A stretch of 28,507 bases of DNA from a virus. Of the stretch, positions 1 to 28,507 are shown in pieces. Location of the stretch: the IMG/VR virus record IMGVR_UViG_3300045135_000496, positions 1 through 28,507 of that record; one strand, written 5' to 3'. The translations under genes and the position numbers were made by a program. The stretch's first letter is position 1, and every line of letters starts with the position of its first letter. Under the pieces are notes generated by a model that was not told where the DNA came from, did no database searches, and worked only from the letters and a program-made list of their open reading frames with translations.

Positions 1-223
1 TTAGTTCCTCATAAGCAGCAGCGATTGCGTTTTCAAAACCTCTGATGCGTCTGAGTATTGCTAGTTGACCTTTGTACTGATGTAGCTCCTCTAACGAGGT
101 TACACTCTCCAAAGAGTCAACTGATTCGATCATACTGTCAATATCTTCCATTAACAGCTTCCAACCATTGCGACTAAATAGATCAAAATAGTCTTCGTAT
201 TGCTTTTCAAGTGATTTGTCCAT
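1..223 (-). CDS. small hypothetical protein downstream of portal (3' end outside window)
   Basis: Translation from the ATG at 223 runs open to the left edge, giving at least 74 residues beginning MDKSLEKQYEDYFDLFSRNG. The TTA at positions 1-3 is not in frame, so the stop lies outside the window. A good Shine-Dalgarno (AAGGA, 8 bases before the ATG) and a near-consensus promoter just upstream support the start. The protein is acidic and predicted helical, with many D, E and L residues. I recognise no domain. Its place after the portal gene suggests a virion-assembly or head-module accessory role, but that is context only. Confidence 0.75.
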   Translation of the reverse strand, partial: MDKSLEKQYEDYFDLFSRNGWKLLMEDIDSMIESVDSLESVTSLEELHQYKGQLAILRRIRGFENAIAAAYEEL

Positions 224-248
224 TTAAGGCTTCCTTGATATACTATAT

Positions 249-277
249 ATTATACCACAAGTCAAGCTAAAAGTCAA
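249..277 (-). promoter_or_regulatory. sigma-70-like promoter, leftward, inside the head arm
   Basis: On the minus strand, TTGACT (277-272) and TATAAT (254-249) are separated by 17 bases. This is a near-perfect bacterial promoter about 25 bases upstream of the ATG at 223. Its -35 box overlaps the stop end of the 274-489 gene. It would give the genes to the left, probably scaffold and capsid genes outside the window, a separate and stronger start than the terminase/portal transcript. Recognition is by consensus and spacing only. Confidence 0.75.
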
Positions 278-489
278 GAACTTTTTGAACTTTTTTCTGA
301 GCCGCTAGGTTTAGCTGCTTGACGTGGCTTACGAGTTGTGGTAGACGGCTTAGAAGCCGCCTCCATTGTTTTGATTTTCTCGTCCAGCGCCTCGCATTGC
401 TGGCTCAATTGTTGGACCTGATTGCTGAGGCTGTTCAACTGATTGCTGAGGTTGTCCAAGATCTCCAAGACCTGTTTGGGCATTAGCAT
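274..489 (-). CDS. 71-aa coiled-coil protein overlapping the portal 3' end out of frame
   Basis: Residues 1-45 form a regular heptad-like pattern of L, V and I (LEILDNLSNQLNSLSNQVQQ and onward), a strong coiled-coil signature. Residues 46-71 are a Ser/Lys/Arg/Thr-rich basic tail. The first 140 bases lie inside the portal gene in another reading frame; the last 76 lie beyond the portal stop. Inside the portal coding sequence, AAAGGAAACAACAATG provides AGGA at 7 bases from the ATG at 489, a near-ideal ribosome site, and an in-frame ATG follows two codons later. Function is unknown; a small head-module, scaffold-like or DNA-associated protein would fit the coiled coil and basic tail. The alternative is a chance ORF in the low-complexity portal tail, but the internal ribosome site and the unique 3' part argue for a real gene. 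Confidence 0.65.
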   Translation of the reverse strand: MLMPKQVLEILDNLSNQLNSLSNQVQQLSQQCEALDEKIKTMEAASKPSTTTRKPRQAAKPSGSEKSSKSS

Positions 490-2416
490 TGTTGTTTCCT
501 TTCATGTTGATTGCTTGTTCTTTTAAGATTAATTCAGCTACACGAGCACGTTTCTCAAACTCTCTGTCATCTGCATCGCCAATCTCTAGGTTACTAGATA
601 GGACTTTGATGCGATCTGTCTGAGAGTCGTAGTTAGTGACTGCAGCTTCTGCTTTGTACTTCTCAGCTCGTGCCATAAAGTCAGCTGCTTGAGCTGCATA
701 CGCACTTGTCTGAGCCTGCTGCATAGCCATCTGAGCCTGTGCTTGCTGCATAGCCATTTGTTGTTGCTGTGGATCAGGCTGCGAAGCTTCCTTGAGACGT
801 GCAATGAGCTCTTCACGGTTAGCTAGGTTCATATTGTCAACAATTGACTCAATGAGCGTAGGGTACAGTGGAGACTCAGGACTCATTGTTTGCAATAGCT
901 GGACTAGCTGTGTTACTTCGTACTCACGAGCAATAATACCTAACGAGGACGATGCAGTGAACTGGTAGTCACTAACTGGGTAACGCTCTGGATCAAACTG
1001 CATGTAACGGTAAGCAGCTTTACGAACAAACGGTAACAAGAAGGACTCTTGGAAGTTGATTAGAGTTCGCTTATGACGTTTGATAATTGCACCCAGTGAC
1101 ATACTGATGCCCGCTGCAGTGCCTTCGCCGTTGATAGAGCCTGCAATACCTGCAGAGTCAATAGCCCCTGTAGCCTGCTGTACCATTGCCTGTAGTGAGG
1201 CAGCTTGGTTGAACGTATTAGGGTCTAAGTTACCGAACTTGAATGGTTGTAGGATCTCAGCAGGATTACCGTTAGTTAGTACAGTTTTCCCCGGTCTAAT
1301 CTCCATCTTAGTGCCACGTGGGAGACGAGAAGCATCCACAGCCATCATTGGGTGTACTGTGAGCGCTAGAGCATCAATACGAGCACGTAGTTCAGTATCA
1401 AGTGCTTTTTGACTATTGTAGCCCTTCTCACAGACTCCTCGTCCCCAGAAGCGTGAAGGAACTGCGTCCCAAGCAAAAGCAACTACAGGGCGGTCTTGCA
1501 TCATGTACGGGTTGATTTCTGCCTTAAGCAGTGTACCGCCGTTAGCAATAACAACAATAGCTTCAACGTACTTAGACTCGTCTTCTTCGTCTGTAAGTGC
1601 AACAATTTCTTCATCTTCGCCGACTGTAGCGTCTTCAAACAAATAACGTGGTACAAGGCCGTAGTATTTTGTTAGACGTACTTTGTCGTCACTATAGAGG
1701 TTCAAAGACTGGTCAGGTTCTAGATCAGTATCTGGAGCGTCAACTACAATGTCTTCGTCACGATAGATGCCACGCTCTTGCATAGTCTCTACTTGGTGCA
1801 GAGGCACAAACTCATCAATTGCTACACCTAGAGCTTCATCAATCGAAGTAGCTGCAGGATCAATCAAGAAGTTCTGAGGCAACACTGGGCGTAGTTTGAC
1901 TACTGTACGGTCTCGTTTCTCTACACCGACTGCTGTAGCTTGACCGTCCATCACAGGCTGTGTAGCTGGTCGAATGTCAGTAGTTTCTTCTAGAACTACC
2001 TCGCCTACACCAGTACCAAAGATAGCTGAGTTTAGGATACACTCTGCAACTGCTTTACGTACTTTGCAGTATTCAAAGTCCTCAGTCATCAGATTACGCA
2101 GTAGCTGTACGTCTAGAGCTTCAGTGTCACCTTTGTTGTCTTTAAGGTCAAACCACTTACCACGTCCAAACGTAGCTTCTTCTACTTCGGCTACAGAGCT
2201 CTCTACAGCCTGTTGTAGGGCTGGAGAGATGATCTTAGAGCGTTCAGAGCTACGCATAGAGTCAGAGCCGTCCCAAATACCACGCCATAGACGGTAGTAT
2301 TCATCAAACTTCTCTTTGTAGTTAGACTCATAATGCTCACGCCAGTTATTCGTCTTATCCATAACCCAATCTTCAAGGGTCTGTTCTATCAGAAATTCAT
2401 TTTCTTCAAAGTTCAT
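350..2416 (-). CDS. portal (head-tail connector) protein
   Basis: The 688-aa protein lies directly after the large terminase in transcription order and has the size and feel of large podovirus portals. It has an acidic, helical N-terminus (LEDWVMDKTNNWREHYESNY), a long alpha/beta middle containing the RPVVAFAWDAVPSRFWGRGV segment often seen near the portal stem, and a Gln/Ala-rich helical C-terminus (about residues 565-610, with a tandem MAMQQAQAQ-type repeat). The last 40 residues are N/Q/G-rich and probably disordered. In the virion it would form the dodecameric ring through which DNA is packaged and ejected. AGGA sits 7 bases upstream of the ATG, and the gene starts one base after the terminase stop. 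The call rests on position plus overall similarity to large phage portals; no catalytic residues can confirm it. Confidence 0.85.
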   Translation of the reverse strand: MNFEENEFLIEQTLEDWVMDKTNNWREHYESNYKEKFDEYYRLWRGIWDGSDSMRSSERSKIISPALQQAVESSVAEVEEATFGRGKWFDLKDNKGDTEALDVQLLRNLMTEDFEYCKVRKAVAECILNSAIFGTGVGEVVLEETTDIRPATQPVMDGQATAVGVEKRDRTVVKLRPVLPQNFLIDPAATSIDEALGVAIDEFVPLHQVETMQERGIYRDEDIVVDAPDTDLEPDQSLNLYSDDKVRLTKYYGLVPRYLFEDATVGEDEEIVALTDEEDESKYVEAIVVIANGGTLLKAEINPYMMQDRPVVAFAWDAVPSRFWGRGVCEKGYNSQKALDTELRARIDALALTVHPMMAVDASRLPRGTKMEIRPGKTVLTNGNPAEILQPFKFGNLDPNTFNQAASLQAMVQQATGAIDSAGIAGSINGEGTAAGISMSLGAIIKRHKRTLINFQESFLLPFVRKAAYRYMQFDPERYPVSDYQFTASSSLGIIAREYEVTQLVQLLQTMSPESPLYPTLIESIVDNMNLANREELIARLKEASQPDPQQQQMAMQQAQAQMAMQQAQTSAYAAQAADFMARAEKYKAEAAVTNYDSQTDRIKVLSSNLEIGDADDREFEKRARVAELILKEQAINMKGNNNANAQTGLGDLGQPQQSVEQPQQSGPTIEPAMRGAGRENQNNGGGF
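495..503 (-). promoter_or_regulatory. ribosome binding site inside the portal gene
   Basis: The minus strand reads GAAAGGAAA here, with the AGGA core (500-497) 7 bases before the ATG at 489. It lies within the portal coding frame, where it encodes Met-Lys-Gly-Asn-Asn-type residues. It decides the start of the overlapping 71-aa gene. Confidence 0.65.
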
Positions 2417-2417
2417 T

Positions 2418-3671
2418 CTAGTATCCTGTTATTGGGTCTAGTATTTCTAGTTCATCTTCCTCATAGTCTACATAGTAACTAATCTTAGCTATTTGATCTA
2501 TGTAGGCTAATGAGTCTATTAAGTCATCGTGGACTAGTGGGTTAGGGAACTGGAAGAGTTGATCGCAGAACTCCGTATTCCACTCTCCTTCAGCTAGTGT
2601 TATTTGACCATTCTCAAAACGGCCCTGTAGAGCCCAAACAACACGATCTATCTTCTTCTGATTGCCGTGTGTTAGTTCTTCAATTCGGAAGTAGCGTTGG
2701 TTAGCCTTCATAAGGTCTGTGATGTAGGGCAACACAGCATTACGTAGAGCACCTTTCTCAATGCCAATACTAACAGGTCTATACTTCGCTACAGCATCAA
2801 AGATCTTCTTAGCAGTCTTCTTGATGTCCCAACGTCCATAGATAATGTCTGCTACGTACCAACCATGCTCGTTAGCCTTAACAACACTAATAGCTGTTTG
2901 GTCGAGCTTCTTAGCTTTAGAGGTGTTGGCATGAGCTATGTCAGCAAAGCCAGCAAGGTCAACAGAGATGTAGTAGTCACCAAACTCTGGCTCTTCTCCA
3001 AACGTAACCCAATCCTCTTTGAAGATCTCTGAGCCTAGTGCTTCGAAGGATGCCATAAACTCCTGTCTGAAGGCATAGCTACTCATAGACTTCTTAGCTA
3101 CGTCAATCTCTGCAGGATCTAGTAGAGGGTTGTCATAGGATGTGAAGTGCCATGCTTTATATGTTGGATCATCTTCAGTGGCTGCATAGGTATATAGGTC
3201 ATAGAAGTGGTTACGACCCATCGGAGTCCCTATGAACATCGCATCACCCTTCTGGTCGGCAAGGGCAGGACGAAGTATCTGTTCCCATACAGTGGGCTTC
3301 ATATCTGCGTATTCATCGAGCACTAGGAACTTAAGACTAACACCACGCATTGTCTCAGGTCTATCAGCGCCCTTTAGGGCTATTGTAGCTCCATTGACCA
3401 GTGTTATCTGTAGGTTGTTAATATGCGTAGACTTGATGATAGGGTGTGCTAACTCTAACAATGTCTGCCACATGATGTCCCTAGCTTGTCCCTGTGTAGG
3501 GGCTACGTAGAAGACATGACCTTTAGTGGCCTGTAGTGCATAGATAATTAGCATCCAAGCAGCTAGACGGGACTTACCAGTACGACGACCTGCAGCGACT
3601 ATCTTGAAGCGAGTCTTGTCGTTGAAGACACCTTGCTGCCAAGGGAGTAGTTCTACATTTAACTCAGCCAT
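2418..3671 (-). CDS. terL: terminase large subunit (packaging ATPase-nuclease)
   Basis: The 417-aa protein shows the two-domain terminase layout. In the ATPase domain, residues 26-34 give a Walker A-like loop (AAGRRTGKS, the arginine-rich variant typical of terminases), FLVLDE with D119-E120 is Walker B plus the catalytic Glu, and FIGTP (136-140) is the coupling motif. In the RNase H-like nuclease domain, the probable metal ligands are D228 in YISVDLAG, E295 in SIGIEKG and the HDD of 371-373 with D376. It docks on the portal and cuts and pumps DNA. Start and upstream stop overlap by one base (TAATG), so it is probably coupled to the small-terminase candidate. Length is somewhat short for the family, but both domains appear complete. 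Confidence 0.95.
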   Translation of the reverse strand: MAELNVELLPWQQGVFNDKTRFKIVAAGRRTGKSRLAAWMLIIYALQATKGHVFYVAPTQGQARDIMWQTLLELAHPIIKSTHINNLQITLVNGATIALKGADRPETMRGVSLKFLVLDEYADMKPTVWEQILRPALADQKGDAMFIGTPMGRNHFYDLYTYAATEDDPTYKAWHFTSYDNPLLDPAEIDVAKKSMSSYAFRQEFMASFEALGSEIFKEDWVTFGEEPEFGDYYISVDLAGFADIAHANTSKAKKLDQTAISVVKANEHGWYVADIIYGRWDIKKTAKKIFDAVAKYRPVSIGIEKGALRNAVLPYITDLMKANQRYFRIEELTHGNQKKIDRVVWALQGRFENGQITLAEGEWNTEFCDQLFQFPNPLVHDDLIDSLAYIDQIAKISYYVDYEEDELEILDPITGY

Positions 3672-4177
3672 TAGTTCACATCCTTGACTTCATAGCTACC
3701 GTCAAAGGCATCGTTTGCCCCATCAGAGGCTTCAGAGCTATCACTACTAGCACCTATGTTGATGGACTCGCCTCCAACGCCGCTGATGGTGATGTTAACA
3801 GAGTTACGTCCATTCCCTTTAGAGACCTCTTGTTCAAACATGCCTGCAGGGAGTATACGATCCATTACGAGCTTCCAAGCTGCTGACTGATTCTTATGTT
3901 CGTCATCAAGAGCAGCGTTTAGAATAGCATCTAAGACCTGTCTACTTTTAGGGCTACTTAGCATACGAGCTTTGTACTCGTTCATTATGGCTGCGTCGCC
4001 TTTTGGACGGCCTACTTTGCCTCTGCCACCTCTAGATTTAGAAGCAACTTCACTCTTTTTAGGTCTTCCACGCTTACGTTTAGGCGGTGTTGACTCTATA
4101 GAGTCGCCGACAGGAGTCTCTATCGTTTCTAACGTGGGATCTTTGGGGTTATTCGAAGATTCTTCGTCTCTTTTCAT
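3671..4177 (-). CDS. candidate terminase small subunit with AT-hook motifs
   Basis: I chose the ATG at 4177 because AAGGAT lies 8 bases upstream; the frame stays open to a TTG at 4198, but that codon has no ribosome site. The 168-aa product begins MKRDEESSNNPKD. About residues 33-62 contain two AT-hook-like basic patches (KRKRGRPKK and GKVGRPKGD), which bind the minor groove of AT-rich DNA. A helical middle follows (NEYKARMLSSPKSRQVLDAI), then an acidic Ser/Gly-rich tail. The position immediately before terL, with a one-base TAATG overlap, is where the DNA-recognising small terminase normally lies. That role is inferred from position and DNA-binding motifs; a nucleoid-like transcription or packaging factor is the alternative. 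Confidence 0.65.
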   Translation of the reverse strand: MKRDEESSNNPKDPTLETIETPVGDSIESTPPKRKRGRPKKSEVASKSRGGRGKVGRPKGDAAIMNEYKARMLSSPKSRQVLDAILNAALDDEHKNQSAAWKLVMDRILPAGMFEQEVSKGNGRNSVNITISGVGGESINIGASSDSSEASDGANDAFDGSYEVKDVN

Positions 4178-4306
4178 AAATCTTATCCTTAAATTCAAAG
4201 GGGATCATTAATAGCCTCGCTGATATAAGCTACAACTGGAAACTAGTGTTAGAATTCAGTGTAACAAGTACTAACGTCTGTTGGGCTTTGTTTACTATAT
4301 AGTAAT

Positions 4307-4335
4307 AGTATATCATATTTTAGAGCAAATGTCAA
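4307..4335 (-). promoter_or_regulatory. sigma-70-like promoter for the packaging/head arm
   Basis: On the minus strand TTGACA (4335-4330) and TATACT (4312-4307) are 17 bases apart. Transcription would begin near 4300 and give a leader of about 120 bases before the small-terminase candidate. It points away from the plus-strand promoter at 5052, so the gene-free region is a divergent control region. Confidence 0.75.
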
Positions 4336-4411
4336 TACCCTATAGCAACTTTTTTTACTAAATAGGATCTGCTTATTTTCTACATAGGTTCTGCACGAGG
4401 TCTGCACAGTT

Positions 4412-5005
4412 CTACACAGCCTACACAGCTATATAACCTATTGATTTAGTAGGGTATTATAGGCTTTATAGGCTTTATAGCTACAGGCTATTGAGAGCTG
4501 TATAATTATTGTAGTTTTTAATAGGTCTTGGTAGCTAGGTAGTGCTATTTAGCCCTATTTTGTGTCTGTGCAGTAGCTACAATAATAATACAGCAGCATA
4601 GCCCCTCCCCCGCCCCTACAAAGATCTCCACAGCCCATTATAGCCCTGCATAGCTACCAAGTCAACAACTAAATAGCTATGAAGACTGGGGAGTTCATAG
4701 TTAAAACTAATTAGACTACACAGCTACACTGTGCTACACAGCATCTATGTACTAGTTAGCTGATACATAGCTACATACTATAAAGATCTGTGGAGCTATA
4801 GAGAAATATTATAGAACTTTATAGATCTTTATAGCCTAGAAAGTTGACATGTGAGAGGCTATGTAGCACCACTCAGAAGCCTTCACAGCCTCCAAAGGCT
4901 TCACAGCACTGTAGAGAGATTACACAGCACTACACAGCTACACAGCACTACACAGCTACACAGCGGCTTCTATATAGCTACACAGAACTACACAGAACTA
5001 CACAG
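4412..5005 (+). repeat. CTACACAG repeat array with an 18-bp tandem core
   Basis: Exact CTACACAG copies start at 4412, 4421, 4716, 4734, 4930, 4938, 4948, 4956, 4978, 4988 and 4998, all in the same orientation. Seven are clustered in 4930-5005, mostly 8 or 10 bases apart. Within the cluster an 18-bp unit (ACACAGCACTACACAGCT) occurs at 4922-4939 and 4940-4957, followed by two copies of a 10-bp unit (ACACAGAACT) at 4980-4999. The cluster ends about 45 bases before the -35 box of the rightward promoter. Iteron-like binding sites for a replication, packaging or regulatory protein are the natural reading. Confidence 0.8.
4602..4616. other. C-rich/G-rich strand-asymmetric tract
   Basis: CCCCTCCCCCGCCCC on the plus strand stands out in a strongly AT-rich region. 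The minus strand has G runs of 4, 5 and 4, enough for a two-layer G-quadruplex if the middle run is shared or split. Function unknown; it could be structural DNA at an origin or packaging site. Confidence 0.5.
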
Positions 5006-5051
5006 ACAACTGTATAGCTAACAAGGTGCATAAAATAATTTAAATTAATTG

Positions 5052-5079
5052 TTGACATATGAATTCAGAGAGCTATAAT
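5052..5079 (+). promoter_or_regulatory. sigma-70 consensus early promoter
   Basis: TTGACA (5052-5057) and TATAAT (5074-5079) both match consensus exactly, with a 16-base spacer. The AT-rich upstream block (TTAAATTAATTG) is shared with the promoter at 12131 and could act as an UP element. It drives the first early genes, with a leader of about 25 bases. Confidence 0.85.
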
Positions 5080-5111
5080 GACCTCATCAACTAACAACGA
5101 GGACAACTTAA

Positions 5112-5405
5112 ATGACTACATACAACGGCTGGACTAACTACGAAACATGGAGAGTTAACTTAGAAGTAATCGACGAAGCTGCAGACTTCTGGGTTGAAGC
5201 TCTAGAGTACTACCAAGACGAGGGAGGCTGTGACATCGATGAAGCAATTAACATGTTAGCTTCTGCGATGCAGGAGAATACAGAAGAGTTTGCCTACGAA
5301 GGCATCGAAGGCAATATAATTGCAGAGAGTGCTGTAGCTACATACCTAAACAATGTTAATTGGTTAGAGATTGCAAAGCATATAGCTGACTTGGTAGAGG
5401 CTTAA
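5112..5405 (+). CDS. early hypothetical protein (YNGWTNYETW type)
   Basis: The 97-aa acidic protein opens with MTTYNGWTNYETWRVNLEVI. This NYETW opening recurs in small uncharacterised proteins of many phages, as far as I recall. The remainder is helical with conserved-looking aromatic residues (FWVEALEYYQDE). GAGGA stands 9 bases before the ATG. It is the first gene behind a consensus promoter, a position usually held by host-takeover genes. No catalytic motif is visible and no function can be assigned. Confidence 0.85.
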   Translation: MTTYNGWTNYETWRVNLEVIDEAADFWVEALEYYQDEGGCDIDEAINMLASAMQENTEEFAYEGIEGNIIAESAVATYLNNVNWLEIAKHIADLVEA

Positions 5406-5408
5406 ACA

Positions 5409-5525
5409 ATGATTAACTATTTACTTGACAACCCTGAAATACTAAGTACAATTGAATACTCGTTAGCTGGCGCTGCTGTTGCAGTGCTGGTCACAGTGAT
5501 CTACACAATCAAGAAGGATGTATAA
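5409..5525 (+). CDS. 38-aa single-span membrane protein
   Basis: The frame encodes MINYLLDNPEILSTIEYSLA followed by GAAVAVLVTVIYTIKKDV. About residues 16-33 form one hydrophobic helix flanked by acidic residues on the N side and KK on the C side, the positive-inside pattern of a small inner-membrane protein with its C-terminus in the cytoplasm. GAGG lies 8 bases before the ATG and spans the end of the preceding gene, and the next gene starts two bases after this stop. Function is unknown. Membrane-targeted host takeover or exclusion are possible roles; an early location makes a holin less likely. Confidence 0.7.
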   Translation: MINYLLDNPEILSTIEYSLAGAAVAVLVTVIYTIKKDV

Positions 5526-5527
5526 TT

Positions 5528-5734
5528 ATGACTATCATTAAACTCTCTAAACACATCAACGGACGTACTCGCTACAACTTGTTTGGAAAACTAAAGGGGT
5601 TTGTAGCTGTGCGTAAACGTAAATCACGAGGCTTTGGTATTCAAAAGCAGAATACTTTCACACAGTTACACTTAGGACGTGTTAGTATTGCTGTAGAGCG
5701 CCGTAGCCGTCATACAGGCAACTTTGCAGGTTAA
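5528..5734 (+). CDS. small basic hypothetical protein
   Basis: The 68-aa product is strongly basic (VRKRKSRGFGIQ, VERRSRHTGN) with a predicted beta-rich pattern, suggesting nucleic-acid binding. AAGGA lies 9 bases before the ATG, inside the tail of the preceding gene, so the two are likely translated together. I do not recognise a family. It sits among early genes driven by the 5052 promoter. Confidence 0.75.
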   Translation: MTIIKLSKHINGRTRYNLFGKLKGFVAVRKRKSRGFGIQKQNTFTQLHLGRVSIAVERRSRHTGNFAG

Positions 5735-5742
5735 TTAACCCA

Positions 5743-5777
5743 ACCCTACTGCTTAGGGTCTAAAACGCCCTGAGCAG
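5743..5777 (+). promoter_or_regulatory. two mutually exclusive hairpins before the 5797 gene
   Basis: ACCCTA (5743-5748) can pair with TAGGGT (5754-5759). Alternatively CTGCTTAGGG (5749-5758) can pair with CCCTGAGCAG (5768-5777), a 10-bp stem with one wobble pair and a 9-base loop. Both use AGGG, so only one can form at a time. No U tract follows, so it is not an ordinary terminator. RNA processing or translational control of the next gene is possible; the ribosome site AGGAG lies just after it. Confidence 0.45.
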
Positions 5778-5796
5778 CCTTATAGGAGCTTACAAG

Positions 5797-6114
5797 ATGA
5801 AAAAGCAAGAAAACCTTAAAGCGATGTTAAAGGACCGCTTGGCAATGATAGATAAGCAGCTAGATTTGTTTGAGCCTAAGGACCATCTAACATTCGCAGA
5901 GTTCGAGGCGTTCGTAGATGACAACTTCAAACCTGTCACCGTCTCAGAGTATGCTTTTATGCCGTCTAAAGTACTGTTTCAGTGCAACCTAGATGGCTAT
6001 TACGAGATGTTTAACAAGTGGGCTGGTCGAGTTGATAAGAAGTCGATGAAGGAATACCAACAGTTATTAGACGAACGAGAGCAAACTTTAGATTGGTTAG
6101 GTGAAATACAATGA
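5797..6114 (+). CDS. hypothetical protein
   Basis: The 105-aa product begins MKKQENLKAMLKDRLAMIDK and is largely helical. It has a central aromatic-rich part (EYAFMPSKVLFQCNLDGYYEMFNKW) and a helical, acidic end. AGGAG lies 8 bases before the ATG. Its stop overlaps the start of the PAPS-reductase-like gene by four bases (ATGA), so the two are probably made together and could be functional partners. I recognise no known domain. Confidence 0.85.
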   Translation: MKKQENLKAMLKDRLAMIDKQLDLFEPKDHLTFAEFEAFVDDNFKPVTVSEYAFMPSKVLFQCNLDGYYEMFNKWAGRVDKKSMKEYQQLLDEREQTLDWLGEIQ

Positions 6115-6866
6115 GCAGATTAGTTATATGGTTTAGCTGTGGCGCAGCTTCTGCAGTAGCTTGTAAGATTGCAATCAGTGACGAAGAACTTACAAGTCAA
6201 TTTGATGAGGTTGTTATAGCCTACTGCAAGGTCAAAGAAGAGCATCCAGACAATGAGCGTTTTATGCGTGAGTGCGAACAGTGGTTTGGTCAGCCTGTTA
6301 AGGTGCTGATGCACGAAGGGTACGATGGATCAATCTATAACGTATTCGAAAAGAACTATATGAGAACACCAGCAGGCTCGCCATGTACTAGAGCCCTTAA
6401 AAAGCAAGTACGTGGGCAGTTCCAAGAAGACGACGACGTTCAGGTGTTTGGCTTCACAGTCGAAGAGGCTAAACGTGCTAAAGACTTTGAGCGTAATAAC
6501 CCCAACATAGACTGTGAGTGGATTCTGATTGATAAGGGTATCACTAAAGAGAACTGTTTAGCTATGGTGGACCGTGCAGGGATTGAGTTGCCTGTCATGT
6601 ACAAACTAGGATATGAACATAATAACTGTGTTGGATGCGTTAAAGGCGGTATGGGATACTGGAATAAGATACGCAAAGACTTCCCCGAAGAGTTTAAGCG
6701 TATGGCAGACTTCGAAAAGCGTAAGGGCTATACAGTTCTAAAAGAGCCTAAGACTGGAGAGCCTTTGTATCTACATGATTTAGACCCAAATAGAGGCAGG
6801 TTCGCAGATGAGCCTAAGATTGAATGCGGAATACAATGCGAGCTTGCAGAGGAGCGTTATAAATGA
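6111..6866 (+). CDS. PAPS reductase-like / PP-loop ATP pyrophosphatase family enzyme
   Basis: The 251-aa protein begins with a beta strand and loop VIWFSCGAASAV (S9-S14), the place of the SGGxDS PP-loop that binds ATP or adenylyl groups in the PAPS reductase / adenine nucleotide alpha-hydrolase superfamily. Further Cys are C92 (SPCTRALK), C163 and C166 (NNCVGCVKGGMGYW) and C239 and C243 (ECGIQCEL). The last four could hold a metal or Fe-S cluster. Phage proteins of this kind are often annotated as phosphoadenosine phosphosulfate reductase, but the substrate is generally unproven. Sulfur transfer to nucleic acid, a DndC-like role or true sulfate reduction are open. The glycine pair of the classical loop is replaced by Cys-Gly-Ala. 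It overlaps both neighbours by ATGA. Confidence 0.8.
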   Translation: MSRLVIWFSCGAASAVACKIAISDEELTSQFDEVVIAYCKVKEEHPDNERFMRECEQWFGQPVKVLMHEGYDGSIYNVFEKNYMRTPAGSPCTRALKKQVRGQFQEDDDVQVFGFTVEEAKRAKDFERNNPNIDCEWILIDKGITKENCLAMVDRAGIELPVMYKLGYEHNNCVGCVKGGMGYWNKIRKDFPEEFKRMADFEKRKGYTVLKEPKTGEPLYLHDLDPNRGRFADEPKIECGIQCELAEERYK

Positions 6867-7066
6867 AGTACCACAGAGAACACGTAGACACGTTAACGGT
6901 TGGAGCTGCAAAGGCCATTTTAGACGAACTAGACATTGACAGGCTACCAAGACATAGAGACACTATAGAGCTTCACACAGAGGCAACAGGGCGTTATATC
7001 ATGGTACTTGCAAAAGATGACAACTATGATATACTATACGAGCATTTTAACTTTGGAGGGCGTTAA
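6863..7066 (+). CDS. small hypothetical protein
   Basis: The 67-aa protein begins MKYHREHVDTLTVGAAKAIL and ends with a run of alternating hydrophobic and polar residues (YIMVLAKDDNYDILYEHF). The pattern suggests a small alpha-beta fold. It overlaps the PAPS-reductase-like gene by ATGA and lies one base ahead of the next start, in a tight operon. No family recognised. Confidence 0.75.
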   Translation: MKYHREHVDTLTVGAAKAILDELDIDRLPRHRDTIELHTEATGRYIMVLAKDDNYDILYEHFNFGGR

Positions 7067-7067
7067 C

Positions 7068-7220
7068 ATGAAACAATACCGTGTAACAGTGTGGTCTAAC
7101 AGTGCCATATATAAGAAATATTGCTATGTAGTAGGCTTATCAGACCTAGATAGTTATAAGAAACAACTTAAACTACAATACGATCGATTCACTATTGAGG
7201 ACACAGGGCGAACACTATGA
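7068..7220 (+). CDS. 50-aa hypothetical protein
   Basis: The ATG at 7068 is chosen because GGAGG lies 8 bases upstream, inside the end of the previous gene; an upstream in-frame ATG at 7008 has no ribosome site and would overlap deeply. The product, MKQYRVTVWSNSAIYKKYCY and onward, is beta-rich with a basic middle. It overlaps the next gene by ATGA. Function unknown. Confidence 0.75.
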   Translation: MKQYRVTVWSNSAIYKKYCYVVGLSDLDSYKKQLKLQYDRFTIEDTGRTL

Positions 7221-7426
7221 GATGTATAGCTTGCAACGTAGAACTTAACGACTTCGAAAGCACTAGAAAGGACTCTAACGGTAACTTTTTAGACCTCTGT
7301 AACTACTGCTTCAAAGCTACAGAGTACGAGTTTGACACTAACGACCGCTTAGATCTCTTGGACGAAGCTGACATAATGTATGAGAATAATTCAAGTGATC
7401 CATACAACGATGAACTTAAATACTAA
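7217..7426 (+). CDS. small zinc-ribbon protein
   Basis: Two Cys pairs, CIAC (C3, C6) and CNYC (C28, C31), are spaced as in zinc ribbons. The N-terminal 31 residues would form the metal-binding unit and the remaining 38 form an acidic tail (DRLDLLDEADIMYENN). Nucleic-acid or host-protein binding is likely for such a protein, with no enzyme motif visible. It is the last gene before the 7434 promoter, so it probably ends the first early transcription unit. Confidence 0.8.
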   Translation: MRCIACNVELNDFESTRKDSNGNFLDLCNYCFKATEYEFDTNDRLDLLDEADIMYENNSSDPYNDELKY

Positions 7427-7433
7427 AAAGTGC

Positions 7434-7461
7434 TTGACTTTTAATCGTTAGGCGATATAAT
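7434..7461 (+). promoter_or_regulatory. sigma-70-like promoter for the replication genes
   Basis: TTGACT (7434-7439) and TATAAT (7456-7461) are 16 bases apart. Transcription would begin near 7468, giving a leader of about 105 bases that contains the long inverted repeat at 7485-7546 before the acidic-protein and primase-helicase genes. Confidence 0.8.
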
Positions 7462-7484
7462 AACTATATAGATCTATATAGCTT

Positions 7485-7546
7485 CTTTAGAGCTCTTTAG
7501 ATTTATACTTAGATATTATTAATATTAACTCTAAAGAGCTCTGAAG
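7485..7546 (+). repeat. long inverted repeat (hairpin leader) between promoter and gene
   Basis: CTTTAGAGCTCTTTAG (7485-7500) pairs with CTAAAGAGCTCTGAAG (7531-7546): 16 bp with one wobble pair, extended by one A-T pair, around an AT-rich loop of about 28-30 bases. Each arm is itself nearly palindromic around GAGCTC, so it could also be a double operator for a dimeric DNA-binding protein. No U tract follows directly, so simple termination is not suggested. RNase processing, mRNA stabilisation or repression of the 7434 promoter are candidates. Confidence 0.7.
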
Positions 7547-7574
7547 AGCTTTACAGACTACATAGGTGACTAAA

Positions 7575-7859
7575 ATGATTGGTGAAGTATTCACGGTAGA
7601 ACTGGATTACTCTGATGACACTGTTTATGACGTAGATGTTAAGATCACATGGTTCGAAGACCAAGAGGCTGATTACTCGACATGGGACTCAGATTCTGAT
7701 TACTATGGATTTACTGACGTGGAGTATGATATACTTAAATGTGTAGAGTTTGATTCTGAAGGCCTTGTTGGAGAGTGTGAGCTTCCAAGGGACTTAGAAG
7801 ACGACTTATATGACGCAGTGTTAGAAACTATAGAGGAATTAGAAGATGGCGTTTATTAA
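7575..7859 (+). CDS. highly acidic small protein
   Basis: The ATG at 7575 has AGGTG upstream at a suitable distance; a GTG at 7566 in the same frame has no ribosome site. The 94-aa product begins MIGEVFTVELDYSDDTVYDV. About a third of its residues are D or E, with regularly placed Tyr and Trp and almost no basic residues. Such composition is seen in DNA-mimic proteins (T7 Ocr is the classic example), but also in uncharacterised phage proteins without that role. It is the first gene after a strong promoter and overlaps the primase-helicase gene by 14 bases. Confidence 0.8.
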   Translation: MIGEVFTVELDYSDDTVYDVDVKITWFEDQEADYSTWDSDSDYYGFTDVEYDILKCVEFDSEGLVGECELPRDLEDDLYDAVLETIEELEDGVY

Positions 7860-9480
7860 ACAGCATCTACCATGCCCAAAATGCACAAGCTCCAATGCCT
7901 ACAGCATAGGCGAGAATGGTTGGGGTAAATGCTTTGCATGTGATGCGAATGTGCCTAATGCACTAGAAGGCCTCACAGAGGCTTCTGAGGAGGATTACGT
8001 AGTGACCAGTAGGGTTGTGCCACCTGCTAACAGAAAAGCTCTCACAGAGCCTTACAGAGCCTCTGGCGATGATATAAAGTTCAAAGCCTTGGTAGATCGT
8101 AAGGTTGACGTGAATACTGCCCAGAAATACGGTGTAGGCTTTAGAGGCAATGACTTAGTGTTTCCTTATGGCTCTTCAGCCGCTAAGGTACGCTTGAACG
8201 GTGAGAAGAAGTTCACCATCAAAGGCGACTGGTCAGCTTACAAGGGCTTGTTTGGACAAGAGAGGTTCAGCGCAGGCGGTAAGATGTTAATCATCACTGA
8301 GGGCGAAATAGACGCTATGTCAGCCTTTCAGATGATGGATGCTAAGTATCCCGTTGTTAGTGTTCGAAATGGAGCACAGAGTGCTATCAGAGACTGTAAA
8401 GAGAACTATGAGTTTATTGATAGCTTTGACAGTGTTTATATCTGCTTTGATTCTGATGACGCAGGCTTAGAAGCAACCCAGAAGGTAGCTGAATTATTTT
8501 CACGTAAAGCGAAGATTGTTAAGTTACCTAACGGAGTCAAAGACGCTAACGACATGTTAGTCGAGGGACGTAAGACAGAGTTCTCCGTAGCTCTATGGCG
8601 GGCAGAGCAGTACACACCCGAAGGCATCATTGCAGGTGATACACTGTTCGAAGAGGTTATGAAGCCTATACAGGGCGCAGATGTTAACTATCCCTTTGAA
8701 GGGCTTAACAAACTAACCTATGGCATCCGCAAAGGCGAACTAGTAACACTGACAGCAGGCTCTGGACTTGGTAAGTCTCAGTTTCTACGTGAGATAGTTT
8801 ACAACATTCTTCAGACTACAGATGACGAGAAAGTAGGCTTAATGTTCATGGAGGAGTCAGTTCGCAAGACTGCACTGTCTATAATGTCTCTAGCGGCTAA
8901 CAAGCCTCTGCACTTACCAGACAGCCAAGCCAGTGACGAAGAGAAGTCTGTTGCGTACAATGCAACACTAGGCACTGGACGAGTTTACTTGTTCGACCAC
9001 TTTGGCTCTAGTGACGTTGACAGCATTGTTGATCGTGTTCGATACATGGCTAAGGCGCTAGATTGCCACTATGTATTCCTAGACCACATCTCGATTGTTG
9101 TTAGTTCTCAGTCAAACGGTGATGAGCGCAAGGCAATTGACGAGATTATGACGAAGCTCAGAACCTTAGTAGCTGAGACGGGCATTTGTTTGATCTGTGT
9201 TAGCCACCTAAAGCGCCCTGAGAACAAAGGACACGAAGAAGGTGCAGCAACCAGTCTAGCTCAGTTGCGTGGCTCAGGCTCTATTGCACAGCTTAGTGAC
9301 ATGGTTATTGGCTTGGAACGTAACGGACAAGCTGATGACGTACTTGAGCGCAACACAACCAAGGTCAGAGTTCTGAAGAACCGCTTCAGCGGCACGACAG
9401 GGCCAGCGTGTAAGTTGCTATATAGCTTGGACACTGGTAGAATGACCGAACGACACGAGGATGAGGAGGAAGCCTTATGA
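7846..9480 (+). CDS. T7 gp4-like primase-helicase
   Basis: The 544-aa protein carries every part of a bifunctional replicative primase-helicase. A zinc finger (C10, C13, C29, C32) reads primase sites. TOPRIM residues are E152 and E154 in TEGEID and D202 and D204 in FDSDDAG. The RecA-like helicase has a Walker A loop AGSGLGKS (304-311), a catalytic Glu in FMEE (335-337), Walker B FLDH (D413), a CVSHLKRP sensor (H454) and a probable arginine finger in NRFSG (R513). The C-terminus ends in an acidic stretch (EDEEEAL), like the T7 gp4 tail that contacts DNA polymerase. It forms a ring on the lagging strand, unwinds DNA and makes RNA primers. AGAGGA lies 8 bases before the ATG. Confidence 0.95.
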   Translation: MAFIKQHLPCPKCTSSNAYSIGENGWGKCFACDANVPNALEGLTEASEEDYVVTSRVVPPANRKALTEPYRASGDDIKFKALVDRKVDVNTAQKYGVGFRGNDLVFPYGSSAAKVRLNGEKKFTIKGDWSAYKGLFGQERFSAGGKMLIITEGEIDAMSAFQMMDAKYPVVSVRNGAQSAIRDCKENYEFIDSFDSVYICFDSDDAGLEATQKVAELFSRKAKIVKLPNGVKDANDMLVEGRKTEFSVALWRAEQYTPEGIIAGDTLFEEVMKPIQGADVNYPFEGLNKLTYGIRKGELVTLTAGSGLGKSQFLREIVYNILQTTDDEKVGLMFMEESVRKTALSIMSLAANKPLHLPDSQASDEEKSVAYNATLGTGRVYLFDHFGSSDVDSIVDRVRYMAKALDCHYVFLDHISIVVSSQSNGDERKAIDEIMTKLRTLVAETGICLICVSHLKRPENKGHEEGAATSLAQLRGSGSIAQLSDMVIGLERNGQADDVLERNTTKVRVLKNRFSGTTGPACKLLYSLDTGRMTERHEDEEEAL

Positions 9481-9887
9481 GTCATGCAAACTGGTGCTGG
9501 TGTAACTACTTCAAGATTAAGAAGTATTTAGATTATGATTTTACTGTTGATATGAGACATCAAGGCTTAAAGATAGGCAGTCGCATAATGATTGCCAAGC
9601 GCACAACAAGGTTTAAGATTCTAGGATCACCTTTTTGGGCTCACTATACTCCAAAGACCTTAGCAGAGGCGTTAAACGAGCACCGTATATTAGATTACTA
9701 CATGCAACAGCTTGCTTCTCCTAAGTCAGCTAACAACCCTATAAAGAAGGGGCAGACGTTAGAGGAGTGGCGAGCAGAGCAGGGATCTAAAACAGATTAC
9801 TTTAAACACTTTAGAGATCTTCTTAAGGAGCACAAGAAGACAAAGAATATTAAAAAGGCAATAGAAGATTTAGAGGATTCACTATGA
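9477..9887 (+). CDS. hypothetical protein
   Basis: The 136-aa product begins MSHANWCWCNYFKIKKYLDY. The first half is basic and aromatic. The second half is helical and highly charged (EEWRAEQGSKTDYFKHFRDLL, ending KKAIEDLEDSL), compatible with a coiled coil. It overlaps primase-helicase by ATGA and the following gene by ATGA, so it belongs to the replication operon. I recognise no family; a replication accessory role is only a contextual guess. Confidence 0.8.
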   Translation: MSHANWCWCNYFKIKKYLDYDFTVDMRHQGLKIGSRIMIAKRTTRFKILGSPFWAHYTPKTLAEALNEHRILDYYMQQLASPKSANNPIKKGQTLEEWRAEQGSKTDYFKHFRDLLKEHKKTKNIKKAIEDLEDSL

Positions 9888-10456
9888 AGACTTGTAATAT
9901 GTGTCATACTGAGAAGCCCTTAACCGAGTTTAACAAGAACTCCAGCAGTCCGGACGGGCTTCAGTTAATGTGCAGGGACTGTCACAAGAAAGTTAATGAT
10001 AGATTTAACAGTAAAAACAATCCAGAACGTATGTGGGTCAATGGTAAATACATATCTAAAAAGCATCCACTGTTTAAGGCAGGGCGCTACAAGACACTAA
10101 CAGATGCTTGGTCGCATATAGAGATTGATACACGCACAACAGAGGGCTCTGTATACATCATACATAATAAGTCTTGGCCTAACTGGTACAAAGTAGGCAA
10201 AGCAGCCTCGGCAGAGGATCGATTGAATGGCTATCAGACTAGTTCACCCTTCCGAGACTATGAACTGCTGTATGCTGTAGAGTTCGACAACCGACATCGT
10301 GCAGAGTCAGACGTTCACAAACTACTGCGCAACGTACTCTCTGAAGATAACTGCAAAGGCGAGTGGTTCAAAGCAGACTTAGATGTCATCAAAGAGATGA
10401 TAGATGTGACAAAAAGTGTTGAAGCACAGCTTGACATGTTCGATGAAACAGGTTAA
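9884..10456 (+). CDS. zinc-ribbon plus GIY-YIG-type (T5orf172-like) nuclease
   Basis: An N-terminal zinc ribbon (C4, C7, C30, C33 with the KPLTEF-type spacing found in phage HNH and GIY-YIG proteins) precedes a GIY-YIG-superfamily domain of the T5orf172/MUG113 type. Key positions are Y91 in SVYIIHN, Y102-K103-V104-G105-K106, R113, E141 in RHRAESDVHKLL and the closing GEWFK (159-163). This family contains DNA-cleaving and probable homing-like enzymes. It sits between primase-helicase and DNA polymerase, a common spot for selfish nucleases, but the ATGA overlap with its neighbour suggests it is well integrated. The DNA target and biological role are unknown. Confidence 0.85.
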   Translation: MKTCNMCHTEKPLTEFNKNSSSPDGLQLMCRDCHKKVNDRFNSKNNPERMWVNGKYISKKHPLFKAGRYKTLTDAWSHIEIDTRTTEGSVYIIHNKSWPNWYKVGKAASAEDRLNGYQTSSPFRDYELLYAVEFDNRHRAESDVHKLLRNVLSEDNCKGEWFKADLDVIKEMIDVTKSVEAQLDMFDETG

Positions 10457-10487
10457 ACTATTAATATAGCAAGTCAAGAGAAGACAT

Positions 10488-12116
10488 ATGATATACCTAG
10501 ACATTGAAACAAACATGAAGCATAACGAAATATGGCTCTGTGTTACTAAGAAGGACAACGAAGTCCTTCACTGGAGGTCTCCGACAGGGCTACAGAAGTA
10601 CATAGGTAACGAACAAGTCTGCGCACATAACGGCATAGGCTTCGATTACCCAATACTGCGCCAAGTTTGGAATGTACAGATCCGCAAAAGCCAAGCAGTT
10701 GATACACTCATCATGTCTCGATTGCACAACCCAGTCATTGAAGGCGGTCACAGCCTCAAAGCATGGGGGAAGCGTTTAGGGTTTGAGAAGATGGACTTTG
10801 ACATTACAGACTTTGACGCTGGTTGGACTCAAGAGATGGCTGACTATTGTGAGAGAGACGTTGAAGTACTATCTAGGCTTCACAAACACCTAGAGAGTGA
10901 GTTCAGCGCATGGCTAGACAACGGTCGCAAACCTTTGGAGATGGAACATGAAGTTGCAATCATACTTAGCAGGATGGAGCGAACGGGCTTCAGTATTGAC
11001 AAAGCTAAAGCGGAACAAATGGAAGACAATCTTATTTCTGAGATGGATTCAATTACGCATCAGCTTCAAGAAGTGTTCCCTCCGATTATTGAAGAGCGTT
11101 GGTCTGAAAAGACTGGCAAGCGTCTTAAGGACAAGGTGGTCATCTTCAACCCAGCGTCACGGAAGCAAATAGCTGAGAGGCTTGAGGCACTTGGAGTTGA
11201 CTTTGACAAGCACACTGAGAAGGGCAACGTAATCATTGATGATGTAGTGCTCAACTCTATAGACCTACCAGAGGCTAAACTACTAGCTAGGTACTTCTGG
11301 TTACAAAAGAGACACGGCTTGGTAACGAGCTGGCTTAAAGCAACTAAAGAAGATGGACGTGTTCACGGGCGTATTAACAGTCTAGGAGCTGTAACTAACC
11401 GATGCACACATAGTAGTCCTAACATGGGACAGATTCCATCAGATCATGATTGTAGGGAGTTATGGAATGTGGGAAGCAATCGAAGTCTTGTTGGAAGTGA
11501 TCTATCTGGTATCGAGCTTCGCTGCCTAGCTCACTACATGCGAGACGATAACTACACTAAAGAGCTTTTAGAAGGAGACATTCACACAGCAAACCAAGAA
11601 GCAGCAGGCTTACCAACACGTTCGGACGCTAAGACATTCATCTATGCGTTCCTGTACGGGGCTGGTGAGGCTAAACTAGGCTCTATCGTAGGAGGCAGTT
11701 CTAAAGAAGGCGCAATACTTAAGCAACGCTTCTTCCGTAAGATACCTTCTATGAAACGATTTATAGATAAGGTCAAGAAACTATCTGCAAAGGGCTATGT
11801 ACCTGCACTAGATGGTAGACGCATACAGGTTAAGTCAGAGCACAGTAGCCCGAACATGCTTCTACAGTCAGCAGGTGCAATAGTTGCCAAGCAGTGGCTT
11901 ATAGAGTCCCAACGTCAAGTTGTAAAGCAAGGCTTAGATGCAAAACTAGTTGCCTTCGTACACGATGAGACACAATGGGACTGTGCAACAAAAGATGCAG
12001 AGAAGCTGGCACAGTTGCTAGTAGATGCTGCAGAGACCGCAGGCAAGCAGTTAGGATTTAGACTTCCTGTAGCTGCAGAGTCTGCAATAGGTAAAACTTG
12101 GGCAGATACGCACTAA
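10488..12116 (+). CDS. family A DNA polymerase with 3'-5' exonuclease (T7 gp5-like)
   Basis: The 542-aa replicative polymerase has D5 and E7 (LDIET, Exo I), D54 (NGIGFDYP, Exo II) and D124 (Exo III) in the N-terminal proofreading domain. In the polymerase domain D338 is in motif A (SDLSGIELR), R378, K382 and Y386 are in motif B (RSDAKTFIYAFLYG), and H492-D493 are in motif C (VHDE). Position 386 matches E. coli Pol I residue 762 and is Tyr as in T7 Pol. At 542 residues it is shorter than T7 gp5 (704), perhaps without the thioredoxin-binding loop. A weak ribosome site (AGAGAAG) precedes the ATG. It would copy the genome with the helicase and SSB. Confidence 0.96.
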   Translation: MIYLDIETNMKHNEIWLCVTKKDNEVLHWRSPTGLQKYIGNEQVCAHNGIGFDYPILRQVWNVQIRKSQAVDTLIMSRLHNPVIEGGHSLKAWGKRLGFEKMDFDITDFDAGWTQEMADYCERDVEVLSRLHKHLESEFSAWLDNGRKPLEMEHEVAIILSRMERTGFSIDKAKAEQMEDNLISEMDSITHQLQEVFPPIIEERWSEKTGKRLKDKVVIFNPASRKQIAERLEALGVDFDKHTEKGNVIIDDVVLNSIDLPEAKLLARYFWLQKRHGLVTSWLKATKEDGRVHGRINSLGAVTNRCTHSSPNMGQIPSDHDCRELWNVGSNRSLVGSDLSGIELRCLAHYMRDDNYTKELLEGDIHTANQEAAGLPTRSDAKTFIYAFLYGAGEAKLGSIVGGSSKEGAILKQRFFRKIPSMKRFIDKVKKLSAKGYVPALDGRRIQVKSEHSSPNMLLQSAGAIVAKQWLIESQRQVVKQGLDAKLVAFVHDETQWDCATKDAEKLAQLLVDAAETAGKQLGFRLPVAAESAIGKTWADTH

Positions 12117-12130
12117 ATTAAATTAATGTG

Positions 12131-12158
12131 TTGACACCCTCTCAAAATATGGTATAAT
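12131..12158 (+). promoter_or_regulatory. sigma-70 consensus promoter for the SSB and nucleotide-metabolism genes
   Basis: TTGACA (12131-12136) and TATAAT (12153-12158) match consensus with a 16-base spacer. The AT-rich block TAAATTAATG directly upstream resembles that of the 5052 promoter. It drives SSB, a protein needed in large amounts, and probably the genes to its right. Confidence 0.88.
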
Positions 12159-12204
12159 ATTTATATACCCTGAAGAAAACGTCACCAATATGGAGAATGA
12201 CATT

Positions 12205-12609
12205 ATGACTACACCAATCAAAATCAAAGCAGACATCATGTGGGCTTACCTAGACCAGCGCAATGAGATGTCTGGTAAGTTCCAAGTTGACCTATGTAAT
12301 CTAAGCCCTGCAGCAGCTCAGGCACTGACTGACATGGGCATTGATGTGAAGACCAAAGACGACAAAGGCGCTTACATTACTTGTAAATCTAACAACGTAA
12401 TTCGTGCATTTGACTCTAACGGTAATCCAATGGAAGGCATCTCTGTCGGCAACGGCTCTAAAGCCATCGCAGTCATTGCACCTTACACTTGGACCTTCAA
12501 GAACAAGGAAGGTGTATCACCATCACTTAAGAAGATGGTTGTCACAGACCTAGTGAGCTATGAAGATGGCGATGTAGTGTCTGTAGATGACGATGACGAC
12601 ATCCTGTAA
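12205..12609 (+). CDS. single-stranded DNA-binding protein (T7 gp2.5-like)
   Basis: I start at the ATG at 12205, which has GGAG 9 bases upstream, rather than the ATG at 12190, which has none. The 134-aa protein is beta-rich, as in OB folds, and ends with the acidic, hydrophobic-tipped tail VDDDDDIL. That tail is the hallmark of phage and bacterial SSBs and contacts polymerase and helicase. It coats exposed single strands during replication and recombination. It has its own consensus promoter, and its stop lies three bases before the exonuclease gene. Confidence 0.88.
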   Translation: MTTPIKIKADIMWAYLDQRNEMSGKFQVDLCNLSPAAAQALTDMGIDVKTKDDKGAYITCKSNNVIRAFDSNGNPMEGISVGNGSKAIAVIAPYTWTFKNKEGVSPSLKKMVVTDLVSYEDGDVVSVDDDDDIL

Positions 12610-12612
12610 CCT

Positions 12613-13302
12613 ATGAAGGCATTGGTAGATGCCGACATTCTAACCTACCAGATAGGCTATGGCAGCGAGGACGATGAAGAATCTCATGCCATAGTCACTC
12701 TAGACGGCTTTATATACGATCTCATGTTGTTTGATCTCCCTGATGTGTTTGAATGGGAATTCTACCTAACGGGCAAAGACAAGCGACAACCTAACTACCG
12801 TAACAAAATAGCTGTAACACAGCCCTACAAAGGCAACCGCAAGAACAACAAACCTCCACAACATATGAAGGCTTTACGTTCACGCTTGGTTGACTTCTGG
12901 CAGGCTGAAGTAGCTTACGGTGAAGAGGCTGACGATCTTATAAGTAAGCGTATGACTGAGCTAGGTGACGAATGTATCTGCGTTAGTATTGACAAGGATC
13001 TTGATACTGTGCAGGGGTGGCATTATAACTTTAGGAAGGAGCATAGATACTACGTAGATGCTGATGAAGCTATGTATAACTTCTACATACAGTTACTCAT
13101 GGGAGACCGTGTTGATAACATCCAAGGTGTCTTTGGTGTAGGCGCTAAGAAGGCTGAGAAGCTCTTAGCTGGCGCTACTACTGCTAAAGAGATGTGGGAT
13201 ATATGCGTAGAAGCACATGGCAGTGTCGAACGAGCCATTGAAGATGGTCAGTTACTACATATGCGTAGATACAAGGACGAGCTATGGCAACCGCCAAAAT
13301 GA
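12613..13302 (+). CDS. 5'-3' exonuclease of the FEN family (T7 gp6-like)
   Basis: The 229-aa protein has the metal-binding acids of flap/5' nucleases: D6 and D8 (LVDADIL), E104-E105 and D107-D108 (GEEADD), D127 and D129 (SIDKDLD), and D165 and D168 (GDRVDN). A helix-hairpin-helix-type segment follows (GVFGVGAKKAEKLL, about 172-185). It removes RNA primers and degrades host DNA in T7-like phages. The ribosome site is weak, so it is probably translated by coupling with SSB. It overlaps endonuclease I by 19 bases, the two enzymes of host DNA breakdown. Confidence 0.93.
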   Translation: MKALVDADILTYQIGYGSEDDEESHAIVTLDGFIYDLMLFDLPDVFEWEFYLTGKDKRQPNYRNKIAVTQPYKGNRKNNKPPQHMKALRSRLVDFWQAEVAYGEEADDLISKRMTELGDECICVSIDKDLDTVQGWHYNFRKEHRYYVDADEAMYNFYIQLLMGDRVDNIQGVFGVGAKKAEKLLAGATTAKEMWDICVEAHGSVERAIEDGQLLHMRRYKDELWQPPK

Positions 13303-13709
13303 GACGTAGAACTAAACCGCCAAAGGGTTACGACTCTTGGTTTGAGTACGACCTGCACAGGAACTATCTCATGGGGTGTAAATTCCACCCAGACAAGATA
13401 GAATACGTGCAGGTTAAAATGTACGAACCAGACTTCGTGTACATAAACCCTAAAGGCTTTAAGATCTACATAGAAACGAAGGGGCGCTTCAGAGACTCAG
13501 CAGAGGCTAGGAAGTACAAGGACATACGAAACGGACTAAGCAAAGACGAAGAGTTAGTGTTCGTATTCCAAAACCCTAAAACACCTATGCCACATGCCAA
13601 GAAGCGCAGAGATGGTACAAAACTAACACACGGTGGTTGGGCTGAGAAGGAAGGCTTTAGATACTTCGATCAGTACTCACTACCACCAGAATGGAGCAAA
13701 GCTAAATGA
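13284..13709 (+). CDS. endonuclease I / Holliday junction resolvase (T7 gp3-like)
   Basis: The 141-aa length matches T7 gp3 (149). The PD-(D/E)xK active site is complete: E21 (WFEYDL), D50 (EPDFVY), E64 and K66 (IETKG). The N-terminus is basic (MRRRTKPPKG). The enzyme resolves branched replication intermediates and cuts host DNA so that its nucleotides can be reused. It overlaps the exonuclease gene upstream and the next gene by ATGA, so all three are likely made together. Confidence 0.93.
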   Translation: MATAKMRRRTKPPKGYDSWFEYDLHRNYLMGCKFHPDKIEYVQVKMYEPDFVYINPKGFKIYIETKGRFRDSAEARKYKDIRNGLSKDEELVFVFQNPKTPMPHAKKRRDGTKLTHGGWAEKEGFRYFDQYSLPPEWSKAK

Positions 13710-13888
13710 TTCATATCAGTATCCAACTACAGACCAATGATGGTGACGCTGAACGTAAGACCTCAGTACTTGAGAAGGTCTATGACCCTATGACGGGCTA
13801 TCTAGACCTACTTAAAGACTACGAGAAACTGCTTAAAGGCTTCTACCGTGTAGAGGACAAAGCCGATGTTGACGCAGCAGGAAATTAA
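13706..13888 (+). CDS. 60-aa hypothetical protein
   Basis: The product begins MIHISIQLQTNDGDAERKTS: a beta-strand start followed by a charged helical part (DLLKDYEKLLKGFYRVED). It overlaps endonuclease I by ATGA and the next gene by 23 bases, so it is one link in a chain of overlapping small genes. No family recognised. Confidence 0.7.
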   Translation: MIHISIQLQTNDGDAERKTSVLEKVYDPMTGYLDLLKDYEKLLKGFYRVEDKADVDAAGN

Positions 13889-14045
13889 AGAGATCCTGTC
13901 GCAGTACGATGAAGTCACTCTTCTGGAGATACTTGACGTGTCTTCAGAGGAGCTACTAGACCGCTTCGAAGATCGTATTGACGAGCAGTATGACGAGCTA
14001 GTAGAGGAACTGTGTTATGACAGACAAGACCTATCCGATCAGTGA
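13866..14045 (+). CDS. 59-aa acidic helical protein
   Basis: GAGGA lies 8 bases before the ATG. The product (MLTQQEIKEILSQYDEVTLL, then EILDVSSEELLDRFEDRIDE and a short acidic end) is almost entirely helical, with a pattern of L, I and V on one face. As far as I recall, similar short proteins with a YDEVTLLEILD-type centre are found in several podoviruses, so it is probably genuine despite its size. It overlaps the preceding gene by 23 bases and the DUF3310 gene by 29 bases. Function unknown. Confidence 0.8.
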   Translation: MLTQQEIKEILSQYDEVTLLEILDVSSEELLDRFEDRIDEQYDELVEELCYDRQDLSDQ

Positions 14046-14289
14046 AGAGCAGTATAAAGAGTTCTGGGATGCTCTGAAGGAAGAGGAAGACCCAGTAAAC
14101 AAACCTGCACACTATGCAAACAAACAAATAGAAGTAATAGATTATATTGACGACACTGTACCAGACTGCTATAGTTTCTACTTTGGTAACGCACTGAAAT
14201 ACCTTAGCCGACATCTTAACAAAGGCAACCCAGTGCAAGACCTAGAGAAGTGTAAGTGGTACATTGACCGCATGATTGAGGATAATTAA
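14017..14289 (+). CDS. DUF3310 family protein
   Basis: The 90-aa protein carries the DUF3310 signature: PVNKPAHY (26-33), the helical GNALKYLSRHLNKGNP (57-72), and the EKCKWYIDRMI end. DUF3310 proteins are widespread in phages, often near nucleotide-metabolism genes, and have no proven activity. AGAGGAA lies 7 bases before the ATG. It shares one base with the following MazG-like gene (TAATG). Confidence 0.9.
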   Translation: MTDKTYPISEEQYKEFWDALKEEEDPVNKPAHYANKQIEVIDYIDDTVPDCYSFYFGNALKYLSRHLNKGNPVQDLEKCKWYIDRMIEDN

Positions 14290-14585
14290 TGTTAGAAGAT
14301 TTAGTAGTTGTATGGGCAAAAGATCGAGGGATTCTAGACCAAGGTACTATCGAGGGTCAGCTAAAGAAGCTCCAAGAGGAGATGGACGAGCTGAAGGAAG
14401 CATGGGAGAAGGACGACCGAACAGAGTACGCAGACGCTATTGGGGACTGTGCAGTGGTTCTAATCATTCTCGCTGAGATGTATGGCTTAGACTACAAAGA
14501 CTGCTTAGGGGCTGCTTATGGTGAGATTGTTACTCGTAAGGGTCGTATGATTGACGGTGTATTTGTGAAGGACGCTGAAGTATGA
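14289..14585 (+). CDS. MazG-like nucleotide pyrophosphohydrolase
   Basis: The 98-aa protein has the MazG/all-alpha NTP pyrophosphatase acids: E30, E31 and E34 in QEEMDELKEA, and E46, D49 and D53 in EYADAIGD, which bind magnesium and the triphosphate. The C-terminal AAYGEIVTRKGRMIDGVF is typical of phage MazG-like proteins. Hydrolysis of dNTPs or, as proposed for cyanophage MazG, of alarmones or unbalanced dNTPs are possible; the substrate is not shown. It sits directly before glutaredoxin and RNR, so nucleotide-pool control is likely. Confidence 0.88.
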   Translation: MLEDLVVVWAKDRGILDQGTIEGQLKKLQEEMDELKEAWEKDDRTEYADAIGDCAVVLIILAEMYGLDYKDCLGAAYGEIVTRKGRMIDGVFVKDAEV

Positions 14586-14812
14586 TTATTGAGATATACG
14601 GCACTACCAACTGTGCCTTCTGTAAAGACGCTGTAGAGCTCTGTGAGGCTGCAAAGCTAAATTACAAGTACACAGCCCTAGATGTTTATCCAGAGGCTCT
14701 AGAGGCCTTAGAAGAGCGTATAGGACGTATCCGAACAGTACCGCAGATCTTTATTGACGGTGAGCACGTAGGAGGCTTCACTGATTTAAAAGAGGCTATG
14801 AAGAATGGTTAA
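14582..14812 (+). CDS. glutaredoxin
   Basis: The 76-aa thioredoxin-fold protein has the redox pair C11-A-F-C14, the cis-proline motif TVP (52-54) and the GGFTDL helix start (64-69). It would transfer electrons to ribonucleotide reductase, which follows with an eight-base overlap; glutaredoxin next to nrdA is a familiar phage arrangement. It overlaps the MazG-like gene by ATGA. Confidence 0.93.
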   Translation: MIIEIYGTTNCAFCKDAVELCEAAKLNYKYTALDVYPEALEALEERIGRIRTVPQIFIDGEHVGGFTDLKEAMKNG

Positions 14813-16532
14813 GGTTGATTACAGTCGCAACGAGGGCTTCAGTGAACAAGCACTGAGCCTTCTAAAAGACTACTACTGCAAGAATAACGAAGACCCTCAA
14901 GATGCCTTTGCACGAGCTGCAATGGCCTACTCAGAGGGCGACATGGAGTTTGCCCAAAGGATTTATGATTACGCTAGTAAGCGCTGGTTTATGTTCAGTA
15001 GCCCTGTACTGTCTAATGCTCCTAGCAACGGTGAAGCAGTCAAAGGTCTACCTATTAGCTGCTTCCTTACTTATGTGCCTGATGATCTACATGGCCTTAT
15101 AGAGCACAATGCAGAGGTAGCATGGCTTAGTGTCAAAGGCGGTGGTGTAGGAGGTCACTGGAGCGATGTCCGAGGCATCTCAGACAAGAGTCCCGGACCT
15201 ATACCGTTCATGAAGGTTGTTGATAGTCAAATGACTGCGTACAAGCAAGGCAAGACCCGTAAGGGTAGCTATGCAGCCTACATTGACATTGACCATCCAG
15301 ACATCATAGAGTTTATGAACTTCAAGCTACCAACAGGTGGCGACAGTAACCGCAAGTGTTTTAACTTGTTCAACGCAGTGAATGTCACTGATAAGTTTAT
15401 GGAGGCTGTAGAGAATGCGACTACGTGGGAACTCATTGATCCAGCAGACGGAGCTGTTAGAGAAGTTGTGGAAGCTAGACGACTATGGGAGCGATTACTT
15501 GAAGCTCGTTCGAGGACTGGAAGCCCTTATATTAACTTCATCGACACAGCACAAAGAGGACTTAACAAACGACAGCAGGAGCTTGGACTCAAAGTTAGAG
15601 GAAGCAACCTTTGCAATGAAATCCACCTTGCAACAGATGAACAACGTACTGCGGTATGTTGCCTCAGTTCAGTCAACTTAGAGAAGTATCATGAATGGAA
15701 GGATTCTAAGATGATCGCAGACCTTGTGCGCTTCTTAGACAATGTGCTATCCTTCTTCATTGAACATGCTCCCGATGAGCTGAATAAGGCTAAGTATTCG
15801 GCTCAAATGGAACGTAGTATTGGTATTGGTGCTATGGGCTTTGCAGGCCTATTACAGCAACACGAATACGCTTGGGGCGACTTAGGTGCTAAACTGCTGA
15901 ATGAACGTATCTTTAGGGACATGAATGAACAGGCTAAGAAGGCTACGAAGCTACTTGCACAGCAGAAGGGAGAAGCTCCCGACTTGGCTGGCACAGGTGA
16001 TCGTAATGCTCATCTATTTGCCATTGCCCCTAATGCTAACAGTAGTATTATCTGCGGTTGTACAGCATCTATTGAGCCTCTTAAGTCTAACGCCTTCACC
16101 CATCGCACACGTGCTGGGGCTCACTTGATTAAGAACAAGTACTTGGAGAGACGTTTAGAGTCACTAGGCATGAACGATGAGAAGACGTGGAAGTCCATCA
16201 TTAACAATGCAGGGTCTGTGCAACACCTAGACTTGCCAGAGGATATCAAAGAGATCTTCAAGACTGCATTCGAGATTGACCAAGCACATGTCATAGATCA
16301 TGCTGCAGAGCGTCAGCCATACATTTGTCAGGGCCAGAGTGTCAACCTCTTCTTCCCTGCAGGTGTTCCACGGTCATACGTCAATGCAGTGCATCTAAGG
16401 GCTTGGAAGACTGGACTGAAGGGCTTGTACTACTTCCGTACCACAGCAGCTGTAGAGGCTGATAAGGTCGGAGTATCAATGGAACGTAATGCGTTGAAGG
16501 ACGCTGAAGAATGTTTAAGCTGTCATGGCTAA
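14805..16532 (+). CDS. nrdA: class I ribonucleotide reductase, alpha (catalytic) subunit
   Basis: At 575 residues it lacks the N-terminal ATP cone of the full-length bacterial enzyme (about 760), so overall activity control by ATP/dATP is probably absent. Catalytic residues are present: N268, C270 and E272 (SNLCNEI), the redox cysteines C86 (PISCFL) and C285 (AVCCLSS), the adjacent Y542-Y543 of the radical path, and C570/C573 (CLSCHG) for electron entry. It reduces ribonucleotides to deoxyribonucleotides with NrdB (18418-19386). Glutaredoxin lies immediately upstream. Confidence 0.96.
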   Translation: MVKVDYSRNEGFSEQALSLLKDYYCKNNEDPQDAFARAAMAYSEGDMEFAQRIYDYASKRWFMFSSPVLSNAPSNGEAVKGLPISCFLTYVPDDLHGLIEHNAEVAWLSVKGGGVGGHWSDVRGISDKSPGPIPFMKVVDSQMTAYKQGKTRKGSYAAYIDIDHPDIIEFMNFKLPTGGDSNRKCFNLFNAVNVTDKFMEAVENATTWELIDPADGAVREVVEARRLWERLLEARSRTGSPYINFIDTAQRGLNKRQQELGLKVRGSNLCNEIHLATDEQRTAVCCLSSVNLEKYHEWKDSKMIADLVRFLDNVLSFFIEHAPDELNKAKYSAQMERSIGIGAMGFAGLLQQHEYAWGDLGAKLLNERIFRDMNEQAKKATKLLAQQKGEAPDLAGTGDRNAHLFAIAPNANSSIICGCTASIEPLKSNAFTHRTRAGAHLIKNKYLERRLESLGMNDEKTWKSIINNAGSVQHLDLPEDIKEIFKTAFEIDQAHVIDHAAERQPYICQGQSVNLFFPAGVPRSYVNAVHLRAWKTGLKGLYYFRTTAAVEADKVGVSMERNALKDAEECLSCHG

Positions 16533-16541
16533 GGAATGAAT

Positions 16542-16793
16542 ATGAACGATACAATTAAACTTAAAGATCAAGATCCTACTGCTTTACTCCAACTGTCTGT
16601 TTACTTTACAACAGAGATAGCAGATGCTACACATGCACTAATAAATGCTACAGATAAGCAACGAAAGGAAAACTTTGAAGAGTATTTAGAAGAGACGTAT
16701 GAATGTATCAAGAATGTCTATTCATCTTTAGCGCAGTATTGTGACAAAGCAGGTGTAGATATTAACGGACAGTTTGGACTTACTATTAAATGA
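16542..16793 (+). CDS. 83-aa hypothetical protein
   Basis: The start at 16542 is preferred because AAGGA ends 6 bases upstream; for the ATG at 16536 it would abut the start. The product begins MNDTIKLKDQDPTALLQLSV and is acidic and helical, ending GVDINGQFGLTIK. It lies between nrdA and thyX in the same direction with short spacing. No family recognised. Confidence 0.75.
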   Translation: MNDTIKLKDQDPTALLQLSVYFTTEIADATHALINATDKQRKENFEEYLEETYECIKNVYSSLAQYCDKAGVDINGQFGLTIK

Positions 16794-17425
16794 TGAAAGT
16801 AGAACTGATTGAATCAGCAGGGGGCGACCTTAGTGTCGTCAACTCTGCACGAGTTTCTTTTAACAAAGAAAGCAGTACTCTGGATACCAAAGATGAGAAG
16901 TTAATAAACTACCTTGCGAAACATCGTCATGATACTCCGTTTAGACATAACTTTATTCAGCTTCGCTGCTCTGTGCCTCTATTCCTTGCCCGTCAGCTAA
17001 TGAAGCACCAAGCAGGTCTAACGTGGAACGAAGAGAGCAAACGATACGTAGATGATATACCTGCAATCTTCTACCCTGATGAGTGGCGTGAGCGTCCTGA
17101 GAAGAGCATCAAGCAAGGCTCAGGTAAACGACACAAATACACTCCACGGTGGTCTAGGTTCTATGAAGCCCACATGCAGGAATCACTGGATATGTATCGT
17201 GATATGATCCGTGACGGTATTGCACCTGAGATGGCACGAATGGTGCTACCACAGAGCATGATGGTCAACTTCATCTGGTCTGGTAATCTACTAGCGTTCT
17301 ATCATGTGTGGAATCTACGTAGCGGTGACGGTGCACAGGAGGAAGCTCAGTGGTTTGCGGAGTTGCTGAGGGAAGCTATTGAACCTGCCTTCCCTATTTC
17401 TTGGAAGGCTTTAGAGGCACGCTAA
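16790..17425 (+). CDS. thyX: flavin-dependent thymidylate synthase ThyX
   Basis: The 211-aa protein has the ThyX signature region: RHDTPFRHN (46-54) and the substrate/flavin motif RQLMKHQAGLTWNEESKRY (68-86). Two members of the usual RHR core are replaced (K72, Q74), while the N-E-x-S-x-R-Y end is intact. It makes dTMP from dUMP using methylene-tetrahydrofolate and FAD. The length is typical of ThyX. Placement between nrdA and nrdB gives a complete dTTP supply line. The start is the first of two adjacent ATG codons (16790, 16793), overlapping the previous stop. Confidence 0.9.
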   Translation: MMKVELIESAGGDLSVVNSARVSFNKESSTLDTKDEKLINYLAKHRHDTPFRHNFIQLRCSVPLFLARQLMKHQAGLTWNEESKRYVDDIPAIFYPDEWRERPEKSIKQGSGKRHKYTPRWSRFYEAHMQESLDMYRDMIRDGIAPEMARMVLPQSMMVNFIWSGNLLAFYHVWNLRSGDGAQEEAQWFAELLREAIEPAFPISWKALEAR

Positions 17426-17533
17426 AAGCTAGTAATGGCACGCACTAAAAGCTAGTGTACATTTAGTTACATATAGTGTACATTGGCGCAATAAAGTGTC
17501 ATATCTGGCACACTATGGCGCAATAAAGTGTCA
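17422..17533 (+). repeat. direct-repeat cluster between thyX and small genes
   Basis: Three repeat types lie in 112 bases. CTAAAAGCTAGT occurs at 17422-17433 and 17445-17456. AGTGTACAT occurs at 17454-17462 and 17475-17483. TGGCGCAATAAAGTGTCA (18 bp) occurs exactly at 17484-17501 and 17516-17533, a 32-base period. The gap from 17426 to 17569 contains no gene and no obvious promoter or terminator. Operator, recombination remnant or iteron are all possible. Confidence 0.8.
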
Positions 17534-17569
17534 CTATTGTGTACTTAGTTAGATTGTGGAGGAAGAGTG

Positions 17570-17725
17570 ATGGACTTTGAAGAATGGTGGGAACACTTCA
17601 ACTCATGCTGTCCCTTAGACATTACCGATGAAGAGATAGCTAAATGGGCGTGGGAAGCCGCCTTTGAGGAAGGCTACAAGTTCGCTAACAAAGAGAACGA
17701 AGAGTACGACAAGATAGGTGTGTAA
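17570..17725 (+). CDS. 51-aa FEEWW-type small protein
   Basis: A strong ribosome site, GGAGGA with 6 bases to the ATG, supports this short gene. The product is MDFEEWWEHFNSCCPLDITD followed by EEIAKWAWEAAFEEGYKFAN and an acidic end. It resembles the product of the 17900 gene (FEEW at the start, AWEAAFEEG versus AAYEAGIEEG), and the DNA around the two starts is nearly the same. The pair are probably diverged duplicates. Function unknown. Confidence 0.78.
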   Translation: MDFEEWWEHFNSCCPLDITDEEIAKWAWEAAFEEGYKFANKENEEYDKIGV

Positions 17726-17727
17726 CT

Positions 17728-17910
17728 ATGGAAGTAATCAACGAAGTAGAACATGAAGACGGTAGTGCTACGTACACCTTCGACCTAACAGAAGAAGAAC
17801 GTATCATCATGACACAGCAAGGCATCCTCTGGTCTATCATTGCAGGTGCTACTGGTGTCACGCCTGAGCAAGTGTTCAAGGATTACATGGAGAAGAGTGA
17901 TGACGTTTGA
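17728..17910 (+). CDS. 60-aa hypothetical protein
   Basis: The acidic 60-aa product begins MEVINEVEHEDGSATYTFDL and has a beta-hairpin-like N-terminus, then a helical part (EEERIIMTQQGILWSIIAGA). AGGTG lies 7 bases before the ATG. It overlaps the next gene by 11 bases. No known family recognised; it lies between the two FEEW-type genes. Confidence 0.75.
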   Translation: MEVINEVEHEDGSATYTFDLTEEERIIMTQQGILWSIIAGATGVTPEQVFKDYMEKSDDV

Positions 17911-18076
17911 AGAATGGTTTGATAAAGATGATGCTAATTATGTAGAGGATTTAGCTAAAGCCGCATACGAAGCAGGAATAGAAGAAGGCGTATTACGTAT
18001 GTATAGACTGTACGACATCTGTCCTGAATGTAACGCATTCAATGGTCAACACAAGATGGACTGTAGCCGTGGCTAA
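17900..18076 (+). CDS. 58-aa FEEW-type protein with Cys cluster
   Basis: The ATG at 17900 is chosen because GGAGAAGAGTG lies just upstream, as for the sister gene at 17570. The product begins MTFEEWFDKDDANYVEDLAK, with AAYEAGIEEG next, so it is a paralogue of the 17570 protein. It ends with a possible metal site (CPEC at 40-44, plus a later His and Cys) absent from the sister. Function unknown. Confidence 0.72.
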   Translation: MTFEEWFDKDDANYVEDLAKAAYEAGIEEGVLRMYRLYDICPECNAFNGQHKMDCSRG

Positions 18077-18245
18077 GTTCTATTGGAAGCTGAAGGCTGG
18101 CGGAGCATTCAAGCCTATTAAGTATCAGATAACTTACATTGTAACTAATCTGAATCGTAAACGAACTAAGCTGATCTCGGGACGGCTTAAAACATATCCT
18201 AGCAATCGTTGGGGACATGGATATTGGAGTAACAAATGGAAATAA
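18069..18245 (+). CDS. small basic hypothetical protein
   Basis: The GTG at 18069 (start of VAKFYWKLKAGGAFKPIKYQ) is preferred because it overlaps the previous gene by only 8 bases with a GGA at 8 bases; the ATG at 18042 in the same frame has no ribosome site. The 58-aa product is basic and beta-rich, with LNRKRTKLISGR and an aromatic end (WGHGYWSNKWK). It could bind nucleic acid. The start is uncertain. Confidence 0.6.
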   Translation: MAKFYWKLKAGGAFKPIKYQITYIVTNLNRKRTKLISGRLKTYPSNRWGHGYWSNKWK

Positions 18246-18418
18246 CAAAAGAGATGCTAGAGCGACACAACAAAGGCCAACAGGCTGCACAGGACGTTGT
18301 AGCTGCTTTGGATGGTCTAACGATCATTGAGGCCGTTGGAGTGCTTGAGCTAGTCAAACAAGGCATGCTAAAGTATGCAGAACAAGACTATGACCTAGAT
18401 GTCGGAGGAGTCCATTAA
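18236..18418 (+). CDS. 60-aa hypothetical protein
   Basis: The product begins MEITKEMLERHNKGQQAAQD and is a helical protein with a hydrophobic centre (LTIIEAVGVLELVKQGML). GGAG lies 6 bases upstream of the ATG, within the end of the preceding gene. It overlaps nrdB by one base (TAATG) and so is likely coupled to it. No family recognised. Confidence 0.75.
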   Translation: MEITKEMLERHNKGQQAAQDVVAALDGLTIIEAVGVLELVKQGMLKYAEQDYDLDVGGVH

Positions 18419-19386
18419 TGTCACTACTAGACCAGAACACTGCCTACAAACCTTTTACTTATCCTTGGGCTGTGAACTTTGCCATTGACCATGAGCGCAT
18501 TCATTGGGGCGAATGGGAAGCCAAGCTACAAGACGATGTAACACAATGGAAGTCAGGAAAGCTAAGTGAGTCAGAGAAGAACCACATCACCCAAATCCTG
18601 CGACTCTTCACCCAAACGGATGTTGCAGTTGGAACTAACTATATCGAAAATTATCTACCAAAATTCAAGAACAATGAAATACGTGCAATGCTTAGTAGCT
18701 TTGTCAACCGTGAATTTGTTCATCAGCGCTCTTATGCTTTACTTAATGACACTCTAGGCTTACCAGAGGACGAGTTCAGCGCCTTTACAGAAGTACAGGC
18801 TATGCAGGACAAGTTAGACTTTATGGCTGACATGGACGTACACAGTCACAGTGGACTTGCATTGGCTGTGGCACGGTCTGTTCTGAACGAAGGTATGAGC
18901 CTATTTAGTGCCTTTGCAATGCTGTTGAACTATCAGCGCTATGGCAAGATGAAGGGTATGTGTGAGATTGTAGAATGGAGTATTCGTGATGAGTCTATGC
19001 ACTGTGAAGGCATGGCTAAACTATTTAGACAGTTCTGTGAGGAGCACCCTCGCATTGTTACTGACGAGTTCAAGGCAGCTATCTATCAAATGTTTAGGGA
19101 TGCTATCAAGCTGGAAGACAAAGTTATTGACATTGCTTTTGAGCTTGGAGATGTGGAAGGTCTTACTGCTAAGGAAGTCAAACAGTACATCCGATACATT
19201 GCAGACCGAAGATTGATTCAGCTTGGATTGAAGGCTAACTGGAAGGTTAAAGAGAACCCTCTAGAATGGCTCGATTGGATCATCAATGGGGATAGCTTTA
19301 AGAACTTCTTTGAAGGCACTGTAACTGATTACAGTTCAGATAACATGACAGGAGATTGGTGGAACGATGATGGTGTTGCTGCGTAA
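18418..19386 (+). CDS. nrdB: class I ribonucleotide reductase, beta (radical) subunit
   Basis: The 322-aa ferritin-like protein contains the di-metal ligands D68 (TQTD), E99 and H102 (REFVH), E158 (LNEG), E192 and H195 (RDESMH). The radical Tyr is at Y106, seven residues after E99, as in E. coli Y122. It therefore looks like a tyrosyl-radical class I beta subunit rather than a Tyr-less type. It pairs with NrdA. Unusually, nrdA and nrdB are separated by thyX and six small genes. Confidence 0.95.
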   Translation: MSLLDQNTAYKPFTYPWAVNFAIDHERIHWGEWEAKLQDDVTQWKSGKLSESEKNHITQILRLFTQTDVAVGTNYIENYLPKFKNNEIRAMLSSFVNREFVHQRSYALLNDTLGLPEDEFSAFTEVQAMQDKLDFMADMDVHSHSGLALAVARSVLNEGMSLFSAFAMLLNYQRYGKMKGMCEIVEWSIRDESMHCEGMAKLFRQFCEEHPRIVTDEFKAAIYQMFRDAIKLEDKVIDIAFELGDVEGLTAKEVKQYIRYIADRRLIQLGLKANWKVKENPLEWLDWIINGDSFKNFFEGTVTDYSSDNMTGDWWNDDGVAA

Positions 19387-19543
19387 TGGCTTCGGATTTG
19401 ACATCGAAGTAGTAGACAGCCTACCTTTGTGGGTGTGGGAGCAGGGACAAGATCCTGAAACGGACGAGCCTGCTGTTGGAGTTTATGAAGGGTTTGTAAT
19501 AATGCTTCCCTTCCTTAAGATACTAGTAGGCAAACTGGTGTAG
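19370..19543 (+). CDS. 57-aa hypothetical protein overlapping the end of nrdB
   Basis: GGTGG lies 7 bases before the ATG inside nrdB. The product begins MVLLRNGFGFDIEVVDSLPL, has WVWEQGQDPETDEP in the middle and ends with a hydrophobic stretch (VIMLPFLKILVGKLV) that could be a short membrane-associated segment or a beta strand. As far as I recall, similar short GFD-x-EVVDS proteins occur in other marine phages. It is the last gene of the rightward arm, 20 bases before the terminator. Confidence 0.75.
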   Translation: MVLLRNGFGFDIEVVDSLPLWVWEQGQDPETDEPAVGVYEGFVIMLPFLKILVGKLV

Positions 19544-19562
19544 GTCTCGATAGAGACTATTT

Positions 19563-19601
19563 AGCCCCTATAGAGTTTCGTAGCTCTATAGGGGCTTTTT
19601 T
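19563..19601 (+). terminator. intrinsic terminator at the meeting point of the two arms
   Basis: AGCCCCTATAGAG (19563-19575) pairs perfectly with CTCTATAGGGGCT (19584-19596), a 13-bp stem with an 8-base loop, followed by a run of T (19596-19601). A smaller hairpin (GTCTC/GAGAC, 19544-19557) precedes it. It ends the early arm. On the minus strand the same stem follows the 19606 stop by about 10 bases with an A-rich lead and UAAAUAG after it, so it may end the late arm too, less efficiently. Confidence 0.93.
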
Positions 19602-19605
19602 ATGT

Positions 19606-21639
19606 CTATGGGAAGCGATTGCCCATAGCCTCTGCTTGCTCTGCTTCAGCTGTCTGTAGAGCTGTAGCTTCCACTACTTCTTCAAACATGCCGTAGTTTA
19701 CGAGCAGGTCGTTGATAGCTATAGCGAGCTTATCAGCTGTGTTGAACTTCGGATTGTTAGTAGCCGCCAAGAGCTTATTAACCAACTTAGGGTTAGTAGA
19801 GACACGGGCTGCCACGTTAGGTAATCCAAACACAGCCGCTGCAGTAACAAGTCCAGAGCCACTAGCGTCAAAGATACCAAAACCAGCTGCTGCTTCAAGA
19901 CCTCGTATTACTAGAGATCCTGCAGGGCTCTGAGGCTTCTTAGACACATCATGTGCAAGGTTTAGGAAGCGCTTTAGAGCTACTGCCTTATCCTTGCCTA
20001 GAACTACCTCAGCTCTTTGTAGCTTCTTAGGATCATCGAGCTGACGTGCAATACGTGCAAAATGCTCAGGCTGAATAATCTCATCGCCTTGTGTCTTCAA
20101 GAGACCTGTAACGTAACCGTCACGGATCATCTCAACAGCTTCATCAGCAGTCTTAACACTTAGTCCATCAGCAACCTCTTTAGGCATCTGAGCGTATGCA
20201 GCTCTGACACTTGTTATAGCCTTCTTGACAGATTCTAAGTTATTAGCTTCTGTCAGTAGAGTGCCAAGAGGTTTGAAGTTACCTTTCTTGCCTGCCTGCT
20301 GTACAGCGTTCTTATTTAGCTCTGGTAAGATATTACCGATGCCTTCAGCGTATAAGTCCTTAGCGTTCTTATACAGTGCGCCAGCAGTCTTATCAACCCC
20401 TGTTAGCTGTGAAGCTACAGAGTCTCTAAACTCTTTAGAGAACTGTGCAAGCTGATAAGAAGCTACAGGATTGTAGTTAGGGTTGTTAAAGTCTCCTAAC
20501 GTATCAATCATCCTATTCATCTTCTGCTCAAAAGAGATCAGATCCATTGCTGGAGTCTGTTTCTTAAGTAATAGAGCATCAGTACCACGGCTAGATAGCT
20601 TTGACAGCTCCTCCATACGATCTTTAATGAACGTTAGAGTACTGTCGTCTAACTCACTCCCATAAGTACGTTTGAAGCCATCGATGAACGAAGACATCTT
20701 GTTTACAACTGCACCAGTCTCTACAGACTTGCCAGCCAACTTAGTCCCAACATCGTCTAGAGTCTTCGCATATGTAGCACCTAGAGCTTGTTTGCCCTGT
20801 GTGATGACAGTGTTCACAGCCTGTCCGATCTCTTCCGAGGTCATCTGAGATCCTACAGAGCCGTTGAATAGCTTGTCTAGTTCTGCGTTGACTACTAACT
20901 CTAAACGCTCCTTACGTGCGTTCATTATGGGTGCACCGCCTAGTGTATCACGAGACAGTCCATCAACGAAGTTAGCTATGCCACTGTTAGATCCTACCTC
21001 GGCAGGCGTTAGTGTTTCACCATAGCGATTGAGCGTAGTCTGCGTTTGAGCTATAGAGGCTTCACCACCTGCTTTAGGTGCTTGCTTTGATTTAGCGGCA
21101 ATCTCTGCAACAACTTCAGCAGGTGCTTTACCAGCTTTGAAGCCTTGGTACAGAGCCTTCATAACCTTACCAGTGCCTAGCGTAGCTACGTCAATAAGAC
21201 CGCTAGTAACTGCAGAGTTAAGGGCATTGGAGTAGTCTGGAGGAAGGTCTGCGTAGACATCTTCGTAGACTTCGCCACCAAACGTGCCTATCATACCACC
21301 AATAACGCCCCCTACAGGACCGCCTAGCATTGTACCAGTAACTGCACCACCTACACCACCTGCAATAGCTGCGTTGCTCTGTACAGCGTCTGATACGCCC
21401 TGTGCCGCTTCTTCGCCATAGCCAGCCAATTTACGCATATCGCCCATGAAGTCCCAGCTCTGCTCTTTAACAGGCGCTGATACAGGCTGTGGTGTCTGTG
21501 CAGGCTGTGGTGTCTGTGCAGGCTCGTCTTCTGGGAAGTTAGCATCTAAGTAGTTTGCTAGCTCATTGACAGCAGCAATGTCACCTGCCTCGTAAGCCTT
21601 CTGCAAGCCTTGGATCAACTGTTCCTTTGTTGGCTGCAT
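19606..21639 (-). CDS. probable internal virion / DNA ejection protein
   Basis: The 677-aa protein, last in the virion arm, holds the place of T7 gp16-like ejection proteins, though it is shorter than T7 gp16. The N-terminus has a short helical unit (EQLIQGLQKAYEAGD). An 18-bp perfect tandem duplication (21483-21518) encodes TPQPAQ repeats. Residues 91-122 are a glycine-rich, membrane-like stretch (GGVGGAVTGTMLGG and GVIGGMIGTFGG). The rest is long and helical. Such glycine zippers suit a protein inserted in the host envelope at infection. I see no transglycosylase signature. AAGGAGG lies 5 bases before the ATG. Confidence 0.6.
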   Translation of the reverse strand: MQPTKEQLIQGLQKAYEAGDIAAVNELANYLDANFPEDEPAQTPQPAQTPQPVSAPVKEQSWDFMGDMRKLAGYGEEAAQGVSDAVQSNAAIAGGVGGAVTGTMLGGPVGGVIGGMIGTFGGEVYEDVYADLPPDYSNALNSAVTSGLIDVATLGTGKVMKALYQGFKAGKAPAEVVAEIAAKSKQAPKAGGEASIAQTQTTLNRYGETLTPAEVGSNSGIANFVDGLSRDTLGGAPIMNARKERLELVVNAELDKLFNGSVGSQMTSEEIGQAVNTVITQGKQALGATYAKTLDDVGTKLAGKSVETGAVVNKMSSFIDGFKRTYGSELDDSTLTFIKDRMEELSKLSSRGTDALLLKKQTPAMDLISFEQKMNRMIDTLGDFNNPNYNPVASYQLAQFSKEFRDSVASQLTGVDKTAGALYKNAKDLYAEGIGNILPELNKNAVQQAGKKGNFKPLGTLLTEANNLESVKKAITSVRAAYAQMPKEVADGLSVKTADEAVEMIRDGYVTGLLKTQGDEIIQPEHFARIARQLDDPKKLQRAEVVLGKDKAVALKRFLNLAHDVSKKPQSPAGSLVIRGLEAAAGFGIFDASGSGLVTAAAVFGLPNVAARVSTNPKLVNKLLAATNNPKFNTADKLAIAINDLLVNYGMFEEVVEATALQTAEAEQAEAMGNRFP

Positions 21640-21640
21640 A

Positions 21641-22981
21641 TTAGCCTCCTTGTGGTAGGTATTTACGAGCGTTAGGCGCTAGAGCTGGCTGCTCAGACTT
21701 CTTAGCTTCTGAAGGAGCTTGGTAGCCTGCAGCCTGTTTAGCAGCCGCCCAAGCAGCATCTGGTTCGAACCCAATAATACTGTTGTTGTCTGCAATGTGC
21801 TTGTTGTAGGCTTTGTAGTATTCTTTAGATACATTAGCCAGACGCATTACCTTCGTTAGCCACTCAGTCCATTCAGCCGAACTAGCGTTATCAGGCGGTA
21901 CAGTCTTTAGAGCCTGTTCCATGTCCTTATCTGTAGCAGGTCCGGGAGGAAGGAATCCTAGAGCCTCACGAAGAGCTGCAGCAGAGGTAGCTGTTTTGAT
22001 TGCAGAGACTTTGTTACGTAGACCTGCCTTGTCCTTTAGAGCTGCTTCAATAGTAGCTCCAGAGCCTCCAGAGAATGGGGTAGCTGCTAAGTCATCCAAG
22101 ATTTCATTGTAGCTAAGAGTGTTAGCGTTAATGTCTTTGATGCCATCAGAGTTAGCTTTGTACTGCTTAGTCGTTGTAGCATCTGACTTAGGAAGAGGCT
22201 GTAAACGCTTCTCGCCAATTACCTCACCAGTAGTAGGGTCTTGGAAGTACTTATAAATACGTCCGTCTTCGCCAACTTCTTCTACTTCGACACCTTTAGC
22301 ACCTTCATTAGGACCAGAGATGAAAACCCCTTTCTCACGGTCAAAGATGTTCTTACCAACAGGGACGTAGCGTTCACCCCCTTGTTTAGCTGTAGCGGCT
22401 ACTCGCATTTCCTCAAACGCACCACGAGCTTGCTCACCAAAGCCTGCTTTAGCCAGTGCAGCTCCTAACTGTCGGTAGTACTCTACCATGTCACCATCCT
22501 CTGGCATAGGCACAGAAGCTGTGACGTCATCAATAGCCTCTGCCTGCTCTCGGTCAGATACTTCGTAGCCAAACCGTGTAGTAGCTCGTTGTTCCTGAGC
22601 AGCTGCACGAGCATCTTGAGCGTCTGTCCTAGCAATACGTTTACCTTCAGCAAGTACTTTGTTTGCCGCATCAGGGAAGCCAGCCTTACGTAGTGCTTCT
22701 GCGCCACGTTGGATTGATGCAGGGTCATTGAAGTCGATGCTAGAGTATAGTGCTTTAGCTTGATCTGCTTGACGCTCTGTAGTTGTACGGGTGTCAGCGC
22801 CTGTTACGTTACCGATGTTAGTACGGAGTCTACGTGCACGTTCTGGAGCAAACAAAGTAGCTGCAGAGCCTTGCTGTAGCTGTTCACCTAATGCACGATC
22901 AGCAGCTAGTCTGCCTGCTTCGTTTGACATTGGTCCTAACATGTCTCCGAACATGCTTTGAATTGATAGTGGATCAGCCAT
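21641..22981 (-). CDS. probable internal virion protein
   Basis: The 446-aa protein begins MADPLSIQSMFGDMLGPMSN and is rich in Ala, Arg, Glu and Gln with long predicted helices (GAEALRKAGFPDAANKVLAE, then AQDARAAAQEQRATTRFGYEV). It has no enzyme motif. Between the 334-aa and 677-aa virion proteins, it takes the place of T7 gp15 in the order 14-15-16, so an internal core protein is the best contextual reading. AGGAGG overlaps the preceding stop. It ends one base before the next gene's ATG. Confidence 0.6.
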   Translation of the reverse strand: MADPLSIQSMFGDMLGPMSNEAGRLAADRALGEQLQQGSAATLFAPERARRLRTNIGNVTGADTRTTTERQADQAKALYSSIDFNDPASIQRGAEALRKAGFPDAANKVLAEGKRIARTDAQDARAAAQEQRATTRFGYEVSDREQAEAIDDVTASVPMPEDGDMVEYYRQLGAALAKAGFGEQARGAFEEMRVAATAKQGGERYVPVGKNIFDREKGVFISGPNEGAKGVEVEEVGEDGRIYKYFQDPTTGEVIGEKRLQPLPKSDATTTKQYKANSDGIKDINANTLSYNEILDDLAATPFSGGSGATIEAALKDKAGLRNKVSAIKTATSAAALREALGFLPPGPATDKDMEQALKTVPPDNASSAEWTEWLTKVMRLANVSKEYYKAYNKHIADNNSIIGFEPDAAWAAAKQAAGYQAPSEAKKSEQPALAPNARKYLPQGG

Positions 22982-22989
22982 ATAGCCTC

Positions 22990-23994
22990 CTAGAAGATTC
23001 GGTTGTAAAGGTCTTCAAGACCGCTAGAGACTGCACTGCCTACCATGTCTCCAAGAGTACCTTGGTTAGACGCAGAACCTGCTGCAGCCACTGTAGGGGC
23101 GAACATACCCGCAAGGCTATTCATGTAAGTCTGGTATAGGTTAGAAGCCTCCTTCTCACCAGCGACTTGTGCAGTCAATACAGGAGTGATAGCACTCTGT
23201 AGGGCTTCAGAGCCACTTAGACGACCAGCACCAACAACCTGTTGAATAGGTGTAGAAGCCTGTAGAGCATCAAACATCATAGACTGAGGCTGATAAGCCT
23301 GACTAGTCAATGTACCTAACAAGCCTTGTTGTGCTTGTAGCTCATTAGCTGCTGCAGTCTGTGCAGTTAGGAAGTCCTTAGACTGTTGCTCAAGTAGTGC
23401 TTGCTGACGTGCAAACTCTTCAGGGCTACCGCCGCCATATAGAGAACTACCTAGACCTAGACGGCCCTGTGCAGCCATCTGTTGCTGTAGTTGTGCTTGT
23501 TGACGATCAATCTCAGGCTGACGTGCAGCTTGTAGGCGATTGTAGATGTCTTGTTCTCTAGCACCAGTACCAGTAAGAAGGCCTCCTAGAACGCTCTCAG
23601 CGCCCGTTAGAGCCTGTTGTGTCATTGCCTCTTGCTGTTGACTAGGAGTAAGGCTAATGTCGCCCTGAGCGCCTATACCAATGCTTCCTAGTGCTGGTGA
23701 AGAGGTAATAGTGAATGGAGTAAATGCTGCAGCTTCTTGAGCTCGGTTAGCAATGTCCTGTGCAGTAGATAGTGCTTGAGGCCCTAACGAACGTGCTTGG
23801 TCCATAGCCTCGTTAGTGGCTGCTAGATCAATACCAGAGCTAATAGCACTAGCAATGTTAGAACCACTAAATAGATTACCTAGCCAGCTACTGCTAGCAG
23901 CATTAGCAGCGTTAGCTACGTCGCCTGCTGTATAGTAACTGCCATCAGTAGGGGTCTGCATCAGCTGGTCATACATCTCGCTGAATGTTGCCAT
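22990..23994 (-). CDS. Ala/Gln-rich virion protein (internal core candidate)
   Basis: The 334-aa protein starts MATFSEMYDQLMQTPTDGSY. Residues 40-60 contain a small Gly/Ser/Ala-rich stretch (SGSNIASAISSGIDLAA). Its middle is very Gln/Ala-rich and helical (REQDIYNRLQAARQPEIDRQ, then QQQMAAQGRLGLGSSLYGGG). As far as I recall, proteins with a REQDIYNRLQAARQPE-type block recur in marine podoviruses as uncharacterised virion proteins. T7 gp14-like position suggests an internal virion role. It shares one base with the preceding gene (TAATG). Confidence 0.65.
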   Translation of the reverse strand: MATFSEMYDQLMQTPTDGSYYTAGDVANAANAASSSWLGNLFSGSNIASAISSGIDLAATNEAMDQARSLGPQALSTAQDIANRAQEAAAFTPFTITSSPALGSIGIGAQGDISLTPSQQQEAMTQQALTGAESVLGGLLTGTGAREQDIYNRLQAARQPEIDRQQAQLQQQMAAQGRLGLGSSLYGGGSPEEFARQQALLEQQSKDFLTAQTAAANELQAQQGLLGTLTSQAYQPQSMMFDALQASTPIQQVVGAGRLSGSEALQSAITPVLTAQVAGEKEASNLYQTYMNSLAGMFAPTVAAAGSASNQGTLGDMVGSAVSSGLEDLYNRIF

Positions 23995-24227
23995 TAGTAA
24001 GTGCCTCCGTCAATAGTACCAACAGTGGCTGTACCAGTTACTTCTAGTGTTGGCATAGTTACAGTGCCTGTGAAGGTCGGTGAAGCTGTGTCGGACTTTG
24101 TAGCCACTGCTACTTGAATGTTATTAAACTCACTGTCAATCTCACCACCTTTGATGATCTTAGCAGGGTTGCCTGATTGCAGTGTATCTTTAACTGCGAA
24201 GTTAGTTGTCTTTGAATAGTTACTCAT
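23994..24227 (-). CDS. short tail-fibre-like protein
   Basis: The 77-aa product begins MSNYSKTTNFAVKDTLQSGN and includes GGEIDSEFNNIQVAVATKSD followed by SPTFTGTVTMPTLEVTGTATV. The first 45 residues and the SPTFTGT turn resemble the beginning of phage tail fibre or collar proteins, where a long shaft and receptor-binding domain normally follow. Here translation stops at once, and the next gene is a virion core protein. It may be an anchor, a fibre fragment, or a small structural subunit used on its own. It is bounded by one-base TAATG overlaps on both sides. Confidence 0.75.
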   Translation of the reverse strand: MSNYSKTTNFAVKDTLQSGNPAKIIKGGEIDSEFNNIQVAVATKSDTASPTFTGTVTMPTLEVTGTATVGTIDGGTY

Positions 24228-25726
24228 TAGATTGTCCGTCCTACGATAGCCTGTGCTGTTAGTCGCTGTATAGAAACTGGTGAACCATCAATTGTAGCTT
24301 CAACACCTAGCTGAACTACTTGACCTCCACCTGAAGCGTTTACTGTTGGGCGGTTTACCAACACACCAGCGTTGAACTCACCTTCGTTGTATTCTGCAAT
24401 ATTGTATTCTGCTATGACCTGTGTACTAAGCGTGAACTTCTTCTTCTTATACGCATAGCTGTAATCATAGCCCCAGTTTAGTGTTACGTCTGTAGCAGAC
24501 CCGCCAATGACTGTAATCTTTAGGTTCTTTAGAAGTTTAAGGTTACTTGGAGCACCAAAGTCAATGTAGTTGGTGAAGTAGCTGAGATAGTAAGGTAATC
24601 CGTTATCACTAAAGCCATCATAAATACCTATACCACTCTCCATACCAAAGTACAATTTACCATCACGTGTACGTAGCATAGCTTGTACATACAAGGCCGT
24701 CCAAGTAGTGGTACGGTATGCTCCATTCTCTAAAGGTGCTCGTGTGTCAAAACAGTACACAATGTTAGAGCTAGGTAGGAACAGCAGGTAGAAGGCTTCT
24801 TCAGGACTGTACACACTAACCATGTGCTGAGTCTCTGCTTGTACGAATGGGTTCAAAGAACTACGTACATTCTTAGACAAGTCAGTCATTGGGTTAGACT
24901 TCTCTTGAATGGTACGCTGTAGGCTTCGTAGCCCAGTGTCACTCAAGAAGATCAAGTCAGTACCAGTGGTCTGAATAGAATCTCGTGCAATACAACCAAC
25001 ACCTACGATAGTATCTGCTAGTTTCATTGTAGCAGGGTCTTCAATGCCTCCATAGACAATGATTTGACGCTTACCGAAGATGAACAAGAGTCCGTTGTGG
25101 GAAGCCATAGCAACAATAGTGTCACTACCATCAGGCCATACCTTAGATACGTCTACATAGCCTGAAGAGCCTGTGTTCCACTTCATACCCGTTAGTAGGT
25201 CAGACCAATAGATCACTGTAGCCTCTGTAGAGGTATTAGCGACCCACAAGCGACCTGCAGCACTAACAACTACGTTACCTTCTGGAACAGTTCCTGCATA
25301 GTCTGCGTGGTCCTCAATAGCCACTGCAGTCGTACCGTCATACACAACAGGTTTAGCTCCTTTACGGAACATGTACTGCTTGTCATTGAGAGTAGCATAG
25401 CTATATCTACCATCAGTGACTGTGTAGGATGCTGGAGTAATATCCGTTAGTGTCTCATCACCTGCATAGATCTTAGTGTCTGAAGCGCTTACAATCTCTG
25501 TAGACCCGTCAGACTTAACAAACTCTGATAGAGAGACGATAGAGTCTGGATTAGTGTCTGTTACGTATCGCCAACCCTTACGAGCACCTATACGTCCAAA
25601 CTGGTCAATTACACAGTTCGTAGCCTCTAGAGCGTACTGCTCAGGCAATGACGTAGGAGAGTCCTCTGTATTAAGCCCATAGAATCCTGGAGCTTGGATG
25701 GCGATGCTCTGTAAAGGTTTAGCCAT
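24227..25726 (-). CDS. tail tubular protein B-like (tail nozzle) protein
   Basis: The 499-aa, beta-rich protein begins MAKPLQSIAIQAPGFYGLNT. It has repeated beta-propeller-like blades (KPVVYDGTTAVAIED, LLFIFGKRQIIVYGGIEDP, GIGIYDGFSDNG). The position after the adaptor-like 215-aa protein equals T7 gp12 after gp11. It would form the nozzle of the short tail. The call rests on the order and fold-like pattern, not on catalytic residues. It is joined to both neighbours by one-base TAATG overlaps. Confidence 0.75.
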   Translation of the reverse strand: MAKPLQSIAIQAPGFYGLNTEDSPTSLPEQYALEATNCVIDQFGRIGARKGWRYVTDTNPDSIVSLSEFVKSDGSTEIVSASDTKIYAGDETLTDITPASYTVTDGRYSYATLNDKQYMFRKGAKPVVYDGTTAVAIEDHADYAGTVPEGNVVVSAAGRLWVANTSTEATVIYWSDLLTGMKWNTGSSGYVDVSKVWPDGSDTIVAMASHNGLLFIFGKRQIIVYGGIEDPATMKLADTIVGVGCIARDSIQTTGTDLIFLSDTGLRSLQRTIQEKSNPMTDLSKNVRSSLNPFVQAETQHMVSVYSPEEAFYLLFLPSSNIVYCFDTRAPLENGAYRTTTWTALYVQAMLRTRDGKLYFGMESGIGIYDGFSDNGLPYYLSYFTNYIDFGAPSNLKLLKNLKITVIGGSATDVTLNWGYDYSYAYKKKKFTLSTQVIAEYNIAEYNEGEFNAGVLVNRPTVNASGGGQVVQLGVEATIDGSPVSIQRLTAQAIVGRTI

Positions 25727-26373
25727 TATACTGTATCCCAGATTAGTTCATCAGGGCTCAAAGCAGCGTCTAGTGCAATAGCATTAGTTAGCTCCTGTCG
25801 AGCAAATGCAGACTGTTCTGTAGCACCTTGACCACCTGTTTCACCACGCTCACGCAATGCAAACGCATAAGCATATTGAATAACAGGGGCTGAAGGAACT
25901 AAGAGACGATCACTGTCATTCTCTAGCTCTGAAGGTCGTAGAACTGCTTTGACCTGTAGAGAGATAACAGAGTCTGGTGTGCTGTGTAGCTTGATAACTA
26001 CATCACCATTGCTATCTACATGAGAGACTGTATAGCCCATCACAGTGCCATTAGTGTCATCAGTCTGTACTTTGTATTTATTTACATCAGCAAGGCTAAG
26101 TCTACGTAGTTCTACGTTGTTTGTAGTATCATATACATGTAAGATCTCTAGACGGTTGCCAGAGCCTGTCAGTGTATATGTAGAAGTTCCAGCGACTGTG
26201 GTGACATTGAAGTCACTACGTAGGCTCTTCCAGTCCCAAGCATCTTCAACCATACGCTTTGCATCATTAACAAAGTCACCAATGAGAACTGAATAGTCAG
26301 ACTCATTGATGGTTGTAGCTTGTTCTTCTCGAAGTCTACGCATCACTGCATTAACTAGTTGTAAGAATGTCAT
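25726..26373 (-). CDS. tail tubular protein A-like (gatekeeper/adaptor) protein
   Basis: The 215-aa protein begins MTFLQLVNAVMRRLREEQAT. Residues 31-51 contain the pattern IGDFVNDAKRMVEDAWDWKSL, typical of phage adaptor/tail tubular A proteins (the T7 gp11 place). The remainder is a beta-sandwich-like region with a helical end (RETGGQGATEQSAFARQELT). It would sit below the portal and connect to the nozzle. It starts two bases after the stop of the large edge gene. The call is from family-like motif and context. Confidence 0.8.
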   Translation of the reverse strand: MTFLQLVNAVMRRLREEQATTINESDYSVLIGDFVNDAKRMVEDAWDWKSLRSDFNVTTVAGTSTYTLTGSGNRLEILHVYDTTNNVELRRLSLADVNKYKVQTDDTNGTVMGYTVSHVDSNGDVVIKLHSTPDSVISLQVKAVLRPSELENDSDRLLVPSAPVIQYAYAFALRERGETGGQGATEQSAFARQELTNAIALDAALSPDELIWDTV

Positions 26374-26375
26374 AA

Positions 26376-28507
26376 TTATACCAACTTAGCTTTAAGTAGT
26401 TTTTGTGATAGTCTGTTGACTTCTGTCTCAGGCATAGAGAAGAGATCTTCATCGCCCTCTAACAAGTCTCTGTCAGCGCCTACAGAGGCTATAGAGACTG
26501 TACCCTTAGCAAGTCCTTCAAGGTCTCCGAAGTCTAGGTTAGGTAAATCAATACCTTCTAAGCTACCGATGTTAGTGTTTGACCAGTCTAGTTCGCCTAT
26601 GTCAACACCTAGTTCACCTAACTGTGGTAGGTCTACTTCTGGTAGAGTGACATCTACGCCTGACCAATCTAAGTCTGGTGCATTGATGTCTAGGCTAGGT
26701 AGATCTGCAAGGTCAATACCAAGATCAAGAGCTGGAACACCTGAGAAGTCTATAGAGCCTATGTTAAGATCTAGATCGATCATCTCTGGTAGATTGATGT
26801 CTGGAAGGTCTCCAAAAGCTATACCACCAAAGTCAATGTCAGGTAGATCGAAGTCTAACTCATTAGCAATGTAGTCGGGTACTTCGAAGTCTGGTAGTTC
26901 ACCACCTTCTTCAACGTAGGTAACAATACCGTCCACTAGAGCCTTGTTAGTATCTCCTGTTTGGTCATACGTATTAAGACTCTCTACAGAGGCTTTGCCT
27001 AGAGGGTTATCAAGTCCTAGATCCTGTCCGTAGACGTCTCCTAACACACTAACACGGTCTTCGCCTGCAGCAATACGTAGAGCTGTTTCTGTAACTTCAC
27101 TGTACCCATCAGGTAGTATTGATGTTATAGAGTCACCGTAAGTAGATATTGCAGCATCTACAATGTCTTCACCGCTGTTTAGCTTCGCAGTGAACTCAAC
27201 ACTCTTCATAAGCTCAGGGGCTTTGACGTTTAGCTGATTAGCTACAGCGTCTAGACCATCTGAAGCTATTGAAGAAGCTACCTTCTCTACAGTGATTTCT
27301 TTGTCCCACGGATTAAAGTAGTCTCTCCAGCTAGGAGTCGAACGTCCACTATACAGTTTCTCATTGACTTCAGCAGATGGAGCACTATCAGAGCCTATCG
27401 AGCTATTGTAGTTTGAGTTGCCTATGCCGTTAGCTAGAGAGTAGCCTATATCTACCTCACCACTCTCAAAGGCATCGTTAGTTGTCTGTACAGCTTCTCC
27501 AGTATTTCTGAACATATCGTTTAGAGATACGTATTTATCTGTGCCTATGACACTTAGGTTGATCTTAGCGTCACCGTCACCATTAACAACTGAACTGATC
27601 TGTAGAGGTTTAAGCTGCTCTACAATACTATCAGCCATGAATGCGCCCTGTGCTGTTGACAGAGGGCTTGCACCAAATACTGTACCTACAAAGCCTACAG
27701 CCTCTGCCGCAAGTGCTGGAGCTACGTACAGATTAGCGAACGTCTCAGCGGCTAAGGTAGCTACGCCTGCAACGCTTATGTCATCTTCAGCGACAATCTC
27801 ACCATCTTGTACTGTTAGCTTAGGATTAGAGTCAATGATGTCAGTTCCTAACACTGAATCAATAGGCTCTAAAAGACTCCACCAAGTAGAGCCCTGCTCT
27901 TTAGCCCTAGCAGCTTGCATAGCAAGAGCTTCAACGCCTTTAGAGTTGGTTAGATCAAAGTTCTCACGTATGTAATCTTCGCCTACAAGATCAACTAACT
28001 CTGAAGGGTCTAGTTCTTTGTTGTAGCCTGAGTAATCAAGCATAACTGCTAAGTCTTTTTCAATCCCTGCAGTCTCTAAGACGTTTAACTGTTCTGCACC
28101 TTCAGTGCCTGTGATGTTATACTTACCACCTACTACAAGATCTGGAAGCTCTCCAGCACCGAAGGCTTTTGCAACATCAGAGTCTTCATTGCCTGTTACG
28201 TTATCAGTCAGCCAGTCGAAGAATCCTTTGTCGGCTATAGAGCCTACTTCAATCATTTCAATCTGTTCAGGATCTTGACCAAAGCCTTTAGCTAGAGTAG
28301 TGTATTGATCACGTAGCGCTTGGTTGTCTATAGCGCTTGTAAGTAGACCTTCAAACTGATCTGTACTATCTACAGTCTTAGTTTCACCTGTGTACGGATC
28401 TACGAAGCTATATTGAATACCACCAGCTACGTCACCAGTAATGTTGAAGGCATCTAAGCCATAAGCATCTTCTAAAGCCTTCTCTGCAGCCTGTGCAGAT
28501 GCGAAGT
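26376..28507 (-). CDS. large acidic repeat virion protein (5' end outside window)
   Basis: The reading frame is open to the right edge: 83 more codons precede the ATG at 28256, which has no ribosome site. At least 709 residues are visible. The first visible part reads FASAQAAEKALEDAYGLDAF. Most of it is acidic with no clear domain. The C-terminal portion, about 26510-26900, is an array of alternating Asp and Leu/Ile/Pro words (LPDIDF, LPDINLPE, IDLADLPSLD, LPEVDLPQL), suggesting a beta-solenoid or extended fibre. The last residues are basic (QKLLKAKLV). It is likely a structural protein of the tail or internal core; the function is not recognised. Confidence 0.75.
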   Translation of the reverse strand, partial: FASAQAAEKALEDAYGLDAFNITGDVAGGIQYSFVDPYTGETKTVDSTDQFEGLLTSAIDNQALRDQYTTLAKGFGQDPEQIEMIEVGSIADKGFFDWLTDNVTGNEDSDVAKAFGAGELPDLVVGGKYNITGTEGAEQLNVLETAGIEKDLAVMLDYSGYNKELDPSELVDLVGEDYIRENFDLTNSKGVEALAMQAARAKEQGSTWWSLLEPIDSVLGTDIIDSNPKLTVQDGEIVAEDDISVAGVATLAAETFANLYVAPALAAEAVGFVGTVFGASPLSTAQGAFMADSIVEQLKPLQISSVVNGDGDAKINLSVIGTDKYVSLNDMFRNTGEAVQTTNDAFESGEVDIGYSLANGIGNSNYNSSIGSDSAPSAEVNEKLYSGRSTPSWRDYFNPWDKEITVEKVASSIASDGLDAVANQLNVKAPELMKSVEFTAKLNSGEDIVDAAISTYGDSITSILPDGYSEVTETALRIAAGEDRVSVLGDVYGQDLGLDNPLGKASVESLNTYDQTGDTNKALVDGIVTYVEEGGELPDFEVPDYIANELDFDLPDIDFGGIAFGDLPDINLPEMIDLDLNIGSIDFSGVPALDLGIDLADLPSLDINAPDLDWSGVDVTLPEVDLPQLGELGVDIGELDWSNTNIGSLEGIDLPNLDFGDLEGLAKGTVSIASVGADRDLLEGDEDLFSMPETEVNRLSQKLLKAKLV

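Follow-up and report, generated by a model that had tools for sequence, protein, structure and literature searches.

A candidate coiled-coil gene overlapping the portal 3' end in an uncultivated phage lineage

Among annotated virus gene overlaps, 84% are shorter than 50 nt (PMC7017920). Real co-directional prokaryotic overlaps longer than 60 nt have been treated as annotation errors (PMC2478687). Among 715, one survey found no real co-directional overlap that reached 60 bp, and the holD/rimI overlap of Enterobacteria extends to 56 bp (Palleja et al. 2008, PMC2478687). The pair described here, a phage portal gene and a small coiled-coil gene (cc), resembles holD/rimI as a real co-directional overlap conserved across species, but its overlaps measure 77–161 nt and cc is overlapped along its whole length in 61 loci. 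Overlaps formed by loss of an upstream stop codon (PMC3887535; Sabath et al. 2008, PMC2542354) likewise let the upstream frame run on to the next stop, in frame +1 (phase 1); the portal/cc pair differs from them in that the change may leave the downstream protein unaltered, that the pair has switched state repeatedly and that the extended tail appears to be under selection for composition. Overprinted virus genes (reviewed in PMC8227390) share the unequal constraint in dual coding and the one low-complexity product, whereas cc has nonoverlapping homologues and the overlap is an optional state, not clearly its birthplace. In the head operons of HMO-2011 and Vibrio phage CHOED, with SU10/P22-type portals, the portal is likewise followed by a small gene, head genes and the coat, but that small gene resembles by eye the gene downstream of cc (gene 2) and not cc, which is an extra in the uncultivated lineage.

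A literature search for a portal-overlapping gene found nothing specific. The portal/cc pair offers a long co-directional overlap with replicated evolutionary evidence in both frames, and gene callers that bar long same-strand overlaps are expected to overlook cc in many such phages.

A second reading frame in the portal 3' end

The window, by which we mean the whole virus record of 28,507 bases, carries both genes on its minus strand. The portal (350..2416, 688 aa; stop codon read from the sequence at 350..352) is of SU10/P22 type and matched PF23899 SU10_portal in Pfam (5.1e-22; 78.5 bits, above the cutoff of 30) and a PHROG portal profile (7.3e-52). Within its 3' end, an ATG opens the 71-aa cc frame at 274..489, which has 140 nt in common with the portal (350..489) and extends 76 nt past the portal stop, exactly as the original prediction had placed it; cc is read in frame +1 relative to the portal, whose side of the dual-coding stretch is a Gly/Gln/Pro/Asn-rich tail. 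The AGGA proposed to lie 7 bases 5' of the ATG was found at 500-497 as the core of a Shine–Dalgarno sequence AAGGA at 501-497 (497..501, minus strand), overlying portal Lys-Gly codons and separated by 7 nt from the cc ATG at 489-487. A strong coiled coil and a basic tail had also been predicted, and both are borne out: within the coiled coil of approximately residues 4–45, residues 4–43 show heptad (3.5-residue) hydrophobic periodicity (p = 0.0002 in comparison with shuffles), and the last 25 residues, part of a Ser/Lys-rich tail, have a net charge of +6. Against the annotated virus overlaps cited above, the 140 nt are indeed unusual in length. Gene 2 follows at 2..223 (minus strand), cut by the window edge, and the same order is seen in relatives, where it encodes about 80 aa. 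Elsewhere in the window, four large ORFs of the structural half (677, 446, 334 and 626 aa; 19606-23994 and 26376-28256, minus strand) had no PHROG match at 0.001.

Portal homologues were pulled from IMG/VR with three queries, giving 239 loci including the window, of which 232 had a complete portal; the relatives are metagenomic contigs. Searching with a profile of the small protein near the portal end, and then farther downstream, we found a cc homologue in 209 of the 232 (202 near the portal end and 7 farther downstream), while the remaining 23 either ended too early or carried a collagen-like gene after the portal. The cc-bearing relatives are mostly marine phages. No cultured relative closer than about 25% portal identity was found, the best isolate portal being at about 25%. 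A collagen-like gene also separates cc from the portal in scattered portal lineages (L075, L078, L080, L085, L089, L102, L137, L138, L148, L154, L186, L202, L222 and others), with an N-terminal segment of the type DLKLAAIYDKLESKI followed by Gly-X-Y repeats; its recurrence at one spot suggests a mobile cassette.

When codons were shuffled synonymously with the portal tail protein held fixed, chance left the cc frame open in 13% of cases for the window (median, 46%), and an open frame is therefore not striking by itself; the evidence for cc is comparative. These shuffles are what speaks for a spurious frame, open by chance in low-complexity DNA, a reading that is contradicted by the conservation of cc, its Shine–Dalgarno sequences, the position of its start, indels of heptad length and stand-alone homologues. 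The frame, start and position of cc are conserved in more than 200 relatives, and in none of the long-overlap relatives is the cc frame interrupted by a stop, so the frame is kept as the original prediction required. A Shine–Dalgarno-like match of at least 4 nt precedes 71 of the 73 distinct long-overlap cc starts (at least 5 nt in 49 of them), against 24% and 7%, respectively, of 1,332 control ATGs lying in that frame within portal genes; together with the homologues, this upholds the proposal of an out-of-frame gene with what would be an internal ribosome-binding site of its own. As an imprint of the cc start, the portal residues encoded across it are Asn-Ala-Asn or Asn-Val-Asn in 43 of the 73 loci, from AATGCTAA-like sequence. 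The comparative data already refute the chance reading, to which we assign next to no probability, and cc is very probably a real, translated gene, dual-coded with the portal tail.

Overlap states and their switches

The loci fall into distinct classes. In 109 "long" loci, cc starts 77–161 nt inside the portal; in 91 "short" loci, it starts between 26 nt inside and 13 nt past the portal; and in 9 "separated" loci, it lies 99–3345 nt after it. The lengths are bimodal, with no overlap of 27–76 nt among the portal/cc loci, and in all long and all overlapped short loci the overlap is congruent to 2 modulo 3, that is, in one relative frame.

Two sister pairs differ in state by a single base. In L181/L194, the portal stop TAA aligns with CAA and the cc codon is CCT in one and CCC in the other, both Pro; in L155/L130, CTTAAG faces CTCAAG and cc reads Leu-Lys in both. 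The short and long states thus differ by one T/C base at the portal stop, silent in cc, the direction of change being unpolarised. More widely, the portal stop of short loci commonly falls at cc codons 3–4 or 6–7, over codon pairs such as Thr-Lys (ACT AAG), Ser-Asn, Arg-Glu and the like. By the sister-pair comparison and this codon tally, the counterpart in the window is 476..478 (minus strand), where the portal reads CAA, made of the third base of cc Pro codon 4 and the AA of Lys codon 5 (CCC AAA). On the portal tree, whose root is uncertain, at least 14 changes of state are needed. Two overlap states with several independent switches constitute a natural experiment on the gain and loss of overlapping genes, and equally on the role of the portal C-terminal tail.

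One locus, L023, has a portal core near-identical to that of L025, whereas the end of its portal, its cc and the DNA downstream match the L036 type. This places a recombination joint close to the 3' end of the portal, and some switches came about by recombination rather than point change.

In 98 loci, including L049, L050 and L079, a conserved small gene, weakly DUF5754-like, follows the portal, and in 61 of the long loci its start coincides with the portal stop or lies no more than a few bases from it. In these, portal and next gene together cover all of cc in other frames. In L049 and L050, cc spans -110 to +73 and the next gene begins at -1, relative to the portal end. We give roughly even weight to the broad reading that, in this widespread lineage of uncultivated phages, a structural gene often lies wholly atop the portal and the next gene, and that a one-base silent switch tunes the length of the portal and its disordered tail while leaving the small protein untouched. 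The DUF5754-like sequence runs 'KLARAGVSGYNKPKRTP...VVVAKEGDK..KTIRFG', and homologues occur in cobaviruses, cyanophages, pelagiphages and HMO-2011; those whose position was checked lie apart from the portal. A parallel in Celeribacter phage P12053L, where a homologue of this gene follows a small gene, was rejected, the small protein there having a membrane segment and not being cc-like.

Constraint on the two reading frames

We computed substitution rates from 35 disjoint pairs picked by portal-core divergence and expressed them relative to portal-core third positions, as counts and not from a full codon model. In the overlap, the second base of a cc codon is the third of a portal codon, and the third base of a cc codon is the first of a portal codon. 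The relative rates were 0.72 [0.56–0.88] at cc-first/portal-second, 0.46 [0.37–0.54] at cc-second/portal-third and 0.93 [0.80–1.06] at cc-third/portal-first positions; the ratio of cc third to cc second positions, 2.04 [1.74–2.44], indicates purifying selection on cc in its own frame. Portal third positions in the overlap thus evolve at less than half the rate of those in the core, which is the excess conservation that had been proposed as a check on the gene. The cc third positions of short loci, where no portal frame is present, gave 0.87, on a par with the overlap, and the rate at portal first positions is about four times as high in the tail as in the portal core. Indels within the overlap peak at seven codons, or one heptad (29 of 75). 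With slow second and free third positions, the sequence constraint is borne by the coiled-coil frame and, on this comparison, the coiled coil is what selection keeps in the overlap; cc is constrained at the level of residues and the portal frame in its composition and openness.

The portal tail in the overlap is rich in Gly, Gln, Pro, Ala and Asn. Its free first positions, at nearly the synonymous-like rate of the core and far above core first positions, and the wide sequence divergence among tails are what one would expect if the long tail had no function, the portal entering cc only for want of a stop and cc alone mattering. Against this stands the openness of the portal frame: with the cc protein fixed and synonymous codons taken from the locus's own portal gene, the probability of an open portal frame had a median of 0.008 (0.002 in the window), while short and separated loci looked random, although the test is partly circular in that long loci were selected for being open. 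The test of T depletion is not circular and considers T at cc third positions only at sites where no stop would form. T at those sites in the overlap was at 0.24 [0.19–0.29] of expectation (0.32 in the window clade), whereas in the remainder of cc, which is read in one frame only, the window clade gave 0.99 [0.80–1.18]. At cc third positions of separated and short loci the values were 1.15 and 0.76, respectively, the latter meaning that the overlap does not account for all of the depletion. A T there would place Phe, Tyr, Cys, Trp, Ser or Leu in the portal tail. A fourfold depletion even where no stop forms, which disappears once the same genes are read in one frame only, and the empty interval in the bimodal overlap lengths also argue against a functionless tail, which we consider unlikely; by its base composition, the portal tail is selected for what amino acids it contains.

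Origin of the overlap and place in the head operon

The original prediction took cc to be overprinted, born in the low-complexity portal tail. This is unsupported: cc is separate or barely overlapping in many relatives, and homologues outside the overlap, just after the portal or 1–3.4 kb away, are not what de novo overprinting calls for. On the other hand, within the overlap the portal frame (-0.21) departs less from the codon usage typical of the genome than the cc frame does (-0.32); under the Pavesi criterion, cc would then be the newer frame and the portal frame the older.

An additional locus set, gathered around a portal of 57% identity, bears on the matter from both sides. In L245 and its kin, the cc profile detected no cc beside the portal, and cc is thus not essential across the whole family; a portal without detectable cc is also what its birth in the portal tail would leave behind, and the lack of polarity in the one-base switches likewise suits that birth. 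In L310-L319 of the same set, cc is present with an overlap of 4 nt or near zero, and these loci adjoin the MAD root of the portal tree, MAD being a weak guide. Rooting with the HMO-2011, CRP-345 and CHOED portals as outgroups was discarded, as the joining branch of about 5 changes per site made the root meaningless. Within the clade lacking cc, weak cc-profile matches were seen about 4.6–5.5 kb after the portal (L262, L253, L265 and L289); the small protein matched there combines a coiled coil with what may be a glycine-rich membrane segment (MFAGAMMISMGLGGLGSTLF) and is probably unrelated to cc.

The portal ends themselves differ between the states. Two simple patterns found a helix motif (IVxxQM or similar) at the end of 69 of 127 unique nonoverlapping portal tails and of 0 of 100 long-overlap tails, and the distance from the cc start to the conserved portal motif LKE has a median of 40 nt in long and 64 nt in short loci. 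Loss of the helix motif and a cc start nearer to LKE are consistent with a portal that lost its old end and then ran through into cc, its low-complexity tail having the look of an added part, or replacement. Relatives that stop earlier and a changed base in the long form were both found, as would be expected of an overlap arising by 3' extension of the portal. Birth of cc in the portal tail, with later escape through gain of a portal stop or insertion between the genes, is further opposed by residue-level constraint falling on cc and not on the portal tail, and we hold it to be improbable; we regard extension of the portal into cc as the likelier course.

The explanation that we propose starts from a conserved cc at the junction of the portal and the next head-assembly gene, which, to judge from conservation, would be translated from its own Shine–Dalgarno sequence and start codon within the portal 3' end. 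In the window clade and many others, no portal stop lies near the cc start, and the portal frame continues for 77–161 nt through cc and gains a disordered Gly/Gln/Pro/Asn-rich tail. In the two sister pairs, a T/C change at a cc wobble position makes or removes the portal TAA while remaining silent in cc. On this account cc predates the long overlap, and the portal of the window clade may have lost its C-terminal helix and then extended into cc.

In relatives, portal and cc are followed by gene 2, often by an FmdB-like zinc ribbon, and then by two proteins that we named by eye from their sequence and place in the order: one scaffold-like (about 270 aa) and one capsid-like (about 311 aa). From the position of the gene and its coiled coil and basic tail, cc is plausibly a small oligomeric head-assembly factor at the portal vertex; its specific role we offer as a guess, held at somewhat less than even confidence. 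In P22, the C-terminus of the portal is located within the head; it is partly unfolded at the procapsid stage and in the virion forms a barrel with DNA around it (PMC5290284).

In searches of cc against PHROG and Pfam, no single family drew matches from more than 5 of the 55 members, and the Pfam matches were below cutoff. Weak profile matches, including spanin, Lpp, COG6 and others, were dismissed as generic coiled-coil matches. Two of them, to the Rz-like spanin PHROG 739 (E 0.019) and to Pfam LPP (7.7e-5, below its cutoff), would point to a lysis component, an Rz-like spanin or Lpp-like protein; but the matches are scattered over dozens of unrelated coiled-coil families, we saw by eye no signal peptide, lipobox or membrane segment in cc, and the gene belongs to the head operon, with the portal on one side and the scaffold on the other, all of which leaves a lysis role very unlikely. 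As for gene 2, the small genes that resemble it by eye are L082:7334-7510 (HMO-2011 gp50) and L084:6001-6231 (CHOED_090), with HRQQGAIAVLRRLKQL compared to HQYKGQLAILRRIRGFEN, and HMO-2011 gp50 overlaps its own portal by 35 nt.

Follow-up and report, generated by a model that had tools for sequence, protein, structure and literature searches.

What is the function of a short word that recurs, always in the same orientation, within the gene-free stretch that separates the two arms of a phage genome? The window analysed here is the whole stretch of a 28.5-kb virus record (28,507 nucleotides) from a marine phage with two divergent gene arms. The leftward arm starts at 4198 and carries the genes for TerS, TerL and the portal. 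The rightward arm runs from 5112 to approximately 19.4 kb with early, replication and nucleotide genes, and there meets the leftward virion genes. A primase-helicase and a DNA polymerase A are encoded, as in cobaviruses. Between the arms lies a gene-free divergent region of 913 bp (4199–5111), delimited by the open reading frame map and by synteny with relatives, with TerS on the minus strand to its left and early genes on the plus strand to its right. The entire repeat array is situated inside this gap.

The first leftward gene (3671–4198, minus strand) encodes a small terminase-like protein with an AT-hook-like N-terminus. Its assignment as TerS is based on the adjoining TerL gene and on conservation, while Pfam and PHROG searches with this gene gave no match. 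By consensus match, a putative leftward sigma-70-like promoter (TTGACA-17-TATACT, 4307–4335, minus strand) would serve the terS-terL-portal operon, and a putative rightward early promoter (TTGACA-16-TATAAT, 5052–5079, plus strand) agrees with the sigma-70 consensus at 12 of 12 positions. The gap showed no structured-RNA match in Rfam, and a distant nucleotide search with it in cultured phages returned no meaningful match. An assignment of the host from genome bins was discarded, as only four matches to unrelated phyla were obtained, probably reflecting binning errors.

The repeated word and its spacing

Exact matches to CTACACAG occur 15 times in the window against 2.4 expected, and the maximum in 100 shuffles was 8. 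Eleven copies lie on the plus strand, all of them between 4412 and 5005 in the gap, and the remaining four are scattered on the minus strand. An earlier sequence-only reading of this DNA had reported eleven same-direction words and proposed a genome-wide count against a shuffled null; both the number and the excess are confirmed, with the cluster present in the gap only. Two copies spaced 9 bp apart (4412–4428, plus strand) are located to the left of a conserved element A, described below, on an outer flank comparable to the SRR array of phage T7. Two further copies together with CTACACTG (4716–4741, plus strand) fall within a proposed terminal repeat. The main cluster (4920–5005, plus strand) is composed of TTACACAG at 4920 and seven copies of CTACACAG starting at 4930, 4938, 4948, 4956, 4978, 4988 and 4998, i.e., at spacings of 8, 10, 8, 22, 10 and 10 bp. 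It includes an 18-bp tandem unit (4921–4964; 2.4 copies, 100% matches), which represents a local duplication of two 8-bp words. The cluster stops at 5005, leaving 46 bases to the −35 box of the early promoter. Both the tandem duplication and a distance of about 45 bases to this promoter had been noticed from the letters alone. Direct tandem duplications in the gap are found at 4412–4429, 4457–4480 and 4921–4964.

The seven-copy cluster had further been described as spaced by 8 or 10 bases, near one helical turn, and this phasing was taken to suggest proteins binding on one face of the DNA. The cluster and its steps of 8 and 10 bp hold, with one additional step of 22 bp, but strict helical phasing is not supported. 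Spacings of 8, 9 and 10 bp are about equally common, so that the copies drift around the helix instead of being held on one face, and the one-face proposal is likewise unsupported.

The broader pattern is CT-N4-AG, of which CTACACAG is the commonest form in the window gap. Including the CTACACAG copies, 46 such words form a field of about 700 bp (4358–5025). The idea that CT-N4-AG acts as a mini-hairpin with a 2-bp stem and a tetraloop was rejected, being opposed by enrichment at other gaps and by a flank tally that showed no pair excess. We also looked for the same array elsewhere. Triple occurrences of CTACACAG in eight other viral contigs mostly resemble unrelated coding sequences or simple repeats, and none of them is located at a like junction.

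Conserved elements and the slot in relatives

Relatives were collected as 160 loci around primase-helicase and TerL from two IMG/VR scans, and the layout of TerS, gap and early gene is kept among them. The exact CTACACAG array is absent in close relatives, which contain repeated words of their own, such as ten copies of CTTGATAG in L009 or CTAAACAG and CTATTTAG in L052, with others differing again. Such an absence had been named beforehand as a refutation of the array. Since the slot and the habit of filling it with repeats are nevertheless conserved, the comparison with relatives refutes the word, not the array.

Conserved element A (TTTTGTrTCTGnGnAGgTAC..., followed by a C-rich tail; 4549–4610, plus strand) has its core CTGTGCAG at 4566–4573. 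It was detected in 87 TerS-upstream regions among those searched, once per region and always on the same strand. Sequence and alignment delineate a C-rich block, AGCCCCTCCCCCGCCCC (4600–4616, plus strand), which may be compared with the G+C-rich stretch conserved at the 5′ side of terminal repeats in cobaviruses (PMC6775973) and with ICBM1. Conserved element B (GTGTGAGnGTCTATGTAGtACCC; 4845–4870, plus strand) has its core CTATGTAG at 4859–4866 and was found in 26 regions at strict thresholds and in 42 of 68 segments when the search was iterated with relaxed ones. Confident hits place B 113–299 bp to the right of A. The A core TCTnnGnAGgTAC and the B core TCTATGTAGtACC resemble each other, and the two co-vary: their similarity is 14.3 within a genome versus 12.4 (sd 0.48) between genomes, a value reached in 0 of 5000 permutations with kinship ignored, and similarity to random pieces is far lower at 9.3.

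Because the A and B cores are shared and co-vary, they resemble two copies of one terminase site flanking a terminal repeat. The simplest reading would be a single protein that recognises both elements, as a terminase would at the two ends of such a repeat. Most likely, A and B represent two terminase recognition or cut sites, A at the left and B at the right end of a putative direct terminal repeat of about 290–300 bp between the cores (4563–4866, ends approximate), which we propose on the basis of the duplicated, co-varying core. The contig ends of relatives gather near A to a mild degree only and do not coincide at a single base, and an attempt to deduce base-exact physical ends from them was abandoned, as no such precision was seen. 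A second leftward promoter-like site (TTGACT-17-TATAAT, 4637–4665, minus strand) is located within the proposed repeat.

To the right of A, sequence matches were counted within 420 bp and summed over 68 distinct segments. This slot contains 115 DnaA boxes versus about 2.6 expected, with two or more at 25 of the 68 loci, 62 sigma-54 −24/−12 elements versus 0.9 expected (24 loci), and 385 CT-N4-AG words versus 117 expected. Farther downstream, 75.7 kb of sequence yielded just 6 DnaA boxes and 5 sigma-54 elements. In relatives' segments without DnaA boxes, CT-N4-AG was the most enriched of all gapped dinucleotide pairs (288 versus 79), and it still ranked first (215 versus 70) when the count left out the window as well as the two strongest relatives. 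The predicted DnaA boxes and sigma-54 sites in the slots of relatives point to a role in replication or transcription more than to one in packaging. As the same slot holds arrays of recognisable host-protein sites in different members of the phage group, it becomes testable whether a protein docks there, which one it would be, and whether docking would serve replication, transcription, entry or end processing.

Tandem sigma-54 (−24/−12) promoter-like elements to the right of A were seen in L023, L099, L103, L100, L157, L021 and others; L023 contains five such elements at 36-bp steps, and in L021 some occur in both directions. In L097, a perfect parS site (TGTTTCACGTGAAACA, 3265–3280) is positioned amid DnaA boxes in the gene-free gap.

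Comparison with known end regions

The junction of phage T7 carries 13 copies of CCTAAAG in a single direction, mostly at 13-bp steps, an arrangement reached by none of 300 shuffles. These copies flank its terminal repeat on either side and also occur within it. We take them to be the arrays commonly called SRL and SRR, whose role, to our knowledge, is not settled. In the window, TACACAG occurs 12 times in a single direction at 8- and 10-bp steps, and again none of 300 shuffles reached this. Shared by both phages are a one-direction word of 7–8 bp in more than ten copies, a regular short spacing and the vicinity of early host promoters. If the proposed repeat of the window is real, they would also share an array on both sides of and within the terminal-repeat junction. 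They differ in the word itself, in its spacing (8, 9 and 10 bp here versus 13 bp in T7) and in the gene map, with divergent arms here and a single arm in T7, and sequence homology is not claimed.

Cobaviruses (Zobellviridae, Cobavirinae; ICBM1, SIO1) likewise exhibit a two-arm map with replication and structural genes on separate arms. Their terminal repeats, 159–173 bp long, are placed in the gene-free gap that separates the arms and have a conserved G+C-rich start (PMC6775973); the A–B distances of 113–299 bp bracket these measured lengths. The annotated repeat of ICBM1 occupies the equivalent gap, with a C-rich block after the left end of the repeat. The element A and B models gave no significant match at the ICBM1 junction, and the likeness is thus one of layout, positional and compositional, rather than shown homology. 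ICBM1's own repeated word, TGTTACC in four copies, is at most marginal and was reached by 9 of 300 shuffles. The primase of the window is about 46% identical to that of SIO1 and the terminase has diverged, with the best cultured TerL matches being partial and at most about 44% identical, so that the close replication and packaging proteins that characterise Cobavirinae were not found.

A further parallel is provided by the host regulator CtrA. In some alphaproteobacterial phages, its sites accumulate in the terminal repeats or in gap regions, and their function was tested by EMSA (PMC9437464). In the phages surveyed there, DnaA sites showed no positional asymmetry. The DnaA boxes and sigma-54 elements of the present group resemble these clusters in being host-regulator sites concentrated in such regions, although both the regulator and the phages are different.

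In relatives, this stretch is occupied by other repeated words, many of which match docking sites for host replication and transcription proteins, and for this reason the array resembles the end-repeat arrays of the T7 type. We favour, at a probability of roughly 0.48, a protein-coated short-repeat array similar to SRL and SRR of T7, placed at the concatemer junction of a cobavirus-like, two-arm lytic podovirus. We infer that the physical ends of a direct terminal repeat of the length given above lie at A and B, with CT-N4-AG words, chiefly CTACACAG, forming arrays to the left of, inside and to the right of it, like CCTAAAG in T7. The GC-skew minimum at the gap agrees with this reading, with the reservation that skew also follows gene direction. 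Counting against it are the imprecise contig ends of relatives, the lack of a significant A or B match at the ICBM1 junction, and the DnaA and sigma-54 matches in the slots of relatives. A DNA-binding protein would coat the array cooperatively and thereby mark the junction, and a junction marked in this way could ensure correct copying and cutting of the terminal repeat. The protein-marked left end may also be kept open for early transcription or replication. The array probably serves as a platform on which proteins dock for end processing or for replication of the left end.

A replication origin appears to us a tentative, rather doubtful alternative. In such a scenario, the iteron-like words would bind an initiator, either from the phage or a host protein replacing DnaA, which would open an AT-rich tandem repeat adjoining the array (5031–5050) and load the primase-helicase. 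Plasmid and phage iteron origins do have short repeats clustered in one direction beside an AT-rich stretch, the slots of 25 of the 68 relatives contain two or more perfect DnaA boxes and in L097 the perfect parS site, and GC skew is lowest at the gap and highest where the arms converge near 19.4 kb. The skew, however, is confounded with gene direction, and the window lacks a DnaA box (TTATNCACA) in the 420 bp to the right of A. Plasmid iterons are typically 17–22 bp long, much longer than the 8-bp unit found here. Among the proteins scanned, Pfam and PHROGs recognised no initiator (Rep) gene, several early genes being without a family. When the sequence-only reading spoke of iterons or a packaging motif, it chose the right class, namely a candidate protein-binding repeat array in an end, packaging and early-control region, and its packaging-end part is backed by elements A and B as well as by the likeness to cobaviruses and T7. 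Plasmid-type iterons remain unsupported owing to the unit length, the missing initiator and the absence of a DnaA box to the right of A.

The CT-N4-AG signal in coding DNA

The genome-wide enrichment of CT-N4-AG in coding DNA is genuine. Coding sequences of the window contain 313 such words versus 145 in synonymous-codon shuffles (z about 16), and all three codon phases are enriched (ratios of 1.6, 1.6 and 3.7). Additional CT-to-AG peaks appear near 13–16 and 22–25 bp in window coding DNA. Of the gap-specific pairs scored, CT-N4-AG ranked first in the window, L050, L052, L056 and L021 and second in L062, whereas L087, L071 and four cultured phages (SIO1, CRP-143, CRP-4 and CRP-125) lacked the signal. 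Over 49 loci, the density of CT-N4-AG in the gap correlates with its coding enrichment at a Spearman coefficient of 0.73, kinship being ignored. In the window and in L050, L052, L056, L062 and L021, the coding enrichment is about two-fold, with a roughly 10-bp recurrence. As a caution, the T7 genome body (L185) displays weaker gap-specific enrichments of CG-3-AG, AC-4-AG and TC-4-AG, mostly 1.4–1.9-fold across codon phases. Genome-wide dinucleotide periodicity has been described, some lytic phages included (PMC7537859), and curvature-related periodicity was reported to be generally absent from phages (PMC3431218).

A more far-reaching and rather unlikely scenario combines slot and coding signal. 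The terminal repeat would harbour an exchangeable docking slot for one DNA-binding protein per lineage, seizing host machinery at entry of the genome end, and the protein of the window would also bind genome-wide, with the array as its loading site. If true, the lineage-specific fillers would be DnaA, sigma-54 polymerase, perhaps ParB, or a CT-N4-AG binder, and genome-wide binding would have left the CT-N4-AG signal in coding DNA.

We also judge it unlikely that the slot acts as an operator or captures host factors, docking DnaA, sigma-54 polymerase, ParB or, here, a CT-N4-AG binder in order to steer early or late transcription, titrate a host factor or ratchet the entering genome end. Such a role would be in line with the three kinds of sites that occupy the same slot across relatives, with the divergent promoters on both sides of the array and with the precedent of CtrA sites in phage terminal repeats and gap regions (PMC9437464), but the analysis identified none among known host proteins that recognises CT-N4-AG. 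Least probable is a neutral by-product, in which slippage and a regional base-order bias inflated the word in non-coding DNA without any binding role: the direct tandem duplications of the gap, the lack of conservation of CTACACAG itself and the CT-N4-AG enrichment in window coding DNA would fit, but the words occupy a single strand (11 to 0), the array habit recurs at one slot in many diverged genomes with different words, some of them textbook binding sites, and slippage leaves the DnaA boxes and sigma-54 elements unexplained.

As a candidate for the protein that would coat the T7-like end-repeat array, we considered E2, a 68-aa basic early protein (5528–5734, plus strand). Of the gene families, that of E2 shows the best association with CT-N4-AG enrichment in coding DNA (p 2.6e-6, kinship ignored). 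E2 proved not sufficient as word-binding partner and was rejected in this role, as L014, L018, L019, L026 and the cultured phages CRP-143 and CRP-4 carry E2 without clear enrichment. The AlphaFold model of E2 is all-beta (pLDDT 78) and showed no fold match in the PDB. The two CRP phages infect Roseobacter, and in L033, L040 and L113 the E2 family additionally makes up the C-terminal portion of longer proteins.
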